Source: Verrucomicrobium sp. GAS474
Lineage (GTDB): Bacteria; Verrucomicrobiota; Verrucomicrobiia; Methylacidiphilales; GAS474
Length of the DNA: 64,000 nucleotides
Direction: 5' to 3'
Assembly: GCF_900105685.1 (NCBI RefSeq)
Contig: NZ_LT629781.1
Span: 1,302,001 to 1,366,000, forward strand
Shown: positions 1 through 64,000 of the stretch, one piece after another
Layout of the letters: every line of letters starts with the position of its first letter
Position numbering within the stretch: position 1 is the first letter of the stretch
Translations under genes and position numbers: made by a program
The notes under the pieces: model-generated
What the model was told of the DNA's origin: nothing
Seen by the model: the letters and a program-made list of their open reading frames with translations, nothing else
The model's database searches: none

Positions 1-1
1 G

Positions 2-340
2 AACGAGCGGGTCACCGCGCAGGTCGCCGAGATCACGACGAAGAGCCGGACGGTGCGGTCGAGCCTCGAGGAGATCGTCGGCAAGGTCCGCGAGGTCGAC
101 GGGCTGATCGGGACCATCGCGACGGCATCCCGCGAGCAGACGACGGGGCTGCAGCAGATCAACGAGACGGTCTCGCAGATGGACAAGATCACCCAGAACA
201 ACGCCGCCGGAGCCGAGGAGAGCGCCGGGGCCGCCGAGGAGCTCAACGCCCAGGCCCACGAATTGCGCGCGGCCGTCGGGATGCTGGGCCGCTTGGTGAA
301 TGGAGCGAAAAAAGAGGGCGAGATGGTCGTTGCCTCATAA
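2..340 (+). CDS. Methyl-accepting chemotaxis protein, C-terminal fragment
   Basis: The frame is open from the left edge, so only the last 112 residues are seen. They form the membrane-distal end of a chemoreceptor signalling helix: heptad-like helical sequence with IxxIATASREQTTGLQQIN and an AEESAGAAEELNAQA stretch, typical of the second strand of the MCP coiled coil near the adaptation sites. These receptors relay ligand binding to CheA/CheW and so control flagellar or twitching motility. Sensor and membrane segments would lie upstream of the window. A repeat fragment begins about 30 bases after the stop. The family call is firm; the ligand is unknown. Confidence 0.93.
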   Translation, partial: NERVTAQVAEITTKSRTVRSSLEEIVGKVREVDGLIGTIATASREQTTGLQQINETVSQMDKITQNNAAGAEESAGAAEELNAQAHELRAAVGMLGRLVNGAKKEGEMVVAS

Positions 341-369
341 CCGTTTCAGCTCCCCGTCTCCCCCCAGGC

Positions 370-434
370 CATGGTGCCTCAAGGAGGTTAGATCCAGCGG
401 AGGAGAATGGGCGTATGGGAGATCGGCCCTAGAC
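370..434 (+). repeat. Dispersed repeat, partial copy F
   Basis: About 65 bases closely match positions 55033-55098, sharing the blocks GGTTAGATCCAGCGGAG and TGGGCGTATGG. It lies between two convergent 3' ends (the MCP fragment and the ureide cupin), and its right end contains the cupin stop codon at 429-431. It corresponds to the left part of copy E only; the hairpin core seen in other copies is missing. Function unknown. Confidence 0.75.
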
Positions 435-1181
435 CACCTCGGGCATCCGGTTCGACTCCCGGAAGAGGAGGAACTGGGCGGGGGTCTTTCCCGTCGCGAC
501 GAACCATTGGGGGCAGAGGGGGGCGGCCCAGACGGCGTCGCCGTCCTTCACCGGGTACCACGAGTCGTCGAGGCGGCAGATGCCCTGTCCCTGAAGGAAG
601 AAGAGGCCGTGCTCGGCGCCGTGGACGCCCGCGCCGGGGAAGCTGGCGCCGGGCTGGAAGGTGAAGAGGGCCACGGCCATGTCGAAGCCGGGCTCGTCGG
701 GGAGGAAGGGCTGGATGCGGGTGTCGGGATCGCCCTGGTAGGGCTGGGGTTGCACCTGGCCGCCGCGGCCCACGATCATCCGGGGGGAGAAGATGTCGGG
801 GAGGGCGCGGTAGGCTTTCTGGACGATGAGGATCTGGGTCTCGGCCTCGGCCCCGGAGAGGATGCAGGAGTGGTGGGCGGGGATGTAGAGGTAGCCGCCG
901 GGGGCGATCCGCTTCACCTGCGCGGGACCGGCGTCGACCGTGCAGCCGCCGGCGAGGACGTAGAGGAAGGTCTCGGTGCCGCTCTCGGGGAGGGTCGCCG
1001 CGCCGTCGGCCTCGAAGAGGAGGAGGCCGGAGAAGAACTTCGAGCCGAGGCCGGAGGAGAGGAGGGTGGCGAGGCGCGACTTCACGAGGCCGACAGCGGG
1101 GAGGAAGTTCAGCGTGTCCTGCGTGATGAGGGCGTGGCGGCTGGTGACCCGGGTGCGGGTGTGTCCGAGGAGTTGGGCCAT
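429..1181 (-). CDS. (S)-ureidoglycine aminohydrolase-like bicupin
   Basis: A 250-residue bicupin that reads through like AllE/UGlyAH, which converts ureidoglycine to ureidoglycolate plus ammonia in allantoin breakdown. Visible family features are GTETFLYVLAGG in the first cupin and EHGLFFLQGQG, DSWYPV and CPQWF in the second. As I recall, the metal ligands in the plant enzyme are Glu-x-His-x3-His plus Gln. Here His187, His191 and Gln225 are kept, but the Glu position is Gly185. Activity is therefore uncertain. It starts 29 bases after the stop of the allantoinase-like gene, so the two are probably co-transcribed. The ATG at 1181 is the first start that gives the family N-terminus. Confidence 0.85.
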   Translation of the reverse strand: MAQLLGHTRTRVTSRHALITQDTLNFLPAVGLVKSRLATLLSSGLGSKFFSGLLLFEADGAATLPESGTETFLYVLAGGCTVDAGPAQVKRIAPGGYLYIPAHHSCILSGAEAETQILIVQKAYRALPDIFSPRMIVGRGGQVQPQPYQGDPDTRIQPFLPDEPGFDMAVALFTFQPGASFPGAGVHGAEHGLFFLQGQGICRLDDSWYPVKDGDAVWAAPLCPQWFVATGKTPAQFLLFRESNRMPEVV

Positions 1182-1210
1182 GGAGGAGGGAGGGTGCGGC
1201 GGGAAACCGG

Positions 1211-2590
1211 TTAACCTTGCCGAGGAATGAAGCAGACTTCGCCCTCTTTGACAATCTTCGCCATCCGGCCATTGGCGAAAAGGGTGCGGCCCCGCTGGAG
1301 GACGCGGACGATCCTCCCCCCGACGACCTGCCCGGCGTAGAGGCTTTCCCGCTCCGCGTAGAGGCATTCCCCGGCCCCCATGCCGACCCGGTGCGATTCC
1401 TCGAGATCGAGGAAGAGGAGGTCGGCGTCTTTCCCGAGGGCGATGCCGCCCTTGCGGTCGGCGAGGCCGAGGAAGGCGGCGGCGTCGGGGCCGAGGCGGG
1501 AGGCGAGGCGGGCGCGGCCGGGACCGGTCTCGGAGGCGAGGTCGGGCCGGGTGAGGAGGGCGGCGTGGGCGTGCTGGGCGGTCCGCATGCCGTGGGCCTC
1601 GGCGTGGCCGGAGAGGAGGAGGTCGATCGGGCTCGGATGGGAGGCGGCGGCGGCGAAGAGGGCGGCGCGGACGGGATCGGATCGGAGCGGCGGCAGGGGG
1701 CGGGCGCGGGTGAATTTCTGGCCGAGGGGGGAATGGGCGGCGGCGGCCCCGTCTTCCTCGGAGAAGAGGAGGTGGTGGGCGGCGCTCCCCGTGGTGACGC
1801 GGAGCTCGGGGTGGGCGGCCCGGGCGGCCTCGATCCGGGCGAGCGACTCCACGAGAGTGAGGGGAGAGAGGAAGAGGGCGCATCCGGCCTCCCCGGCGAG
1901 GTCGAGGGCGATGCGGACGGCCTCGTCCTCGGCCCTCGGGGGATGGCTTTCGAGGAAGAGGGAGCGGGGGCCGCCGAGGCCGTTGTTGGCGGCGGGTAGC
2001 TCCGGGACGCCCGATTCGGTGTGGAGGTGGACGGGGAGGCCGAGGCGGGCCGCCTCCTTCATCGCGCGGAGGAGGAGGGGATGGGCGACGGGCGGCGCGC
2101 CGTCCCGCTCGGCGGGGGCGAGGGAGGCGTGGAAGCCGACGATCCCGGCGTCGCGGAGGGCCTCCATCTTGCCGAAGTGGACGGCGGTGCCGCTGATCCC
2201 GGCCCAGAGGGCGAAATCGGTCCGCGAGTGGGCGAGGAGGAACGCCTTCTTCCGCGCGAGGCCCTCGGGATCGTAGAGGGGGAGGTTCCGACCGCCGGGG
2301 AGGTCGGCGTAGAGGGTGCCGCCCCCAGCGGCGAAGGGGGCGCCGATCTCGCCCGGGGCCGTGATCCGGGTCTCGGCCTGGGCGGGGAGGAAGCGGACGG
2401 CGGGGTCGACGACGCCGGGGAGGAGGACGAGGCCCGAGGCTTCGAGGAGGAAGGCGGCGGCAAGCTCGAGGCCGGGGCCGAGGGCGACGATCTTCCCGTC
2501 GGCGACGGCGATGTCGACGCGGGCCATCCGGCAGTCGGGCCCGGGCAGGGCGACGTACCCGCCCCGGATGAGAAGATCGGCTTCGGTCAT
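1211..2590 (-). CDS. Allantoinase/dihydroorotase-like amidohydrolase, probably non-catalytic
   Basis: 459 residues with the cyclic amidohydrolase layout: an N-terminal beta domain (DLLIRGGYV), a central barrel and a C-terminal GKDADLLFLD return. Overall it reads like AllB or dihydroorotase. The metal site is largely gone. The D-x-H-x-H motif is D-P-A64-V-R66, the carboxylated lysine position (GFKCF in E. coli AllB) is His154, the third histidine region reads LFLSPLT, and the SDH aspartate is Gly327 (SGHAE). Only His190 and the HH near 271 survive. The frame is intact, so it may be a structural or regulatory pseudoenzyme, as known for some PyrC-like proteins bound to PyrB, although no pyrB is nearby. 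Neighbours suggest a purine or ureide role. Confidence 0.8.
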   Translation of the reverse strand: MTEADLLIRGGYVALPGPDCRMARVDIAVADGKIVALGPGLELAAAFLLEASGLVLLPGVVDPAVRFLPAQAETRITAPGEIGAPFAAGGGTLYADLPGGRNLPLYDPEGLARKKAFLLAHSRTDFALWAGISGTAVHFGKMEALRDAGIVGFHASLAPAERDGAPPVAHPLLLRAMKEAARLGLPVHLHTESGVPELPAANNGLGGPRSLFLESHPPRAEDEAVRIALDLAGEAGCALFLSPLTLVESLARIEAARAAHPELRVTTGSAAHHLLFSEEDGAAAAHSPLGQKFTRARPLPPLRSDPVRAALFAAAASHPSPIDLLLSGHAEAHGMRTAQHAHAALLTRPDLASETGPGRARLASRLGPDAAAFLGLADRKGGIALGKDADLLFLDLEESHRVGMGAGECLYAERESLYAGQVVGGRIVRVLQRGRTLFANGRMAKIVKEGEVCFIPRQG

Positions 2591-2620
2591 GGCCTCCTTG
2601 CCCCTTTTTCTCTTTTTTCC

Positions 2621-3625
2621 CTATCGGGAGCCGCTCATCGCCTCGACGAAGATGGGAGGGTTTGCGATGAGGCCGGAGACGCACCGGCACGCTTCGGGCC
2701 GGGAGGGAAGGACGAGGGTCTCGGCGAGTTCTCCCTCGAGGTCGACGACCATCGCGGGGTAGGCGTCGAGGAAGAGGGTGGTGAGGGTGTCGTGGATGTT
2801 CCCCGTGCCGAGGCCCTGGGCGTGGTTGCAGACGAGGTGGTAGTAGAGGAGGTGGATGCCGAGGAAACGGGCGAGGAGCGGGTTGACGCAATCGCCGTGG
2901 AGGGTGGCGACGGGGGGCTTCGCGGGCTCGAGGTCGGAGATGGTCTTGTTCAAGGCCCGCCACATGAGGATGTCGAAGTCGGTCTCGAAGGTGACGGTCT
3001 CGACCTGGACGAGGGCGGCGCGGACGGTCTCCGGGGTGTGGATCTTGCGGATGGTCCCCTTCGCCTCGTAGGCCTGCGCGAGGGGGAGGAGCTGGGCGGC
3101 GAGGCCGGGACAGAAGGGGGCGTCGAGGAAGAGGTTGTGCCGGGGCCACGGCGCGGCGTAGGGGGTGCCGGGGAGGCCGCGGTGCTCCTGGTGGGTCCGG
3201 TAGCTCCACGGGAAGACGAGATCGCCCGGCTGGATCGCATTCGGGTCGGAATCGGGCCGCGCCTCGCAGACGCCCGAGTTGCCGCCGACGACGGCGGCCT
3301 TCACCCCCGCCTTCCACAAGATCCAGAAGACGCGGCGGAGCGTGGTTTCCGACTGGGTCTCCTCGCCGACGATGTCGCCGTAGGAAGGGATCCAGAGGAA
3401 GGGGCGGAGCGTGCCGTCGGCCTGCGGAACGTCGAAGGCGTGGACCTCGGGGCCGAGGCCGTAGGGCGTCTCGACGCGCTCCCCGCCGCGATGGGTCCAC
3501 CCGCGCGCGACGAAGGCGGCGACGACGGCATCGATCGGCATCGACCAGAGCGGGCTCCCCGTCAGGCTGGCCAGCGGAGCGCGGGGGCCGTGGTAGGGGA
3601 AGTCGGTCGGGGACGGGGAGGACAT
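2621..3625 (-). CDS. Purine nucleoside/MTA phosphorylase-like protein
   Basis: 334 residues. The stretch GGNSGVCEARPDSDPNAI followed by PGDLVFPWSY, and then DAPFCPGLAAQL, follows the order of the MTA-phosphorylase/PNP family (glycine-rich phosphate loop, PGD, PFCP). A later segment with ETDFDILMWRALN and YYHLVCNHAQGLG sits where the family has its EGPRFST purine-site and TNYAAG regions, but is divergent. It would phosphorolyse a nucleoside or deoxynucleoside; the substrate cannot be read from sequence. It is the first gene of the minus-strand cluster with the allantoinase-like and cupin genes (30-base gap), which fits a nucleoside-to-ureide salvage route. It is divergent from panE across 88 bases, which must hold both promoters. 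Confidence 0.65.
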   Translation of the reverse strand: MSSPSPTDFPYHGPRAPLASLTGSPLWSMPIDAVVAAFVARGWTHRGGERVETPYGLGPEVHAFDVPQADGTLRPFLWIPSYGDIVGEETQSETTLRRVFWILWKAGVKAAVVGGNSGVCEARPDSDPNAIQPGDLVFPWSYRTHQEHRGLPGTPYAAPWPRHNLFLDAPFCPGLAAQLLPLAQAYEAKGTIRKIHTPETVRAALVQVETVTFETDFDILMWRALNKTISDLEPAKPPVATLHGDCVNPLLARFLGIHLLYYHLVCNHAQGLGTGNIHDTLTTLFLDAYPAMVVDLEGELAETLVLPSRPEACRCVSGLIANPPIFVEAMSGSR

Positions 3626-3713
3626 TGCTATGGCAGTTTGGCGAAAAGGAACGCTTTGAAAAGAGCGGGAAGAAAGGATTTTTTCTTCCGGAGGTCAAGG
3701 CTATCGATAGGGA

Positions 3714-4643
3714 ATGAACGGAGGCGAGAACAGGCCGCGCATCGCGGTGGTCGGGGCGGGAGCCGTCGGCGGCTATTACGGCGGTCTTTTGGCAAGGGCG
3801 GGGGCGTCCGTCGTCATGATCGGGCGGGAGCCGTTCGTCGACGCGGTGGAGGCCCGCGGGCTCTTTCTCGACGCGCTCTCTTTCCAGGAAGCGGTCCCCG
3901 TCGAAGCTTCGCTGGAGCTGGGCGCCGTCCGCGGGGCCGACCTGGTTCTCTTCTGCGTGAAGGCGACCGACACCGCCGCGATCGCGCGTGAGATCGCTCC
4001 CTTGCTCTCGCCGGAGGCGGTCGTCCTCAGCCTCCAGAACGGGGTCGATAACGTCGAGTGCCTCGCCGCGGCGGGGATCGCGGCGCTGCCCGCCGTCGTC
4101 TATATCGCGGCGTCGGTGCCCGAACCGGGTCGGGTGAAGCATGCGGGCCGGGGCGATCTGGTGATCGGGCCGGAGACCGAAACGACGCGGCGGCTCGCCC
4201 TCCTCTTCGAGCGGGCCGGAGTGCCGTGCCGGATCAGCGCCAACATCGAGGGGGAGCTGTGGGAGAAATTCATCTGCAACTGCGCCCTGAACGCGGTCTC
4301 CGCCCTCGGCCAGGCGCGGTATGGCCGGATCAACGGCGATGCGGGGGCGGTCGAGCTGGTCGCGGCCGTCATCGGCGAGGTGCTGGCCGTCGCGCGGGCG
4401 ATGGGGGTGGTGCTGCCCCGCATGGGGGAGGAAAAGGCCGCCCTCGCGGCGACGCTGGAACTGACCGCCCAGATCGGCGGGGCGTTTTCCTCGACGGCGC
4501 AGGATTTGAAGCGAAGGAAGCCGACCGAGATCGACGTGTTGAACGGCTTCATCGCGCGCCGGGGGAGCGAACTCGGCGTCCCGACCCCGGTGAACCACGC
4601 GCTCTTCACGCTGGTGAAGCTGGCCGAGGGGCGCGAGGAGTGA
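3714..4643 (+). CDS. panE: 2-dehydropantoate 2-reductase (ketopantoate reductase)
   Basis: 309 residues; NADPH-dependent reduction of ketopantoate to pantoate in pantothenate/CoA synthesis. The N-terminal Rossmann fold starts IAVVGAGAVGGYYG (residues 9-22). SLQNGVDN follows, the catalytic lysine region is WEKFICNCALNAVSAL, and the C-terminal helical domain has KRRKPTEIDVLNGFI, which contributes substrate contacts. Length is usual for the family. Its 3' end overlaps the convergent protease gene by 38 bases. No other pantothenate gene is adjacent. Confidence 0.93.
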   Translation: MNGGENRPRIAVVGAGAVGGYYGGLLARAGASVVMIGREPFVDAVEARGLFLDALSFQEAVPVEASLELGAVRGADLVLFCVKATDTAAIAREIAPLLSPEAVVLSLQNGVDNVECLAAAGIAALPAVVYIAASVPEPGRVKHAGRGDLVIGPETETTRRLALLFERAGVPCRISANIEGELWEKFICNCALNAVSALGQARYGRINGDAGAVELVAAVIGEVLAVARAMGVVLPRMGEEKAALAATLELTAQIGGAFSSTAQDLKRRKPTEIDVLNGFIARRGSELGVPTPVNHALFTLVKLAEGREE

Positions 4644-5334
4644 GGGAACCCCTCGGCCACGCGAGCGCCGCCCCGACCAACAGCAGGAATAGATAAACCC
4701 CATTCGCCCCGCTCCAAAACGGAGGGAAAACGCCCCGCGCAAAGTAAAGGCTATCGACAATAAAGTGAATCAGGGCGGTCCACCCGAGGCCGAGGCCCCG
4801 CTGCCGGAGCCCCGCCCATGTCAGGCCGAAGAGAAAGATCGCGGGCCAGCCGACGACGGCCGGGGCTTGGATATGAAAGAGGGTGAAGAGCGCCGCCCCT
4901 AGAAAAAGCGCGGTGGCAGTCCCGAAGCGGGCGACGAGGCCCTGGTGCAGGCCGCCACGAAAGGCGTATTCCTCGAAAAGGACGACAGGGACCGTCGCGG
5001 CGATCCCGACGAGGGCGAGGCCCCACGGCCACGGATTTCCGCCCGCGAAGAGGAAGGTGCGGAGAACTTCCGCGCCGACGAGCAGGAGGGCCGGAAGGAG
5101 CAGCCCCCGTCCTCGAACGACGAAATCGAAGGGAACCGCATTCCCCCAGCGATGCCGATTGCACCGCGCCAGCGCGGCGAAGGTCGCGAGCCGGGGCAGG
5201 CACATGAAGAGGTCGCGCCGGGACCATTCGGCATCGGTATGGACGGGAAGGACGGCGTAGACCCCGCAGCGGACCGCCATGTAGGCGAGGACGATCAGCA
5301 GCGAGTCCCGGAGGATGGGGGAACGGGGCTGCAT
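4606..5334 (-). CDS. CPBP/CAAX-like intramembrane protease
   Basis: 242 residues, mostly hydrophobic with roughly six to eight membrane segments. The CPBP (Abi) family motifs are in order: FEEYAFRG (EExxxR), then TLFH, then HFIVD, which together supply the Glu and His residues of the glutamic intramembrane protease fold. Bacterial members cleave membrane substrates or act in bacteriocin immunity; the target here is unknown. It starts 17 bases after the stop of der and could be cotranscribed with der-pgsA-gltX. The ATG at 5334 follows that short gap; a longer upstream frame exists but is a shadow of der. Confidence 0.8.
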   Translation of the reverse strand: MQPRSPILRDSLLIVLAYMAVRCGVYAVLPVHTDAEWSRRDLFMCLPRLATFAALARCNRHRWGNAVPFDFVVRGRGLLLPALLLVGAEVLRTFLFAGGNPWPWGLALVGIAATVPVVLFEEYAFRGGLHQGLVARFGTATALFLGAALFTLFHIQAPAVVGWPAIFLFGLTWAGLRQRGLGLGWTALIHFIVDSLYFARGVFPPFWSGANGVYLFLLLVGAALAWPRGSLTPRAPRPASPA

Positions 5335-5351
5335 GGCTTTGCGCCTGCCGC

Positions 5352-6794
5352 CTACTTCGGCTTCATCGGCTGCTTTTCCTTCCAGACCCAGCGGACGGGG
5401 CAGCCTTCGAGGGGGAATTTCTCGCGGAGCTTCAGCTCGATGTAGCGGCGGTAGGCGGGGGTGAGGAGGGAGAAGCTGTTGATGAAGGCGAGGATGGTCG
5501 GCGTCGGGTGGGGCTGGGTCTCGTCGATCTGGTGGGTGGCGTAGTAGATCTTGAAGCGGCGGTTGTTGACGAGGGGCGGGGCGTATTTTTCCTGGGCCTT
5601 CTGGAGGAGGTCGTTCAGTTCGGAGGTGCTGATCTTGTTGCGCCGGTTCTTCTCGATCTTCTCGATGGTCTTGAGGATCGACTCGACCCGCTCGCCGGTC
5701 TTCGCGCTGGTGAAGAGGATGGGGGCGTGCTCGAGGAAGAAGAGGTCCTGCTTGATGTTCTCGATGAACTCGAACTCCTTCTTCCGCGTGGCGTCGCCCT
5801 GCTCGCGGACGAGGTCCCACTTGTTGACGACGATCATGACCGGGCGCATCGCGTCGTCGATGAGGCCGCCGATCTTCTTGTCCTGCATGGAGACGCCCTC
5901 CATGGCGTCGAGGACGAGGACGCAGACGTTGGCGCGGTTGATGACGTGGACGCTGCGGCCGGTCATCTTCGTCTCGAGGGGGTCGCGGACCTTGCGGTTC
6001 TGCCGCATCCCGGCGGTGTCGATGAGGGTGAAGGCGCGGTTCCGCCAGGTGAAGGGGACGTCGATGGCGTCGCGGGTGGTGCCGGAGACGGGGCTGACGA
6101 TGGTGCGGGAGTCTTCGAGGAGGGCGTTGACCATCGACGATTTGCCGACGTTGGGCCGCCCGAGGAAGGCGAGGCGGATCGGCTGCTCGGCGCGGGAGAG
6201 GCGTGCCGGCTCCTCGGCGTCGCCCTCGCCCCAGGGCTCGACGAGGATCTCCATGAGGTCGCCGAGGCCGAGGCCGTGGGCGGCGGAGAGGGCGACGACG
6301 TCGGGGAAGCCGAGCTTGCGGAAGTCCTCGATGCGGTCCTCGAGCTCGGGGACGTCGAGCTTGTTCACGACGAGGATGACGCGGCGGTTCGCGACGGCGG
6401 GGGCGTTCTCGCTCTCGTCCCCGGCCTTCTTCTTCACGCCCTTCTTCCCGGTCTTCGTGCGGAGGCGCTTGGCGATCTCCTGGTCGAGGGGGGTGAGGCC
6501 GTCGCGGCCGTCGACGACGAAGAGGATGTCCTGCGCGGTGGCGAGGGCGATGCTGACCTCGTGCTCGATCGCCTCGGCGAAGCCTTCCTTGTCGCCGAGG
6601 CCGATGCCGCCGGTGTCGAGGAGCTCGAAGCCGTGGCCCGCGTGGCGGCAGGCGTGGGAGATGCGGTCCCGCGTCACGCCGGGCTGGTCGTGGACGAGGG
6701 AGATCTGCTTCCCGGTGATCCGGTTGAAGATCGCCGATTTGCCGACGTTGGGGCGGCCGACGATGGCGACGGTGCGTGAAATGGAGGGAGGCAT
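5352..6794 (-). CDS. der: Ribosome-biogenesis GTPase Der (EngA)
   Basis: 480 residues with the tandem GTPase domains unique to Der. The first has GRPNVGKSAIF (residues ~13-23), DTGG and NKLD; the second has GRPNVGKSSMV, DTAGM and NKWD. A C-terminal KH-like domain follows, ending in CPVRWVWKEKQ. It acts in 50S subunit maturation. A lysine- and glutamate-rich insertion of about 20 residues (near KKGVKKKAG) precedes the first NKLD, longer than in most homologues. pgsA starts upstream and its stop lies just beyond, so der is the tail of a gltX-pgsA-der run. Confidence 0.97.
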   Translation of the reverse strand: MPPSISRTVAIVGRPNVGKSAIFNRITGKQISLVHDQPGVTRDRISHACRHAGHGFELLDTGGIGLGDKEGFAEAIEHEVSIALATAQDILFVVDGRDGLTPLDQEIAKRLRTKTGKKGVKKKAGDESENAPAVANRRVILVVNKLDVPELEDRIEDFRKLGFPDVVALSAAHGLGLGDLMEILVEPWGEGDAEEPARLSRAEQPIRLAFLGRPNVGKSSMVNALLEDSRTIVSPVSGTTRDAIDVPFTWRNRAFTLIDTAGMRQNRKVRDPLETKMTGRSVHVINRANVCVLVLDAMEGVSMQDKKIGGLIDDAMRPVMIVVNKWDLVREQGDATRKKEFEFIENIKQDLFFLEHAPILFTSAKTGERVESILKTIEKIEKNRRNKISTSELNDLLQKAQEKYAPPLVNNRRFKIYYATHQIDETQPHPTPTILAFINSFSLLTPAYRRYIELKLREKFPLEGCPVRWVWKEKQPMKPK

Positions 6795-6796
6795 GA

Positions 6797-7378
6797 TTAG
6801 TGGGGTTTCGAGTGGTCCCCGGCGTTGAACTGGGCGATGCCGTCGCGGACGTAGAAGACGGTGGAGGCGAGGGTGAAGAGGCCGCCGATCCAGCAGAGGA
6901 TGTTGACCCAGGGGAGGTTCAGCAGGACGGCGCAGATGGCGGCGAAGACGAAGACGGTCGAGACTTTGCCCGTCCAGTGGGGACGGACCTCGACGGTGTG
7001 GTGGAAGTAGTGGAGGAGGAAGGCCCCGACGGCGAGGATGACGTCCCGGCTGATGACGAGGAGGGGGAACCAGAGGGGGAAGGTGGGGATGCCCTGGAAG
7101 GGGATGAGGCTGAGGGAGAGGAGGGCGGTGAAGGCGAGGAGCTTGTCGGCGGTGGGATCGAGGACGGCCCCGAGCTTCGTCCGCTGGTTGCAGTGGCGGG
7201 CGAGGTAGCCGTCGACGCCGTCGGAGATCGCCGCGACGAGGAAGATCCCGAACGCGAGCCAGCGCAACCTCTCGTCCGGCGCGCCGTGGCGCTCCGAAGC
7301 GGAGTAGTAGAGCAACGTCCCGAGGAAGATCGGGATGAGGACGATCCGGAAGATCGTGATGCGGTTGGCCCAGGTCAT
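6797..7378 (-). CDS. pgsA: CDP-diacylglycerol--glycerol-3-phosphate 3-phosphatidyltransferase
   Basis: 193 residues with about five membrane helices. The CDP-alcohol phosphotransferase signature is intact: DGVDGYLAR followed by GAVLDPTADK, i.e. D-x2-DG-x2-AR-x8-G-x3-D-x3-D. It makes phosphatidylglycerol phosphate, the precursor of phosphatidylglycerol and cardiolipin, in the inner membrane. PgsA is preferred over phosphatidylserine or cardiolipin synthases because of the short MTWANRITIFRI N-terminus and length. It lies 8 bases after the gltX stop and 2 bases before der, a tight operon. Confidence 0.93.
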   Translation of the reverse strand: MTWANRITIFRIVLIPIFLGTLLYYSASERHGAPDERLRWLAFGIFLVAAISDGVDGYLARHCNQRTKLGAVLDPTADKLLAFTALLSLSLIPFQGIPTFPLWFPLLVISRDVILAVGAFLLHYFHHTVEVRPHWTGKVSTVFVFAAICAVLLNLPWVNILCWIGGLFTLASTVFYVRDGIAQFNAGDHSKPH

Positions 7379-7386
7379 GGGATTTC

Positions 7387-8736
7387 CTAGCCGGGGAACT
7401 GCGCCAACGCGCGGTCGGCGCGGGCGAGGGTCCGGTCCTTGCCGAGGACTTCGAGGAGGTGGTAGAGGCTCGGCCCGACGGAGCGGCCCGAGACGGCGAG
7501 GCGGATCGGGTGGATGTAGGCCCCGATCTTCTTCCCCTGCGCGGCGGCGAGGGTCTTGAAGCTCTCCTCGAGCGCGGCGGCGGTGAAGGTCTCGGCTCCC
7601 GCGAGGGCGGCGCGGAGGGTCTTGAGGTTCTCGAGCCCCTCGGGGGTGAAGACCTTGGCGACGGCGGCGGGATCGTAGGCGAAGTCTTCCTTGAAGAAGT
7701 AGGAGAGCCAGTCGCCGAGTTCCTTCCCGAGCTTCACCTTCTCCTGGACGATGGCGAGGGCGGAGCGGAGGTAGGCGGCGTCGTAGTCGTCGCCGATGAC
7801 GCCCTGCTTCTTCAGCGCGGGGACGGCGAGCTCGGCGAGGCGGTCGAGCGTGGCGGCGCGCATGTATTCGCCGGTGATCCAGTAGAGCTTGTTGATGTCG
7901 AAGCGGGCGTTGCTCCGGTTGACCTGGGGAAGGTCGAATTTCTCGACGACTTCCTCGATCGGGACGACCTCGCGGTTTTCCTTCGGCGACCAGCCGAGGA
8001 GGCAGAGGAAGTTCCGGACAGCCTCGGGGAGGTAGCCGTTCTCGATGTACTCGCCGATGGAGGCGCCCTCGTCGCGCTTGCTCATCTTGGAGCCGTTCGT
8101 GTTCAGGATGAGGGGGATGTGGGCGTAGGTCGGGGGCGTCGCGCCGAAGGCCTCGAAGAGGGCGAGGTGCTTCGGGGTGTTGGAGAGGTGGTCCTCGCCG
8201 CGGATGACGTGGGTGATCTTCATCTCGAGGTCGTCGACGACGTTGACGAGGTGGAAGACGGGCGAGCCGTCCTTGCGCTGGATGACGAGGTCGGGGTCCA
8301 TCGTCCGGTCGAACGTCACGTCGCCGCAGATGGCATCGGGGACGGTGATGGGGGTCTTCGGGGTGCGGAACTTCACCGCGCCCTCGTGCTCGTAGGCCTT
8401 CCCTTCGGCGAGGAGGCGGTCGACGTATTTCTTGTAGATCGCGCCACGCTGGCTCTGGAAGTAGGGGCCGTGGTCGCCGATGGAGGTGCCGTCGTTCGCG
8501 GGGCTGGGACCCTCGTCCCAGTTGAGGCCGAGCCACTTCAGCCCCTCGAAGATGATCGCGACGGCCTCGGGGGTGTTCCGGGCGGCGTCGGTGTCCTCGA
8601 TGCGGAGGATGAGCTTCCCGCCCGTGTGGCGGGCGTAGAGCCAGTTGAACAGGGCGGTCCGCGCCCCGCCGATGTGGAGGAGGCCGGTGGGGGAGGGGGC
8701 GAAGCGGACGCGGACGGGGGAGCTGACGGCGGTCAT
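7387..8736 (-). CDS. gltX: Glutamyl-tRNA synthetase
   Basis: 449 residues; class I synthetase that charges tRNA-Glu and thereby also feeds the C5 heme pathway encoded at 40.6-45 kb. The HIGH-like motif is in FAPSPTGLLHIGGARTA near the N-terminus, then LRIEDTD, and the KMSKR motif appears as SKMSKRDEGA. The C-terminal helical anticodon-binding domain ends at HLLEVLGKDRTL. Length is slightly short but within the bacterial range. First gene of the gltX-pgsA-der run. Confidence 0.97.
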   Translation of the reverse strand: MTAVSSPVRVRFAPSPTGLLHIGGARTALFNWLYARHTGGKLILRIEDTDAARNTPEAVAIIFEGLKWLGLNWDEGPSPANDGTSIGDHGPYFQSQRGAIYKKYVDRLLAEGKAYEHEGAVKFRTPKTPITVPDAICGDVTFDRTMDPDLVIQRKDGSPVFHLVNVVDDLEMKITHVIRGEDHLSNTPKHLALFEAFGATPPTYAHIPLILNTNGSKMSKRDEGASIGEYIENGYLPEAVRNFLCLLGWSPKENREVVPIEEVVEKFDLPQVNRSNARFDINKLYWITGEYMRAATLDRLAELAVPALKKQGVIGDDYDAAYLRSALAIVQEKVKLGKELGDWLSYFFKEDFAYDPAAVAKVFTPEGLENLKTLRAALAGAETFTAAALEESFKTLAAAQGKKIGAYIHPIRLAVSGRSVGPSLYHLLEVLGKDRTLARADRALAQFPG

Positions 8737-8790
8737 CGGTGAGGTTTAGCGGGCCGGGAGAGGCCGCGCCAGCCCCAAAATCAGGGCCGA

Positions 8791-10392
8791 TCAGGGGGAC
8801 CCGGGCCGGGGCATGGCGTCGATCACGGTCTGGCGGGTGCGGAAGCAGAGGCCGACGGCGACGGTGGCGAGGGTGCCGAAGAAGACGCGCCAGGGGAATT
8901 CGATGAGGGGAAGCCAGGCGGGCCGGTGCGGGGCGGTGCCGCCGCAGAGGGTGACGATGTCCTCGGGGAGGCCGCTGAGGACGGCGACGGTGAGGAAGCC
9001 GACGAGCATCGCCCAGAGGTTGCCCCGGTCGTTGCCGCGCGTCGTGGTGAAGAGGCCGAGGAGGAAGACGCCGAGGAGGGAGCCGTAGGTGTAGCCGAAG
9101 ATGCCGAGGACGATGGGCAGGATTCGGGTGCCGGGGAAGCGGACGACGGCGTAGGCGGTGGCGGCCCCGATGACGGTGAGGGCGAAGGCGAAGCCGACGG
9201 TGGCGAGGCGGGCGACAAGGAGCTGGCGGGCTTCGGTCCCCGGGTGGATGCGGAACCAGAAGTCGCGGCAGAAGCTGGTGGCGAGGGCGTTCAGGGCGGT
9301 GCTGAGGGAGCCCATCGCGGTGGCGAGGAGGGCGGCGACGAGGAGGCCGCGGAGCCCGGCGGGGAGCTGGGTGAGGATGAAGTAGGCGAAGACGTGGGCG
9401 TTCTTCCTCGGGAGGTTCGGGTCGGGATGGGTCTGGTAGAAGGCCCAGAGGAGGATGCCGATGGTGAGGAAGGCGAGGACGATGGGGGCGTCGATGAGGC
9501 CGGAGAGGATGACGGCGCGGCGGCTTTCCTTGGCGTCCTTGCCGGTCAGCATCCGCTGGACGGCGTCCTGGTCGGTACCGTGGGTGGCGAGGGTGATGAA
9601 GGTGGAGCCGATGATCGCGGCGAAGAGGGTGTACTCGCTCCCGAGGACGGCGACGATGTTGCCCCAGAGGCCCGCGCCGGGGACGAGGCCGGAGGCGAAG
9701 AGGGTGAGGTCGCCGGGGGCGGTGAGGAGGGCGCGGGCGCCGTGCCAGCCGCCGGGGATCTTCGAGAGGAGGACCGAGAGGGTTCCCGCGAGGGCGGCGA
9801 CGAGGACGCCGGCCTGGATGAAGTCGGTCCAGATGACGGCCTTGATGCCGCCGACGGCGGTGTAGAGGGCGGTGAGGGCGACGATGACGACGACGGAGAG
9901 GGCGTAGATGGCGAGTTCCTCGCCCGCCGTCGGGATGCGGCCCATGAAGATCTCGATTGAGAGGACGACGAGGATGGCGGCGACGTAGAGGCGGGTGCCG
10001 CTGGCGAGCGCGCGGGTGACGAGGAAGACGAGGGAGGCGGCGGTGCGGCTGGCGGGGCCGAACCGCTTCTCGAGGAACTCGTAGATCGAGACGACGCCAT
10101 GGCGGTAGTAGGCCGGGACGAAGACGCTGCCGACGATGAAGCGGGCGAGGATGGTCCCGATGGCGAGCTGGAGGTAGGTGTAGTTCCGCAGGGCGTAGCC
10201 CTCGCCCGGCGCGCCGAGGAAGGTGGCGGCGCTGATCTCCGAGGCGAGGATCGAGGCGAGGATGGCCCACCACGGGATCGAGCGGTTCCCGAGGGCGTAG
10301 CCTTCGAGGGTCGACTCTCCCGCTCCCTTCTTCAGGCCGATCGTGAGGATGGCGGCGAAGTAGAGGACGACGACGAGGAGGTCGATGGCCAT
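8791..10392 (-). CDS. Sodium:solute symporter (SSS family)
   Basis: 533 residues with about 13 predicted membrane segments. The N-terminus GESTLEGYALGNRSIPWW and ASEISAATFLGAPGEGY match the first helices of SSS transporters, and the central TDFIQAGVL is the usual Na+/solute region. A charged loop near TGKDAKESRR separates the last helices. The substrate is not identifiable; sugars, organic acids or ureides are possible, and the ureide cluster is not adjacent. Its start lies 6 bases from the stop of the small CPGCK protein, so it may be the last gene of that operon. Confidence 0.88.
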   Translation of the reverse strand: MAIDLLVVVLYFAAILTIGLKKGAGESTLEGYALGNRSIPWWAILASILASEISAATFLGAPGEGYALRNYTYLQLAIGTILARFIVGSVFVPAYYRHGVVSIYEFLEKRFGPASRTAASLVFLVTRALASGTRLYVAAILVVLSIEIFMGRIPTAGEELAIYALSVVVIVALTALYTAVGGIKAVIWTDFIQAGVLVAALAGTLSVLLSKIPGGWHGARALLTAPGDLTLFASGLVPGAGLWGNIVAVLGSEYTLFAAIIGSTFITLATHGTDQDAVQRMLTGKDAKESRRAVILSGLIDAPIVLAFLTIGILLWAFYQTHPDPNLPRKNAHVFAYFILTQLPAGLRGLLVAALLATAMGSLSTALNALATSFCRDFWFRIHPGTEARQLLVARLATVGFAFALTVIGAATAYAVVRFPGTRILPIVLGIFGYTYGSLLGVFLLGLFTTTRGNDRGNLWAMLVGFLTVAVLSGLPEDIVTLCGGTAPHRPAWLPLIEFPWRVFFGTLATVAVGLCFRTRQTVIDAMPRPGSP

Positions 10393-10398
10393 GCGGGG

Positions 10399-10647
10399 TT
10401 ATTCCGATTTCTGCTTCCAGGCCGCCTCGCTCTCGCGGACGGCCTTCAGGACGGTCCGCCAGAGGACGACGCCGACGCCGGAGACGGCGGCGAGGAGGAC
10501 CATGACGCTGAGGGAGAAGCCGGCGAGGACGGTGGCGGGCTGACCCGCCTCGGTGCCGAGGGTGACCCCTTCCTTGCACCCCGGGCAGGCGTGGGCGGAG
10601 GCCGCGATCAGCGGCAGGAGGGTCAGGAGCAGGAAGAGCTTTTTCAT
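10399..10647 (-). CDS. Small membrane protein with CPGCK motif
   Basis: 82 residues. An N-terminal signal sequence (KKLFLLLTLLPLIAASAHA) ends just before CPGCKEG, then a single membrane helix (about residues 40-62) and a charged tail. The CxxC directly after the cleavage site could bind a metal or undergo thiol exchange on the periplasmic face. It overlaps the DUF420 gene by 4 bases (ATGA), implying translational coupling, and sits in the SCO/DUF420 cluster. I know of no assigned function; a cytochrome-oxidase assembly role is inference from neighbours. Confidence 0.7.
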   Translation of the reverse strand: MKKLFLLLTLLPLIAASAHACPGCKEGVTLGTEAGQPATVLAGFSLSVMVLLAAVSGVGVVLWRTVLKAVRESEAAWKQKSE

Positions 10648-11204
10648 CGATTATAGATCTTCAGCATCGCGACGACGACGACCCCGGTGACCGAGACGTA
10701 GAGCCAGACGGGGAAGGTCCAGCGGGCGAGCTTCTTGTGCGTGGGGAAGCGGCCGGTGAGGGAGAGGAAGAAGGTGATGAGGATCATCGGGAGGGCGACG
10801 ACGGAGAGGAGGATGTGGGTGATGAGGATCGGGAAGTAGACCCGCCGGATGCCGCCCTGCCCCTGGAAGATCGCGTCCCCGTGGAGGTGGTGGTTCAGGA
10901 TGTAGCTGACGAGGAAGAGGGAGGAGAAGACGAAGGCGGAGAGCATGGCGGCGCGGTGGGCGGCGATCTTCCCCGCCTTGATCTTCACGAAGCCGACGAC
11001 GAGGGCGACGGCGGCGAGGCTGTTCAGGATCGCGTTGAGGGTGGGGAGGAAGACGAGCTCGGTGCCGTCGGCGTCGGCGGGGGGGTGGAAGTAGACGAGC
11101 CAGAAGAGGAAGAGGGCGGCGACGACGCTGACGGCGAGGACGCCGACGATGAGGGCGGGCGGGGTCTTTGCTTCGTTGATCGGGAGGGGGGTGGTCTCTT
11201 GCAT
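10644..11204 (-). CDS. DUF420 (CtaM/YozB-like) membrane protein
   Basis: 186 residues with about five membrane helices. NAILNSLAAVALVVGF, HRAAMLSAFVFSSLF, YILNHHLHGD and an ILITHILLSVVALP stretch give the conserved histidines of the DUF420 family; the staphylococcal member CtaM is needed for heme-copper oxidase assembly. Length is normal. It lies between SCO and the CPGCK protein in one direction with short gaps, so a role in maturing a terminal oxidase is reasonable, although oxidase subunit genes are not next to it. Confidence 0.85.
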   Translation of the reverse strand: MQETTPLPINEAKTPPALIVGVLAVSVVAALFLFWLVYFHPPADADGTELVFLPTLNAILNSLAAVALVVGFVKIKAGKIAAHRAAMLSAFVFSSLFLVSYILNHHLHGDAIFQGQGGIRRVYFPILITHILLSVVALPMILITFFLSLTGRFPTHKKLARWTFPVWLYVSVTGVVVVAMLKIYNR

Positions 11205-11223
11205 GGTCGGGGGAGGGCGGGGG

Positions 11224-11892
11224 CTATTTGATTTTTTCCTCGCGCATCAGCGCGGCGACGTCGGCCAGGAGCTTCGCGGGCGTCTCCTCGTCGAGGCCCT
11301 CGTAGTAGCCCCGGACGGACCCGGCGCCGTCGACGAGGACGACTTTCGTGCTGTGGATCATCCGGGTGGCGGCGGTCGCGCCGGGCTCGGTGTTTTTCTG
11401 GAAGCCGATGAGGAGGCGCTTCATGACGATCTCATGCGTCAGGGCCTCGGCGTCGGGGAGGCCCGAGGCGGTGAGGAAGATCCAGCGGGCGGGATCGGCG
11501 TGATGGAGGGCGGCGTAGGCGCGGAGCTTTTCCGGCGTGTCGTTCTCGGGGTCGATCGAAAGGGCGACGATCTTCACGTTCTGCGCGTTGCCGAGCATCC
11601 CCTGGAGCTGGATCAGGTTCTGGGTGACGGCGGGGCAGGGGCCGCCGCAGTCGGTGAAGAAGAATTGGGCGGCCCAGATTTTCCCCTTCAGGGCGGCGGA
11701 GTCGAAGGGTTGGCTGTCGGCCCCGGTGAGGGTGAAGGGGTCGATGTGGCCGAGCTTCGGCAGGGGCGTCCCCGCAGCGGCCTGCTGCTTCTCCACCTGG
11801 ACGCGGAAGTACCAGAGGACGGCGAGGACGAAGAGGAGGACGACCGAGGCGAGGCGGATGTTGCGGAGCAGGGCGGGAGAGGGGGCGGCCAT
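11224..11892 (-). CDS. SCO1/SenC copper chaperone
   Basis: 222 residues, with an N-terminal membrane anchor (about residues 12-30) and a periplasmic thioredoxin-like domain. The copper-binding CxxxC is C82-GGP-C86, and the third ligand histidine is in RMIHSTKVVLVD near residue 173. SCO proteins deliver copper to the CuA site of cytochrome oxidase or act as thiol reductases. The order ABC ATPase - permease - SCO - DUF420 - CPGCK with gaps of 8-20 bases points to one transcription unit for copper-enzyme maturation. Confidence 0.9.
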   Translation of the reverse strand: MAAPSPALLRNIRLASVVLLFVLAVLWYFRVQVEKQQAAAGTPLPKLGHIDPFTLTGADSQPFDSAALKGKIWAAQFFFTDCGGPCPAVTQNLIQLQGMLGNAQNVKIVALSIDPENDTPEKLRAYAALHHADPARWIFLTASGLPDAEALTHEIVMKRLLIGFQKNTEPGATAATRMIHSTKVVLVDGAGSVRGYYEGLDEETPAKLLADVAALMREEKIK

Positions 11893-11900
11893 AACAGGCT

Positions 11901-12722
11901 CTAGGGATTCCGGACGGCGAGCCGCTTCGTCATCTCGATCGAGGCCCACGTCAGGACGACGGCGAAGGCGAGGGTGACGCCGCCGGAGAGGAGGGGATCG
12001 GGGCTGCCGGGAGGGCGGGCGAGGGCGGGCTCGAGCGACTGGCGGATGAGGGCGAGGCCGTAGGTGAGGGGATTGGCCGCGCCGAGGCAGTGGAGCCACT
12101 TCGCCGAGCCGGAGAGGGGGAAGAGGGCGCCGGAGAGGAACCAGAGGGGCATGAGGAAGAGGTTCATGATGGCGTGGAAGCCCTGCGTCGAGTCGAGGGG
12201 CCAGGCGATGAGGTAGCCGAGGGCGGTGAGGGCGAGGCCGAGGACGAAGATGGTCCCGGTGAAGAGGAGGAAGGCGGGGACCGAGAAGGGGAGGCCGAAG
12301 TTCAGGGCGACGAGGTAGATGAGGAGGCTCTGGCCGAAGGCGAGGAGGGTGCCGCCGAGGAGCTTCGCCAGGACGAAGGCGGAGCGGGGGATGGGGGAGA
12401 CGAGGACGCCCTGGAGGAAGCCTTCCCGCCGGTCCTCGATGATCGAGATGGTCGAGAAGATGGCGGTGAAGAGGACGATGAGGAGGAGGGTGCCGGGAAA
12501 GAAGTAGTGGAGGTAGGCGGCGGTGTTCGTCGCCGAGGCGTCGGAGACGGCGCGGACCCCGCCCCCGCCGCTGAAGGAAGAGCCGACGCCGGAGCCGATC
12601 ATGAACCAGAAGAGGAGGGGCGTGGCGACGGCCCCGATGACGCGGTTCCGCTGCCGCAGGAAGCGGACGATTTCCCGGCGGGTGAGGGTGCCGACGGCGA
12701 GGAGGAAGGGATGGGTGAACAT
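11901..12722 (-). CDS. ABC-2 type transporter permease
   Basis: 273 residues with about six membrane helices in ABC-2 arrangement. TLTRREIVRFLRQRNRVIG at the N-terminus, EDRREGFLQGVLVSPIPRSAFVLAK and LFPLSG are typical of drug/polysaccharide-type exporters. It pairs with the ATPase gene 9 bases upstream and precedes SCO by 8 bases. The substrate is unknown; a membrane component or metal-related cargo for cytochrome assembly is suggested only by neighbours. Confidence 0.88.
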   Translation of the reverse strand: MFTHPFLLAVGTLTRREIVRFLRQRNRVIGAVATPLLFWFMIGSGVGSSFSGGGGVRAVSDASATNTAAYLHYFFPGTLLLIVLFTAIFSTISIIEDRREGFLQGVLVSPIPRSAFVLAKLLGGTLLAFGQSLLIYLVALNFGLPFSVPAFLLFTGTIFVLGLALTALGYLIAWPLDSTQGFHAIMNLFLMPLWFLSGALFPLSGSAKWLHCLGAANPLTYGLALIRQSLEPALARPPGSPDPLLSGGVTLAFAVVLTWASIEMTKRLAVRNP

Positions 12723-12731
12723 GGCGGGAGG

Positions 12732-13823
12732 TTAGTCGGCGTTCGGGGGGATCGCCGCAGGGGGGGCGTCGGCTGCGGGGGTCGGATCGGCAGGGGAGGG
12801 GAGCGTGGTCGAGGGGGTTTGGGTCGGGCTCTCGCCTTCCGCCGCGTTGAAGTTCCGGCCGGTGAGGCGGGCGAAGACGTTCTCGAGCGAGGGGGCGGCG
12901 AGGGTGAGGCCGGCGATCTCGTCCCGGTAGCGGCGGAGGAGGCCGTTGAGGAGGTCGCGCTCGGCCTCGGGGGAGGCGGAGGGGGGAAGCTCCAGCTCGA
13001 GGGTCTCCTCGTCGCGGAGGAGGGGGGCGACGCGGAACTCGCGGGCGATCCGCTCCAGGAGGGCGGCGGCGAGGGGTTCCGGCCCCTTCGTGCGGAGGGT
13101 GAGGATGGTGCCGCTGACGGAACGCTTCAGCGCCTCGGGGGTGTCGAGGGCGACGCGGCGGCCCCGGTCGAGGACGAGGAGGCGGTCGCACCACTCGGCC
13201 TCGTCGAGGAAGTGGGTCGTCATGAGGAGGGTGAGGCCCTCGCTCCGGCGGAGGGCGCGGAGGTAGTCCCATAATTCGCGGCGGGCGACGGGATCGAGGC
13301 CGGTGCTCGGCTCGTCGAGGATGAGGAGGGCGGGGCGGGGGACGAGGCTCTTCGCGACCTCGACGCGCCGTTGGAGGCCGCCGGAGAGGGTCTCCACGAT
13401 ATCCTTCCGCCGGGCGGCGAGGGAGAAGCGTTCCAGCAGGGAGCCGATCCGCTCCCGCAGCTCGGCGCCGTGGAGGCCGTAGAGGTGGCCGTGGGCCTGG
13501 AGGTTTTCCTCGACGGTCAGCTTCTTGTCGAGGCTGGGGGACTGGAAGACGATGCCAAAGTGGCGGCGGGCGCGGGCCATCTCGGCCGGATAGTCGCATC
13601 CGGCGAGGCGGACGCTCCCCTCGGCGAGGGGGACGAGGGTCGAGAGGAGGCGGAAGAGGGTCGTCTTGCCGCTGCCGTTCGGCCCGAGGACGCCGAAGAT
13701 CTCCCCCTTGCCGACGGAGAAGGAAACGTCGTCGAGGGCGCGCCGCCCGCCCCGGCTTTTGAAGGTATAGCCGACTCCCGTGCAGGAGAGGATCGGATGG
13801 GCGGGGATGGGAAGGGATGACAT
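12732..13823 (-). CDS. ABC transporter ATP-binding protein
   Basis: 363 residues. Walker A GPNGSGKTT, Q-loop FQSPSLD, signature LSGGLQRR, Walker B ALLILDEP and the switch histidine in LMTTHFLDEAEWCDR are all present, as in CcmA/DrrA-type exporters. After about residue 310 there is a low-complexity Pro/Ala/Thr tail (roughly 40 residues) not needed for the fold. The ATG at 13823 is preferred; an in-frame TTG at 13859 would add 12 residues. It energises the adjacent ABC-2 permease. Confidence 0.93.
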   Translation of the reverse strand: MSSLPIPAHPILSCTGVGYTFKSRGGRRALDDVSFSVGKGEIFGVLGPNGSGKTTLFRLLSTLVPLAEGSVRLAGCDYPAEMARARRHFGIVFQSPSLDKKLTVEENLQAHGHLYGLHGAELRERIGSLLERFSLAARRKDIVETLSGGLQRRVEVAKSLVPRPALLILDEPSTGLDPVARRELWDYLRALRRSEGLTLLMTTHFLDEAEWCDRLLVLDRGRRVALDTPEALKRSVSGTILTLRTKGPEPLAAALLERIAREFRVAPLLRDEETLELELPPSASPEAERDLLNGLLRRYRDEIAGLTLAAPSLENVFARLTGRNFNAAEGESPTQTPSTTLPSPADPTPAADAPPAAIPPNAD

Positions 13824-13954
13824 GGGCCTCGGAGGGGGGAGGCCGCGATGTTCGGACAACCGGGTGCGGTTGTCAAACAGGGGAGGAGGGCAAACGGCAC
13901 GGCGCGGCCCCGGCGGGCTGCGGCGTTTTGTCGCACGCCCGGGGGCCGGGAGGG

Positions 13955-14356
13955 TCAGGCCGCGGCGGAGAAGATGTGGCCGGTCCCGGAATGGACGGCG
14001 TGGATCTGGCCCTGGGAATTGTAGGTCGACGCGCCGATGAGGCTGTCGCTCGTCGGGGCCTGGTCGGTGGCGAGGTTCGAGCCGCTCTGGGAGGCGGTCT
14101 CGACGGTCTGCTCCGGCGAGGAGACGCTGCTCGTCGCGATGAGGTCGCTGACTTCCGCCGTCTGATTGGCGGAGAGAATCGTGTCGGTCGAGGTCGCCGT
14201 CTGGGTGGCGCTCGATTTCTGGACCTCGGCGATCCGCGTCGGGATCTGGTTCGATTCCTTCGCCCGCTGGGAGGAGATCGATTGCTGGAACTCGATGTTG
14301 TTCGATGCGAAGGCCGCCTGGGTCTCCGACGTCCGTGTCGTGATGGCCGAGATCAT
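13955..14356 (-). CDS. Ser/Thr/Gln-rich small protein of unknown function
   Basis: 133 residues with an unusual composition: Ser, Thr, Gln and Ala dominate, there are no cysteines, and there is no clear signal peptide or membrane helix. The N-terminus MISAITTRTSETQAAF is followed by polar repeats such as SVSSPEQTVETASQS. It contrasts with the Leu/Arg/Gly-rich neighbours. An in-frame upstream start at 14395 would add 13 residues; the ATG at 14356 follows a GGGGGA stretch. No family recognised. It could be a secreted or surface filament-like protein, but that is a guess. Confidence 0.55.
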   Translation of the reverse strand: MISAITTRTSETQAAFASNNIEFQQSISSQRAKESNQIPTRIAEVQKSSATQTATSTDTILSANQTAEVSDLIATSSVSSPEQTVETASQSGSNLATDQAPTSDSLIGASTYNSQGQIHAVHSGTGHIFSAAA

Positions 14357-14404
14357 GGATCGATTTTCCCCCGGCGTCCCCTCTCTGTCAACCAAGGGGG
14401 CTAC

Positions 14405-16396
14405 CTAGGGAGCACTCGGTAAACGGACGTAGAGGCGCATGCCGCCGATCTCCTCCCGCAGCCGGTACTGCGCGGCGAGGTGGCGGTCGAGGGCGGGGAA
14501 GGTCTCGGGGCCGAAGCGTTGCCGGTCGGAGTAAAAGAAGTTTGCCGGGCCGGTCGAGTCGAGGAAGAAGCGGGGCCGGTTCCGTTCGAGGTCGCCGAGG
14601 AAGCGGGCGCGGTAGGCCTCCTGCCGGGGGCCCGGCTTCACGGCGATGTGGGTCTCCGGCTCCCGCGTCCCGAGGGGGAGGCCGCTCTCGACGGCGATCT
14701 CCGGCCCCCAGCCCCAGATCGCGAGGCGGTCCCCGGGGCGGGCCTCGGCGCGGAGGAGGGCGGCGAGGGGGGAGGGCGCCCCGGCCCGGACGAGGCTGGC
14801 GGCGACGGTTCCCCGGTAGTGGTTGGCGTAATGGAGGAGGAAGACGAGGGGAAGGACGAGGAGGAGGACGAAGGGAAGGGGAAGCTGCGCGGCCCGGCGG
14901 AGCCTCCCGCCGACGACCCATTCCCGGACGAGGAGGACCGCCCCGGCGGCGAAGAAGAGGAACTGGAAGTGGCGGAACCGGGCGTCGATCCACGTGGCGA
15001 CGAGGAAGAGGAGGAGGAGCGCCTGGCAGAGACGGGCCGGGGCTCCCCGCCGGGGCAGGAAGAGGCCGAGGAAGAAGAGGCTGAGGGCGACTTCCCCGAT
15101 TTTCCACGCGATCGCGGGGGGAGGGAGGACGGCGGCGTTATCCCGCCCGGTGAGGGCCAGGACGATGCTCCAGACGAGGGCGGGGACGACGATCAGGAGG
15201 AGCGGGAGGAGCGCCGTTTTTCCACGCCTCCAGGCGGCGAGGCGGCGCGGGGCGACGCGCCAGGCGACGGCGAGGAGCGCGGCGAAGCCGGGGAAGAGGT
15301 AGAGGGTGTAGTGGAGGAAGGAGAGCCCCGGGGCGATCGTCGCGACGACGGCGGCGAGAAGGAGGCCGACGGCCCAGAGGGTGAGGGCGGGGAGAGCGGG
15401 AAGAAGAAGGGCGCGGGAAAGGCGGGGCAGGAAGCCGAGCGCGGCGGCCCCGACGACGGCGGTGAGGACCGAGAGGGGGAGGCGGGGATTGAAGAGGAAA
15501 TCGAGGCCGATCGAGAGCTTCTCGCTCCACGGGACCTTCTGGGTGAAGTCGACGGCGTAGAGGATGTAGGAGATCCAGAAGTCGCCGAAGCTCCCGGTGG
15601 CGAGGAGGAAGGCGAGGCAGGCGGCGGCGGGAAGGAGGAGGCCGCCGAGGAAGCGGAGGAGCGCGGCGCGCGGGCGGCCCCGGAAGAGGGCGCAGGCGGT
15701 GAGCGCAAGGAAGAGGACGAGGGGCGCGCCCTGCAATTTCGAGAACGGGATCAGCCCCAGCGCGAGGCCGAGGGGGAAGGGCTCCCACCCGGCCGTCTTC
15801 CCCTTCCCCACCCGGGCGAGGAGCCAGAGGGCCGCTCCGAAGAGGGGGAGCGAGAGATGCTCGCTGCTGTAGTGGATCCACTCGACGTGGGAGGTGAGGG
15901 AGAAGAAGAGGAGGAAGGGAAGCGCCGTCGCCCGTCCCGTCCGCTCCCCGCCGATCCGCCGCGCGGCGAGCCAGAGGAAGAGGATGAAGCCTCCCTCGCA
16001 AAGGAGGCCTGCGAAGCGGGCCGCCGGATAGCCGACGGCGACGGGAAGGTGAAGCAAGGCGGGCCAGAGGAGGAGGAGGGCTGAGAGGGGGCCGCCCGAC
16101 TCGCCGTCGACATCGCGCCACGGGAGGGCGTGGGGGACCTGGAGGTAGGTCTGGGCCTCGCTCAGGAAGAGCGCCTCGTCGGTATTCAGCGGGACGGGGA
16201 CGAAGAACGTCGGGTAGCGGATCACGAAGAGGGCCGGGAGGAGGACGAGGGCGAAGAGGAGCGGATGCCCCGCCGCGCCGCGCCGCGCGCGCGGGAGGAA
16301 GGCGACCGCCGTGAGGCAACCGGCCACCGCGAGGAGGCCGATCCCGAGCGTCCAATGGAGGAGGGGATGGCGGTCGAGGAAGAGCAGGAGGGGCAT
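14405..16396 (-). CDS. GT-C fold membrane glycosyltransferase (GT39/ArnT-like)
   Basis: 663 residues with a dozen or so membrane helices and a soluble C-terminal domain after about residue 530. The first periplasmic loop carries NTDEALFLSEAQTY, the acidic motif expected of polyprenyl-phosphate-sugar dependent GT-C enzymes. These move a sugar from a lipid carrier to protein or lipid in the periplasm. Acceptor and sugar are unknown. It shares its 5' gap (130 bases) with the divergent kinase-fold gene. A second, unrelated-looking GT-C gene lies at 38.4 kb. Confidence 0.78.
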   Translation of the reverse strand: MPLLLFLDRHPLLHWTLGIGLLAVAGCLTAVAFLPRARRGAAGHPLLFALVLLPALFVIRYPTFFVPVPLNTDEALFLSEAQTYLQVPHALPWRDVDGESGGPLSALLLLWPALLHLPVAVGYPAARFAGLLCEGGFILFLWLAARRIGGERTGRATALPFLLFFSLTSHVEWIHYSSEHLSLPLFGAALWLLARVGKGKTAGWEPFPLGLALGLIPFSKLQGAPLVLFLALTACALFRGRPRAALLRFLGGLLLPAAACLAFLLATGSFGDFWISYILYAVDFTQKVPWSEKLSIGLDFLFNPRLPLSVLTAVVGAAALGFLPRLSRALLLPALPALTLWAVGLLLAAVVATIAPGLSFLHYTLYLFPGFAALLAVAWRVAPRRLAAWRRGKTALLPLLLIVVPALVWSIVLALTGRDNAAVLPPPAIAWKIGEVALSLFFLGLFLPRRGAPARLCQALLLLFLVATWIDARFRHFQFLFFAAGAVLLVREWVVGGRLRRAAQLPLPFVLLLVLPLVFLLHYANHYRGTVAASLVRAGAPSPLAALLRAEARPGDRLAIWGWGPEIAVESGLPLGTREPETHIAVKPGPRQEAYRARFLGDLERNRPRFFLDSTGPANFFYSDRQRFGPETFPALDRHLAAQYRLREEIGGMRLYVRLPSAP

Positions 16397-16526
16397 GAGA
16401 GAAAAAGGGGCGGAAAGCGGAGGCCCGTTTTACCCCGTTCCGACAACCGTTTACAACTCCGGCGTCGGTCCGGCCGGCCGGGGCTCCCTCCCTTGCTCAT
16501 TGACAAGGGGGGTGCGCGGGCGTCTG

Positions 16527-17726
16527 GTGATAGCTGTGTCAGAAAAACCGAAAAAATCCCCGGCCAAGGCCAAGGCGGATAAAGTGCCGAAAGCCGCCCC
16601 GGCCAAGCCGAAGGCGAAATCAGGCGCCAAAGCCAAGGGCGCCCCCGTCGCCGTGACGGAGCACGCCGCCTCCGCGTGGGGCGACCGGGAGACCGAGTTT
16701 TTCTACGACCTGACCCCCGACCGGATCCTGGCGGCGGCGGAACTGACCGGCGTCCGCTGCACGGGGCGGATGATGCAGATGAACAGCATGGAAAACCGGG
16801 TCTGGGAGGTCGAGATCGAGGTGGCCGACGAGGCCGCCCTCAAGAGCCGGAGCGAGAAATCGCGCATCCTGAAGTTTTACCGCCCGGGCCGCTGGAGCCA
16901 GGTCCAGATCGAGGAGGAGCACCGCTTCCTCCTCGACCTCCAGGAGGCCGAGGTTCCCGTCGTCGCGCCCCTCCCCTTCGCGGGAAAGGGCCGGGGCGGG
17001 GCGACCGGGACTCTCGCCTCGGTGCCGGGGGCCGAGAATCTTTTCTTCACCGTCTTCCCGAAGGTCGGCGGGCGGCATCCCGACGAGATGAGCGAGGAGC
17101 AGCTCGTCCGCGTCGGGCGGCAGCTCGGCCGGATGCACAACGTCGGCGCCTCCGGTCCCGATGCCGCCGCGCCCCACCGCCTCCGGCTGACGCCCGAGGT
17201 CTACGGCTACATGAACCTCGACTACCTCCTGGAGACCGAGGCGATCCCGGAGCGGCTCGAGGAACCCTACGTCCTCGCCGCCGAGGAGATCTGCGGCCGG
17301 GCGGAGGAGCTCTTCGCCGACGCCGCCCTCCAGCGGATCCACGGCGATTGCCACCTCGGCAACCTCCTCTGGGCCGATAGCCCGCCCCACGACGGGCCGT
17401 TCTGGGTCGACTTCGACGACATGGTCGTCGGCCCGCCGGTGCAGGACATCTGGCTCATCGTCCCGGGGCGGGACGACGACGCCGTCGAGCGGCGGGAACA
17501 CCTGCTGCGCGGCTACGGGGAGATGCGCGACTTCGACCGGGCGACCCTCCGCCTCATCGAGCCGCTCCGGGCGCTCCGCTACATCCACTTCAGCGCGTGG
17601 ATCGCGAAGCGGTGGATCGACCCAGCGTTCCCGCGCCGGTTCGAGCACTTCGGCACCGAGTCCTACTGGACGGAGCAGGTGGCCGACCTGCGGGAGCAGG
17701 TCGACCTCATGCGGGCCGCCGCCTAG
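16527..17726 (+). CDS. SrkA/RdoA-like Ser/Thr kinase-fold protein
   Basis: 399 residues. After a Lys/Ala/Pro-rich N-terminal tail of about 40 residues comes an aminoglycoside-phosphotransferase-type kinase fold: RILKFYRPGRW supplies the ATP-site lysine, HGDCHLGNLLW is the catalytic loop (Asp and Asn), and VDFDDMVVGPPVQD is the Mg-binding DFD-like motif. This is the arrangement of the E. coli stress kinase SrkA (YihE). There is no ATG in a good place; GTG at 16527 or 16536 is the likely start. The basic tail resembles those on the PPK and AT-hook proteins elsewhere in the window. Confidence 0.85.
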   Translation: MIAVSEKPKKSPAKAKADKVPKAAPAKPKAKSGAKAKGAPVAVTEHAASAWGDRETEFFYDLTPDRILAAAELTGVRCTGRMMQMNSMENRVWEVEIEVADEAALKSRSEKSRILKFYRPGRWSQVQIEEEHRFLLDLQEAEVPVVAPLPFAGKGRGGATGTLASVPGAENLFFTVFPKVGGRHPDEMSEEQLVRVGRQLGRMHNVGASGPDAAAPHRLRLTPEVYGYMNLDYLLETEAIPERLEEPYVLAAEEICGRAEELFADAALQRIHGDCHLGNLLWADSPPHDGPFWVDFDDMVVGPPVQDIWLIVPGRDDDAVERREHLLRGYGEMRDFDRATLRLIEPLRALRYIHFSAWIAKRWIDPAFPRRFEHFGTESYWTEQVADLREQVDLMRAAA

Positions 17727-17737
17727 GTCGGGAGACG

Positions 17738-18010
17738 CTAGAGCGAGCCGTCCCGCGTCGCGGAGCGGCTGGCCCGGCGCATCTGGTCTTCCTCGGCCCG
17801 GTCGACCCCCTCCTCGACGAGGCGGGCGCTCTCGCTCCGGCCCTCGTCGTCCTCGTCCTCGGGATGGACCTTCGGCGTCTGCGTCCCGGTCTCCCCGGGG
17901 AACGAATGCCAGCTCTCGGCGTCGGCCTGCGGGTGGGTCGCCGGCTCGCCTTCGGAACCGGTGATGATGCTGGGGTCCCGATCGGCCTTGCTCAGGGGGT
18001 TGTTTTTCAT
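17738..18010 (-). CDS. Small acidic hypothetical protein
   Basis: 90 residues, strongly polar and acidic (EDEDDEGR, VEEGVDRAEEDQ) with no hydrophobic core, so probably disordered. It overlaps the end of the DUF5069 gene by 4 bases (ATGA), which supports real translation by coupling. No family recognised. Its position suggests it is co-expressed with, and possibly a partner of, the DUF5069 protein. Confidence 0.5.
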   Translation of the reverse strand: MKNNPLSKADRDPSIITGSEGEPATHPQADAESWHSFPGETGTQTPKVHPEDEDDEGRSESARLVEEGVDRAEEDQMRRASRSATRDGSL

Positions 18011-18513
18011 GAATTGAAGATCAGGCGGCGGAGGGTTCCTTTCGGCTGAAAGGGCTTGAAGCCCCGGAAGGCCTTGAAGCTCGCCCGGTCGTCGGCCTCC
18101 AGCCAGTCGAAGAGCGTCGTCTCGCCCGGATCGAGGCCGAGCTTCTCGCACTCGTCGCTGAAGTCCTGGCGGCGCTTCGGGTTCTCGATCGGGCGGGAGG
18201 CCTCGACGTGGTCGGACCATTCCTTGATCTCGAGCGGCGTGCGCGGCTTGCCGTTGGCGACGAGCCAGGAGCCGACCTCCTCGTCGCTCTTCGCCTTGCG
18301 GACGGCTTCGCGGAATTGCTTTCCGTCGATTCCCTTGAAGCTGAAGAGCATCCGGTCGAGGGGGCAATCGTAATGGTATTCGCCGGCCATCCCGGCGAGG
18401 TCGGCGCGGCATTTGTCGAGGGTGCGGCGGGCGATGACGAATCCGGCCAGGCGTTCGCGCGGGCTGTGCGGCGGCTGCTTCGTCAGGTTGGGGGCGATGA
18501 GTGGGATAGTCAT
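18007..18513 (-). CDS. DUF5069 family protein
   Basis: 168 residues matching the DUF5069 pattern: an N-terminal PRERLAGFVIARRTLDKCRADLAG, then EYHYDCPLDRMLFSFKGID, and later EEVGSWLV. The family occurs mainly in PVC bacteria and has no proven function. The conserved Asp-Lys and Cys-Pro-Leu-Asp may be structural or catalytic. It is transcribed away from a kinase-fold gene across a 142-base AT-richer gap (18514-18655) that presumably carries both promoters. Confidence 0.8.
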   Translation of the reverse strand: MTIPLIAPNLTKQPPHSPRERLAGFVIARRTLDKCRADLAGMAGEYHYDCPLDRMLFSFKGIDGKQFREAVRKAKSDEEVGSWLVANGKPRTPLEIKEWSDHVEASRPIENPKRRQDFSDECEKLGLDPGETTLFDWLEADDRASFKAFRGFKPFQPKGTLRRLIFNS

Positions 18514-18655
18514 GGGATCGGTTCCTTTCTCTCGTTGTTCCGGCGCGGGACCGGCTCTCGTTCTCTGTATTAGTTAAACATACTGCATAAAACCGAGTCC
18601 GCTACCCCGGGCCCGGAGATTTAGGGTCAGGGCCGGAATCGACTTCGGCGCGGGA

Positions 18656-19483
18656 ATGTGCCATGGTGGACGCCCCGTGCCTTTCGTCGCCCTCTCCCCC
18701 CTTCACCGGATCGACATCGCCGAGGCCGTCCATTACCTCGTCGGGAAGCCGCAGGAGAACGACTTCCCCCTCCACACGATCATGCGGAAGAACGCGCCCG
18801 ACGGGCGGGAGCTCCTCCGCGCGGAGCTGATCCTCGCCGGGCGGAAGACGCGGGAGGCCCACGCGGCGGCGTGGACCTACCCGGTCCACTTCCTGAAGAC
18901 CTACCATCCCCTCAGCTTCCATCCCGATCCGGCGGCGGAGTACGAGAACGCCCGCATCGCCGCCGAGATCCTCGGGACGCCGCCACCGATCGGCCACGGC
19001 ACCCACGACCTCCGGCTCCCCTTCTTCCCCGGGAAGTCGCTCTCCCGCTTCTCCCCCTTCACCGACGTCGAGCCGCCCGAGCGGTGCCTCGGCATCGCGC
19101 GGGAGACGCCGCCCGCCTCGCTGATCGGCCTCTGGCGGCTCGCCGAGGGGGCCTTCCAGCAGGTGGAGCGGCTCCACGCCCGCCGCTTCATCCACGGCGA
19201 CCTGGAGCTCCACAACATCGTCGTCTGCACCGCCCCCATCGGGATCTTCCTGATCGATTTCGAGAGCTCCGTCCCCGCCTTCTCCGGCACCGACGAGGAG
19301 TGGGAGAAAAAGCGGCAGGCCGACCTGAAGCCCCTCTTCGAGCTCGCCGTCTTCCTCCAGGCCGGCCTCGGCCGCCAGCGCGGCGAGCTGGCCGAGCGGG
19401 CCGAAGCGGCGATCCCCCGGCTCTTCCGCTCCCCCGACACGTTCCGTAACCGGCTGGAGCAGGCCGACCGCGAATCGGTCTAA
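18656..19483 (+). CDS. Kinase-fold (RIO/APH-like) protein
   Basis: 275 residues. The C-terminal half has IHGDLELHNIVV followed by IFLIDFESS, the catalytic and metal-binding motifs of the protein-kinase-like/APH/RIO superfamily. The N-terminal half has LKTYHPL, where an ATP-binding lysine is expected. Proteins of this kind phosphorylate small molecules, lipopolysaccharide sugars or proteins; the substrate is unclear. Shared with SrkA at 16.5 kb only at motif level. A GTG at 18677 is an alternative start that removes seven residues. Confidence 0.65.
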   Translation: MCHGGRPVPFVALSPLHRIDIAEAVHYLVGKPQENDFPLHTIMRKNAPDGRELLRAELILAGRKTREAHAAAWTYPVHFLKTYHPLSFHPDPAAEYENARIAAEILGTPPPIGHGTHDLRLPFFPGKSLSRFSPFTDVEPPERCLGIARETPPASLIGLWRLAEGAFQQVERLHARRFIHGDLELHNIVVCTAPIGIFLIDFESSVPAFSGTDEEWEKKRQADLKPLFELAVFLQAGLGRQRGELAERAEAAIPRLFRSPDTFRNRLEQADRESV

Positions 19484-19515
19484 ATAGGGGCCGCGCGCCT
19501 TTTTCTTTTGCTTTC

Positions 19516-20511
19516 ATGAATCATCGCACCTTCGGTCGCCTCGGTTGGCAGGTCTCGGAAATCGGCTTCGGCGCATGGGCCATCGGCGGCTCCGCGTGGG
19601 GCGGGCAGGACGACGACGAGTCGGTCCGCGCCCTCCACCAGGCCCTCGACCTCGGATGCAATTTCATCGACACCGCGCAGGGCTACGGCGACGGGCGGAG
19701 CGAGCGGATCATCGGCCGCGTCCTGCGGGAGCGGCGGGCCGCGCATCCCGGCGAACGGATCTACGTGGCGACGAAGGTCCCTCCCTCCCCCGGGGCCTGG
19801 CCTCCGTCCCCCTACGACCGGATCGACGACCGCCTCTCCGAGGCCCACCTCCGGGCCGGGGTCGAGCGGAGCCTGCGGGACCTCGGCGTCGAGGCGATCG
19901 ACCTGCTCCAGATCCACACGTGGACGCGGGCCTGGAACCGGAACCCGGCGGCGCTCCACGTCCTCCGGGCGCTGCAGAAGGAGGGGAAGCTCCTCGGCAC
20001 CGGCGTCAGCACGCCGGAGCACGACCAGAATTCCCTGATCGATCCGATGAAGGAAGGCCTCCTCGATGCGGTGCAGGTCATCTACAATATCTTCCAGCAG
20101 GAGCCCGCGGCGGAGTTCCTCCCCGTGGCGCGGGAGCACGGCGTCGGCGTCATCGTCCGGGTCGCCTTCGACGAGGGCTCCCTCACGGGGAAATTCACCG
20201 AGGAGACGACCTTCGCCGAGGGGGAATTCCGGCAGGGCTACTTCGCCGGGGACCGGCTCGCGCGGACCGTGCGGCGGGTCGAGAAGATCCGGGCCGAGGT
20301 CGGCGACGAGGAGCCCGACCTGGCGACGGCGGCCCTGAAATTCGCGCTGAAGCCCGAGGCCGTCTCGACGGTGATTCCCGGCATCCGCAGCGTCCGGCAG
20401 GCCGAGATGAACTGCGTCGTCGGCAGCCAGCCGCCCCTTTCCGACGCGCTGGCGCAGAGGCTGCGGTCCCACGCCTGGACGCGGGGCAATTGGTACAAGG
20501 GGAAGGACTGA
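19516..20511 (+). CDS. Aldo/keto reductase
   Basis: 331 residues with the (beta/alpha)8 layout of NADPH-dependent aldo/keto reductases. The catalytic tetrad is visible: Asp and Tyr in FIDTAQGYGDGRSE, Lys in VATKV, His in LLQIHTW. The C-terminal nucleotide-site region is VSTVIPGIRSVRQAEMN. Closest in style to the YajO/general-stress AKR groups. The substrate cannot be deduced. It begins 32 bases after the kinase-fold gene and may be cotranscribed. Confidence 0.92.
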   Translation: MNHRTFGRLGWQVSEIGFGAWAIGGSAWGGQDDDESVRALHQALDLGCNFIDTAQGYGDGRSERIIGRVLRERRAAHPGERIYVATKVPPSPGAWPPSPYDRIDDRLSEAHLRAGVERSLRDLGVEAIDLLQIHTWTRAWNRNPAALHVLRALQKEGKLLGTGVSTPEHDQNSLIDPMKEGLLDAVQVIYNIFQQEPAAEFLPVAREHGVGVIVRVAFDEGSLTGKFTEETTFAEGEFRQGYFAGDRLARTVRRVEKIRAEVGDEEPDLATAALKFALKPEAVSTVIPGIRSVRQAEMNCVVGSQPPLSDALAQRLRSHAWTRGNWYKGKD

Positions 20512-20527
20512 GCAGTCCTGACGTCCG

Positions 20528-21094
20528 CTACTTCTTCTCCGTCTTCGTCGCCCCCGCGGGGATGAAGGGCCTCGCGTTGGGGCTCAGGAAGAGGAAGAGG
20601 CGGTTCGACGCCTGGTAGCGGGCGAGGGCGCGGTTGTTCCCGGAGAGCCACGTCTGCTGCTCGGAGGTCGAGGTCAGGCTCCGCCACGGGACGCTGCCTT
20701 CCTCCTCGGCCAGCAGGAGGTCGAAGTCGGCCTGGGTCAGCTCGGCCAATTCGCTCCGCACGATGGGGCCGCTCGTCGTCGCGGCATCGTCGCCGCCGTC
20801 CGCGGGAGGCGTCGAGGTGGCGTCGGCGGCGGGATTCTTCCGGGAGAAGATCTCCATCGAGACCAGCCCCTTCGCGTCGAAGAAGATCTGGTCCTGGTAG
20901 GAGACGCCCTTCAGGGTGACGGTGTAGAGGAGCTGCTCCCCGGCGACCTTCCCGGTGCCGTAGCGGGCCGCGATCTGCATCGGGGTGTCGCCGATCCGCG
21001 CCTCGGCCCGCACGACGCCCCCGAAAAGAGCCGCAAAAAGAGTCACGGTAAGAGCCGCGAAGGGGACGACGGGGAGAAGGGCGGCGCGATGCAT
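20528..21094 (-). CDS. Hypothetical exported protein
   Basis: 188 residues. An N-terminal hydrophobic segment (residues 4-28, ending VVRAEA) looks like a signal peptide. The mature part has EARIGDTPMQIAARYGTG near its start and LYTVTLKGVSYQDQIFFDAKG, a beta-rich stretch, then a Thr/Ala/Asp-rich linker and a helical tail. No family recognised with confidence. It is convergent with the aldo/keto reductase gene and divergent from the epimerase gene. Confidence 0.7.
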   Translation of the reverse strand: MHRAALLPVVPFAALTVTLFAALFGGVVRAEARIGDTPMQIAARYGTGKVAGEQLLYTVTLKGVSYQDQIFFDAKGLVSMEIFSRKNPAADATSTPPADGGDDAATTSGPIVRSELAELTQADFDLLLAEEEGSVPWRSLTSTSEQQTWLSGNNRALARYQASNRLFLFLSPNARPFIPAGATKTEKK

Positions 21095-21175
21095 GCGGAC
21101 TTCCCCGATTGTACACCCGGTCCCGCCGACCGGAAGTTCTTTTTTGGCTCGCCCAGCGGGGCGGGAGGCGGCACG

Positions 21176-22153
21176 ATGCCCTCCCTTCACTCTATGGAAA
21201 ACATTGTCGTCACCGGCGGGGCCGGCTTCATCGGATCGAACCTGACGCTCACGCTGCAGCGGCGTTACCCCTCGGCCCGCATCACGGTCATCGACGATTT
21301 CCGGTCGGCCTCCTTCAAGAACCTCGAGGGCTTCCGGGGCGACGTCATCGCGGCGAACCTCGTCGACGTCGACCTGGGTTACTACATCGACGCCTCCGAG
21401 GTCGACGCCTTCTTCCACCTCGCCTCGATCACCGACACGACCGACCACGACCAGTACCGCCAGACCCACGACAACGTCGAGAGCTGGCGCTCCATCCTGA
21501 ACCACTTCGCCGGGGAAAAGGCCGCCCTCGTCTACGCCTCCTCGGCGGCGACGTACGGGATCGGCGGCGGCATCAACCACGTCGACGCCCCGCTCCGGCC
21601 CGCCAACGTCTACGCCTTCACCAAGGTGCAGCTGGAGAACCTCGCCGCCCGCTACGCCGCCGACTTCCCCTCGCAGAAGGTGATCGGCGTCCGCTACTTC
21701 AACGTCTACGGCCCGCGCGAGACCCACAAGGGGCAGCCCGCGAGCATGATCTACCACCTCGCCCAGCAGATCCGCGCCGGGAAGAGCCCCCGCATCTTCA
21801 AGTACGGCGAGCAGAAGCGCGACTTCGTCTACGTCGACGACATCGTCGAGGGGACGATCCTCGCCGCCACGAAGCAGATCGAGGGGGCCTTCGACGCGAA
21901 GAAATTCCCCCGCCGCGTCTTCAACCTCGGCTCCGGCGAGGCCCGCCCCTTCAACGACATCATCACGATCCTCAACGCCACGCTGAAGACCGACGTGAAG
22001 ACCGAATACTTCGACTGCCCCTTCCCCTTCTACCAGCCCCACACCGAGGCCGACCTGAAGGAGACCACGGCGGCCATCGGCTACAAGCCCTCCTTCACGC
22101 TGGAGAGCGGCATCGCCGATTACTTCAAGAGCGGCTGGCTCGTCCCCGCCTAA
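21176..22153 (+). CDS. hldD: ADP-L-glycero-D-manno-heptose 6-epimerase-like SDR
   Basis: 325 residues of the extended short-chain dehydrogenase fold. TGGAGFIGSN is the NAD(P) loop, YASSAATYG and YAFTK give the Ser-Tyr-Lys catalytic set, and DTTDHDQ lies where HldD enzymes have DTTE. HldD makes the heptose donor for LPS inner core, so this implies an outer membrane. Start at 21176 because GGGAGG sits 7 bases upstream; an ATG at 21194 is a shorter alternative. hisI follows after 13 bases. Other sugar epimerases cannot be excluded. Confidence 0.8.
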   Translation: MPSLHSMENIVVTGGAGFIGSNLTLTLQRRYPSARITVIDDFRSASFKNLEGFRGDVIAANLVDVDLGYYIDASEVDAFFHLASITDTTDHDQYRQTHDNVESWRSILNHFAGEKAALVYASSAATYGIGGGINHVDAPLRPANVYAFTKVQLENLAARYAADFPSQKVIGVRYFNVYGPRETHKGQPASMIYHLAQQIRAGKSPRIFKYGEQKRDFVYVDDIVEGTILAATKQIEGAFDAKKFPRRVFNLGSGEARPFNDIITILNATLKTDVKTEYFDCPFPFYQPHTEADLKETTAAIGYKPSFTLESGIADYFKSGWLVPA

Positions 22154-22166
22154 GGAAAGAGACGCC

Positions 22167-22583
22167 ATGGATCATCGCGAACTCGAAGAGGGCTCCGCGC
22201 TGTCGCTCGACTTTGCGAAGCTGAAGAAAGTCGCCGCCTGCGGGACCGACGTCATCCCGACGGTCGTCCAGAACGCCGACACGAAGGAAGTCCTCATCAT
22301 CGCCTACGTCAACGACGAGGCGTTGCGGGCGACCCTCGCCACGAAGGTCGCCACGTTCTGGAGCACCTCCCGGAAGGAGCTTTGGATCAAGGGCGCGACC
22401 TCGGGCGACACCCTCGACCTCGCCGAGGTCCGGGTGAACTGCGAGCAGAACAGCCTCCTCTTCCTCGTCCGCCCCCGGCGCGGCGGCGTCTGCCACACGA
22501 AGGACGCCGCGGGGCATACCCGTCCCGGCTGCTTCTACCGCGTCCTCACCGCCGACGGCCTCGCCCCCGCGCCGCAATCGTGA
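22167..22583 (+). CDS. hisI: Phosphoribosyl-AMP cyclohydrolase (HisI), variant metal site
   Basis: 138 residues with the HisI pattern FWSTSRKELWIKGATSG, a conserved Cys at 92, then VCH (Cys109) and GCF (Cys122), the three zinc cysteines. In well-studied enzymes the Cys lies inside D-C-D-x-D, whose aspartates bind Mg. Here the stretch is N91-C-E93-Q-N95. I recall similar NCEQN sequences in other genomes, so this may be a natural subgroup. It would open the pyrimidine-like ring in step 3 of histidine synthesis. No other his gene is adjacent. Confidence 0.85.
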   Translation: MDHRELEEGSALSLDFAKLKKVAACGTDVIPTVVQNADTKEVLIIAYVNDEALRATLATKVATFWSTSRKELWIKGATSGDTLDLAEVRVNCEQNSLLFLVRPRRGGVCHTKDAAGHTRPGCFYRVLTADGLAPAPQS

Positions 22584-22993
22584 GCGCCGATTTCTTCCTG
22601 AAATCGACCGAGGCCCTCTGGACCCTCGGCCTCCTCCCCGCCGAGGCCCTGCCCGACATCGCGATCGACGCGCTGGAGCGCGGCTACCAGTCCCAGGCCC
22701 TCCTCGACCTGGGCGGCCTGCCCGACGCCGAAATGGACGAGGCTCCGCGCCTGTTTGAAGCGGTCCTTTCCGCGATCGTCCCCGTCCGCATGACGAAGGA
22801 AGAGGCGTTGCGGCACTACGCCCGGATGGTCGCCGCCTCGATCCTCTCCGACGCCATCCCGCCGCAAGACGGCGTGGCGCGACTGGCGAGAGTCCTCCGC
22901 GAATCGGGAGCGGAGATCGCGGAACTGCGTCCCCTCCTCACCGCCGAGGGAGACGCCGCCATCCGGACCGAAGCGGCACAGTGGGCGAAGTAA
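22580..22993 (+). CDS. Hypothetical protein coupled to hisI
   Basis: 137 residues starting at GTG 22580, overlapping the hisI stop (GTGA), which argues for translational coupling. Mostly alpha-helical and Ala/Leu/Glu-rich (EALPDIAIDALERGYQS, FEAVLSAIVPVRMTKEEA). No family recognised. Position suggests a cytosolic partner or simply a co-expressed gene. Repeat copy A begins 16 bases after its stop. Confidence 0.65.
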   Translation: MSADFFLKSTEALWTLGLLPAEALPDIAIDALERGYQSQALLDLGGLPDAEMDEAPRLFEAVLSAIVPVRMTKEEALRHYARMVAASILSDAIPPQDGVARLARVLRESGAEIAELRPLLTAEGDAAIRTEAAQWAK

Positions 22994-23008
22994 AGTCGAG
23001 ACGCTCCC

Positions 23009-23256
23009 TCTCCCAATAGGAGTCAGGGCGTCTTGGCCCCGTCTCCCCCTATCGCTCGTACCCTCGGGCGCTCCAGGAAGCAGCCGATTTTAAAACAGTT
23101 CGGAGACGAGGCGCAGGGGAAACGCGTCCGCCTAGTTGAGGCCCTCCGAAGGGGAGGTTCGAGGAGGGGCGAAGCCCCTCTTGGGCTATAAAGCGGATCG
23201 CCTCCAGCTGTACCGGGTCGACCGCGCAGGTCCCGAAGGGCCGCCCCGCCCCTAGC
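23009..23256 (+). repeat. Dispersed repeat, full copy A
   Basis: About 248 bases nearly the same as copy B (61958-62210): shared left block TCCCAATAGGAGTCAGGGCG, then CTCGGGCGCTCCAGGAAGC, GCGTCCGCCTAG, CCTCCGAAGGGGAGG, and a hairpin AGGGGCGAAGCCCCT followed by TTGGGCTATAAAGCGG and CTCCAGCTGTAC. It fills the gap between two convergent genes. No coding potential that makes sense; the short minus-strand frame across it is also seen in other copies. Probably a mobile non-coding or REP-type element. Confidence 0.85.
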
Positions 23257-23274
23257 CCCAAGGACACCCCCCCG

Positions 23275-23787
23275 CTACTTCAACTTCTCCTCAACCGGCT
23301 GCGACTCCTCCACCGCGGCCTTCTTCTTCATCGCCTCGGCCGTCCGTTCCGTATCGACATCGAGAAAGAGCCGGATCGCCGTCCGATCCCGGCTGGTGAC
23401 GAAGACCGAGGTCTCATAGAGGAGGACGGCATGGCCGCCGAGGCTCCCCTCCTTCCACTCGCCGATCGGCACCGCCTCGCCGCCCGAGGGAGGAACGACG
23501 GAGAGGATCTTCGTCACGGGGTCGAAGGCGACCTTCGGAAAGGTGAAGAAGAGATCCTCCTTCGTGAGGCCACCTGACGTGGCGTAGCGGCTGTAGTCGA
23601 TGGTGAGGGAAGCGTTCAGCTCCTTCCGTTTCGGATCATAACGGATCACGCGGTTCGTGATGTCGCCGCCGATCCCGATGGTGTTCTTGTCGGGGCTCTC
23701 CACCCGGAAGGCCGTCGCTGAGGCGGGCAGGACGGGAAGAAAAACCAAGGCGAGAGCGAGCAGGGAGAGAAGGGCGTAGCGGCTCAT
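23275..23787 (-). CDS. Hypothetical secreted protein
   Basis: 170 residues with a clear signal peptide (residues 1-25, ending PASATA). The mature part is beta-rich with FRVESPDKNTIGIGGDITN and KELNASLTIDYSRYAT, and ends in a charged Lys/Glu tail. No family recognised. It probably resides in the periplasm or outer surface. An upstream in-frame start exists at 23889 but would bury the signal peptide. The gene stands alone, flanked by repeat copies A and D. Confidence 0.72.
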   Translation of the reverse strand: MSRYALLSLLALALVFLPVLPASATAFRVESPDKNTIGIGGDITNRVIRYDPKRKELNASLTIDYSRYATSGGLTKEDLFFTFPKVAFDPVTKILSVVPPSGGEAVPIGEWKEGSLGGHAVLLYETSVFVTSRDRTAIRLFLDVDTERTAEAMKKKAAVEESQPVEEKLK

Positions 23788-23962
23788 AAAGGTGAAGGGA
23801 TTTTGAGGAAGGCTTAGGAAATGGAAAGGGTAATATGGAAGGCTGACCGCTTCGGTTCCGCCCGCACTCGGACGCGTGATTCCTCCCAAGCGGACAGGGG
23901 CACTAGCGGACCCTTTCTACCCGAAGCGGACGGCCTAATGCGGTACGGCTAGAACAGTTCAG

Positions 23963-24080
23963 GCCTATCAGGCGGGGAGGTCCAGGAGGGGCGAAGCCCC
24001 TCTTGCGTCTTAAAACACGTGCAGATGGCCTCCAGCTGTACAGGGTTATCTGCCCGGTCCCGAAGGAGTGTTCACCGCCC
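23963..24080 (+). repeat. Dispersed repeat, partial copy D
   Basis: The gap 23788-24158 between two divergent genes has no gene. Its right part carries GGAGGGGCGAAGCCCCTCTTG (hairpin core, at 23985-24005), then AAAACACGTGCAGATGG, CTCCAGCTGTACAGGGTTA and GGTCCCGAAGG, matching the right half of copies A, B and E in the same order. The left half is missing or diverged. It is the only copy outside a convergent gap. The rest of this stretch must hold the promoters for ppk and the secreted protein. Confidence 0.75.
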
Positions 24081-24158
24081 CCTTCGCGGCCCCTCCCCCC
24101 TGATTGTCACAGCCCTGTAACAATTTGAGCGTTGTCCCGCCCCCCCTCCCGAGGCATC

Positions 24159-26453
24159 ATGGCGGCCTCTGTGACCCCCTCCCGCCTCCCCTCTTTCTCC
24201 TGCCCGGAATATTTCAGCAACCGCGAATTGAGCTGGCTCGATTTCAACCAGCGCGTCCTGGAGGAGGCCCAGGATCCCTCCCAGCCGCTCCTCGAACGGC
24301 TTCACTTCCTCTGCATCGTCAGCTCGAATCTCGACGAGTTCTTCGAGGTCCGCGTCGCCGGGATCAAGCAGCAGATCGAGAGCGAATCGGTCGACGAGAC
24401 GATCGACGGCGCGACGCCCCGCTCCGGCTTCAAGGCGATCCGCGAGCGGACCCTCCGCCTCGTCGACGACCAGTCCCGCCTCTGGAACGAGGAGCTCCAG
24501 CCCGGCCTGGAGAAGGCCGGCATCCACCTTCCCCACATCGCCCACCTCCCGCCGAAGGACAAGGACTGGGCCCGCCATTACTTCCGCGAGGAAGTCCTCC
24601 CGGTGCTGACGCCGCTCGCCGTCGACTCCAGCCATCCCTTCCCCCACCTGCTCAACAAGAGCCACAACCTGATCGCGACCCTCCACCGCCGCCAGGACGG
24701 GGGCCGGGAATCGCACGCCATCGTCCAGCTCCCCCGGACCCTCGACCGCCTGATCGAGCTGCCGCGCAAGGAGGGCTCCGACTCGAAGGAACGGAGCTTC
24801 CTCCTCCTCGGCTCCCTCATCGCCTACTTCATCGCGGAGCTCTTCCCGGGCGACGAGGTCACCTCGGTCTGCCCCTTCCGGATCACCCGGAACAGCGACC
24901 TCTACATCGACGAGGAAGAGGCCGAAAACCTCCTCCACACCATCGAGGAGGAGCTGCGGAAGCGGAACCGCGGCAACGCCGTCCGCCTCGAGGTCCGCGA
25001 CGATTGCCCGCCCGAGATCGAGAAATTCCTGATGCGCTCCCTCCAGCTCGCGCCGGAGGACATCTACCGCCATTCCGGGCCGATCAATTTCCTCCACCTC
25101 ATCCCGCTGCGCGGCCTCGAGGAATTCGCCCACCTGCGGGACCGCCCGTGGACGCCGATCCCCTCCGTCGAGATCGATCCCGCCCTCTCCCTCTTCGACC
25201 AGATCCGGCGGAAGGACATCCTCCTCCACCATCCCTACGAGAGCTTCGCCCCCGTCGTCGACTTCGTCGAGGCGGCCGCCGTCGACAGCCGCGTCCTCGC
25301 GATCAAGATGACCCTCTACCGGACGAGCGGCAATTCCCCCATCGTCGCCGCCCTCATCCGCGCCTCCGAGAACGGCAAGCAGGTCACCGTCCTCGTCGAG
25401 CTGAAGGCCCGCTTCGACGAGGCGAACAACATCAGCTGGGCGCGCCAGCTGGAGGAGGCGGGCGTCCACGTCGTCTACGGCCTCGTCGGCCTGAAGACCC
25501 ACTGCAAGCTCCTCCACGTCGTACGGCGGGACGAGGACCGGATCCGGTTCTACACCCACCTCGGCACCGGCAACTACCATCCCGGCACCGCCCGGTTCTA
25601 CACCGACCTCAGCCTCTTCACCTCCCGCCCCGCGCTGACCCGCGAGGTGGCCACGCTCTTCAACGTCCTCACCGGCCTCTGCCGCTTCGAGGGGATCCAG
25701 CATCTCCTCGTCGCCCCATTCTCCCTCCTCTTCCAGCTGAAGGAGAAGATCCACGCCGAGATCGAGGCGGCCCGCGCCGGGAAGCCGGCGAAGATCGTCG
25801 CGAAGATGAACTCCCTGGTCGACGACGAGCTGATCCGCCTCCTCTACGAGGCCTCGACCGCCGGGGTGAAGATCGACCTGATCGTCCGCGGCATCTGTTG
25901 CCTCCGCCCCGGCATCCCGGGTGTCAGCGAGAACATCCGGGTCTTCAGCGTCATCGGCCGCTTCCTCGAGCACAGCCGCATCTTCTCCTTCGCCAACGGC
26001 GACGGTCCCGGCAAGCCGCAGATCTACCTCGGCAGCGCCGACTGGATGCCGCGCAACCTCCGCCGCCGCATCGAGGTCGTCTTCCCGATCCTCGACCCCG
26101 CCCTGGCCCGCCGGATCGAGACCGAGATCCTCCCCGCCTACCTCTCCGACCGGGTGAAGTCCCGGGAACTCCTCCCCGACGGCACCCACCGCCGCCGCCA
26201 GCCGGAACCGGGCAAGAAGCCGACCCAGGCCCAGCTCACCTTCCGCGAGCTGGCCCGCCGCCAGCAGAAGGCCCGCCAGGACGAGAAACGGGAAGCGAAG
26301 GGAATCCGGATCGTCCCGGCCCTCGCCCCCGAGAAGCCGGCCAAGCCGGCGGTGAAGAAGAGCGTCAAGCCGTCGGCGAAGGCCCCGGCCAAGGCGAAGA
26401 AGGCGGCAGCCAAGCCCGCCGCCCGCAAGGCCGTTTCCCGGAAGAAGCGGTAA
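24159..26453 (+). CDS. ppk: Polyphosphate kinase 1
   Basis: 764 residues; reversible synthesis of polyphosphate from ATP. SNRELSWLDFNQRVLEEA is the N-terminal signature, VVDFVEAAAVDSRV and the ALKMTLYRTS-like segment form the ATP site, and the phospho-histidine lies in THLGTGNYHPGTARFYTD. The C-terminal catalytic domain is complete. After about residue 690 there is an extra Lys/Ala/Pro-rich tail of some 75 residues, like a histone H1 tail, absent from usual PPK1. GAGG precedes the ATG at 24159; an upstream TTG at 24132 is less likely. Confidence 0.96.
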   Translation: MAASVTPSRLPSFSCPEYFSNRELSWLDFNQRVLEEAQDPSQPLLERLHFLCIVSSNLDEFFEVRVAGIKQQIESESVDETIDGATPRSGFKAIRERTLRLVDDQSRLWNEELQPGLEKAGIHLPHIAHLPPKDKDWARHYFREEVLPVLTPLAVDSSHPFPHLLNKSHNLIATLHRRQDGGRESHAIVQLPRTLDRLIELPRKEGSDSKERSFLLLGSLIAYFIAELFPGDEVTSVCPFRITRNSDLYIDEEEAENLLHTIEEELRKRNRGNAVRLEVRDDCPPEIEKFLMRSLQLAPEDIYRHSGPINFLHLIPLRGLEEFAHLRDRPWTPIPSVEIDPALSLFDQIRRKDILLHHPYESFAPVVDFVEAAAVDSRVLAIKMTLYRTSGNSPIVAALIRASENGKQVTVLVELKARFDEANNISWARQLEEAGVHVVYGLVGLKTHCKLLHVVRRDEDRIRFYTHLGTGNYHPGTARFYTDLSLFTSRPALTREVATLFNVLTGLCRFEGIQHLLVAPFSLLFQLKEKIHAEIEAARAGKPAKIVAKMNSLVDDELIRLLYEASTAGVKIDLIVRGICCLRPGIPGVSENIRVFSVIGRFLEHSRIFSFANGDGPGKPQIYLGSADWMPRNLRRRIEVVFPILDPALARRIETEILPAYLSDRVKSRELLPDGTHRRRQPEPGKKPTQAQLTFRELARRQQKARQDEKREAKGIRIVPALAPEKPAKPAVKKSVKPSAKAPAKAKKAAAKPAARKAVSRKKR

Positions 26454-26562
26454 GAGGAGGTCTTCGCGCCCATTCCGTTGGAATGGACGTCCCGGCTCGT
26501 TCGTGTCATGATGGCCTTCAGGGGGGCTTCGCAGCCTTAGCAACCTCTTTTCCCACAGGACC

Positions 26563-27624
26563 ATGCAAACGACCGAACGCGACCGTTCCGCCACTCCCGT
26601 CCCCCTCGATCTCCGCCTTCTCGCCCGCCTGCGGGAAGCCTCGAAACTGAGCGGCCTCTTCCTGATCCTCCTTGCGGTGACGGTCCTCGTCGGCTGGATC
26701 TACGAGGACGACATGCTGAAGCGTTTCAGCCCCGGCCTCGTCACGATGAACCCGGTGACGGCGCTCTGCTTCGTCCTCGCCGGCCTGATCCTCTGCACCC
26801 TGCGGGAGGAGGAGGCGGCCCCGGTCTGGGGACGAGGCTTCGCGCTCTGCCTGGTCGGCGTCGGCGGGTTGAAGCTCGTCGATTACGCCCTCGGCTGGGA
26901 TTTCCATTTCGACCAGGTCCTCTTCCACGACCAGCTCCGGCACGACCGCCTGACGACGGGGAACCAGATCGCGCCGAACACGGCGATCAACTTCGTCCTC
27001 GCCGGCCTCGCGCTGTGGCGGCTCCAGGCGACCCGGGCGCGGTTCTCCCTCGCGACGCAGAACCTCTGCGTCGTCCTCTTCTGCATCTCGGCGGTCTCCC
27101 TCATCGGCTACCTCTACGGGGAGCACGCCCTCTACCGCATCGCGGGCCGGACCCCGATGGCCTTCCACACGGCGCTCGGCTTCTGCCTGATCTCGCTGGG
27201 GGTGATGCTGGCCCAGGCCGACGCGGGGTTGGCGCGGCTCCTCACCGGCCCGACGAGCGGCAGCGCCAGCGCGCGCCGGTGGATGCCCGTCGCCTTCGGC
27301 CTGCCGGTCCTCCTCGGCGCGTTCCGCCTGTGGGGGGTGGCGCGGGGCTGGTTCTCGGGCGAGTTCGGCGTCGCCCTCCTGATCGTCGTTTCCTCGGCCA
27401 TCTTCGCCTTCCTGGTCTGGAAGGACGCGGTGCTGCTCGACCGGATGGACCGGGAAAAGCGCGAAGCCGAGGGGCGGCTGAGGCAGGCCTACGAGGAGAT
27501 CGACCTCCGCCTCCGCGAAATGGCCGCCCCGCTCTACGCCGTCAACGACGATCTGAAGGCGGAGGTCGCCCGCCTCAAGTCCCGGACCCCGTCCCAGGCC
27601 GACGCCGAGCGCGAGCGTTCCTGA
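26563..27624 (+). CDS. Membrane sensor-like protein, paralogue 1
   Basis: 353 residues: about eight membrane helices followed by a charged coiled coil from about residue 290 (DRMDREKREAEGRLRQAYEE). Motifs WIYEDD, TMNPVTALCFVLAG, DYALGW, APNTAINFVLAG, SLIGYLYG and LGVMLAQA recur. From memory, this kind of membrane module precedes histidine kinases or GGDEF domains, but here nothing follows the coiled coil. It is duplicated next door at 27648. It may pass a signal to a separate partner by its coiled coil. No reliable Pfam name can be given. Confidence 0.75.
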   Translation: MQTTERDRSATPVPLDLRLLARLREASKLSGLFLILLAVTVLVGWIYEDDMLKRFSPGLVTMNPVTALCFVLAGLILCTLREEEAAPVWGRGFALCLVGVGGLKLVDYALGWDFHFDQVLFHDQLRHDRLTTGNQIAPNTAINFVLAGLALWRLQATRARFSLATQNLCVVLFCISAVSLIGYLYGEHALYRIAGRTPMAFHTALGFCLISLGVMLAQADAGLARLLTGPTSGSASARRWMPVAFGLPVLLGAFRLWGVARGWFSGEFGVALLIVVSSAIFAFLVWKDAVLLDRMDREKREAEGRLRQAYEEIDLRLREMAAPLYAVNDDLKAEVARLKSRTPSQADAERERS

Positions 27625-27647
27625 TCTCCCTTTTTTAACCGCCATCC

Positions 27648-28676
27648 ATGTACACCACCCCGAGCGAGGCCGAAGTCCTCGCCTCCCGCCGCCTCTCCCG
27701 GCTGAAGGAGGCGGCGCGGGTCTGCGGCCTCCTCATCGTCGTCTCGGCCATCGCCGTCCTGATCGGCTGGATCTACGAGGACGATTTCCTGAAGCGGATC
27801 AGCCCGTCGTTCGGCGCGATGAATCCGCTGACGGCCCTCGCCTTCGTCGCCGCCGGGATCGTCCTGTGCCGCTTTTCCGAGGAGGGGAAGGGATCGCTCC
27901 TCGGGAGGGCCCTCGCGGGCTTCGTCCTCCTTGTCGGGGTCGTGAAGCTTCTCGATTACGCCCTCGGCTGGGAGTTCCACATCGACGAGATCCTGTTCCG
28001 TGCCCAGGTGCTCGGGAACAACGTGAAGGCCGGGAACCACCTCTCCCCCAACACGGCGGCCGCCTTCCTCCTGGGCGGCCTCGCCCTCGCCCTGCTCGAA
28101 TCCCGCCGGGGCGGGCGGTTCTCCGCCTGGGCGCAGGGCTTCAGCCTCGCCCTGCTCGGCATCGCGACGATCTCCCTCATCGGCTACCTCTACGGGCAGT
28201 ATTCCCTCTACCGCCTGGCCGGACGTTCCGCGATGGCCCTCCACACGTCGCTCTGCTTCGCGCTGCTGGCGCTGGGGGTGATGCTGGCCCAGGCCGAGGG
28301 CGGGATGGTGCGGCTCCTCTCGGGGACGACCGCCGGGGGTTCGAGCGCGCGGCGGCTCCTCCCCGTCGCCGTCGGCCTGCCGATCCTCCTCGGCGCGCTC
28401 CGGCTGTGGGCGGCGAAGGGGGGCTGGTTCTCGCCCGAGTTCGGCGCGGCTTGCCTGATCATCCTTTTCTCGACCCTCTTCGCCTTCCTGACGTGGAGGG
28501 ACGCGGCGACGCTCGACCGGATCGAGCGGGAGCGCCGGGAGGCCGAGGCGCGGCTGAAGCAGGCCCACGAGGAGATCGACCTCCGCCTCCGCACCCTGGC
28601 CGCCCCGCTCTATGCGGAGAACGAGGCGCTGCGGGCGGAGATCGCCCGGCTGAAGCCCTTGGTCAAGGGCGGATAG
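27648..28676 (+). CDS. Membrane sensor-like protein, paralogue 2
   Basis: 342 residues, clearly a tandem duplicate of the gene 23 bases upstream. It keeps WIYEDD, MNPLTALAFVAAG, DYALGW, SPNTAAAFLLGG, SLIGYLYG, LGVMLAQAEGG and the C-terminal coiled coil with EEIDLRLR. The same topology is expected (about eight helices plus cytosolic coiled coil), with no kinase, cyclase or receiver domain. The two could form heteromers. Function unknown; see findings. Confidence 0.75.
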   Translation: MYTTPSEAEVLASRRLSRLKEAARVCGLLIVVSAIAVLIGWIYEDDFLKRISPSFGAMNPLTALAFVAAGIVLCRFSEEGKGSLLGRALAGFVLLVGVVKLLDYALGWEFHIDEILFRAQVLGNNVKAGNHLSPNTAAAFLLGGLALALLESRRGGRFSAWAQGFSLALLGIATISLIGYLYGQYSLYRLAGRSAMALHTSLCFALLALGVMLAQAEGGMVRLLSGTTAGGSSARRLLPVAVGLPILLGALRLWAAKGGWFSPEFGAACLIILFSTLFAFLTWRDAATLDRIERERREAEARLKQAHEEIDLRLRTLAAPLYAENEALRAEIARLKPLVKGG

Positions 28677-28702
28677 GCCTAATAAACCGAATAGGCTCGA
28701 TC

Positions 28703-29200
28703 TTAGAGCGGTTTCAGCGCCTCGTCGCGGAGGCCGACCAGGACGCTTTCGCCCGAGGGGGCGACCCGCAGCTCGCCGTAGCGCGCGGCGGCATAACGCT
28801 GGCCCTCTCCTTCCTGGAAGAAGAACGACTCGGCGCCGAGCCGGACGCGAAATCCCCGCTCGCGGTACCGGAGCCGGATCTCGCCCTCGGCCAGGGGGGT
28901 TCCGTCGTCGACCCGGACGAAGGTGGCGGTGCCGTCCCCGGCCTGCGCCAGGACGAGGAAGCCGTTTTCGGCCAGGGCGCCTTGATTTTGAGCGAGCGCC
29001 GCCGTGCTCGCCTCGTAGTTGAGGGCCATGTAATCGCCCTGCATCAGGGAGCGGGGATCGACGGGGGCGAGGCGGAGCAGGACGGGGGTTCCCCGGGCGA
29101 GCAGCGCCTCCTTTTGGCGGACGAGGGCGAAGCCGGTGGCGGCCATGGCCAGGGCGATCAGGACGAGGACGATGCTTCTCATGGGAGGGGGATTTTTCAT
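28703..29200 (-). CDS. GDYXXLXY domain protein
   Basis: 165 residues. An N-terminal membrane anchor or signal (residues 8-24) and the diagnostic GDYMALNY motif, which names this family. It is usually encoded beside DUF4401 and DUF2157 membrane proteins, exactly as here, with 1 base between its start and the DUF4401 stop. Function unknown; probably a periplasmic part of the trio. A start at 29182 is an alternative. Confidence 0.88.
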   Translation of the reverse strand: MKNPPPMRSIVLVLIALAMAATGFALVRQKEALLARGTPVLLRLAPVDPRSLMQGDYMALNYEASTAALAQNQGALAENGFLVLAQAGDGTATFVRVDDGTPLAEGEIRLRYRERGFRVRLGAESFFFQEGEGQRYAAARYGELRVAPSGESVLVGLRDEALKPL

Positions 29201-29201
29201 T

Positions 29202-30302
29202 TCAGCGGCGGTTCCAGACCGTTTTCTTGAGGACGGCGAGGGCGAGGAAGAGGACCGCCCCGCTGGCGCAGAGGATCAGCGACTTCGAGGCGAGGCTCGC
29301 CGTCAGCATGTAGTAATAGACGAAGAGGGAGTAGCCGAGGAAGAGGAGGCCGCCGTACTCGAAGAAGCGGTCCTGGCGGGCGTAGCCCAGCACGATCAGG
29401 CCGAGGGCGAGGAGGAGGGGCGGCGGCGCGATCGCCCCGAGCGCGACGGTGAAGAGCCCGGCGACGATCACGGTGCGGCGGTCCCGCTGCCACGCCGCCC
29501 TTCGCCCCAGCAGCGTCCAGCCGAGTGCGAGGAGCGCCGCGAGGAAGAGGAGGCCCGGGAGGATCGAGGCTTCCTTCGCGCGGGTCGGGCCGAAGAGAGC
29601 CAGGTTGTAGGCGAACGGCATCGCCACCAGGGAGAGCGCCGCCGCGTAGCCGAGGGGACGCCAGGCGATCGCGGTCCGCCGGACGAAGATCGCCCCGAGG
29701 AGCGCGAGGTGGAGCGCCATGTAGAGGACGAGGCCCCGGTCGAAGGGGGGATTGCGCGTCGCGGCGTCGAGCCAGTGGCGTCCGGTCAGGTCGTAGAGCG
29801 CGGCGATGCCGAAGAGGAGGGCGACGAGCGAGGAGAGGAACCGGTGGCATCCGTCCCGGTAGAGGAAGTAGTCGACGGCGGCCAGCGTGGCGGCGACGAG
29901 GGCCAACAGGGTTGCCACGTGGGGGAGGTGCTGGCGCTGGAACTCCATCCCAAGGCTGATGAGGACGAGGAGGTGGCCCGTCATGCTGACGGCGAGGCAG
30001 ACCTGTTCGAGGAAGAACCCGGCGATCCGTCCCCGCGCGAAGGTCGCCGTCCCGATGAGGACGAGGCCGATGACGGTGAGAGGGCCGATGTTCTGTTCCC
30101 ACGACGAGGCGAAGAGGCCGACGAGAAAACCGAGGAAGAAGAGCGAGGCGACCCACGCCCCCCCGGCGGTCAACGCCTGGAAGTACCACGGCGAAGGTTC
30201 CTGCGCTGTCTCCCGGACGGCGGCGAGGGTGATCCGTTCCGCCGTCTCCGTTCCGAGTTGTCCCGTCGCGACCAGCGTTTGCGTCAATGTATCGGTCTTC
30301 AT
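29202..30302 (-). CDS. DUF4401 membrane protein
   Basis: 366 residues with about ten membrane helices, with a short cytosolic N-terminus. Middle member of the DUF2157-DUF4401-GDYXXLXY trio. Its ATG at 30302 overlaps the stop of the DUF2157 gene by 4 bases (ATGA), so the three are translationally linked. No catalytic residues can be pointed out. The family has no known function. Confidence 0.82.
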   Translation of the reverse strand: MKTDTLTQTLVATGQLGTETAERITLAAVRETAQEPSPWYFQALTAGGAWVASLFFLGFLVGLFASSWEQNIGPLTVIGLVLIGTATFARGRIAGFFLEQVCLAVSMTGHLLVLISLGMEFQRQHLPHVATLLALVAATLAAVDYFLYRDGCHRFLSSLVALLFGIAALYDLTGRHWLDAATRNPPFDRGLVLYMALHLALLGAIFVRRTAIAWRPLGYAAALSLVAMPFAYNLALFGPTRAKEASILPGLLFLAALLALGWTLLGRRAAWQRDRRTVIVAGLFTVALGAIAPPPLLLALGLIVLGYARQDRFFEYGGLLFLGYSLFVYYYMLTASLASKSLILCASGAVLFLALAVLKKTVWNRR

Positions 30303-31348
30303 GAAAGTGCCTCCGCGCGCATCCGGCGGGCCACGACCCTCAACCCCCAGACGGCGGCCCCGAAGAGGCCGAGCGTCGCGATGCCGAGGACGAGGAAGGC
30401 TCCGGTGTGGTCGCCGCTGCCCCGGAGCAGGAGGTGGGCGAACCCGACGAGGACCACCGAGCAGAAGCCCAGCGTCAGGAGCGCGAGGGCGGGGAGGCTT
30501 CCCGCGACGAGGCGGTAATAGGGAAAGCCGGCTGCGACGAAGGCGAGCCAGAGCCAGGGCGTCCATCGCGTGCCGTAAAGGTCGCTCACCCACTCCTCGA
30601 GGATGAAGGACGACATCGCCGCCGTGAGGGTAAAGGTGACCGCCGCGACGATCGCGAGGCGGAACCATTCCCGACGAAGCCACGGCAGGGCGAAGCAGCG
30701 GCCCGCCTCGACGAGGAGGAGCGCCGTGCCGTTGAGCGCAACGTCCCACAGCAGGAGGTGGTCGGCCCTGTTCCAGGCCGAGGGGAAGAGGGTCTGGTTC
30801 CATCCGGCGACCAGGGTGACGTTGAGGAGGACGAGCCAGAGGAGCCACAACGCGGCGCTCCGGCCCCACGCGGCGAGGGGAAGAAGGAGGGCCGCCCAGC
30901 CGAGGAAGAGCTGATAGCTGTCGGCCCCGGTCTGGTAGACCTGGCCGAAGACGGCGAGGAAGACCCCGGTGAGGACCGCCGCGCCGAGGAGGGAGAGCTC
31001 CCCGGCCCACGTCCGCGTGTCGAGCCAGCCCGCGCCGGTCAGGCAGAGGACCCACCCCGCGCCGATGACGAGGAACTTCTCCCGCGCGGGGAGGGCGTGC
31101 CAATTGTAGGCGAAGAAGAGGACGATCCCGCAGAGGAGGAGGAGCGTCGCGATCCCGGCGAGCAGGCGGGTCGCCCACCGCTCCCACGGAAGGGCCTCGA
31201 CCAGGCCTTTTTCGAGGGCGGTGAGCTCGGCGTCGTCGACGAGGACGATCCCCTCGGACCGCCATGCGCGGAAGCGGCCCGAGGTCGCTGAAGTGGCCGA
31301 AGCGGCCGGGGTGCGGTTGCCCGCGGAAGGGGAATCGTCGATTGCCAT
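30299..31348 (-). CDS. DUF2157 membrane protein
   Basis: 349 residues: a cytosolic N-terminal part of about 60 residues (WRSEGIVLVDDAELTALEKG) then about ten membrane helices with FFAYNWHALPAREKF and FGQVYQTGADSYQLF, features of DUF2157. First gene of the trio with DUF4401 and GDYXXLXY. An 88-base gap with a strong inverted repeat separates it from the homocysteine methyltransferase fusion upstream. Confidence 0.85.
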   Translation of the reverse strand: MAIDDSPSAGNRTPAASATSATSGRFRAWRSEGIVLVDDAELTALEKGLVEALPWERWATRLLAGIATLLLLCGIVLFFAYNWHALPAREKFLVIGAGWVLCLTGAGWLDTRTWAGELSLLGAAVLTGVFLAVFGQVYQTGADSYQLFLGWAALLLPLAAWGRSAALWLLWLVLLNVTLVAGWNQTLFPSAWNRADHLLLWDVALNGTALLLVEAGRCFALPWLRREWFRLAIVAAVTFTLTAAMSSFILEEWVSDLYGTRWTPWLWLAFVAAGFPYYRLVAGSLPALALLTLGFCSVVLVGFAHLLLRGSGDHTGAFLVLGIATLGLFGAAVWGLRVVARRMRAEALS

Positions 31349-31375
31349 GTCCGAGGAATACTCGATCAGGCGGAA

Positions 31376-31423
31376 ATGATCGAATCGATAAATTTTAAGC
31401 CATCATCGATTCGATCGATGATG
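31376..31423. promoter_or_regulatory. AT-rich double inverted repeat, operator or terminator
   Basis: Within the 88-base gap between two minus-strand genes there is a perfect 10-base inverted repeat (31401-31410 and 31414-31423, arms CATCATCGAT/ATCGATGATG, 3-base loop). The motif GATCGAATCGAT at 31378-31389 also recurs inverted at 31407-31418. On the minus strand the hairpin is followed by GCTTAAAATTTATC, which is only weakly U-rich. It may end the upstream transcript or bind a dimeric regulator of the DUF2157 operon. Confidence 0.5.
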
Positions 31424-31436
31424 GTGGGACTTCCAT

Positions 31437-33293
31437 CTATCCCTGCATCAGCCGGACGCTCGCCTCGTACCGGAGGAACGGGGTGATGAGGTAGAGGCCG
31501 CCGGCGGTCCCGTTCGCGTGGGCGCGGATCTCGTCGCGAATCCCGGCGGCGAAGCGGTGGCCGCACTCGGCGGCGGCCTTGTCGTCGGCCGCGTGGCGGA
31601 ACTGCTCGCGGACGGCGTCGGGGATCACGATGCCGGGAACCTCGTTGTGGAGGAACTCGGCGTTCCGCGCGTTGAGGAGCGGCATGAGGCCGACGAAGAC
31701 GGGAACGCCGAGCGCCGAGACGGCGGCGACGGTCTTCTTCACCAGCGCGGCGTCGAAGACCGGCTGGGTCATCACGTATTGGGCCCCGGCCTTCACCTTC
31801 GACTCGAGTTTCTTCACCTGGCTGTCGAAGTTCTTCGCGTTCGGGTTGAAGGCGCAGCCGATGACGAAGTCGGTCTTCCCCTTCAGGTCCTTGCCGACGG
31901 CGTTGACGCCCCGGTTCATCCCTTCGAGGAGCTTCAGGAGGCCGATCGAGTTGAGGTCGTAGACCGAGGTCGCGCCGGGATGGTCGCCGAACTTCGCCGG
32001 ATCGCCCGTGATGGCGAGGAGGTGGCGGAAGCCGAGCGCGCCGAGGCCCATGACCTCCGACTGGAGGCCGAGGAGGTTCCGGTCCCGGCAGGCGAGGTGG
32101 AGGAGGGGGATCGCCTTCAGTTCCCGCCGGATCAGGACGGCGGCGGCGAGGTTGCTGACGCGGAGGATGGCGAGGGAATTGTCGGCCAGCGTGATCGCGT
32201 CGGCCCCGGCGGCATCGAGGGAGCGGGCTCCCTCCATGAACTTCTCCATGGAGAGGGTCTTGGGGGAATCGAGCTCGACGATCGTGACCGGCTTCGTCTT
32301 CAGCCGCTCGAGGAGGGAATCCTCGACGGGGGCCTGCGGCGCGAGGGGCTGGGGCTTGGCCTCGACGGTCGAGACGCGGAGGGGGCGGGCCGGCTTCCCG
32401 CCTTTCCGGGGCTTCAGGTCGGCGACGGCGGCGGCGAGGGCGGCGGTGTGGGCGGGGCTGGTGCCGTAGTCGCCGCCGAGGAGGCGGACGCCGCGCTCGA
32501 CGAAGAGGGGGGCGTTGGCGGCGAAGTACTCCGGGCTCGCCGAGTAGTTGAAGCGGCCCTCGTAGAACTCGGGCTTCCCCGCGTTCGGGTAGGCGGCGGC
32601 GACGTCGTCGATGCCGAGCTCGAGGCGGTCGAAGAGGCTCAGTGAGGCTTGGACGCCGCACGTGCCGTTGACGCCGACGATGTCGGCCCCCGCCTTGCGG
32701 AGGGCGCGGAAGGCGGTCTGGAAGTCCTCGCCGCTGCCGAGGCGGCCCTCCTCGGAGATGCCGAGGGAGGTGACGACGGGGACGTTGGAGAGGTTCTGGA
32801 AGACGTCGAGGGCGAGGAGGAGCTCGGAAAGCTCGGTGAAGGTCTCGAGGAAGAGGAGATGGCAGCCGCCGTCGAGGAGGGCGCCGATCTGCTCCCGGTA
32901 GAGGGAGCGGCGGTCGTCGTCGGTGAGGACGGGATCGGTGGGGCGGACCTGGAGCGGGCTGACCGAGCCGCCGACGTAGACGTTCTTCCCCTTCGCCGCG
33001 TCGGCGAGGAGGCGGGCGGCCTTCCAGTTGATCTCGCTCACCTTGCCGTCGAGGCCGTAGCGGGCGAGGCGGAGGCGGTTCGCGCCGAAGCTGTTCGTCT
33101 CGACGACGCGGGCCCCGGCGGCGATGTAATCGTCGTAGACCTTCGTGACGAGGTCGGGCTGGCTCAGGTTCGCCTCCTCGAGGCAGGCCCCGGCGGGGAC
33201 GCCGAGGGCGTGGAGGTAGCTGCCGGTCGCGCCGTCGCCGACGAGGATCCGTTCTTCGAGTTCGTCCAACAGGTTCATTTTCGAGTGTGCCAT
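31437..33293 (-). CDS. Homocysteine S-methyltransferase / methylenetetrahydrofolate reductase fusion
   Basis: 618 residues in two domains. Residues ~7-290 are a homocysteine-methyltransferase barrel (ILVGDGATGSYLHALG, VVETNSFGANR); residues ~325-618 are a MetF-like FAD barrel (TIVELDSPK, AITGDPAKFGDHPG, GCAFNPNAKNFD, YVMTQPVFD). This is the YitJ-type bifunctional architecture. The zinc-ligand sites are altered: the usual N-C is N209-G210 (a Cys appears at 212), and the usual G-G-C-C is GGD275-Y276. The MTHFR half looks complete; methyltransferase activity is doubtful. Confidence 0.9.
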   Translation of the reverse strand: MAHSKMNLLDELEERILVGDGATGSYLHALGVPAGACLEEANLSQPDLVTKVYDDYIAAGARVVETNSFGANRLRLARYGLDGKVSEINWKAARLLADAAKGKNVYVGGSVSPLQVRPTDPVLTDDDRRSLYREQIGALLDGGCHLLFLETFTELSELLLALDVFQNLSNVPVVTSLGISEEGRLGSGEDFQTAFRALRKAGADIVGVNGTCGVQASLSLFDRLELGIDDVAAAYPNAGKPEFYEGRFNYSASPEYFAANAPLFVERGVRLLGGDYGTSPAHTAALAAAVADLKPRKGGKPARPLRVSTVEAKPQPLAPQAPVEDSLLERLKTKPVTIVELDSPKTLSMEKFMEGARSLDAAGADAITLADNSLAILRVSNLAAAVLIRRELKAIPLLHLACRDRNLLGLQSEVMGLGALGFRHLLAITGDPAKFGDHPGATSVYDLNSIGLLKLLEGMNRGVNAVGKDLKGKTDFVIGCAFNPNAKNFDSQVKKLESKVKAGAQYVMTQPVFDAALVKKTVAAVSALGVPVFVGLMPLLNARNAEFLHNEVPGIVIPDAVREQFRHAADDKAAAECGHRFAAGIRDEIRAHANGTAGGLYLITPFLRYEASVRLMQG

Positions 33294-33414
33294 GGGGAGA
33301 TCTGCTGATGAGTTAAGGGTTTGCCGGGAGAATAGACAAGGCGGTGCGGAGGGGAATTTTTGGGGTCATCTGTGTAATGACACCCAATTGCTAAATCCCG
33401 GCCGATCGGATACG

Positions 33415-34518
33415 ATGGGTCTCCCCATGCCTGCCGGAATTGAGAGTAAAGCCGATCTGGTGACGAATGTGTTGAATGAAGGTTCGGTCCGCGCTCCCTA
33501 CGGGACCGGCGATGCGGGCCTCGATGCGAAGATCAAGGCCTTCCTGGCCGAGACGGGCCTCGATCCGGCCTGCAAGGAATACTTCGAGATGGTTGTCTCG
33601 GTCTATCGGATCGCGCAGCAGGAGACGACGCCGGCCGACCGCTACCTCTTCAACCAGTCGCTGAAGGAGCTCCGCTACGCGAGCAAGATTTTCTCCCAAT
33701 ACAGGGACCGGAAAAAGGTCGTCGTCTTCGGCTCGGCCCGGACGCCGACGCGGGCGCGGGAATACCGGGCGGCCCGCGACTTCGGCGAGATGATGACGAA
33801 GCACGGCTACATGACGATCACCGGCGGCGGCGACGGCATCATGGGCGCGGCCCATGAGGGGGCGGGGCGCGAGAACAGCTTCGGGCTGAACATCGCCCTG
33901 CCGTTCGAGCAGAAGGCGAACGCGACGATCTACGGCGACTCGAAGCTGATCAACTTCCACTACTTCTTCACGCGGAAGCTGAACTTCGTGAAGGAGGCCC
34001 ACGCCATCGTCCTCTTCCCGGGCGGCTTCGGGACGATGGACGAGGGCTTCGAGGCGATCACCCTCATGCAGACCGGCAAGGCGGTGATCCGCCCCGTCGT
34101 CTTCGTCGACGCGCCGGGCGGCAACTTCTGGCGGACCTTCGAGAAATACCTCCGGGAGCACCTCCTCCGCGACGGTCTCATCTCCGAGTCCGATTTCCAC
34201 CTCTTCAAGTTCACCGACGACCTCAACGTCGCCCGCAAGGAGATTGAGGCGTTCTATTACAACTTCCATTCCTACCGGGGCATCGGGACGCAGACGGTGA
34301 TCCGCCTCCGCCGCGAGGTCCCGGAGGGGGCGCTGAAGCGGCTCCGCGACGACTTCGCCGACATCCTCCATACCGACGACGATCTTCGCGCCTGCGCCGT
34401 CTTCCCTGAGGAGGCCCACGACAAGGCGATCGCCGACCTGCCCCGCCTCTGCCTTACCTTCGACCGCAAGGCCTGGGGCCGTTTCCGCCAGTTGATCGAC
34501 CGGCTGAACGAGTTCTAA
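33415..34518 (+). CDS. LOG family protein (nucleotide/cytokinin-type phosphoribohydrolase)
   Basis: 367 residues. The Rossmann-like LOG domain has FGSARTPTRAREY, TGGGDGIMGAAHEGA and the diagnostic PGGFGTMDE, with the acid and arginine residues of the nucleoside-5'-monophosphate phosphoribohydrolases. It is longer than minimal LOG proteins (about 190 residues), with an N-terminal helical extension of about 95 residues and a C-terminal region of about 100 residues, as in the larger PpnN-like proteins. Start at ATG 33415; MPAG at 33427 is an alternative. Divergent from the methyltransferase fusion. Confidence 0.88.
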   Translation: MGLPMPAGIESKADLVTNVLNEGSVRAPYGTGDAGLDAKIKAFLAETGLDPACKEYFEMVVSVYRIAQQETTPADRYLFNQSLKELRYASKIFSQYRDRKKVVVFGSARTPTRAREYRAARDFGEMMTKHGYMTITGGGDGIMGAAHEGAGRENSFGLNIALPFEQKANATIYGDSKLINFHYFFTRKLNFVKEAHAIVLFPGGFGTMDEGFEAITLMQTGKAVIRPVVFVDAPGGNFWRTFEKYLREHLLRDGLISESDFHLFKFTDDLNVARKEIEAFYYNFHSYRGIGTQTVIRLRREVPEGALKRLRDDFADILHTDDDLRACAVFPEEAHDKAIADLPRLCLTFDRKAWGRFRQLIDRLNEF

Positions 34519-34530
34519 CCGCTCCCTCCG

Positions 34531-34998
34531 ATGAACACCCCCCGCAGGCTCCGCGTCGACGTCGCCGCGCAGCGCGTCGACCTGCTGAAGGGGGCGACGG
34601 TCCTCTGGTCGGCCCCCGTCAGCACCTCGCTCTTCGGGCTCGGGGAAGAGGAGGGGAGCAACAAGACCCCCCGGGGCCGCTTCCGCGTCGCCGAGAAGAT
34701 CGGCGACGGGGAGCCCCTCGGCACCCGCTTCGTCGGGCGGAAGCCGACCGGCGAGGTCTGGACGCCCGAGGCCCCGCTCCAGGAAGTCGATTGGGTCCTC
34801 ACCCGCATCCTCTGGCTCGAGGGCCTCGATCCGGCGAACGCGAACACGAAGGGCCGCTACGTCTATTTCCACGGGACGAACCGGGAAGACCGGATCGGCA
34901 CCCCCGCCTCCCACGGCTGCATCCGGCTGTGCAACGCCGAGATGATCGCGTTGTTCGACCGCGTCGCGGTCGGAACCGAGGTTGATATTGTCGGGTAG
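34531..34998 (+). CDS. L,D-transpeptidase (YkuD domain)
   Basis: 155 residues. The YkuD motif is complete: YFHGTNREDRIGTPASHGCIRL, with catalytic Cys130 in SHGCIRL. Such enzymes crosslink peptidoglycan (3-3 links) or attach lipoproteins to it. No signal peptide is visible at the N-terminus (MNTPRRLRVDVAAQ), so export is unexplained; the start could be misplaced or the protein cytosolic. It starts 12 bases after the LOG gene and precedes the HAD-Nudix gene by 24 bases. Confidence 0.9.
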   Translation: MNTPRRLRVDVAAQRVDLLKGATVLWSAPVSTSLFGLGEEEGSNKTPRGRFRVAEKIGDGEPLGTRFVGRKPTGEVWTPEAPLQEVDWVLTRILWLEGLDPANANTKGRYVYFHGTNREDRIGTPASHGCIRLCNAEMIALFDRVAVGTEVDIVG

Positions 34999-35022
34999 GG
35001 GAGGTAGCTTCTCCTTCCCCTC

Positions 35023-36096
35023 ATGGCCGTCATCAAGAACCTCATCCTCGACTGGTCGGGCACCCTGGTCGACGACTTCCCGCCGGTGCTGACGGCGACC
35101 AATGCCCTCTTCGAGAAGCGGGGGAAGCCCGCCTTCAGCCGGGACGAGTTCCGGGAGAAATTCCGCCTTCCCTACGCCGAGTTTTACAAGGATCACCTCC
35201 CGGACGCGACGATGGAGGAGCTGGAACTCGACTATCACGAGGCCTTCCGCCACATCCAGGAGGAGATCCCGCTCCTCCCCTTCGCCCGCGATTTCCTCGA
35301 CTACGCGCACGGCCGGAAGATGCCCGTCTTCCTTCTCAGCACGATCCATGCGGACCACTTCGCCGTCCAGAGCGCCCGCCTCGGCATCGCCGACTGCTTC
35401 ACGCAGGCCTACACCCGCGCCCTCGACAAGCGGAAGACGATCACCGTCCTCCTCGCCGAGCACGGCCTCGATCCGGCGGAGACCCTCTTCGTCGGCGACA
35501 TGCAGCACGACATCGAGACCGCCCGCCACGGCGGCGTGACGAGCTGCGCCGTGCTGACCGGCTACGACTCCCTCGCGAAGCTCAAGGCGAGCAATCCCGA
35601 CCTCCTCTTCCAGAACCTCCACCAAGTCCGCCAGTGGCTCGAGCAGAACCGGACCGACGCCCATGCGGCCCCGCCCGTCCCGACCGTCGGCGCGCTGATC
35701 TACAACGCGCGGGGCGAGGTGCTGATGATCGAGACCTACAAGTGGAGCCACTGCTGGGGCATCCCCGGCGGCAAGATCAAGGGGGGCGAGACCGCCCTCG
35801 ACGCCGTCCGCCGCGAGGTCCGCGAGGAGACGGGGCTCGACCTCGCCGAGATCCGCTTCGCCGGGGTCCAGGACTGCCTCTACCCGCCCGAGTTCTTCAG
35901 GAAGGCCCATTTCCTCCTCCTCACCTACACGGCGGCGCTCCCTCCCGGGGCCTCCGACGCGGTGACGCTCAACGAGGAGGCCGACCGCTTCCGCTGGGTG
36001 AAGCCCGGGGAGGCCCTCTCCCTCAACCTGAACGGCCCCAGCCGGGCCTTATTGAACCATGTCCGATCGCATCCTGATCTCGCGTTTGCGCGTTAG
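35023..36096 (+). CDS. HAD hydrolase-Nudix hydrolase fusion
   Basis: 357 residues. Residues 1-210 are a HAD phosphatase-like domain: motif I is D10-W-S-G-T, motif IV is VGDMQHDIETA. The second Asp of motif I (general acid in most phosphatases) is Ser12; DWAGT occurs in phosphonoacetaldehyde hydrolases. Residues ~225-357 are a Nudix domain with the Nudix box G-x5-E-x7-REVREETGL. Both halves act on phosphorylated metabolites; the fusion may remove pyrophosphate and then phosphate from a nucleotide. Its 3' end overlaps folB by 38 bases, and dihydroneopterin triphosphate breakdown is an attractive but unproven role. Confidence 0.88.
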   Translation: MAVIKNLILDWSGTLVDDFPPVLTATNALFEKRGKPAFSRDEFREKFRLPYAEFYKDHLPDATMEELELDYHEAFRHIQEEIPLLPFARDFLDYAHGRKMPVFLLSTIHADHFAVQSARLGIADCFTQAYTRALDKRKTITVLLAEHGLDPAETLFVGDMQHDIETARHGGVTSCAVLTGYDSLAKLKASNPDLLFQNLHQVRQWLEQNRTDAHAAPPVPTVGALIYNARGEVLMIETYKWSHCWGIPGGKIKGGETALDAVRREVREETGLDLAEIRFAGVQDCLYPPEFFRKAHFLLLTYTAALPPGASDAVTLNEEADRFRWVKPGEALSLNLNGPSRALLNHVRSHPDLAFAR

Positions 36097-36421
36097 CACC
36101 TTCATCGGCCTCTACGACGAGGAGCGGGCGCGGGAGCAGGAGGTCGTCTTCTCCGTCGAGATCGAGCCCGCGCCCGGCGCCATCGCCGCCGCCGCGGCGG
36201 GCGACGACATCGAGAACACCGTCGACTACAGCGGCGCGGCCCAGATGATCCGCGCCGTCGCCGCGTCGCGTCCCCGCCGCCTGCTGGAGACATTGGCCGA
36301 GGAGACGGCGACGGCCCTCTTCGCCCTCCCCGGGATCGTCGGCCTGACGCTCCAGATCGACAAGTTCGTCCTCCCCGGGGCCGACTCGACCAGCGTCCGC
36401 ATCGTGCGGCGGAAGGAATGA
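36059..36421 (+). CDS. folB: Dihydroneopterin aldolase
   Basis: 120 residues of the FolB/tunnelling fold: DRILISRLRVSTFIGLYDEERAREQEV at the N-terminus, NTVDYSGAAQMIRAV with the conserved Asp-Tyr, LLETLAEETA, and a C-terminal LQIDKFVLPGA. It cleaves dihydroneopterin to hydroxymethyldihydropterin in folate synthesis. It overlaps the end of the HAD-Nudix gene by 38 bases and the next ABC-2 permease start by 4 bases. Confidence 0.92.
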   Translation: MSDRILISRLRVSTFIGLYDEERAREQEVVFSVEIEPAPGAIAAAAAGDDIENTVDYSGAAQMIRAVAASRPRRLLETLAEETATALFALPGIVGLTLQIDKFVLPGADSTSVRIVRRKE

Positions 36422-37272
36422 CCATGCCCGAAACGCTGGCTCCCTCCCTTGCCGTCCCGCCCCTGCGCGGCCTCCTCCGGGGGTGGCGCGGGATCTTCGC
36501 GCTCGGCTTCCAGAGCGCGCTGATCTACCGCTGGGGCTTCTTCCTCCGCGTCTTCTCCAGCCTCCTGCCGCTCATCGTCACCTGGTTCGTCTGGGGGGCG
36601 GTCTACCAGGGGAAGGGGACCCTCGGCGGCTATTCGTGGGCCTCGATGATGGCCTATTACTTCGCCCTCCTGATCCTCGACAACGGCTTCGCGCCGACCG
36701 AGGACGACTTCCAGATCGCCGCCGACATCCGCGACGGGAAGATCAGCCAGATCCTCCTCCGCCCGCTCAACTACGGGGCCTACCGCTTCCTCCTCTTCGT
36801 CTCCTCGCGGGCGGCCCATCTCCTCTTCGCCGCCCTGCCGCTGGCGGCGATCCTCTGGTACTTCCGCGAGGTCTTCGTCGACGTGCCGCTCCACCGGACC
36901 CTCCTGCCCGCCCTCGTCGCCTTCTGCGGCTCGGCGGTCCTCCAGTTCGCGGTCTCGTTCATGACCGGGCTCCTCGCCTTCTGGCTGCTGGAGGTCGGCG
37001 GGATCGTCTTCATCCTCTTCTCGCTCGAGTTCCTCGTCGGCGGCCACATCTTCCCCATCGACCTCCTCCCCGAGCCGTGGCGGACCCTCGCCATCTGCTC
37101 CCCCTTCGCCAGCCAATATTGGTTCCCCGTCTCGGTCCTCCTCGGCCACGTCGAGGGGGCGGCGCTCTGGAAGGGCTTCGCGCTCCAGGCCTTCTGGATC
37201 GGCGCGGCGCTGACGCTCGCCGCCTTCATCTGGAAGCGCGGGCTGAAGCGGTATACGGCGGTGGGCGGCTAA
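36418..37272 (+). CDS. ABC-2 family transporter permease (DUF990-like), subunit 1
   Basis: 284 residues with six membrane helices. GFQSALIYRWGFFLRVFSSLLPL, GKISQILLRPLNYGAYRF and EFLVGGHIFPIDLLPEPWR are typical of paired ABC2_membrane_6 permeases. The DxRDGKISQILLRP segment lies between the second and third helices. It forms a pair with the next gene; the ATPase that should drive them is not in this neighbourhood. Substrate unknown, possibly an envelope lipid. It overlaps the folB stop by 4 bases. Confidence 0.85.
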   Translation: MTMPETLAPSLAVPPLRGLLRGWRGIFALGFQSALIYRWGFFLRVFSSLLPLIVTWFVWGAVYQGKGTLGGYSWASMMAYYFALLILDNGFAPTEDDFQIAADIRDGKISQILLRPLNYGAYRFLLFVSSRAAHLLFAALPLAAILWYFREVFVDVPLHRTLLPALVAFCGSAVLQFAVSFMTGLLAFWLLEVGGIVFILFSLEFLVGGHIFPIDLLPEPWRTLAICSPFASQYWFPVSVLLGHVEGAALWKGFALQAFWIGAALTLAAFIWKRGLKRYTAVGG

Positions 37273-37286
37273 GGAAACCCAAGCTT

Positions 37287-38099
37287 ATGCTCGCCCTGCT
37301 CTCCAAACTCCGGCACCTCCTCGCCATCTGGCTCGCGCAGGGGAAGTATTCCCTCGCGCGGGAGATGATGTTCCGGGGGAACTTCATCATCTGGATCGCC
37401 GTCGAGGTCTGCTGGTTCGTCCTCCAGCTCGTCTTCATCCGGGTCCTCTACCTCCACGTCGACGCGATCGCCGGATGGACGCAGTGGGAGATGGTCCTCC
37501 TCGTCGGCCTGAGCCAGCTGGTGCAGCAGCTCTTCCAGACCTTCTTCATGGTCAACTTCCTCCAGTTCCCCGACCTGATCCGGGAGGGGAAGCTCGACTT
37601 CCTCCTGCTGCGGCCCGCGCCGATTCTCTTCCTCGTCTCGATCCGGCAGTGGGACGTCGGCTCGATCCTCAACTCGCTCCTCGGCGCGGCGGTCTCGGTC
37701 TGGGCGCTGGGCCACCTCGGGGTCGGGATCACCGCCGGGGGCCTCGCCGCCGCGGCGGGCTTCGTCGTCCTTGGCGTCGCGTTCCATTGGGCGATCATGC
37801 TCCTCCTCGTGACGCCCGCGTTTTGGGTGACGAACGCGCGGGGCTTCATCGGGGTCTATTACCAACTCTTCAACATCGCTCGGCAGCCGCGCGAGGCCTT
37901 CAAAGGGGTCTTCCTCCGGCTCTTCACCTGGGCGATCCCGGTCCTGCTGGTGGCGAATCTTCCCGTGCGGATGCTGGCGGGAAAGGGGATTCCCCTCGGC
38001 GCGACGGCGTGGCTGGTGGCGGGGACGGGGGTACTCTGTCTGGCGGCCTCGTGGTTTTTCCACTTCGGGTTGCGGCGATATACGAGCGCGTCGTCTTGA
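37287..38099 (+). CDS. ABC-2 family transporter permease (DUF990-like), subunit 2
   Basis: 270 residues, again six membrane helices, with MMFRGNFIIWIAVEVCWF, LIREGKLDFLLLRPAPILF and FGLRRYTSASS. The latter ends match the partner's GLKRYTAVGG, so the two form the usual heteromeric membrane half. It starts 14 bases after subunit 1. The inverted repeat pair follows its stop. Confidence 0.85.
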   Translation: MLALLSKLRHLLAIWLAQGKYSLAREMMFRGNFIIWIAVEVCWFVLQLVFIRVLYLHVDAIAGWTQWEMVLLVGLSQLVQQLFQTFFMVNFLQFPDLIREGKLDFLLLRPAPILFLVSIRQWDVGSILNSLLGAAVSVWALGHLGVGITAGGLAAAAGFVVLGVAFHWAIMLLLVTPAFWVTNARGFIGVYYQLFNIARQPREAFKGVFLRLFTWAIPVLLVANLPVRMLAGKGIPLGATAWLVAGTGVLCLAASWFFHFGLRRYTSASS

Positions 38100-38116
38100 G
38101 GGGCGGCGGCCGTCTC

Positions 38117-38352
38117 TTCGACCCTGAAAGGGTCGAAGAAATTAGCCGGGGGTTGAGCGACGCGACACCCCCGGATTCAAGAGCGGAAAGGAGCCGCCCC
38201 GTCATCGGGCTGGCCCGTTCCTTTGAGGGAGGCGGGGCGCGCCTCGGCGGCTTCCTGCGACCCCTGCGGGGTCGAATCCCTCTCGTCGGTTATTCCAGGG
38301 GTGTCGGGCTTTGCCCTCAACCCCCGGCTACCTTCTTTGATCCCTTCGGGAT
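38117..38352. repeat. Inverted pair of a second repeat type
   Basis: The 279-base gap between the converging permease and glycosyltransferase genes is filled with repeats. The left arm (about 38117-38180) reads GACCCTGAAAGGGTC, then GAAGAA, TTAGCCGGGGGTTGAG and CGACACCCCCGGATTCAA. Read on the minus strand, the right arm (about 38352-38291) gives GATCCCGAAGGGATC, AAAGAA, GTAGCCGGGGGTTGAG and CGACACCCCTGGAATAA. Each arm has a short palindrome plus a long imperfect hairpin; a further palindrome GACCCCTGCGGGGTC lies between. It looks like a REP/BIME-type element. Confidence 0.8.
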
Positions 38353-38378
38353 CACTGGGGATGTCCGAAAGAAAGGCT

Positions 38379-39956
38379 CTAACGGCCGTCCGGATTCTTC
38401 ATGTGGAAGAGATACAGATCGGTCTCATCGGCCTCGTCGTGGCTGTCGATCTCGATCAGGTCGGCCGCTTTTTTCGGGAAGAGCTTTGCCGGGTTGACGT
38501 CGAGGGTCGCCGCCTCGCCCGGGCCGCCGAGGCCGCAGATGACGCCCGCGATGAGCCAGATCCGGCCCGCGGGGCGGTGTTCCCGGAGGTAGGGGACGAT
38601 GGGGGGGTAGACCTGGTCCGGGTCCCAATCGGTGTAGACGGCGGGAGGGACGGGATGGAAGCCGAGTTGCCGCGCGTAGAAGCGGTAGGCGTGCTCGCCG
38701 CTTCGGTCGACGAGGACGAGGTCGCCGGGTCGGTAGCGGGACTGGAGAAGCCGCTCGGTCACCTTCACTTCCTGGAAGAGGCGCGGATGGGTGTAGTGCT
38801 TCGCGGCGCGGGTCGTCGGCGCGATGAGCGGGACGACGACCAGGATCGCGACGACGGCCGGGCGGAGGGCGAAGGTGCGGATCGCCAGCGCCAGGCCGAG
38901 GGCCGGGAGGAGGCACATGAACGGGATCAGGAAGAGGAGCATCCGGACGGAAAGCGGATAGAGCCGCGCCCCCGCCCCGGCGAGGGCGGCGACGATCAGG
39001 AGGACGAGGAAGCTTCCCAGCCGCCAGTCCCGCCGGAAGAGGACGGGGAATCCGGCGAGCATGAAGAGGCCGATCAGGACGAGGCCGACGAGGGTGACGG
39101 GATGGGGCATGCCGATCTGCCAGATCCAGGTGTAGTCGAAGAGATGGCAGGCGGTGTGGCCGATCCAGGCGAGGTTCGCCCAGAGCCCGGCGCCGAGGCC
39201 GGGCATGAAGGAGGAGGCCCAGAAATTCTGGAGGAAGTCGTTCTTCTTCGCGTTCCGGAGGAGGAAGAAATAGTTCAGCCCCTCGACGGCGATCCAGACG
39301 GCCCCGGCGGCGAGGGCCCGCCGGAAGAGCGGCACCGATTTCTCCCGCCACGCCGCGAGGAGGAGGGTGCCGCCGATCGCCGCGAGGGAGAAAAGGGCGG
39401 GATGGGAGAAGAGGAGCGCGAGGGCTCCGGCGAGGACGAGCCAACGGAAGCGGAGCCGCCCCTCGCCGTGGAGCGCGAGGAGGAGGAAGAGGAGGAGGGA
39501 GGCGACGGCGTCGGTCTCGTACTGCTTGAACTCGACGGAGAAGAAGTTGAGCTGCCGGTTCAGGGCGAAGAGGGCCATGCCGAAGACGGCGGGCCACGAA
39601 GGGGAGGGGCAGAGCAGCCGGAGGGCCGCCCGGCCGAGGAAGAGGACGGCGATGCCCGAAAGGAGGGGGACGGTGCGGAGGGCGTAGTCGGTCTGCCCGA
39701 AGAGGAGGAAGGCCGCCTTGAAGGTGAGGAGGAGTCCGATGGGGGCGACCTGGTCGTTGTCGAGGGGATGGAAGAGGCCGAGGAAGGAGCGGTCGGCGAT
39801 GTTGTTCGCCAGCATCGCCTCGTCGAGCCAGAGGGAACGGCCGCAGGCGTATTCCTTCACGCGGAGGACGATCCCGACGGCGAGGAGGAGCCAGATCAGG
39901 AGGTCGGGGTTGGCCAGTTTCCGCGCGGCGTCGCGGAGGGGGGAGGGGGGGGTCAT
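38379..39956 (-). CDS. GT-C fold membrane glycosyltransferase
   Basis: 525 residues with about eleven membrane helices and a soluble C-terminal domain after residue ~400. SLWLDEAML in the first loop is the acidic motif of GT39-like, lipid-linked-sugar transferases. The C-terminal domain has ERLLQSRYRPGDLVLVD and YTDWDPDQVYPP. Acceptor unknown. Little similarity beyond architecture to the glycosyltransferase at 14.4 kb. Confidence 0.78.
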   Translation of the reverse strand: MTPPSPLRDAARKLANPDLLIWLLLAVGIVLRVKEYACGRSLWLDEAMLANNIADRSFLGLFHPLDNDQVAPIGLLLTFKAAFLLFGQTDYALRTVPLLSGIAVLFLGRAALRLLCPSPSWPAVFGMALFALNRQLNFFSVEFKQYETDAVASLLLFLLLALHGEGRLRFRWLVLAGALALLFSHPALFSLAAIGGTLLLAAWREKSVPLFRRALAAGAVWIAVEGLNYFFLLRNAKKNDFLQNFWASSFMPGLGAGLWANLAWIGHTACHLFDYTWIWQIGMPHPVTLVGLVLIGLFMLAGFPVLFRRDWRLGSFLVLLIVAALAGAGARLYPLSVRMLLFLIPFMCLLPALGLALAIRTFALRPAVVAILVVVPLIAPTTRAAKHYTHPRLFQEVKVTERLLQSRYRPGDLVLVDRSGEHAYRFYARQLGFHPVPPAVYTDWDPDQVYPPIVPYLREHRPAGRIWLIAGVICGLGGPGEAATLDVNPAKLFPKKAADLIEIDSHDEADETDLYLFHMKNPDGR

Positions 39957-40093
39957 AGTCTGGGGATGGGGCTTATCCGGGGCGCTCCAATCGAGCAGGG
40001 AGGAGGGCCCCGGGCAAGGAGGAATTGCCCCTCCGGAACGCCTTAGGGTGGGCCTTGCCTGAAGCGGCGATTGGGCCTATCCTGTTCCTCCCT

Positions 40094-40561
40094 ATGAGTT
40101 CCCCCTCTTTGATGGCCCGGATCGACGACGATTTGAAGAAGGCGATGCTCGCCCGTGCCGCGGAGCGCCTCTCCGTCCTCCGCATGCTGAAATCGGCGAT
40201 CAAATACGCCGCCATCGAGAACGCCGGGGCCTCGGCCTCGGCCGTCCCGACTGATGCCGACGTGACGACGGTCCTCCGCAAGGAGGTCAAGAAGCGGCAG
40301 GACGCCGTCGCCGGGTTCGAGAGCGGCGGCCGCCCGGAACTCGCCGCGAAGGAGCAGGCCGAGATCGCGATCCTCGACGAATACCTCCCCACCCCCCTCT
40401 CCCCCGCCGAGCTGGAGGAGATCGTGAAGGCCTCGATCGCCGAGGTCGGCGCGACGGGCAAGGCCCAGATGGGCCAGGTGATCAAGGCGGCGCAGGCGAA
40501 GGCGGCGGGCCGGGTCGACGGGAAGACGCTGAGCCAGCTCGTCCAGAAACTCCTTCCCTAA
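40094..40561 (+). CDS. GatB/YqeY domain protein
   Basis: 155 residues matching YqeY: LMARIDDDLKKAMLARAAERLSVLRML, RKEVKKRQDAVAGFESGGR, EYLPTPLSPAEL and a C-terminal helix region with VDGKTLSQLVQKLL. The domain is related to the tRNA-contacting tail of GatB, but free YqeY has no settled function. The frame extends upstream, but ATG at 40094 gives the usual N-terminus. It precedes the heme operon by 20 bases. Confidence 0.92.
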   Translation: MSSPSLMARIDDDLKKAMLARAAERLSVLRMLKSAIKYAAIENAGASASAVPTDADVTTVLRKEVKKRQDAVAGFESGGRPELAAKEQAEIAILDEYLPTPLSPAELEEIVKASIAEVGATGKAQMGQVIKAAQAKAAGRVDGKTLSQLVQKLLP

Positions 40562-40581
40562 TCCCCCAGCGTACCCTCCCC

Positions 40582-41391
40582 ATGGAAGACCGGCTCTGGT
40601 TCGCTCTCGGCACCGTGCTGGCCCTGGTCAGCGCGGGCTGGTCGGCCTATGCCTTCGGCGCGGGGCGCTCCCAGCACACGCGCTGGAACAACGCCCTCCT
40701 CCTCCTCGCCTGGCTGGCGATGTCGGTCTTCCTCTCGGAGCGGGGGAAGCGGATCGGCCACTGCCCGCTCACGAACCTCTTCGAGACCCTCGCCTTTCTC
40801 GACTGGTCGCTCCTCCTCACCTACCTCGTCATCGGGACCGCCTACCGCGTCTCGGTCCTCGGGGCCTTCACCGCCCCCGTCGCCGCCGCCACGGGGGTCT
40901 TCGCCTTCATCGTCGCCGTCCCGAGCGACGTCCCCCGGGAGCTGCCCGACCTCGGCTGGCCGCTGGAGCTCCACGCCTCGTTCAGCCTCCTCGCCTACGG
41001 AGCCCTCGGCATCGGGGCCGTCGCCTCGGCCCTCTACCTCGTCCAGGAACGGCAGCTGAAGGACCACCAGCTGCGGCAATGGTTCTACCGCCTCCCCGCG
41101 ATGGGCGACCTCGCCCGGATCCAGCGGCGGGTCCTCGTCTGGGGCTTCGCGCTCCTCACCCTCGGCCTCGTCGCCGGGATCGCGGTGACCCGCGCCGGGG
41201 GGATCGACTGGGTGAAGATCGTCTGGTCGGCGGGCGTCTGGGTCCTCTACCTCCACCTCGTCCTCTCCCCCCGCCTCTTCGGCTTCGGCGCGCGCCGCGT
41301 CGCGTGGTGCTCCGTCGGGAGCTACGTCTTCATCCTGCTCACGTTCTGGGGGATCAACTCCCTGAGCCACGCCCACCGGTTTTCCTCATGA
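40582..41391 (+). CDS. CcsA/HemX-like cytochrome c assembly membrane protein
   Basis: 269 residues with eight membrane helices. The order of helices and the loop LTNLFETLAFLDWS (between helices 2 and 3) plus LHASFSLLAYGALG and NSLSHAHRF near the end match the CcmC/CcsA/HemX family. The tryptophan-rich WWD heme motif is not obvious, so it is closer to HemX, which often sits beside hemA and is thought to affect heme or HemA levels. Its stop overlaps the hemA start by 4 bases (ATGA). Confidence 0.85.
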   Translation: MEDRLWFALGTVLALVSAGWSAYAFGAGRSQHTRWNNALLLLAWLAMSVFLSERGKRIGHCPLTNLFETLAFLDWSLLLTYLVIGTAYRVSVLGAFTAPVAAATGVFAFIVAVPSDVPRELPDLGWPLELHASFSLLAYGALGIGAVASALYLVQERQLKDHQLRQWFYRLPAMGDLARIQRRVLVWGFALLTLGLVAGIAVTRAGGIDWVKIVWSAGVWVLYLHLVLSPRLFGFGARRVAWCSVGSYVFILLTFWGINSLSHAHRFSS

Positions 41392-42587
41392 CCCCGGCAC
41401 CGGAGCCCCGCCCCGATCCCTCCCGCCCCCCGACCTTCGTCTGCGGCGGCCTCTCCTTCAAGGAGGCCCCCGTCGCCGTCCGGGAACGGGCCGCGTTCCG
41501 GGACGAGGCGCTGCCCCAGGCCCTCGTCCGCCTGCGGGAGAACCTCGGCCTGGAGGAGGCCGTCCTCCTCTCGACCTGCAACCGGGTCGAGTTCTTCGGC
41601 GTCGGCCATCCAGCGGAGGAGGCCGCCGCCGGGGGCGTCGGCGATGCGTGGGCCTCGTTCCTCGCCTCGTTCCATGCGGAGCTGGAGGAGCCGGTGCGGG
41701 CGGCCCTCGCGGGCGATTTCGCCGCCCATTCCTTCCGGCTCTCGGGGCGGGCCTCGATCGAGCGGCTCTTCCGTCTCGCCTCGGGCCTCGAATCGATGGT
41801 CGTCGGCGAGACCGAGATCTTCGGCCAGGTGAAGGAGGCCTACCGCGTCGCCGCCGGATCGGGCGCGACGGGGAAGCGCCTCCACCGCCTCTTCCAGGCC
41901 TCGTTCTCGGCGGCGAAGGAAGTCCGCTCGAAGACCCAGATCACCCGCGGCAGCGTTTCGGTGGGCTCCGTCGCCGTCGAGCTGGCGGAGCGGCTCTTCG
42001 GCAGCCTCGCGGGGAAGACGGTGATGGTCCTCGGCGCGGGAGCGACGAGCGAGCGGACCGCCCGCTCCCTCCAGGGCCGGGGCGCGGGCTTCCTCCTCGT
42101 CGCGAACCGGACCTACGAGAAGGCCGAGGCGCTGGCCGCCGAGCTGGGCGGCGAGGCGATCCATTGGGACGCCTTCGAGGCGCGGGTCGAGCAGGCCGAC
42201 ATCGTCGTCAGCTCGACCTCGGCCCCCCACTACGTCCTGACGCGGGAGCGGATCGACCAGGTCCGCCGCCGCCGGGGCGGGCGGCCCCTCTTCCTCATCG
42301 ACCTCGCCGTGCCGCGCGACATCGAGCCCTCCGTCACCCACCTCCCCGACGTCTACCTCTACGACATCGACGACCTCGAGGCGATCGCCCGGACGAACCA
42401 GCGGGAGCGGAGCGCCGAGATCGTCCGCTGCGAGGGGATCCTCGCCCCCCACGTGGAGAAGCTCCTCGCCTGGGAGGCCTCCCTGGCCTCTTCCCTGGCC
42501 GACGCCCAGGCCCAGGCCAAAGACAAGATCAAGCCGTCCTCCTCCGATCTCCCCGATGCCGGGAGCGGAAACTACAGCGCCGCCTAG
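41388..42587 (+). CDS. hemA: Glutamyl-tRNA reductase
   Basis: 399 residues; first step of C5 tetrapyrrole synthesis, reducing Glu-tRNA to glutamate-1-semialdehyde. The catalytic Cys64 lies in LSTCNRVEFF; SFKEAPVAVRERAAF and ETEIFGQVKEAYR follow; the NADPH domain has MVLGAGATSERTARSL; the C-terminal dimerisation helix is included. Translationally coupled to the preceding HemX-like gene and followed by hemC after 18 bases. Confidence 0.97.
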   Translation: MTPAPEPRPDPSRPPTFVCGGLSFKEAPVAVRERAAFRDEALPQALVRLRENLGLEEAVLLSTCNRVEFFGVGHPAEEAAAGGVGDAWASFLASFHAELEEPVRAALAGDFAAHSFRLSGRASIERLFRLASGLESMVVGETEIFGQVKEAYRVAAGSGATGKRLHRLFQASFSAAKEVRSKTQITRGSVSVGSVAVELAERLFGSLAGKTVMVLGAGATSERTARSLQGRGAGFLLVANRTYEKAEALAAELGGEAIHWDAFEARVEQADIVVSSTSAPHYVLTRERIDQVRRRRGGRPLFLIDLAVPRDIEPSVTHLPDVYLYDIDDLEAIARTNQRERSAEIVRCEGILAPHVEKLLAWEASLASSLADAQAQAKDKIKPSSSDLPDAGSGNYSAA

Positions 42588-42605
42588 CCTTTCTTTCTTC
42601 CGCTC

Positions 42606-43535
42606 ATGAAACCTTTCCTCATCGGCACCCGGGGTAGCGCCCTCGCCCTCGCCCAGTGCGGCCAGTTGCGCGCCCGCCTCGCCGCGCTGTTCCCGGAGCG
42701 CGTCTTCGAGCTCTCGATCCTCCGCACGCGGGGGGACGACCTCTCCGCCGCGCGCGACGCGGGGGCTTCCTCGCCTCTCCCTTTGGAGAAGGGCCTTTTC
42801 ACGAAGGAAATCGAGGAGGCTCTCCTCGCCGGGACCATCGACGCCGCCGTCCACAGCCTCAAGGACATGCCGGTCGAGGGGCCCCAGGGGCTCGTCCTCG
42901 GCGCGATCCCGGCGAGGGGCGACGGGGCCGACGTCCTCGTCCTGAAGGGGACCGGCTCCGGGGGGTTCGACACCCTGCCGCACGGCGCGACCGTCGCCAC
43001 GGGCAGCCCCCGGCGGACGGCCCTCCTCCTCCACCTCCGCCCCGATCTCCGCGTCGTCCCGCTGCGGGGTAACATCGATACCCGGCTCCGCAGGCTCCGG
43101 GAAAACGACGGCTGGTCGGCCATCGTCCTCGCCGCCGCCGGACTCGACCGCCTCGCCCCCGACCTCGCCGGGATGGCACTCCATCGCGTGACGCTCCCGC
43201 CCGATCTCTTCCTCCCCGCGCCGGGGCAGGGCGCCCTCGCGTTCCAGATCCGCGCCGGGGACGCCGGGGCCGCGGCCATCGCCGCCGCCCTCGACGACGC
43301 GCCGACCCGGGCCGCCGTCACTGCCGAGCGGGCCTTCCTCTCCGCCCTCGGCGGCGGCTGCCGCGCCCCCCTCGGGGCCTACGCGCGGATCGAGGCCGGA
43401 CGCTTCCGCCTCGACGGCATCGTCTGGAAAAAAGAGGATCGCCCCGCCTTCAGCGGTTTCGTCGAAGGGGCGGCGGACGAAGCCGAGGCGCTGGGCCGCG
43501 CGCTGGGCCGCGAACTCCTGGAGGCGGTCGAATGA
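42606..43535 (+). CDS. hemC: Hydroxymethylbilane synthase (porphobilinogen deaminase)
   Basis: 309 residues; polymerises four porphobilinogen units. IGTRGSALALAQ at the N-terminus, HSLKDMPV, GSPRRTALL and the dipyrromethane-cofactor cysteine in LGGGCRAPLGAY (Cys252) are all present. It overlaps the next gene by 4 bases (ATGA). Standard length. Confidence 0.97.
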   Translation: MKPFLIGTRGSALALAQCGQLRARLAALFPERVFELSILRTRGDDLSAARDAGASSPLPLEKGLFTKEIEEALLAGTIDAAVHSLKDMPVEGPQGLVLGAIPARGDGADVLVLKGTGSGGFDTLPHGATVATGSPRRTALLLHLRPDLRVVPLRGNIDTRLRRLRENDGWSAIVLAAAGLDRLAPDLAGMALHRVTLPPDLFLPAPGQGALAFQIRAGDAGAAAIAAALDDAPTRAAVTAERAFLSALGGGCRAPLGAYARIEAGRFRLDGIVWKKEDRPAFSGFVEGAADEAEALGRALGRELLEAVE

Positions 43536-45070
43536 GCCAGAGCCGTTCTGCCAACTCCAAGGGCATCGCCTACCTCGTCGGGGCCGGTCCGGGCGATCCC
43601 GGGCTCCTCACCCTCCGGGGCCGCGACCTCATCGCCCGCGCCGACGTCGTCATCTACGATTACCTCTGCAACCCGGAGCACCTCGACCACGCCCGCCCCG
43701 ACGCGGAGATCCTCTATGCCGGAAAAAGCGGCGGGAACCACACCCTCACCCAGGACCAGATCAACGCCCTGATCGTCGAGAAGACCCGGGCGGGCCTCAC
43801 TGTCGTCCGGCTGAAGGGGGGCGATCCGTTCGTCTTCGGCCGGGGCGGGGAGGAGGCGCAGGAACTCGTCGCCGCCGGCCTCGCCTTCGAGGTCGTCCCC
43901 GGCATCACCTCGGCCATCGCCGCCCCGGCCTACGCGGGGATCCCGATCACCCATCGCGATTTCGCCTCCGGCTTCACCGTCCTCACCGGGCATGAGGATC
44001 CGACGAAGGAAAATTCGGCGATCGATTGGGCGGCCCTCGCCCGCTTCCAGGGGACGAAGGTCGTCCTCATGGGGGTCGAGCGGCTCCGCGCCGTGACCGG
44101 ATCGCTCCTCGCCCACGGGGCCGATCCCGCCACGCCCGCCGCCCTCGTCCGCTGGGGGACGTGGGCGAAGCAGGAGACCCTGACGGCGACCCTCGCCACC
44201 CTCGCCGACGAGGCCGAGGCGCGGGGCTTCAAGGCCCCTGCCGTCACCCTCATCGGCGGCGTCGTCTCGCTCCGGGCCGAGCTCGACTGGGTCGGCGCGC
44301 GGCCCCTCTTCGGGCAACGGATCGTCGTCACCCGGACGCGGACCCAGGCCGGGGCGCTCTCCGCGCGGCTCCGCGAGCTGGGGGCCGACGTCCTCGAGAT
44401 CCCGACGATCCGGCTGGAGCCCCTTCCCGTCCCCGCCGAGGACGAGGCGGCGTGGAGCGACTTCGCCAACCGCTTCGACTGGCTCCTCCTCACCAGCCCG
44501 AACGCCGCCGACCTCTTCTTCGACCGCTTCCTCGAGCGGCACGGGGACATCCGCGCCCTCGGCGCGGTGAAGATCGCCGTCGTCGGCCCCGGCACGGCGG
44601 CGAAGGTCGGCGCTCGGGCGCTCGGCATCGCCCTCCAGCCGAAGGTCTTCACCGCCGAGGGGCTGGCCGCGGCCTTCGCCGACGGCGAGGTGAAGGGGAA
44701 GCGGTTCTGCTTCGCCCGCGCCGACCTCGCGGGCGAGGTCCTTCCCGATTCCCTCCGCGCCCGGGGCGGCGAGGTGTCCGAGTGGACGCTCTACCGCACC
44801 GTTCCCGAGACCGGGGACCGGGACCGGAAGGGGACGCGGAAGCGTTTCGCCGAGGAAGGGGCGTCGTGGATCACCTTCGCGAGCGCGAGCGCGGCGGAGA
44901 GCTGGCACCGGCTCGGCCTCGCCCATCCTTCCACTCCCGGCCCCCGGATCGCCAGCATCGGTCCCGTCACCAGCGAGGCGCTCCGCCGCCTCGGCTACAC
45001 CGTCGATATCGAGGCGAAGGAGCAGACCCTGTCGGGACTGGTCGACGCCCTGATTTCCGCCGCCCGCTAA
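43532..45070 (+). CDS. cobA/hemD: Uroporphyrinogen-III C-methyltransferase / uroporphyrinogen-III synthase fusion
   Basis: 512 residues. Residues ~8-255 are SUMT (CobA): YLVGAGPGDPGLLTLRG, VVRLKGGDPFVFGRGGEE, and VPGITSAIAAPAYAGIPITHR. Residues ~260-512 are HemD: QRIVVTRTRTQAGALSARL, ITFASASAAESW and a C-terminal SGLVDAL. The fusion makes uroporphyrinogen III and also methylates it toward siroheme or B12. Such fusions are common in several Gram-negative and Gram-positive phyla. Last core gene of the heme operon; a TPR protein follows after 6 bases. Confidence 0.95.
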   Translation: MSQSRSANSKGIAYLVGAGPGDPGLLTLRGRDLIARADVVIYDYLCNPEHLDHARPDAEILYAGKSGGNHTLTQDQINALIVEKTRAGLTVVRLKGGDPFVFGRGGEEAQELVAAGLAFEVVPGITSAIAAPAYAGIPITHRDFASGFTVLTGHEDPTKENSAIDWAALARFQGTKVVLMGVERLRAVTGSLLAHGADPATPAALVRWGTWAKQETLTATLATLADEAEARGFKAPAVTLIGGVVSLRAELDWVGARPLFGQRIVVTRTRTQAGALSARLRELGADVLEIPTIRLEPLPVPAEDEAAWSDFANRFDWLLLTSPNAADLFFDRFLERHGDIRALGAVKIAVVGPGTAAKVGARALGIALQPKVFTAEGLAAAFADGEVKGKRFCFARADLAGEVLPDSLRARGGEVSEWTLYRTVPETGDRDRKGTRKRFAEEGASWITFASASAAESWHRLGLAHPSTPGPRIASIGPVTSEALRRLGYTVDIEAKEQTLSGLVDALISAAR

Positions 45071-45076
45071 ATTGAA

Positions 45077-45409
45077 ATGAAGACCAAGGATGAATGGTTG
45101 GACGAGGGGAACGGCGCCCTCGCCGTCGGCGATCTCGCCGCCGCCGAGGCCGCCTACGCCGCCGCGATCGGAATCGCCCCCGACGACCACGAGGCGTGGC
45201 ACGCCCTCACGATGGCCCGCTACAAGCAGGGCAACTACGCCGGGGCCATCGAGGCGGGCCTCCGCGCCTCGGCCCTCGACCCGAACGACCAGATGACCTG
45301 GACGAGCCTCTCCCTCGCCTACGTGAAGGAAAACAGGATCGAGGAGGCCGAGGCCGCCGCCGCGAAGGCGAAGGTGATCTCGTGGGGTGGGAAGATTAAA
45401 TTGGATTAA
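45077..45409 (+). CDS. Tetratricopeptide repeat protein
   Basis: 110 residues forming three TPR-like helical hairpins (WLDEGNGALAVGDLAAAEAAY; AWHALTMARYKQGNYAGAIEAG; TWTSLSLAYVKENRIEEAEAA). No signal peptide, so cytosolic. TPR proteins mediate protein contacts; the partner is unknown. It lies 6 bases after cobA/hemD and may be the last gene of the operon. Confidence 0.88.
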   Translation: MKTKDEWLDEGNGALAVGDLAAAEAAYAAAIGIAPDDHEAWHALTMARYKQGNYAGAIEAGLRASALDPNDQMTWTSLSLAYVKENRIEEAEAAAAKAKVISWGGKIKLD

Positions 45410-45483
45410 AGTAGCCCCATTAAATTCAGGTTATTTGTTCATTTTAATTGCGTTTTCGCGATTTTGAGGAATAGATAAACCTC

Positions 45484-45915
45484 ATGAAGATCTCGCAATT
45501 GACCAGCGCCCAGCTCGGGGAACTCTCGAAACTCGTCGCGCTGAAGGAAAAGCTCCAGGGCGAATTCAAGAAGCTCGAGGCCGAACTGCAGGCCGTCGAG
45601 GCCAAGCTCGAGAACATCGGCGGCGGCGTCGCCGGGGGCAGGCGCCGGGGCCGTCCCGTCGGGAGCAAGGGCAAGGCCAAGGGCTCCACGGCGACCGGCA
45701 AGAAGCGCGGCCCGAAGAAGGGCTCGAAGCCGGGCTACCTCAAGGCCCAGGTCGTCGAGGCACTGAAGGTCGCCGGGGCCGCGGGCCTCACGATCAAGGA
45801 ACTCGCCGCCGAGGTCGGCTCGAAGCCGAACAACCTGAACAGCTGGTTCTACACGACGGGGAAGAAGGTCGCGAAGAAGCTGGCCGACGGGAAGTATGTC
45901 CTCAGCGGTAAATAG
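45484..45915 (+). CDS. Coiled-coil, AT-hook and winged-helix-like DNA-binding protein
   Basis: 143 residues in three parts: a coiled coil (about 4-45, LVALKEKLQGEFKKLEAELQ), a basic Gly/Lys linker with two AT-hook-like cores (RRRGRPVGSKGK and KKRGPKKGSK, about 53-82), and a C-terminal helical domain (AQVVEALKVAGAAGLTIKELAAEVGS and NNLNSWFY) resembling a winged helix. It should bind AT-rich DNA as a dimer, in the manner of nucleoid proteins. It is set apart by an AT-rich 74-base leader and followed by a strong terminator, so it is monocistronic. No named family recognised. Confidence 0.85.
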   Translation: MKISQLTSAQLGELSKLVALKEKLQGEFKKLEAELQAVEAKLENIGGGVAGGRRRGRPVGSKGKAKGSTATGKKRGPKKGSKPGYLKAQVVEALKVAGAAGLTIKELAAEVGSKPNNLNSWFYTTGKKVAKKLADGKYVLSGK

Positions 45916-45969
45916 GAAACGCGGAAAGTAATTTCGCCGCACCTGTTTTAAATTCGTTTTAAAGTAAGG

Positions 45970-46002
45970 GGGCGCACGGTATATATGCCGTGCGCCCTTT
46001 TT
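45970..46002 (+). terminator. Rho-independent terminator
   Basis: An inverted repeat of about 12 bases (GGGCGCACGG and CCGTGCGCCC as arms around TATATAT) followed directly by TTTTT at 45998-46002. It ends the AT-hook gene transcript 55 bases after its stop. The cytochrome operon start codon follows 13 bases later. Confidence 0.9.
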
Positions 46003-46014
46003 GTTTTTTAATCC

Positions 46015-47055
46015 GTGAAGAAACGCCTCCTTCTTTTCCTGGCCTGGCTCGGTTTGTTCCTGGGGGCGCTCTCCGCCGTCGAGGTCTCGGCGGCGGTCGT
46101 GGGATGGGGAGGGGAAGGCGGTTTCGGATGGACCGCCGTCCGCATCCATCGGTTGATCCTGGTGGCGGGCGGCTTCTGCGCCGGGTGGGCGGCCTTTGCC
46201 GGCGGCGGGATCGGGCCGCTTCTCTCGCCCCGGACGGTCGCGGAGCGTTATGCCTCGGCGGGATTCTTTTTCCTGATCCTTTGGGTGGTCCTCCCGGGCG
46301 GCGCAGCCCTCCCCTCGGGCGCGGCGTGGACCGCCTCCGGGCTGCTATTCCTGTGGATGGCTCCGCTCTCGCTCGCGGCCCTGTGTCGCGCGTTGCCGGA
46401 GCGGGCGGGGCGGGGCGGGCTGCCGGAGGAGGGGGCGGCCCGATTCGGGTTTTGGATCCTGGTTCTGTTCGGCGGCTGGGCCGGGGCGGCCCGGGTCGCC
46501 TCGGGGCCGGTCCCGGCGTGGGTCGGGACGGCGGGGGTCGCCGCCGTCCTGCTGCTGGCCCTCGCCGGGGTGGCGTGGTGCGTGGTGCTGGCCGCGCTCT
46601 TCCGGGACGGGGGCTGGGACCGGATTCGCCATGGGGCGGGGGGCGGCTTCCTGCTGGCCGCGGCCCTGGCGTTTCCGCTGTGGCTGGCGCTGGTCTGGAT
46701 CGGCTCCTTCCGGGGTCTCGGCGCGCATCTCCATCTGACCCTCTTTGACGCGGCGGTCGATGACATCGCGGTGCCGGGGCTGGGCGCGATGGCGTTCCTC
46801 GGCTACTTCGCCCGTCCCGTCCGGGCGCATCGCGCGGCGTTCTGGCTCTATGCGGGCGGCTTCGTTTTCCTGATCGGGGGCGGGCTGGCTGGCGGCATCC
46901 TGCAGGCTTTGGCCTTCACCGATCGGGCGGTCCCGTTCGCGGCGGTCGGCAGCTTGTTGAAACCGTTGCTTTGGATGCGGCTGATCGGGTGGGGAGCGAT
47001 GGGGACCGCGCTGATCGTCTACGGGTGGGGATTTTTTGAGAGGAGGGCGAAATGA
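46015..47055 (+). CDS. CcoN-like membrane protein lacking a Cu-B site
   Basis: 346 residues, GTG start, about nine membrane helices. VRIHRLILVAGGFCAGW (His45) resembles the low-spin heme helix of CcoN, AHLHLTLFDA (His238, His240) resembles the HxH of the late CcoN helix, and WMRLIGWGAMGTALIVYGW is like CcoN's last helix. No His pair or upstream His for Cu-B exists; only five or so histidines are present, and the protein is some 130 residues shorter than CcoN. It overlaps the CcoO-like gene by 4 bases. It is probably a heme-b protein passing electrons to or from the cytochromes, not an oxidase. Homology is a judgement from motifs. Confidence 0.6.
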   Translation: MKKRLLLFLAWLGLFLGALSAVEVSAAVVGWGGEGGFGWTAVRIHRLILVAGGFCAGWAAFAGGGIGPLLSPRTVAERYASAGFFFLILWVVLPGGAALPSGAAWTASGLLFLWMAPLSLAALCRALPERAGRGGLPEEGAARFGFWILVLFGGWAGAARVASGPVPAWVGTAGVAAVLLLALAGVAWCVVLAALFRDGGWDRIRHGAGGGFLLAAALAFPLWLALVWIGSFRGLGAHLHLTLFDAAVDDIAVPGLGAMAFLGYFARPVRAHRAAFWLYAGGFVFLIGGGLAGGILQALAFTDRAVPFAAVGSLLKPLLWMRLIGWGAMGTALIVYGWGFFERRAK

Positions 47056-47543
47056 ACGGGCGGCTCGCCTTCTTCGGCCTCCTCGCCGCCGCGACGCTCT
47101 TTTCGTGGTGCGGGCTGGTGCAATGGCCGTCCGCGCAGATGGCCGAGTTGGTTCCGAAGCATCCCGAACTCCGCGACGGCCAGATCGTCGAGGCGGAGGG
47201 GGACGTGATCGCCAAGTCGCTCTACCGATGGCAGGGCTGCTTCGTCTGCCACACGCGGCAGGTCGGTCCCGCCGACATTGCCTACGGGTGGGAGACGGAG
47301 CGGACGGGGCCGGTCGCCTGGGCCCGGCTCGGCATCCCGCCGGAGGGCGCGGACGGCGTCGTCGGCCTTTCCCGGATCGGTCCCGACCTGAGCCATCTCT
47401 CCGGGCGCTATACGCCGGAGGCGTTGGCGCGGTTTCTCTCCGGCCATCACGCGATGCCGCCGGACGGGACGTCTTCCCCGGAGCGGCTGGCAGCGTGGCT
47501 TCTCCAGTCGGAGAAAAAGGATGAGAGGGGAGCGAGGCCGTGA
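47052..47543 (+). CDS. CcoO-like monoheme cytochrome c
   Basis: 163 residues. An N-terminal membrane anchor (about 5-22), then a single heme site GCFVCHTRQVGP and RIGPDLSHLSGRY, which match CcoO (usual TGPDLAR-GGKY), with a likely axial Met in HHAMPPDG. Usual CcoO is about 200 residues. ATG overlaps the stop of the upstream membrane protein and its stop overlaps the next gene (GTGA), so all three are coupled. Confidence 0.85.
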   Translation: MNGRLAFFGLLAAATLFSWCGLVQWPSAQMAELVPKHPELRDGQIVEAEGDVIAKSLYRWQGCFVCHTRQVGPADIAYGWETERTGPVAWARLGIPPEGADGVVGLSRIGPDLSHLSGRYTPEALARFLSGHHAMPPDGTSSPERLAAWLLQSEKKDERGARP

Positions 47544-48181
47544 GCGATCTTTCTCCTCCTGTTCCTCCCTCCGCCCCGCGCTGGCTGACCCTCCTCGCCG
47601 GGATCGCGGGGCTGTGGGCGCTGAGCTATCTCTTCCTCTACAACGGCGGGTTCGACGGCGCGACGGTCGACGAGAACGCGACCTTCGCCGCGGCAGGCGA
47701 CGCGGGCGGCGAGGCCGATCCGGTGGCGATGGGGAAGAAGCTCTACCGCCGGAACTGCCTCGCCTGCCACGGCGCGGAGGGGCGGGGCCTGCCGGGGCAA
47801 TATCCGCCGCTGGCGGGATCGGAGATCGTCCTCTCGAAGGAGGGCTTCGGGGAGAACCACCTCGCGTGGATCGTCCTCGACGGCCTCGTCGGGCCGGTGC
47901 GGGTGGCGGGCGCGCCGCAGTGCAACGGGGCGATGGTGCCGTGGAAGGGCTATTTCGACGACGCGAAGCTGGCGGCGGTCCTGACCTACATCCGGCAGGA
48001 GTGGGGGAACGCCGCGCCGCCGATCGCCCCGGAAGGGGTCGCGGCGGCGAGGGCGGCCTCGGACGCCGGGGCGCGGCGGGGACCGTGGACGATCCCGGCG
48101 CTGCTGCAGCATCCCGCGGAGGCGTTGCCGCAGGGCCCTCTTCCCGTCGCCCCCAAAAAAGAGTCAGGCACCCCTCCGTGA
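47540..48181 (+). CDS. Membrane-anchored cytochrome c (CcoP-like)
   Basis: 213 residues, GTG start. One N-terminal membrane segment (about 16-36) is followed by a class I cytochrome c domain with heme motif CLACHGAEGRGLPGQ, PPLAGSEIV and a C-terminal PWKGYFDDAKLAAVLTYIRQEWGN; axial Met in GAMVPWKG. Only one CxxCH, unlike the two of typical CcoP. A Pro/Ala-rich tail ends the protein. The last codons overlap the hairpin that terminates the opposite-strand rnpB. Confidence 0.88.
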   Translation: MSDLSPPVPPSAPRWLTLLAGIAGLWALSYLFLYNGGFDGATVDENATFAAAGDAGGEADPVAMGKKLYRRNCLACHGAEGRGLPGQYPPLAGSEIVLSKEGFGENHLAWIVLDGLVGPVRVAGAPQCNGAMVPWKGYFDDAKLAAVLTYIRQEWGNAAPPIAPEGVAAARAASDAGARRGPWTIPALLQHPAEALPQGPLPVAPKKESGTPP

Positions 48182-48196
48182 AGAGGGATGCCTGAC
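48155..48196 (-). terminator. Terminator of rnpB
   Basis: A 16-base-class inverted repeat (arms GTCAGGCA at 48163-48170 and TGCCTGAC at 48189-48196, with CCCTC/GAGGG inside) is followed, reading the minus strand, by CTTTTTT (AAAAAA at 48155-48160 on the plus strand). It therefore terminates RNase P RNA. It lies over the final codons and stop of the CcoP-like gene. Confidence 0.85.
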
Positions 48197-48206
48197 ATAG
48201 TGCATC

Positions 48207-48657
48207 GTGCGTCCGGACCTAAGCCGAATTCTGTCCCGGGCGGAGGCCGATGCGCCTGCCGTCCCTTGGGCCGTCATTTCTCTGCCGCCGTCGTTTCTTG
48301 CGGAACGACCGGCGGCCCCGATCAGTGACCGTGGTGCGGCCTAACCCGGAACCGGATCTCCCTCTTGCGAGGGGAATCGGATCAGGCGATCCTGGGATCG
48401 GTCCCTGTTCGGCCTTGCATCGCGTGGGGTTTATCGCTTCCCGCCGTTGCCGGGGGAAGGGTGGGCTCTTACCCCGCCTTTTCACCCTTTCCGGAAGGGT
48501 CTCCCCTCCCGGTGGTCTTCTTTTCTGTGACACTTTCCATGCCGCTCCGCTTGCGCGTGAACGGCTCCGCTGTCTTCCGGCGGCACGCTGCCTGACGATG
48601 TTCGGACTTTCCTCCCGGAAGGAGTGACCCTCCCGAGCGACGACCGTCCGGACGCCT
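48207..48657 (-). ncRNA. rnpB: RNase P RNA, bacterial type A
   Basis: Read on the minus strand, the classic conserved blocks appear in order. GAGGAAAGTCCGAACATCG lies near the 5' end (plus-strand 48594-48615 as TGTTCGGACTTTCCTC). The 3' end has ACAGAATTCGGCTTA (plus-strand TAAGCCGAATTCTGT at 48219-48233). The termini pair as P1: GCGTCCGGAC at 48646-48655 with GTCCGGACGC at 48209-48218. Length about 450 nt is normal for the catalytic RNA that matures tRNA 5' ends. The protein partner gene rnpA is not in the window. Exact ends are estimated from P1. Confidence 0.97.
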
Positions 48658-48778
48658 GGAGAGCATGGCAGAAGGACGGGGGCGGAAAAAGGTTTAAAAC
48701 GGTTTAAAAAGGTTATCGTCATCGGGCCCGCCCGCGCTTGTCCTTCCCCCGCTCTTCCCGCTACGCTCGCGTTCTTCC

Positions 48779-50830
48779 ATGGAGCCCGACGTCGTCGTAT
48801 CCCCCTTCGCGAAACCCCGCGCCGCCAAGCTGGCCCCGGGCTCGGTCGTCGGCGCGGCGCTGATCGTCCTCCTCCTGGCCGTCGGCGTCACGGTCCTCGG
48901 CGGGGCGCGGACCTGGATCCTCCTCCCGATGTTCGGCCTCGCGGCGGGGCTGATCCTGCTCCAGTTCGGCCGGATCGCCGCCGGGCCGGGGCTCGGCATC
49001 GGGCGGCTGGTGCGGCCCGACGTGATCGACGCCCTCGCCTTCCTCTTCCTCGCCTACGCGACGATCCGCTACGCCACGGCCCCGATCGAGTACACGGCGA
49101 GGATCGAGTGGATGACGATCCTCTCCGGCGGCATCGTCTTCTGGACGGCGCGCTACGGCCTGGTCCGCTCCGGCCACGGGCTGATCATCCTCTGGGGCCT
49201 CACGGGGATCGCCTTCGCCGAGGCCCTCTTCTCCATCTGGCTTTCCTTCAATCCCGATTTCAAGGTCTGGGGGGAGACCCTCAACATCCATTACTATCCC
49301 CGCTTCCTCGGCTCCTTCGGCTGCCCGAACCATTACGGGGCCTTCCTCTACATGGGGACCTTCTCCGCCCTCGCCCTCGCTTTTTTCCTGCCGCAGGAGC
49401 ACCGGCTCCCGAAGCTCCTCCTCCTGCTGGCGGCGGTGACGATGGCCTTCGGCGTCGCGTTCTCCCTCTCCCGGGGGAGCTGGATCGGGTTCTTCGCGGG
49501 CTTCGTCGTCTTCGCGATCTTCTGCGTGAAGAACGGGAAGATTCCGGCGAAGGGGGCGTGGATCGCGGTCGGCGGGCTCCTCCTCCTCGCGGGCGCCTGG
49601 GCGCTCATCTCCCCCGACGTCCAGGGCCGCCTCTCGGAGATGACCGCCCATCTCTCGACCCTCGGCGGGAACCAGTCCCTCGACGGCTATATCCGCATCG
49701 TCCTGGCGCACGACGCCTGGCGGATCATCTGCGACTACTTCTGGTTCGGCTCCGGTCCCGGCACCTTCGCCTTCCTCCATCCCCGCTACCAGGACGCCCT
49801 CTACAGCACGCTGGCGATCTACCCCCACGACGACTACCTCAACACGTGGAGCGATTACGGCTTTGTCGGTTTCCTCCTCGCCTTCGGCTTCGCCAATGCC
49901 GTGGTGGCGGCGATGTGGCTCCGGGTCCGGTCGCGGCGGAGCGGGTCGTGGGGCCGCCGGGCGCTGCTCGGCGCGGGCCTCGCCTCGTGGACGGCGCTGA
50001 TGCTCCACGAGACGCTCGACTTCAACTTCCACATCCCCGTCGACGCCCTCGCGGGGCTGACCCTCGCGGGCCTCGCCCTGCGGGCGAACGGCGGGGAGGC
50101 GGCGGTCTCCTACGAGGGGAAGTGGGCGAAGCGGACGGCGAAGATCGCCGCCGTCGCGGGGGTCTTCCTCTCCTGCTTCTTCGTCGCCCGCCTCACCGAG
50201 ACCGCGCGGGGATATTATCCTTTCTTCCGCATCGATGCGCAGAAGGGCGAGGCGATCTTCCCCGAGGCCGAGATCGCCCTCACCGAGGCGCTCCGCTTCG
50301 ATCCCCGGGCCTGGGAGGCGCAGGCGCTGCTCGGCGACTATTGCCGGGCCGAGGCGGTGAAGCAGGCCGACGAGAAGGACCGGATGGACCTCGCGCAGAA
50401 GGCCGTCACCGCCTACCTCGGCGCGATCGCCCTCAATCCCTACGACGACGGCCTCCTGGTCCGCCTCGGCCTGACCTACGACGAGATGGGACGCTTCGAC
50501 GAGGCCTACATCGCCTACTCAAAGGCGATCGCGCGGCGGCCTTACAACGGGTTTTATCACGCCTACCTCGGCCTCCATTTCTGGCGGCGCGGGGGAATGA
50601 AGAACTTCGTCCGGGCCGAAAAGGAATTCGAGACGGGCCGGAATTGCCCCTACGGGCAGGAGACGGCCTTCGCCTATCAGAAGCAGTTCGCCCAATACCG
50701 GCTGCAGATGGCCGCCCAGGCCCCCGTCCCGCCCGCACCGGCGGCGACGCCGACCTCGACTCCCGTCGCCCCCGCGCCGACGGCGGAGGAGAAGGGCGCG
50801 GTCCCCGAAGAGGCCGACCCCGCGAAGTAA
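48779..50830 (+). CDS. O-antigen ligase-like polymerase with TPR tail
   Basis: 683 residues. About twelve membrane helices (residues 20-475) with the Wzy/WaaL-type region FGCPNHYGAFLYMGTFSA, FSLSRGSWIGFFAGF and a large periplasmic loop including PHDDYLNTWSDYGFVGFLLA. This is followed by a TPR domain (about 495-635, LTEALRFDPRAWEAQ, VTAYLGAIALNPYD, YIAYSKAIARRPYN) and a Pro/Ala/Thr-rich tail. Acts in the inner membrane on lipid-linked glycans (ligation or polymerisation, or protein O-glycosylation). The TPR may recruit partners. No glycan cluster is adjacent. Confidence 0.87.
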   Translation: MEPDVVVSPFAKPRAAKLAPGSVVGAALIVLLLAVGVTVLGGARTWILLPMFGLAAGLILLQFGRIAAGPGLGIGRLVRPDVIDALAFLFLAYATIRYATAPIEYTARIEWMTILSGGIVFWTARYGLVRSGHGLIILWGLTGIAFAEALFSIWLSFNPDFKVWGETLNIHYYPRFLGSFGCPNHYGAFLYMGTFSALALAFFLPQEHRLPKLLLLLAAVTMAFGVAFSLSRGSWIGFFAGFVVFAIFCVKNGKIPAKGAWIAVGGLLLLAGAWALISPDVQGRLSEMTAHLSTLGGNQSLDGYIRIVLAHDAWRIICDYFWFGSGPGTFAFLHPRYQDALYSTLAIYPHDDYLNTWSDYGFVGFLLAFGFANAVVAAMWLRVRSRRSGSWGRRALLGAGLASWTALMLHETLDFNFHIPVDALAGLTLAGLALRANGGEAAVSYEGKWAKRTAKIAAVAGVFLSCFFVARLTETARGYYPFFRIDAQKGEAIFPEAEIALTEALRFDPRAWEAQALLGDYCRAEAVKQADEKDRMDLAQKAVTAYLGAIALNPYDDGLLVRLGLTYDEMGRFDEAYIAYSKAIARRPYNGFYHAYLGLHFWRRGGMKNFVRAEKEFETGRNCPYGQETAFAYQKQFAQYRLQMAAQAPVPPAPAATPTSTPVAPAPTAEEKGAVPEEADPAK

Positions 50831-50834
50831 GGGG

Positions 50835-51317
50835 TCAATTCTTGTCGGAGACCGCCGAGGGGACGGCGGCCGAATCGGCCGGGGCCGAGGAAGCCGCCGC
50901 GGTCACGGTCGGCGCGTGGCCCTTCTTCCAATATTTCGCATAGCGTTCGTCGTAGCCGACCTTCGTGATCGAGAGGTCGGCGACGCCCGACTGGATGATG
51001 CCGAGTTCCTTCGCCGCGCCGTAGGAGAGATCGATGTCGCGGCCCGAGACGAAGGGGCCGCGGTCGGTGACCGTCACCCGGACGGTCTTGCCGTTCTTCG
51101 GGTTGCGGACCGAGAGGATCGTCCCCATCGGGAGGGTGCGATGGGCGGCGGTGTAGCCGTACATGTCGAAGCGCTCCCCGCTGGCCGTGGGGCCCTGGTG
51201 GTTTTCCTTCCCGTACCACGACGCCGTCACGTTCCCGCTGGTCGAGGAGCACCCGAGGAAGGGGAGGGAGATCAGGGTGGCGACGATCAGGGCGGAGGGG
51301 AGGAAGGGAAGTTTCAT
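50835..51317 (-). CDS. rlpA: RlpA-like lipoprotein (double-psi beta-barrel)
   Basis: 160 residues. A signal peptide ends in the lipobox LPFLGCSS, so it is probably lipid-anchored. The RlpA barrel has TASWYGKENHQGPTASGERFD, AHRTLPMGTILSVRN, VTDRGPFVSGRDIDLSYGAA. RlpA proteins are lytic transglycosylases or septal peptidoglycan binders; no SPOR domain is present, so only the barrel is encoded. It is convergent with the ligase gene (4-base gap). Confidence 0.9.
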   Translation of the reverse strand: MKLPFLPSALIVATLISLPFLGCSSTSGNVTASWYGKENHQGPTASGERFDMYGYTAAHRTLPMGTILSVRNPKNGKTVRVTVTDRGPFVSGRDIDLSYGAAKELGIIQSGVADLSITKVGYDERYAKYWKKGHAPTVTAAASSAPADSAAVPSAVSDKN

Positions 51318-51483
51318 GGGGTGACCGGTGAGGGGATAAAGCGGGGTTGGTTAAGATCGCTCCGTAGGGGAATCAAGTCAAGGGACCAAGTCGACCCCTC
51401 CTTCCCTGCCTTCCCGGTGCCTTCCGATTGTAACCGGCCCGCGCTTGCCAAGATTCTTCCCGCCCCGTATCTACTGGGGGATC

Positions 51484-52461
<978 letters not shown>

Positions 52462-52540
52462 TTCGGGGTCGCTCCGGGGGCGGTTTTCGTCCCGATTGAT
52501 CCGCGATTCCGGGTCGATTCATCACTGTAATTGGACCAAG

Positions 52541-52574
52541 ACGGCGAAGGATTTTCCTTCGCCGTTTTGTTTGT
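52541..52574 (+). terminator. Rho-independent terminator
   Basis: ACGGCGAAGG and CCTTCGCCGT form a perfect 10-base stem (52541-52550 and 52556-52565) with loop ATTTT, followed by TTTGTTTGTTTT. It ends the deoxyhypusine-synthase-like gene. AT-rich sequence after it (52590-52690) is the likely promoter region for the next gene. Confidence 0.92.
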
Positions 52575-52709
52575 TTTACAGTGTGAATCTCTTTGATTGG
52601 AGGATGAGAGAAATTCATTGCGTTTTATTTTATAAAACTCTACCTCTGCCAAAGTCGGTGATTTAACGTTAACAATGAACTGCGCGGCGGCGGCCCGCCC
52701 TTTCCAATC

Positions 52710-53222
52710 ATGAATGAGGTTTTCAGGGTTTTGATTGCGACACAGGATCTCCACACCCGGTTGATGCTCGAAGGCCTGCTGAAGGCCGTCCGCGCCCGCT
52801 TCGTCCACGCCGACACCGAGGAGAGCATCCATTCCTACCTGAAGACCCCCGAGGGATTCGACATGGTCGTCGTCGACGGCGCGTGGGAATTCCTCTCGAT
52901 CCACGGCATCCACCTCGCCTGCCGCTCCCGCTCGAAGACCCTTTCGGAGACCCACCTCATGGTGATCCTCCCCAGCGGAAACTCGACCCAGGTGATCGGG
53001 GCCTTCAACGACGGGGCCGACACCGTCCTCCGCCAGCCGATCCGCCCGCTCGAATTCCTCAATGCCTGCCGCACCGGCCAGCACCTCACCCGCCTCACCC
53101 GGAGCAACCGGGCGCTCTCCGAGCCCCTCCCCGCACCGGCCCCGGCCTCCGCTCTCCCCGAACCGGCGTCGGCTCCGATGCGTTTTTCCGCGGCCGGGGA
53201 ACTCATCGGCCTCCACGTCTAG
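52710..53222 (+). CDS. Receiver-like protein, paralogue 1
   Basis: 170 residues. Residues 4-125 have the response-regulator receiver layout: VLIATQDLHTR (acidic pocket), MVVVDGAWE with Asp56 in the phosphoacceptor position, and GADTVLRQPIRPLEF where the conserved Lys-Pro is Gln109-Pro. The rest (about 126-170) is a Pro/Ala-rich tail with no DNA-binding or enzymatic domain. It starts a pair with the next gene (161 bases later). Loss of the lysine suggests altered or absent phosphorylation. Confidence 0.7.
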   Translation: MNEVFRVLIATQDLHTRLMLEGLLKAVRARFVHADTEESIHSYLKTPEGFDMVVVDGAWEFLSIHGIHLACRSRSKTLSETHLMVILPSGNSTQVIGAFNDGADTVLRQPIRPLEFLNACRTGQHLTRLTRSNRALSEPLPAPAPASALPEPASAPMRFSAAGELIGLHV

Positions 53223-53385
53223 CATCGCCTGTTTTTTTCTTCCTCTTTTTGGAAATTCGGGTCATTGCCCGAGTGTTTTCGTTGAACAGGCATAAGTCTT
53301 GCTGATTCGGTTGTACGGTTCAACGGGGCGACATTTGACCTGCGGCCGCTTGTTGCTCGTTGTGCTCTCTCCCGTTTAAAGAACC

Positions 53386-54708
53386 ATGCACCTTCCGTTC
53401 CGCGTCTTGATCGCCACCCAGGATACCCAGGTCCGCCTCGTCACCGAGAATCTCCTGAAGACGGTCCAGGCGAAGTGCCTCGTCGCCGAGACGCAGGACG
53501 CGGTCCTTGCCCTCCTCGGCACCCCGGAAGGGGTCGACCTCGTCGTCGCCGACAGCAGCTGGGAGGGGCTCTCCCTCGAGACGATCTACCGCACCTGCCG
53601 CTCCCGGACGACGGCCCCGGTCGAGACCTACCTCACCGTCCTCGTCGAGGAAACGAACGCCGCCGGGGCGATCCTCGCCTTCAACGCCGGGGCCGACGCC
53701 GTCCTGCGGAAGAACATCGATCCGGTCGAATTCCTCAACGCCTGCCGCGCCGGGCAGCGCCTCTCGGTCCTGGCGAAGATGCACCGCGTGGCGATGGAGG
53801 AGAAGGCGACCGCCGCCTCGGTCCTCACCACGGCGGAACAGGAAGTCCGCGAGGCGACTGCCGCCGCCGCCGCCCTGGTCCAGGAACAGGAGCCGCCCGC
53901 CGAGAACCGGCAGACCTCCCTCGTCACCTCGGCGGAGGCCCCGGCCCCCGCGGCGGCGCAGCCGAAAAAGGCCCGCCTCGCCGGAGGGGAGGCCCCCATC
54001 GTCGTCCGGCAGATGGAGGCCGTCGCCCGGCAGGTCCTCATCGACCAGGGGGCCTCGGAGGAGACCTGCTTCCACGATGTGATCGATGCCGACGCGGTCG
54101 ACGGGCAGGTGCCGGAGTGGTCGGAATTCGTCGGCTGGCAGGGGATCTTCTGGCCGGTCAACAATCTCTGGTTCGACGTCCTCTTCCACTTCAGCCGCAC
54201 CGGGGCGGAGAATCTCTGCCGGTGGACCCTCCAGCGGCAGGCGAAGGAGGACGGCGCCCTCATGGCCGGGATCAACCAATACCTGATCGCCGTCCAGGCG
54301 ACCTATCGCGCCCATTACGAGACCGGCTACGGCCCCTCCTCGACGATCCTCTGCCAGCCCGTCGTCCTCCCCCGGCCCCATTGGATGGAGGAGGCGGGGC
54401 AGGGCGATTTCACCCGCGTGCTGAAGTTCCCGAATTCCTTCGTCGCCTACAATTTCCACATCGCCCCCGCCGCGCTCCAGGTGAAGGCCGCCATCACCGC
54501 CTCCCCCGGGGATATCCTCAACGAGACGATCGCCTCCCGGGGCCAGCGCCCCGGCCCGGGTGTCATGCCGTTGGCGAATCGCGGCGTCATCCTCACGGAG
54601 GGACGGCTGAACAAGATTGTTCCGGACTTGGAGGCGAACCGGACGCTGTGGGTGATCGAGCCGTCGTTGTTTGCTCGGCGGATGGGGGCGTATACGGCGG
54701 TGGATTAG
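53386..54708 (+). CDS. Receiver-like protein with unknown C-terminal domain, paralogue 2
   Basis: 440 residues. Residues 5-125 match paralogue 1 closely (VLIATQDTQVR, LVVADSSWEGLSLE with Asp56, GADAVLRKNIDPVEFLNACRAGQ with Lys109 kept). A Glu/Ala/Pro-rich linker (125-195) leads to a domain (about 200-440) with HDVIDADAV, WQGIFWPVNNLWFDVLFHFS, INQYLIAVQATYRAHYETG and AYNFHIAPAALQVKAAI. I do not recognise it; a weak CheX-like resemblance is not convincing. Phosphorylation is plausible; no kinase is encoded nearby. Confidence 0.7.
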   Translation: MHLPFRVLIATQDTQVRLVTENLLKTVQAKCLVAETQDAVLALLGTPEGVDLVVADSSWEGLSLETIYRTCRSRTTAPVETYLTVLVEETNAAGAILAFNAGADAVLRKNIDPVEFLNACRAGQRLSVLAKMHRVAMEEKATAASVLTTAEQEVREATAAAAALVQEQEPPAENRQTSLVTSAEAPAPAAAQPKKARLAGGEAPIVVRQMEAVARQVLIDQGASEETCFHDVIDADAVDGQVPEWSEFVGWQGIFWPVNNLWFDVLFHFSRTGAENLCRWTLQRQAKEDGALMAGINQYLIAVQATYRAHYETGYGPSSTILCQPVVLPRPHWMEEAGQGDFTRVLKFPNSFVAYNFHIAPAALQVKAAITASPGDILNETIASRGQRPGPGVMPLANRGVILTEGRLNKIVPDLEANRTLWVIEPSLFARRMGAYTAVD

Positions 54709-54721
54709 GGGGGGGCGCGGG

Positions 54722-54957
54722 TTGGGGAGCGCCCGTTGGGGCTGGCGGGGTCGATCCTGTACAGGTGGAGGCGATCCGCTTTAACGCCACAGAGGGGCTT
54801 CGCCCCTCCGTGACCTCCCCTTCGGAGGGCCTTAGCTAGGCGGACGCGCTTTGGCGGCGCCTCGTCTCCTCACTGGATTAAAATCGGATGGTTCCAGTAC
54901 GCCCGAGGGTACGTACTGAAGGGGTAGCGGTACCAATACGCCCAAACTCCTATCGGA
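54722..54957 (-). repeat. Dispersed repeat, full copy C (inverted)
   Basis: Read on the minus strand it matches copy B: GATAGGAGT, CTACCCCTTCAGTACGTACC, CTCGGGCG, GATTTTAATCCAG, GAGGCGCCGCCAAAGCGC, CCTAGCTAAGGCCCTCCGAA, a GAGGGGCGAAGCCCCTC hairpin, and CTCCACCTGTACAGGATCG. It is in the 552-base gap between the receiver-like gene and the MscS gene (convergent), head to head with copy E. No gene lies between 54709 and 55260. Confidence 0.85.
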
Positions 54958-55029
54958 AGAAAAGAGTATGGGAGAGAGGTCTTCAGGGGTCAGCACCGAG
55001 GAGATAGGCCTGCATCCTTGGATGCTCCT

Positions 55030-55250
55030 TCCCATGGCTCGGCCCTCAAGGGGGTTAGATCCAGCGGAGTAGAGTGGGCGTATGGAAGATAGGCCTTTAG
55101 GATTACGCCCCATCTACACCAAGGCCCATCAGACAGGAGGGTCCGGAGGGGCGTGCCCCTCCGTTCGTTCAAACGCGCGGGTCACATCCACCTGTACAGG
55201 GAAATGTACCCGGTCCCGAAGGGCTGCCCTTCCCCCCGCGCCCCCTTTCC
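55030..55250 (+). repeat. Dispersed repeat, copy E
   Basis: Left part shared with copy F at 370-434; right part has GGAGGGGCGTGCCCCTCC, then CACATCCACCTGTACAGG, CGGTCCCGAAGGGC as in copies A, B and D. It joins the two otherwise separate halves of the family and shows that F and D are pieces of the same kind of element. Confidence 0.82.
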
Positions 55251-55260
55251 GAAAAACGTC

Positions 55261-56637
55261 CTAACCCTTCCCCGACGTCTCCGTCCGATCCCGCACCTTC
55301 GGCAGACACTCGGGATAACGCGCCACCACCTGTGCCAGGAGCCATTCCCGCGCCTCGAGCTGGAGGACCGAGGAATCGGCGAGGGTGGCGGCGCTGGCGA
55401 GGAGCCGCAGTTCCATCGAGCCCGCGTCGGCGTCGGTGACGGTGAGGGAGAAGGTCTCCCGGTCCCACAGGCGATGGGTCGCGATCCATTGCCGGGTCTC
55501 GTCCCGGAGGGCGGCGACGGGGAGGGTGAAATCGACCCGGATCTTCACCTGCTGGACGACGGAAGGGGTCGTCGAGGTGAGGTTACGGAAGGGGCGCTCC
55601 AGGAACGACGAGATGGGGAGGATCAGCCGTCCCCGCCCGTCGCCGGTGCGGATCGTGACGTGGGTGAGGGTGATCGCCTCGATGACGCCGCTCTCCCCCT
55701 CGACGGCGACCGAGTCGCCGAGGCGGACCGGCTGGGAGAGGGCGAGCTGGATCCCGGCGAAGAGGGTGCCGAGGGTCCGCTGGGCGGCGAAGCCGATGAG
55801 GATGCCGACGATCCCGGCCGAGGCGAGGAGGGAGGTCCCGATCTGCCGCGCCTCGGGGAAGAGCATGAGGATGGCGGCGAGGGCGATGAGGATGTTCAGG
55901 ACGATGGCGCACTTCCGCAGGATCCCGATGCGGGTGGCGGTGGCGCGGTCGTCGCCCAGCTTCTCCATGCTCCGGCTGTCGGTCCCGGTCAGGTCGGGGT
56001 CGAGGTCGAGGCCGGCGAGGATCGCCTTTTCGATCCCCTGAAGGAGGGCGTGGGAGACGGCGGCGAGGCCGACGATCACGACGATGGCGAAGCCGCGCCA
56101 GATCGCGTGGAGGGCGTCGGTCCCGAGGGAGAGGGAGTAGTGGAGGGTCTCCAGCAGGGAGGCGAAGCCGCCGATGGGGATGAAGACGCGGAGGGCGAGG
56201 GCGAGGACGGGGAAGAGGTGTTCGTCGAAGCGGCTCGACGTGGCGGCGGCGATCGCGGCGAGGCGGGTCTCGACGGCGTCGACGCAGCGGTAGAGGAACC
56301 AGAAGAGGCCGCCGAGGAGGCCGAGGTGCCAGAAGGGAAGGCGGGCCTGCTCCAGCGCGGCGGCGAAGCCGGGATGCTTCAGGACGTGGACGAAGAGGGG
56401 GAGGGCGAAGTAGAGGCAGAAGTACCACGCGCAGAACTGGAGCGGCGGGGCGGCGGCGCGGAGGAGGTCGCGCCGGAGGGAGAGGCGGGTGAGGGTCGCC
56501 GCCGCCGCCTGGTAGCGGGAGGCGCCGGCGGGCTGCGGCCCCCGGCGGCGGACGCTCCGCCAGAGGAGGCCGAAGAGGAGGGCCGCGACGAGGGCGGTGG
56601 CGCATTCGACGACGGAGGAGAGGTGGAGGGAGGACAT
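55261..56637 (-). CDS. Mechanosensitive channel of the MscS family
   Basis: 458 residues. Several N-terminal membrane helices precede the MscS pore helix (LLASAGIVGILIGFAAQRTLGTLFAGI) and cytosolic beta domain (QPVRLGDSVAVEGESGVIEAITLTHVTIRT, LILPISSFLERPFRN). Larger than E. coli MscS (286 residues), with about four extra helices. Releases osmolytes on hypo-osmotic shock. Repeat copy E ends 10 bases from its stop. Confidence 0.93.
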   Translation of the reverse strand: MSSLHLSSVVECATALVAALLFGLLWRSVRRRGPQPAGASRYQAAAATLTRLSLRRDLLRAAAPPLQFCAWYFCLYFALPLFVHVLKHPGFAAALEQARLPFWHLGLLGGLFWFLYRCVDAVETRLAAIAAATSSRFDEHLFPVLALALRVFIPIGGFASLLETLHYSLSLGTDALHAIWRGFAIVVIVGLAAVSHALLQGIEKAILAGLDLDPDLTGTDSRSMEKLGDDRATATRIGILRKCAIVLNILIALAAILMLFPEARQIGTSLLASAGIVGILIGFAAQRTLGTLFAGIQLALSQPVRLGDSVAVEGESGVIEAITLTHVTIRTGDGRGRLILPISSFLERPFRNLTSTTPSVVQQVKIRVDFTLPVAALRDETRQWIATHRLWDRETFSLTVTDADAGSMELRLLASAATLADSSVLQLEAREWLLAQVVARYPECLPKVRDRTETSGKG

Positions 56638-56910
56638 GGGTGGGCGGAAAATGAATTACCCCGCAATGCCGTGTGGATGGGGTCCTTCGACCAGTTTATG
56701 TACAGGTGAAGCGGCTGCATTGAGCTTCCGCCTTCCAGTGAAGGCCCGACGTCGAATCAATCGCGCGGTTGCTTCTTTACAATCATGATTATCGGAGGAG
56801 GGACATGCATCCCAAGCACGAACACCGCAGGGTAAAGGGGCTCGCCTCCTCCCGCGGAGGGAGGAGGACGAAAAGGGGGCGGGACTGGCAGAGAACAGAA
56901 GGGGCCGAAC
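56638..56910. other. Intergenic region with GC-rich hairpin
   Basis: 273 bases upstream of mscS and downstream of pheT without a convincing gene. A GC-rich inverted repeat (CCTCCTCCC/GGGAGGAGG, 56845-56867) could act as a pheT terminator on the minus strand but lacks a clear U-run. A short TGTACAGGTGAAGCGG near 56699 resembles the end of the dispersed repeat, possibly a remnant. A plus-strand frame of 68 codons overlaps the pheT end; see rejected items. Confidence 0.5.
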
Positions 56911-59229
56911 CTACCGGAGATCGTAGCCGAGGCCCTTCACCGCGGCGAGAATCTTTTCCTGCCAGCCGTTGACCTCCTTGTCGGTCAGCGTCCGGTCGGG
57001 GAGGCGGTAGGTGAGGGCGTAGGCGAGGGACTTCTTCCCGGCGGCCAGCTTCTCCCCCTTCGAGTCCTCGAAGAGGTCGAAGAGGGCGACTTTCTGGAGG
57101 GCGCTTCCCGCCGCTTCCCGCGCAGCTTTCTCCAGCGCGGCGGCGAGTTCCGCCTGGGGCGTCGCCGAGGGGACGACGAGGGCGACGTCGCGGCGGACGC
57201 CGGGGAACTGGGGGAGGCCGGTGAAGAGGGCGGGAGCGTCGGAGGCGGCCAGCCAGCCGTCGAGCCGGTACTCGACATAGAAGGCCTTCGCCTTGAGGTC
57301 GTGCCGCTTCGCCGTCGCGGGGTCGAGGGGGGCGAGCTCGAGGCGGGCCGCGGCGGGAATACCGAGGTCGCCTTCGAGGTAGTCGGCGAGGCCCTTCACG
57401 TCGTAGAAGTCGCTGGCCCGTTCGGCGGCGGCCCATTCGAGGGCGTCGACGGGGCCGAGCTGGAGGACGCCGAGGCGCATCTCCTCGACGACCTGGCCGC
57501 CCTCCCGGCGGTAGACCTTGCCGACCTCGAAGAGGCGGAGGGAGAGGTTCCCCCGGGCGACGTTCCCGCCGGCGATGGCGGCGAGGCCGTCCTTCAGCGC
57601 GGGGCGGAGGTGGGTGAACTGGGCGTTGAGCGGGTTGCCGAGGGCGAGGAGTTCCGCGTCGGGATTGCCGATCGCTTCGCGCGCGGCCATCGCCTCGGTG
57701 AGGATCTCCTGCCAGCCCCGCGCCGCGAGGGAGCGGCGGAGGAGGAGGGCCTTGTCCCAGGCGCGGTCGGCGGCGCTCTCCGCCGCCCAGCCGTGGCGGA
57801 CGCGGCCCGGGAGGTTGGCGAGGCCCCGGACGCGGGCGACTTCCTCGATGAGGTCGATCTCGGTCTCGAGGTCGTGGCGGTAGGGCGGGGAGGTCCAGAT
57901 GTTGTCCCCCTTGTAGCGGAGGCCGAGGGGCTTCAGGACGGCGGTGATCTCGTCGAGGGTGATCGGGGCGCCGAGGACGGCGGCGACGCGTTCCGGGCGG
58001 AGGGTGATCGGCGCGCGCTTCGCGGGGGCCTGCCCGGCGTCGATCGGGGCCTGGATCAGTTCGGCGTCGGCCAGTTCCTCGAGCAGGACGAGGGCGCGGA
58101 TGCGGGCCTCGGGGATGCGGTAGGCGTCGACGCGGCGCTCGAAGCGGTAGGCCGAGTCGGTGAGGATGCCGAGGCGGCGGCCGCTGCGGCGGACCGAGGC
58201 GGGGTCGAACCAGGCGGCCTCGAGGGCGACGGTCGTCGTCGCCTCGGTGACGGCGGAATCCTTCCCGCCGATGACCCCGGCGAGGGCGTGGGGGCGCTCG
58301 GCGTCGGCGATGACGAGGTCGTTCTCGTTGAGGGTGTAGGTCTTGTCGTCGAGGGCGAGGAGGGTCTCCCCCTTGCGGGCGCGGCGGACCTCGATGGTCT
58401 TCCCGGCGAGCTTCGCGGCGTCGAAGGCGTGGAGCGGCTGGCCCGTTTCCCAGAGGATGTAGTTCGTGATGTCGACGACGTTGTTGATGGAGCGGTGGCC
58501 GGTCGCCTCGATCTTTTCCTTCAACCAGGCGGGGCTGGGGCCGACCTTCACGTTCTCGAGGATCGCGAGGGTGTAGCGAGGGCCGAGGTCGGGGGCCTGG
58601 AGGTCGATTTTCCAGTCGTGGGTCGGCTGGGCGACGGAGGAGAGGGCGATGGTCTCCTTCGGCCGCCACGTGCCGAGGCCGAGGGCGGAGAGCTCCCACG
58701 CGAGGCCCTGGTAGGAGAGGAGGTCGGGGCGGTTCGGGGTGATCTCGACGTCGATGAAGGTGTCGGCGGGAAGGACGGCGGAGAGGGGGCCGAAGGGGGT
58801 CTCCTTCGGGAGGATGAGGAGGCCGTCGGCGTCGGCGGCCAGGCCGAGTTCCTTCGCCGAGCACATCATGCCCTGGGAGAGCTCACCGCGGAGCTTGCTC
58901 TCCTTGATGACGAAGCCGCCGCCGAAGTCGACGCCGGGGAGGGCGAGGACGACGCGGTCCCCGGCCTCGAAGTTCTTCGCGCCGCAGACGATCTGGCGGG
59001 TCTCCTCGCCGCCCTTGCCCGCATGGCGGACCTGGCAGAGGCGGAGGCGGTCGGCGTTGGGATGGGGGACGTAGCTGATCACCTCGGCGACGACGAGGTT
59101 CGGGTCGTCCATGCCGTGCTTCTCCACGCCTTCGACTTCGATCCCCGCCGAGGTGAGGCGTTCGAGGAGGGCGTCGAGGGTGCCGGTGTAGTCGAGATGG
59201 TCCCGGAGCCAGCGGAGGGAGAACTTCAT
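56911..59229 (-). CDS. pheT: Phenylalanyl-tRNA synthetase beta subunit
   Basis: 772 residues. Starts [13 protein letters not shown]; an EMAP-like tRNA-binding domain follows ([35 protein letters not shown]), then B3/B4 ([15 protein letters not shown]), B5, the catalytic-like core and a C-terminal FDX-ACB domain ([14 protein letters not shown]... ending GLGYDLR). It pairs with PheS, whose gene is not in the window, an unusual separation. Divergent from the DnaJ-like gene (121 bases between). Confidence 0.96.
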
Positions 59230-59350
59230 AGGAGCCGCCCATTCAAGCGGTACGGGAAGGGGAGGGCAAGAGCAAGAGAGCCGTCCGGAGGGGGCGATTT
59301 CGGAATGGCGCCGCGGGGGCTTTTCGGCGATCATCCCGGCGCCGCGTCCT

Positions 59351-60523
59351 ATGCCTAGCGAGATACCGGATTATTACGACGTTCTTTCCGTCCCGCCGAA
59401 GGCGACGGCGGACGAGATCAAGGGGGCCTTCCGCCGCCTCGCCCTCCGCTATCATCCCGACCGCAACCTCGGCGACCCGGGCGAGGCCGCCCTCGCCACC
59501 GAGAAGTTCAACGAGGTCCGCGCCGCCTACGAGGTCCTGGGCGACGCCGAGAAAAAGGCCGATTACGATTCCTCCCGCCGGATGAAGAAATGGCTGGCGA
59601 GCCTCGGGCGCGGCCCCGCCCGCAAGAGCCCGGCTCCCGCGCCGCCGGTCCGCAAGCCGAAGGAGAAGGAAAAGGCCGCCGCGGCCCCCGCCTCTTCTCC
59701 TCCGCCCGTACCCGCGCCCGCCCCCGTCCGGGCGGCGGCCCCGCCTCCTCCCGCCCCGGCTCCCACTCCGGCCCCTGCGCCCGCCTCCGCTCCCCCAGCC
59801 CCGCGGCAGAAAAGCCCAGGCCAAAACCCAAATCTGGAAGCGAAGGAGACGATCCCCCTCGCCGTCGCGGTCCTCGGCGGGCGGTGGGAGGTCGAGGTCG
59901 GCGGCGGGCGTCGCGTCGCCTGCATGGTCCCCGCCGGGGTCCGGCCCGGGATGCGGGTGAAGTTCCGGGGCCTCGGCGCCGTCGGCCCCGACGGGCGGAC
60001 CCGGGGCGATCTCTCCGTTTCCTTCGAGGTCCGCACCGAGGGGGCCTGGCTGGTCTCGGGGAACGACCTCCTCGTCTATGCCGATGTCGACGTCCTGGAG
60101 ATCCTCTCCTGCGGTGACATCGTCCTCGCCGACGCCCCGGGCGGCCCGTTGCGGGTGAAGATGACGCCCGGCTTCGACATCGGCCGGAAGCTCGTCCTCC
60201 GGGGCCGGGGCCTCCCCGCCTTCGGCAAGGCCCCGGCGGGCGATCTCCATATCAAGGTGCTCCCGGTCTTCCCGACGCTCTCCCGGGACCAGGCGAACGT
60301 CGTCCGGCGGCTCCTCTCGCAGGGCCTCACGGAGGAGGAACGCCTCGCCCGGCACGACACGAAGCGGCGTTCCCACGAGGTCGTCGAGCGGGAGCGGGAG
60401 ATCGAGGCGCTGATCGCCGTCTCCGGGGACGGGATCCGTTCCGAAGAGGAAAAGGCCGCGCTGAAGGAGGGCATCGCCCTCTTCGAGGCCGAGACGGGAA
60501 CGGTCGTCGCCCGGTGGGAGTGA
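59351..60523 (+). CDS. DnaJ-like co-chaperone without zinc fingers (CbpA-like)
   Basis: 390 residues. J-domain at residues 6-75 with HPD in [10 protein letters not shown]; an unusually long Pro/Ala/Lys linker (about 90-155); then two DnaJ C-terminal substrate-binding beta domains ([72 protein letters not shown]), with no CxxCxGxG repeats. A helical C-terminus follows. Acts as a cytosolic Hsp70 partner. DnaK is not nearby. Confidence 0.93.
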
Positions 60524-60559
60524 GGGGAGGCTGCCCCGCCCTTTGCCGACTCCTTTTCT

Positions 60560-61183
60560 TTACGACTTCACCACCAGATGGCGGATCGGCGCGAGGTTCG
60601 CGTCCTCGTCGAGGATCGAGCGGAGGCTCGCGTCCCGGCGCAGGGCCTCGGCGAGGTGCTGCGTCGCCGGGGCGAGGCGGCCGAGGCGGCACTCGTAGCA
60701 GGCGAGGTCGTAGTGGTAGAGGGCGGTGTCGCGGGCGGCGGCGGGGGCCTCGTAGAGTCGCTGGCGCGCGTCGTGGGTCCGGCCCAGCTCGTGAAGGCAG
60801 AAGGCGGCCTTCAGCGGGATGTCGGCGAAGTCGGCCTCGATCCGGGCGACCGCGTCGAGGGCGTCGGCGACGGAGAGCGCCGAGGCCCAGAGGCCGAGGT
60901 CCATGAAGGCGAGGAGGAGGAAGCGCTGGACGTGGGGCTCCGTCGCCACGGCGGCGACCTCGGGATCGGGCGATCCGGCGAGGAGGCGGATTTCCCGGAG
61001 CGTCTCGACGCTCATCCCCAGCTCCCAATACCCGGTCGCCGCCTCGATGGCGTGGCGCGCCTCGGCGGGGATCCGCGCGTAGAGGGACGCCTCGGAAGCG
61101 GGGGACGATCCCGCCTGGGCCAGGAGCTCCGGAAAGGAGCCGGGCGAACCGAGGGCGGCCGATGGGAGGGCGGGTTCCTTCAT
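60560..61183 (-). CDS. TPR-like protein
   Basis: 207 residues, almost all alpha-helical with TPR-type hairpins: YWELGMSVETLREIRLLAG, VQRFLLLAFMDLGLWASALSVADAL, AAFCLHELGRTHDARQRLY, YHYDLACYECRLGRLAPATQHLAEALRRD. No signal peptide. An in-frame TTG at 61213 would lengthen it; ATG 61183 is better. Function unknown. Confidence 0.8.
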   Translation of the reverse strand: MKEPALPSAALGSPGSFPELLAQAGSSPASEASLYARIPAEARHAIEAATGYWELGMSVETLREIRLLAGSPDPEVAAVATEPHVQRFLLLAFMDLGLWASALSVADALDAVARIEADFADIPLKAAFCLHELGRTHDARQRLYEAPAAARDTALYHYDLACYECRLGRLAPATQHLAEALRRDASLRSILDEDANLAPIRHLVVKS

Positions 61184-61345
61184 CGCATTAACGTTAAGCC
61201 GGAACCGTGCCAATCCCGTGACGGACGCGGAACAAATTCAAGCGGTTCTCCAGTCGCGATGTGAAAGGATCACGTCCGAAAAGAATTCCGTTTCCGGACT
61301 CATTTTGGATTCCTCTTCCCGGGGATTTCCGGTTAGTTCTCTCCC

Positions 61346-61915
61346 ATGGGTATCCATGCAGACAGTTGGATTCGGAAGATGGCGCTCGAAAAAGGGATGA
61401 TTGAGCCCTTCGCCGAGGGTCAGGTGCGCCACGGGGCCGATGGCACGCGCGTCATCAGCTACGGCATCTCGAGCTACGGCTACGACCTCCGGGTCTCGGA
61501 CGAATTCAAGGTCTTCACCAACGTCTTCAACTCGATCGTCGACCCGAAGGCCTTCGACGAACGCTCCTTCGTCGACATCAAGGCCCCCGTCTGCGTCGTC
61601 CCGCCGAACTCCTTCGCCCTCGCCCGCTCGGTCGAGTACTTCCGCATCCCGCGCAACGTCCTCACCGTCTGCCTCGGGAAGTCGACCTACGCCCGCTGCG
61701 GCGTCATCGTGAACGTCACCCCCTTCGAGCCCGAATGGGAAGGCCACGTCACCCTCGAAATCTCGAACACGACCCCGCTCCCCGCGAAGATCTACGCGAA
61801 CGAAGGCCTGGCCCAGGTCCTCTTCTTCGAGGCGAACGAACTCTGCGAAGTCTCCTACGCCGACCGCGGCGGGAAATACATGAAGCAGCAGGGGATCACG
61901 ATCCCGCGGATGTAG
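61346..61915 (+). CDS. dcd: dCTP deaminase
   Basis: 189 residues: [103 protein letters not shown] in sequence, matching the trimeric dCTP deaminase family with the SxYAR-x-G-x6-TP-x-E active site. Supplies dUTP for dTTP synthesis. Complete; starts with a strong ATG after an AT-richer leader. Copy B follows its stop. Confidence 0.97.
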
Positions 61916-61957
61916 GGGGGGCGGGAGAGCCGAAGCGGCCACTCTCCCATAGAGCCG

Positions 61958-62210
61958 TCTCCCAATAGGAGTCAGGGCGTCTTGGTACTGCTACCCCTTC
62001 AGTACGTACCCTCGGGCGCTCCAGGAAGCAGCGGATTTTAATCCAGTTCGGACACGAGGCGCCGCCAAAGCGCGTCCGCCTAGCTAAGGCCCTCCGAAGG
62101 GGAGGTTCGAGGAGGGGCGAAGCCCCTCTTGGGCTATAAAGCGGGTTACATCCACCTGTACAGGATCGACCGCGCCAGCCCCGAAGGGCCGCCCCTCCCC
62201 CGCGCCCCCT
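61958..62210 (+). repeat. Dispersed repeat, full copy B
   Basis: Longest, best-defined copy; 300-base gap between dcd and the convergent Trm112-like gene. It carries every block: TCCCAATAGGAGTCAGGGCG, CTACCCCTTCAGTACGTACC, GCGCTCCAGGAAGCAGCGG, GAGGCGCCGCCAAAGCGCG, CCTAGCTAAGGCCCTCCGAAG, hairpin GAGGGGCGAAGCCCCTC, TTGGGCTATAAAGCGG, ATCCACCTGTACAGGATCG and CCCCGAAGGGCCGCCCC. Compare copies A and C. Confidence 0.87.
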
Positions 62211-62215
62211 TTCCC

Positions 62216-62473
62216 CTAACCCTCCAGCGCCTTCACCACCACCCCCTCCTCCACCAAAAGCAGGGGAATCCCCCCCCGCACCGGATAGGCGACCGTCCCA
62301 TCCTCCCGCACGAGGAAAGCCTCCGGGAGCGCGTTCACGACCTTGCCGCCCCGATTTACCACGCCGCCCGCCGCGATGGCCGGGGCCAGGGGGCTTTCGC
62401 TCCCCGCGCAGAGTGTCAGGGTTTGCCGCGTCTCGGGACAACGGAGGAGCGGAAGAAGGATCGGATCGAGCAT
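62216..62473 (-). CDS. Trm112-like protein
   Basis: 85 residues. DPILLPLLRCPETRQ with one Cys pair partner and a C-terminal VAYPVRGGIPLLLVEEG give the Trm112/UPF0434 pattern (normally a zinc-ribbon of CP-x(n)-C; here the later Cys is at LTLCAGSE). In bacteria these accompany methyltransferases or serve as small zinc proteins of unknown role. It overlaps no neighbour; the TIGR03943 gene ends 9 bases upstream. Confidence 0.8.
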   Translation of the reverse strand: MLDPILLPLLRCPETRQTLTLCAGSESPLAPAIAAGGVVNRGGKVVNALPEAFLVREDGTVAYPVRGGIPLLLVEEGVVVKALEG

Positions 62474-62482
62474 GACGTCAAT

Positions 62483-63232
62483 TCAGTAGAGGAAGCGTTC
62501 CTTCGGCTCCGGGATCGCCTTGGCCGTTTCGAGGAGGAGGACCGGTTCCTGTTTGCCGGGGGTGACCTTGGAATCCTCGTAGTGGACGGTGCCGACGGCC
62601 TCGGCCCAGCCCATGTTCGCCAGCCCTTCGGGCTCGGCTCCCCGCACCGACATGGCGAGGGGCTGGGCGTCGGCGGCGCAGCAGAACATGAGGAAACGGA
62701 CGAGACGGAAGGAGCCGTCTGACTGGCCCGATCCCGCCCCCGGCGTCGCCTGGCCGATGAGGCGTACTTTCTTTCCCTCCAAGGCGGCGACGCTTTTCGG
62801 GAGGCCGACGGCCATGAAGAGGTCGGTGACTTCGAGGGGGATCGCGCCGGTCGAATCGGGCTTCCAGGCGAAGGGCTCGTCGTCGGCCTCGGCCTTGCCG
62901 CGCAGGACGGCCCCGGGATCGGCGGAGGCGCGGTTCGCCAGCGCGAGGGAGGAGAAGGAGCCGGGGGCCGCCGCGAGGGCGAGGACGAGGGCGGCGGCGA
63001 GGAGGGCGTCCCGTCCCGACTTCCACCACGGGCGGGGCGGAAGGGGAAAGAGAAGGAAAAGGAAGGCGGCGAGGAGGAGGACGATCCCGCCCCCGGCGAC
63101 GAGGGGATGGAGGAGCGGATGGAGGAGGGTCGTCACCTGCCCGGAGAGCCACGCGTGGAGGAGCCCCGTCCCGAGCGTCCCGAGGACGAGGGGGAGGAAC
63201 ATCCGGCGGAGGAAAATCAGGAGCGGGGCCAT
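62483..63232 (-). CDS. TIGR03943/DUF1980 family membrane protein
   Basis: 249 residues. Two N-terminal membrane helices (about 12-60) and another near 75-95, then a periplasmic domain with LEVTDLFMAVGLPKSV, EGKKVRLIGQATPG and LVRFLMFCCAADAQPLAM, the conserved CC motif of the TIGR03943 family. The family is always next to a DUF318-type permease, as here, and is commonly linked to metal homeostasis. It overlaps the permease gene by 16 bases. Confidence 0.88.
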   Translation of the reverse strand: MAPLLIFLRRMFLPLVLGTLGTGLLHAWLSGQVTTLLHPLLHPLVAGGGIVLLLAAFLFLLFPLPPRPWWKSGRDALLAAALVLALAAAPGSFSSLALANRASADPGAVLRGKAEADDEPFAWKPDSTGAIPLEVTDLFMAVGLPKSVAALEGKKVRLIGQATPGAGSGQSDGSFRLVRFLMFCCAADAQPLAMSVRGAEPEGLANMGWAEAVGTVHYEDSKVTPGKQEPVLLLETAKAIPEPKERFLY

Positions 63233-64000
63233 AGAGAGGAGTAGAGGGAATATAGCCAGCCCAGCGCGATGGCGCCAGCGGTGACGCGGAGCCAGATGCC
63301 GAAGACGACCCGGCGGGTGAAGAGGGCCTGGTAGACCCAGAGGAGCTTCAGGTCGAAGAGCGGCCCGGCGACGAGGAAGGCGATGAGGGCGGGAAGGGGG
63401 AACTGGGGAAGGGCGGCGGCGAGGAAGGCGTCGGTGGTGCTGCAGACGGAGAGGAGCTGCGCCAGCCCGACGGTGGCGACGGGGGCGAGCCACCGGTTCC
63501 CCGCAAGGGCCGCGAGCCATTCCCGGTTCACGCTCGTGTTGAGGAAGGAGGCGACGGCGGCGCCGAGGACGAGGTAGAGGGCGACGGAGAGGAAATCGTC
63601 GATCGCCGGACCGAGGGCGGCGCGGAGGCGGCGCTGCCAGGCGGCGAGGGGCTCGCTCTCCGGGAGGGGGGGCGTTTCAGGCGCTTCGGGTTCCTCCCCC
63701 AGGCCGGGGCGGAGGACCTCGCCGCTCTTTTGCCTGCCGATCCAGAGGACGAGGATCAGGACGAGGAGGAGGCCCATGCCGAGGCGCAGGAGGACGATCT
63801 TCCACGGTTCCTGCGTGCGGAAGGCAAGCCAGGTGCTGGCGATGCTGAAGGGATTGGCGAGCGGGGCGGCGAAGAGGTAGGCGGCGGCGGTCCGCAGCGG
63901 CACTCCCTTGCGGACGAGGCGGAGGACGACGGGGAGCGCGCCGCACTCGCAGAGGGGGAAGACAAACCCGGCGGCGCAGCCGACGGCGATCCCGGCGCGG
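63217..64000 (-). CDS. Permease of the DUF318 family, 5' truncated by window
   Basis: The frame is open to the right edge; about 260 residues of the C-terminal part are visible. FPLCECGALPVVLRLVRKGVPLRTA is the PxCECG motif of the family, followed by several membrane helices, NREWLAALAGNRW, QLLSVCSTTDAFLAAALPQF and VAGPLFDLKLLWVY. It is probably a two-subunit transporter with the downstream TIGR03943 protein, perhaps for metal ions. Start lies outside the window. Confidence 0.9.
   Translation of the reverse strand, partial: RAGIAVGCAAGFVFPLCECGALPVVLRLVRKGVPLRTAAAYLFAAPLANPFSIASTWLAFRTQEPWKIVLLRLGMGLLLVLILVLWIGRQKSGEVLRPGLGEEPEAPETPPLPESEPLAAWQRRLRAALGPAIDDFLSVALYLVLGAAVASFLNTSVNREWLAALAGNRWLAPVATVGLAQLLSVCSTTDAFLAAALPQFPLPALIAFLVAGPLFDLKLLWVYQALFTRRVVFGIWLRVTAGAIALGWLYSLYSSLWPRS

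Follow-up and report, generated by a model that had tools for sequence, protein, structure and literature searches.

According to PMC8498564, the ACIII genes of verrucomicrobial methanotrophs directly adjoin those of a cbb3-type oxidase, and this pairing of a C-type oxidase with ACIII is restricted to these methanotrophs and to Opitutaceae. The cbb3 assignment is repeated in PMC6688271, PMC10205796, and PMC8170126, and PMC4358385 infers oxygen removal by the Opitutaceae strain TAV5 from its cbb3 gene. PMC8267372 describes CcoS as required for heme b, heme b3, and CuB in CcoN; a complex made without CcoS assembles yet is inactive. A second kind of described system, the ACIII ActE and supercomplex relays outlined in PMC8552683, uses membrane-bound monoheme cytochromes to carry electrons from quinol oxidation to aa3/caa3.

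The window analyzed here is a 64-kb stretch of the complete genome (3.76 Mb) of Verrucomicrobium sp. GAS474 (G000). On its forward strand it encodes a trio of genes: N (46015..47055; GTG start, 346 aa), a shortened CcoN-like membrane protein predicted to be ligand-free; O (47052..47543; 163 aa, CFVCH), a CcoO-like membrane-anchored monoheme cytochrome c; and P (47540..48181; 213 aa, CLACH), its CcoP-like counterpart. The three open reading frames described in an earlier note on this DNA hold up, as does their coupling through an ATGA overlap between N and O and a GTGA overlap between O and P. The trio resembles cbb3 CcoNOP (3mk7, 8smr) in the fold of N, in the N-O-P gene order, and in its monoheme O; in contrast, it lacks the ligands for heme b, heme b3, and CuB, the catalytic Tyr, and a nearby CcoS, its P has one heme, and its N is missing about 130 residues ahead of helix VI. 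It belongs to the same family as the ACIII-adjacent "cbb3 oxidase" of methanotrophs and Opitutaceae, but stands without ACIII and has a shorter N; the Methylacidiphilum copies are likewise ligand-free. PMC8498564 and PMC6688271 treat that complex as a working oxidase, whereas we read the window trio as a non-oxidase.

A strong intrinsic terminator (45966..46010, plus strand; 16-pair stem and T tail) ends 4-5 bases 5' of the GTG of N and, by alignment of the upstream region, is also kept in the congener G002. We searched upstream of N for a sigma-70-like promoter and found none. Given the terminator and the lack of a promoter-like site, the trio may be weakly expressed. No gene was called in 45915-46015, and none between the trio and its upstream terminator. 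Further upstream, 40582-45070 holds heme synthesis-like genes that we take to be HemA, HemC, and CobA/HemD, and at 10399-11892 on the minus strand lie small genes that presumably resemble oxidase-assembly factors of the DUF420 and SCO kinds. Beside the 3' end of P, the RNase P RNA (RF00010) occupies 48204-48656 on the minus strand, and its terminator-like hairpin (48163-48196, minus strand) overlaps the end of P.

On its own, N has no useful match in Pfam or NCBIfam, and no solved structure was matched by its sequence. The earlier note had proposed comparing N with CcoN and NorB by profile; a 19-row profile of the N family matched CcoN of 3mk7 with E 3.3e-68 (233.9 bits) and NorB with E 5.3e-11 (45.3 bits), which puts CcoN far ahead, and on these scores we rejected a NorB-like identity. 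The structural model of window N (pLDDT 80.5, pTM 0.81) has high confidence beyond about residue 100 and is poor over residues 1-80. Both Foldseek and VIA-align rank CcoN first for this model (8smr_E, Z 33, rmsd 2.6 Å, 325 aligned), and it shows the CcoN fold of the C-family heme-copper oxygen reductases. By profile and by modelled fold, N is a relative of CcoN, subunit I of cbb3. As had been noticed before, N is much shorter than CcoN and retains a CcoN-like C-terminal half: compared with the N of a relative, L043, about 130 residues are missing before helix VI. Among helices I-VI, the profile recognizes only helix VI (z 8.2); helix II is not recognizable in residues 1-100 (z 1.8), and a helix-by-helix assignment of that stretch failed. 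In lying outside a standard operon, N is like the orphan CcoN of Pseudomonas, whose orphan subunits are reportedly catalytically active.

To read the ligand positions, we aligned 93 N-like proteins and window N with MAFFT, taking the 3mk7 CcoN sequence as reference, and scored seven catalytic columns (H60, H207, Y251, H257, H258, H345, and H347 in 3mk7 numbering). Window N has E, S, G, A, R, V, and D in these columns; the first is uncertain, MAFFT placing Glu23 in the column of H60, a low-spin heme b ligand in helix II, where that helix goes unrecognized. The CuB ligands H207, H257, and H258 are replaced by Ser, Ala, and Arg, confirming that N has no CuB histidines, and Tyr251 is replaced by Gly. 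The heme b3 ligand H345 corresponds to Val248 and the low-spin heme b ligand H347 to Asp250, in a region of the model with pLDDT > 90. Judged by position, window N has no CuB, no heme b3, and no canonical low-spin heme b site. That the window trio is not an oxidase is well supported; the lost ligand columns, together with the CcoN profile and fold, bear out the idea of a cbb3-derived, non-oxidase module without an oxygen site that is coupled to two cytochromes.

How do the relatives compare? With N as query, 49 of the 98 related genomes gave a match. Almost all matches outside the genus are about 500 aa long and align mostly over query residues 80-340; a few frames are shorter, with lengths as low as 433 and 151 aa, and some of these at least lie at contig ends. 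The short form occurs only in G000 and G002 among 62 genomes of the order, the third congener, G001, giving a partial match. At the level of the class, the N-family profile matched 310 of 384 genomes; other CcoN and heme-copper oxidases of more distant kinship may be among these matches. The gene order in relatives is ActB, NrfD-like ActC, ActD, ActE, and ActF, which make up ACIII, followed by N-O-P; Pfam confirmed ActD as PF11821 in L043 and likewise the NrfD identity of ActC. An ActC, ActE, or ActF homologue lies upstream of the trio in 86 of 93 loci, and ACIII is the decisive context for the trio. We rejected the stronger statement that the trio always stands behind ACIII, given seven of the 93 loci without ACIII upstream, some with little upstream sequence (L014, L017, L018, L163) and others with enough room (L049, L141, L033).

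All seven catalytic residues (HHYHHHH) are found at 35 of these 93 loci, and the set is degraded at the other 58 and in the window; the loci are not a random sample (they combine relatives, picks among the top-scoring matches listed in the class search, and the best 80 ActC matches), and we therefore rejected any claim about the frequency of the degraded form. Among named public-genome loci behind ActC, N is intact in 7 of 49 scorable cases, a set drawn from the best 80 ActC loci, 53 of which have an N match, with four fragmentary ones (L195, L197, L251, L259) left out. MAGs labelled Opitutus, Prosthecobacter, and Rubritalea have a degraded N. On a tree of 94 rows (L102 was left out), at least three changes between the intact and degraded states are needed; the window, L052, L047, and L100 sit on long branches, so their placement is unsure. 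One genome, G373, carries a degraded and an intact copy (L162, L163) on different contigs. By inspection of the locus table, COX genes lie downstream of the trio in both states.

The loss of ligands goes together with the loss of CcoS. CcoS (PF03597) lies directly upstream of N at 42 of 42 intact loci and at 2 of 99 degraded ones, a count that leaves out L018, where the upstream sequence is missing. The two degraded loci with CcoS (L162 and L192) have short tail matches and belong to a type that keeps H60 and H347. Neither the window locus, with no called gene in the interval upstream of N, nor the G002 locus, where we looked at the locus only, has a CcoS nearby.

The cytochromes, in contrast, keep their heme motifs in both intact and degraded states. 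P is a one-heme membrane cytochrome c as described previously, with matches to Pfam Cytochrom_C (8e-10) and Cytochrome_CBB3 (7.7e-9), and CxxCH and an axial Met are present in 90 of 90 aligned members of its family. O had been called clearly CcoO-like; it aligns with O of the relatives and has the features of a monoheme CcoO, CFVCH and an aligned axial Met within HHAMPP, but library models score weakly (FixO 0.0097, ccoO 0.0021). CxxCH is found in 88 of 89 O proteins. Their axial Met is present at 33 of 33 intact loci and in 36 of the 56 proteins of the degraded group; the remaining 20 lack Met at this position, where Cys is a common residue. Because the Met is also missing from O of G002, O may be eroding as well. 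Over all aligned O, Cys takes the place of the axial Met in 13 of 89 (L018, L020, L023, L030, L031, L037, L039, L042, L045, and others).

The ligand-free form extends to the methanotrophs. The Methylacidiphilaceae-type N comprises 12 proteins in 13 genomes, all ligand-free (one truncated) save for a His in the H258 column, and we found no other strong CcoN match in those 13 genomes. We equate the family code with Methylacidiphilaceae because ActC of L100 (G014) is 98% identical to ActC of Methylacidiphilum sp. Yel, an isolate whose own N is ligand-free, reading SESSHFV at the seven columns. The model of the ligand-free Methylacidiphilum N is a complete CcoN fold (pLDDT 90, Z 48.4), and Pfam COX1 accepts the protein with 50.2 bits against a cut-off of 34.8. 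In the open-access literature covered, we found no report of the ligand-free form.

On balance we favor reading the window trio as a pseudo-cbb3 module in which a ligand-free N is the scaffold and O and P relay electrons from quinol oxidation to another oxidase or periplasmic acceptor. N derives from a CcoN whose cbb3-type complex was encoded behind ACIII, and it no longer has ligation for CuB, heme b3, or a canonical low-spin heme b; with no metal sites, it could only be a membrane scaffold. In keeping with this origin, the congener G001 still has an ActE-like cytochrome directly ahead of its trio. O and P retain covalent c-type hemes, which face the periplasm, and may act as an electron relay. 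ACIII is the probable donor in relatives, and the bc complex in the window genus, which lacks ActC and ActB. Electrons would then pass to a terminal oxidase of the caa3/aa3 kind or to some other periplasmic acceptor. The ancestry of N, its missing ligands, the c hemes kept across the family, the ACIII neighborhood of the relatives, the joint loss of CcoS, and purifying selection are shown by the sequences, whereas formation of an N-O-P complex, the direction of electron flow, the partner, and expression are parts of this scheme that we infer. Such a relay would be like those of ActE and the ACIII supercomplexes in using membrane-bound monoheme cytochromes, but its subunits are unrelated to those described in PMC8552683, and its hemes would sit on an oxidase-derived scaffold.

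The respiratory background of the genus could also suggest that the trio is a functionless, decaying relic of an ACIII-cbb3 operon. ActC is present in 76 of 98 relatives and absent in all three of G000, G001, and G002; ActB gives weak 31% partial matches to frames of 620-636 aa in both G000 and G002 and no match in G001, and none of the three has the ActB and ActC of an ACIII. G000 has a bc complex with cytochrome b fused to cytochrome c, adjoining caa3-type oxidase genes, which could have replaced ACIII, and a genome-wide PF00034 search gave five cytochrome c domains. A full ccoNOP, whose co-occurrence with the trio the earlier note had raised, was not found in G000. Decay would also fit the shortened N, the O of G002 without its axial Met, the terminator before N, and the split N of G001, which lies in two frames through either decay or an assembly error. 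The genes of G001 run in the order ActE-like cytochrome, a small ORF, the split N, O, and P. We nevertheless consider a relic unlikely, since the trio recurs in G002 with its GTG start and with many flanking genes in common (N is 62% identical at the amino acid level), and open reading frames, overlaps, and c hemes are kept between G000 and G002. The dN/dS values of this pair are 0.21 for N, 0.26 for O, and 0.29 for P, the first two being rough because the dS of N and O (~1.5) is near saturation. That dS far exceeds the 0.3-0.7 of P and neighboring genes, perhaps through recombination or a composition shift. The start codon, flanks, and dN/dS of the G002 trio, along with the third trio in G001, also led us to reject chance ORFs. 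Beyond the genus, degraded N has dN/dS of 0.06-0.35 in 11 pairs (12 were tried, one of which was saturated), arguing that long-lived degraded clades are under purifying selection.

Less probable still is a cbb3-derived module that keeps its low-spin heme b and links quinol/heme b with O/P by electron transfer through the membrane. This combination of kept low-spin heme b ligands and a lost O2 site does exist elsewhere: an HNSQRYH or HNAQRYH N, with H60 and H347 retained, occurs in L038, L139, and L162, and HNSQRYH also in L188, L191, L192, L196, L199, and L201, as well as in L194, which is cut before H60. By position, however, it is absent from window N, where Val248 and Asp250 replace H345 and H347. 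The earlier note had assigned CcoN-like heme b helices on the strength of His45 and His238-x-His240, residues that are common to the window and G002, and had proposed electron movement between quinol or heme and a periplasmic acceptor. This heme assignment fails. His240 aligns with 3mk7 His337, 8 positions before H345, and the model puts His238 close to where a short helix ends and His240 in the loop that leads into helix X; we therefore rejected the pair as heme ligands. His45 falls within the poorly modelled stretch and is unassignable to any CcoN helix; an early manual alignment that equated it with H60 was dropped because helix II is unrecognizable there and because in the G002 and G001 sequences the residue is shifted or missing. 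No CcoS lies upstream of the G002 trio, and no gene was called between the window trio and its terminator. By position, window N has neither low-spin heme b ligands nor a b3/CuB site, which makes it unlikely that heme b passes electrons across the membrane here.

That N is a dead chaperone or a redox/O2 signal partner with no relay role, which a dead scaffold with two c hemes would also fit, is very improbable, since no recognized signaling gene consistently adjoins the trio by inspection of the relatives' gene tables and the P heme motif and axial Met are invariant (90/90), as in electron carriers.

Returning to the pseudo-cbb3 module, we think the pattern probably applies well beyond the window: in Verrucomicrobiota, the cbb3-like complex encoded after ACIII would be a non-oxidase in many lineages, including Methylacidiphilum, having lost CcoS and the ligands of N, with O and P as a relay, and in the window genus the scaffold would have outlived ACIII. 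Heme-copper oxidases are usually called by family membership, and Pfam COX1 still accepts a ligand-free protein. If our reading is true, the published assignment of a third, cbb3-type oxidase to verrucomicrobial methanotrophs would be wrong, and respiratory-chain schemes for these methanotrophs and other Verrucomicrobiota would need revising, as would inferences of microaerobic life that rest on a "cbb3" gene. ACIII would gain a previously unseen electron-exit module, and the family would offer a case in which the active site of a catalytic membrane enzyme has disappeared, with at least three such losses on the tree, and its electron-carrying partners have been conserved.

Follow-up and report, generated by a model that had tools for sequence, protein, structure and literature searches.

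Hairpin-rich, two-armed intergenic repeats in Verrucomicrobium sp. GAS474 and the C-poor ends of the genes that read into them

Although REP, BIME and BOX repeats were discovered decades ago, it is still disputed whether they are parasites, terminators or stabilisers of RNA. The repeats described here are found in Verrucomicrobium sp. GAS474, a soil relative of the Methylacidiphilum group (PMC5786674), and have likenesses to several such systems. Like the GTAG-REPs and BIMEs with RAYTs (PMC3733652, PMC2817692, PMC3116915), they are high-copy intergenic palindromes at the 3′ ends of genes, which occur singly, head to head and tail to tail, which have alternative complementary bases in their stems, and which have TAG stops at their ends. 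Like the BOX repeats of Streptococcus pneumoniae (PMC3049150), they are present in about 100 copies, are modular, would be structured if transcribed, are enriched between convergent genes, are confined to one lineage and vary in size by an inner module. Like the dRS3-type repeats of Neisseria (the CGTC-1 REPs in PMC3733652), they are mosaic, intergenic and without a dedicated transposase. The differences are equally specific. Whereas REPs are 20–40 nt long, the arms of the GAS474 repeats are ~230–290 nt long; the genome has no Y1 transposase, the shuffling between copies is strong, and the G-TAG at the ends can be explained by a codon gradient rather than by a tag. Dimers and a 3′ intergenic location agree with membership of the REPs, but unit size and the lack of a RAYT do not. 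In contrast to BOX, the GAS474 units are G/C-rich and two-armed with unlike arms, they have no defined target duplication and no matching IS was found, and the codons of the neighbouring genes are changed. In contrast to the Neisseria repeats, the individual ~250-nt arm is itself a mosaic, in which linkage disappears within tens of bases.

The explanation that we favour, with a probability of roughly one half, is that these are RAYT-less, non-autonomous repeats of the REP/BIME/BOX kind, which are transcribed as 3′ untranslated regions and to which the host genes have adapted. They would be long, two-armed elements of intergenic regions, acting in the manner of REP/BIME or BOX repeats, and each arm would consist of a string of hairpins with a terminus that is G-rich as read from the neighbouring gene. 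A stronger proposition is put forward more tentatively, as less likely than not: that transposase-less structured repeats of ~250 nt recombine at the scale of tens of bases and, as the 3′ ends of mRNAs, compelled the genes before them in two species to rewrite their last ~50 codons in a graded manner that avoids C. If true, the host coding sequence would bear a direct mark of its adaptation to 3′-UTR repeats, whether these are selfish or useful.

The window, i.e., the whole stretch of DNA analysed at the outset, is 64,000 nucleotides long. In it, a sequence-only reading had listed six full or partial copies of a family with shared ordered blocks, and all of these are present at about the positions given. 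Three are full copies of one type, T1, with arms of ~230–260 bp: arm A at 23009–23256 (+), arm B at 61933–62215 (+; listed as 61958–62210) and arm C at 54716–54957 (−; listed as 54722–54957). The other three belong to other arm types, with which mainly the right third is common. The segment 55030–55250 is only the right part of a type-E arm that starts near 54958 (54958–55252, +), 23963–24080 is only the right part of a type-D arm that starts near 23821 (23821–24097, +), and 377–428 (+) is a piece from the middle of a type-E arm, with 90% identity to part of the E arm. Arm A is single, with convergent genes on either side, and the gene at 23275–23787 (−), which reads into its right end, has last codons that end almost only in G or T. 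Arms C and E are the partners in a head-to-head unit. The right end of arm C adjoins the TAG stop (54706–54708) of the gene at 53386–54708 (+), the right end of arm E faces the stop, at 55261, of an MscS-like gene (55261–56637, −), and the last codons of both of these genes nearly all avoid C. On the left side of arm B, the TAG stop of the upstream gene is followed directly by a G-run; the main hairpin of this arm, CGAGGAGGGGC-GAA-GCCCCTCTTGG, lies at 62108–62132 (+).

The genome of GAS474 is a single contig of 3,763,444 bp, a complete chromosome, and for the genome as a whole the count of six is far too low. A 23-base T1 motif, with up to two mismatches, occurs 100 times compared with 0–1 times for the reversed control, and a motif from the right end occurs 201 times compared with 28 in the control. 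A whole-genome BLAST search with copy B gave at least 48 matches, with 40 of 188 candidates scored. The description of a dispersed, hairpin-rich family without a transposase of its own holds. The detailed sample comprised every T1 copy plus 40 spread 20-kb stretches (~1.08 Mb in total). At least three types of arm can be distinguished (T1, D and E), which differ in their left parts and are related in the right part, where the order is main hairpin, TCCA(G/C)CTGTACAGG, a small CCCGAAGGG hairpin and then a C-rich end. Arms occur singly, in head-to-head two-arm units and in tail-to-tail pairs: among 100 T1 arms, 18 have an oppositely oriented neighbour at the head and 21 at the tail, and 61 have no such neighbour. 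A head-to-head T1/E unit like that formed by arms C and E is found in at least six places in the sampled sequence. Because the unit recurs, neither one double insertion at C/E nor the earlier suggestion that E may be the younger of the two is supported.

In the alignment of 88 alignable T1 arms (~253 columns), the strongest long-range coupling is that of columns 158/159 with columns 179/180, which are the two sides of the main hairpin. Here A-U and C-G interchange with an r2 of 0.86, whereas the loop site between the two sides has an r2 below 0.2 (0.19) to either of them; two stem pairs of the main hairpin thus covary among the T1 copies. When distinct sequences are considered, 97.6% of cells pair, and none of 500 shuffles, nor any slid version, reaches the covariation score. 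The lower stems of the other arm types, among them the arms of a sister species, differ in sequence and are mostly complementary, and copy-B RNA is predicted to fold better than shuffled sequences (z −2.6). The excess of G.U over A.C in the stem (137 to 14) is weak, because two columns carry almost all of it. A search of Rfam 15 gave no family match at the gathering score and nothing near threshold in the arms, permissive thresholds included, and as far as was tested the copies do not correspond to a known IS or group II intron. Within the window, Rfam matches above the gathering score are given by 6S RNA (56654–56836, −) and RNase P RNA (48204–48656, −). The earlier idea that the copies may be RNAs is favoured by the covariation of the stems and by the avoidance of C in the genes that read into the arms, but nothing shows a stand-alone RNA. 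The arms may be transcribed as 3′ untranslated regions, such that the 3′ end of the gene and the arm are parts of one RNA.

Two other genomes of the genus were compared. One sister carries the family, with 82 right-end motifs vs 24 in controls, and the other has right-end motifs at background only (9 vs 47 in controls). The copies in the repeat-bearing sister are made of the same modules in new combinations. Many contigs of this sister MAG (G002, L186–L212) end within an arm, and therefore its copy number is underestimated. No match was found in 57 further genomes of the order or in viral, phage and plasmid collections, and in a pattern scan of a genome collection the repeat-bearing sister was the only match. 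This distribution suggests that the arms may have spread in the common ancestor of GAS474 and one sister. An extra module of ~61 nt, which carries GGGGAAACTAAC and a GCGCGATAGCGC hairpin (L054:14917–14978; L042 ~1850–1920; other loci), is optional in all arm types: roughly a tenth of the T1 arms contain it, and it is also found in D and E arms and in the sister species, where it additionally occurs inverted at a different place; perhaps, it is a nested element or a removable RNA domain. Along the chromosome of GAS474, none of the 100 T1 arms lies between 2,319,396 and 3,354,971, a gap of 1.04 Mb or about a quarter of the chromosome, in which a few D and E arms do occur. The cumulative GC skew of the sampled stretches peaks near 2.75–2.85 Mb, which places the probable terminus at the centre of the gap. 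The orientation of the T1 arms has no strand bias relative to the direction of replication (46/100).

The arms are located directly behind stop codons, mostly in the gaps between convergent or tandem genes. Of 112 element-bearing gaps, as classified by means of a simple gene caller, 46 (41%) were convergent and 8 divergent; in the large stretches, elements were present in 17 of 94 convergent gaps vs 30 of 587 other gaps (p=5e-5), these stretches having been partly picked near copies, which should favour no gap class. The small terminal hairpin follows the stop at a variable distance, the median being 27 nt. At an orthologous site in both repeat-bearing species, different arm material follows the same TAG stop.

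The genes that read into the arms have a marked gradient in the third codon position. The G/(G+C) at four-fold sites rises from 0.30 (61–100 codons from the stop) to 0.44, 0.62 and, in the last ten codons, 0.86; the rise is present in 70 of 74 genes (p=2e-13; vs controls p=1e-26). The last ~50 codons are affected, and toward the gene end the proportion of C at four-fold sites decreases from 0.68 to 0.13, that of G increases from 0.28 to 0.75 and that of T increases only from 0.02 to 0.10. In NNY codons T increases from 0.10 to 0.54, and NNR codons are nearly unchanged (0.80 to 0.85). Since NNR codons hardly change, and C gives way to G in four-fold codons and to T in NNY codons, the pattern indicates avoidance of C. 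At the first and second codon positions there is slight loss of C only. The gradient fades within ~180 bp of the arm, scales in GAS474 with the G-richness of the sequence behind the stop (rho −0.41), and is strong only in genes that read toward the arm; genes that read away from it and non-coding flanks have a weak skew of the same sense. If gene and arm were in one RNA, the G-rich terminus of the arm would pair with the normally C-rich coding end, and the synonymous loss of C over ~50 codons may be the response of the genes to selection against such pairing. With the real codons, 17.9 pairs between coding and downstream sequence are predicted, compared with 25.0 in synonymous versions with baseline codons (p=1e-7), and controls are unchanged; this comparison is partly circular, because loss of C beside a G-rich sequence must lower predicted pairing. 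The predicted paired fraction around the stop codon itself is unchanged.

To control for gene identity, 800 kb of the repeat-free sister was used, giving 21 reciprocal best hits of arm-facing genes. In these pairs, the G/(G+C) of the last ten codons is 0.865 in GAS474 vs 0.352 in the repeat-free sister, and that of element-free genes is 0.39 and 0.41, respectively. Thus, the gradient goes with the arms and does not look like a pre-existing target. In an independent set of 31 genes that face the arms of the repeat-bearing sister, C decreases from 0.60 to 0.19 and T in NNY codons increases from 0.19 to 0.64, the change being present in 26 of the 31 (p=3e-6). The neighbouring genes can be seen as keeping a readable, dose-dependent record of repeat proximity which, with the repeat-free sister as control, makes the cost or function of a 3′ repeat measurable. 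No report of codon adaptation beside such repeats was found in a search of the open-licence literature.

The gradient could also be passive, as would be the excess of TAG stops described below, if strand-biased mutation or error-prone repair near hairpins, possibly coupled to transcription, eroded C on the strand that reads into the arm. In favour of such a process, the gradient decays smoothly within ~180 bp, the skew in non-coding flanks and, weakly, in genes reading away is of the same sense, and the increase in T is larger than that in A, which biased mutation of one strand would also produce. However, four-fold codons gain G and NNY codons gain T, so that no single mutation spectrum fits simply, and the effect is far stronger in genes reading toward the arm; we consider this origin unlikely. 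Somewhat less unlikely, and still improbable, is that the arms are useful to the host as bidirectional terminators or as stabilisers of mRNA 3′ ends and have been kept for that reason, the C-poor coding ends being part of the device, e.g., by favouring G-rich nascent RNA or R-loops at termination. The location behind stops, the two outward-facing arms between convergent genes, the covarying stems and the avoidance of C in two species are all consistent with such maintenance, but the hairpins are not followed by a visible U-tract, 61% of the T1 arms have no partner, T1 is missing from a quarter of the chromosome, and the repeat-free sister lives without arms.

Stop codons that face right ends are TAG in 55 of 80 cases vs 68 of 182 controls, and the TAG has a G in front of it in 40 of 55 cases vs 58 of 233 controls. 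This G before TAG, together with the head-to-head and tail-to-tail dimers and the 3′ location as described for GTAG-REPs (PMC3733652), would suit membership of the GTAG-REP superfamily, with long units and a mobilising RAYT that has since been lost. However, the third-position gradient accounts for both TAG and the G before it, enrichment of the tag is not clear in non-gene contexts, the arms have roughly ten times the length of a REP, and the genome has no Y1_Tnp; membership of this superfamily is therefore regarded as quite improbable. A GTAG tag as target or terminus, which seemed convincing at first, was set aside as well, as it is explained by the gradient, which the orthologs lack. In the repeat-free sister, 6 of 21 stops are TAG vs 15 of 21 in GAS474.

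Dependence on a RAYT-like enzyme, as had been proposed, is not borne out: Y1_Tnp (PF01797) has no match in the complete chromosome, and the same search was positive in E. coli and four other genomes (5 of 14 control genomes). Neither the RVT_1 reverse transcriptase nor DDE_Tnp_1 (IS5/IS4-type) and DDE_3 (IS630-type) were found in the genome, and rve gave one sub-threshold match, in a TnsAB-like, Tn7-type protein at 1.022 Mb. The region around this protein (genome 1,000,001–1,025,000) is ~51% GC, lies near the probable origin and has an ORF of 2130 aa as well as, read from translated ORFs, a TniB/TnsC-like ATPase that comes after a TnsA-TnsB-like fusion. Neither an insertion event nor a target-site duplication was found, in a sample without pairs of filled and empty sites, and none of the enzyme families searched yielded a mobiliser. 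The possibility that the repeats are classical MITEs, which a DDE transposase would move and which would be bounded by the terminal inverted repeats GGGG-TCGCG ... CGCGA-CCCC and flanked by a TA duplication, agrees with head-to-head units that start and finish in matching G/C-rich termini, some of them with TA on both sides when read by eye. This is very doubtful: besides the results for DDE and rve, the length of the right ends is not constant, the G-run is found next to TGA and TAA stops as well, and the TAG excess is absent in orthologs with the stop at about the same place. For the RAYT-less, REP/BIME/BOX-like repeats that we favour, the enzyme that spread them may have been lost from the genome or supplied from outside.

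The 88 alignable T1 arms are mosaics. The mean r2 between sites with two alleles is 0.43 at distances up to 3 bp, 0.20 at 3–10 bp, 0.10 at 10–20 bp, 0.05 at 40–80 bp and 0.025 at 80–160 bp, a trend with distance that exceeds all 500 position shuffles. Multi-base alleles of intermediate frequency reassort as blocks, and the left half of T1 varies almost independently of the right half, within which residual linkage extends to ~70 bp. Complete linkage equilibrium, which had been suggested by 14 thinned sites, does not agree with the residual linkage seen in the block haplotypes. There are 29 distinct haplotypes vs 51 expected under independence; because of this residual block linkage, the claim is limited to strong decay. 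As decay with distance is not given by a tree of copies without exchange, we infer short-patch exchange between copies. Most likely, the copies would swap such patches via template switching provoked by the hairpins or via short-tract gene conversion, and the patchwork would then be a natural record of short-patch recombination within one genome. The closest-neighbour T1 arms, at genome 1,691,065 and 1,691,374 (309 bp apart and in the same orientation), are identical and probably arose by a recent tandem duplication; apart from these, neighbouring copies resemble each other no more than distant ones do.
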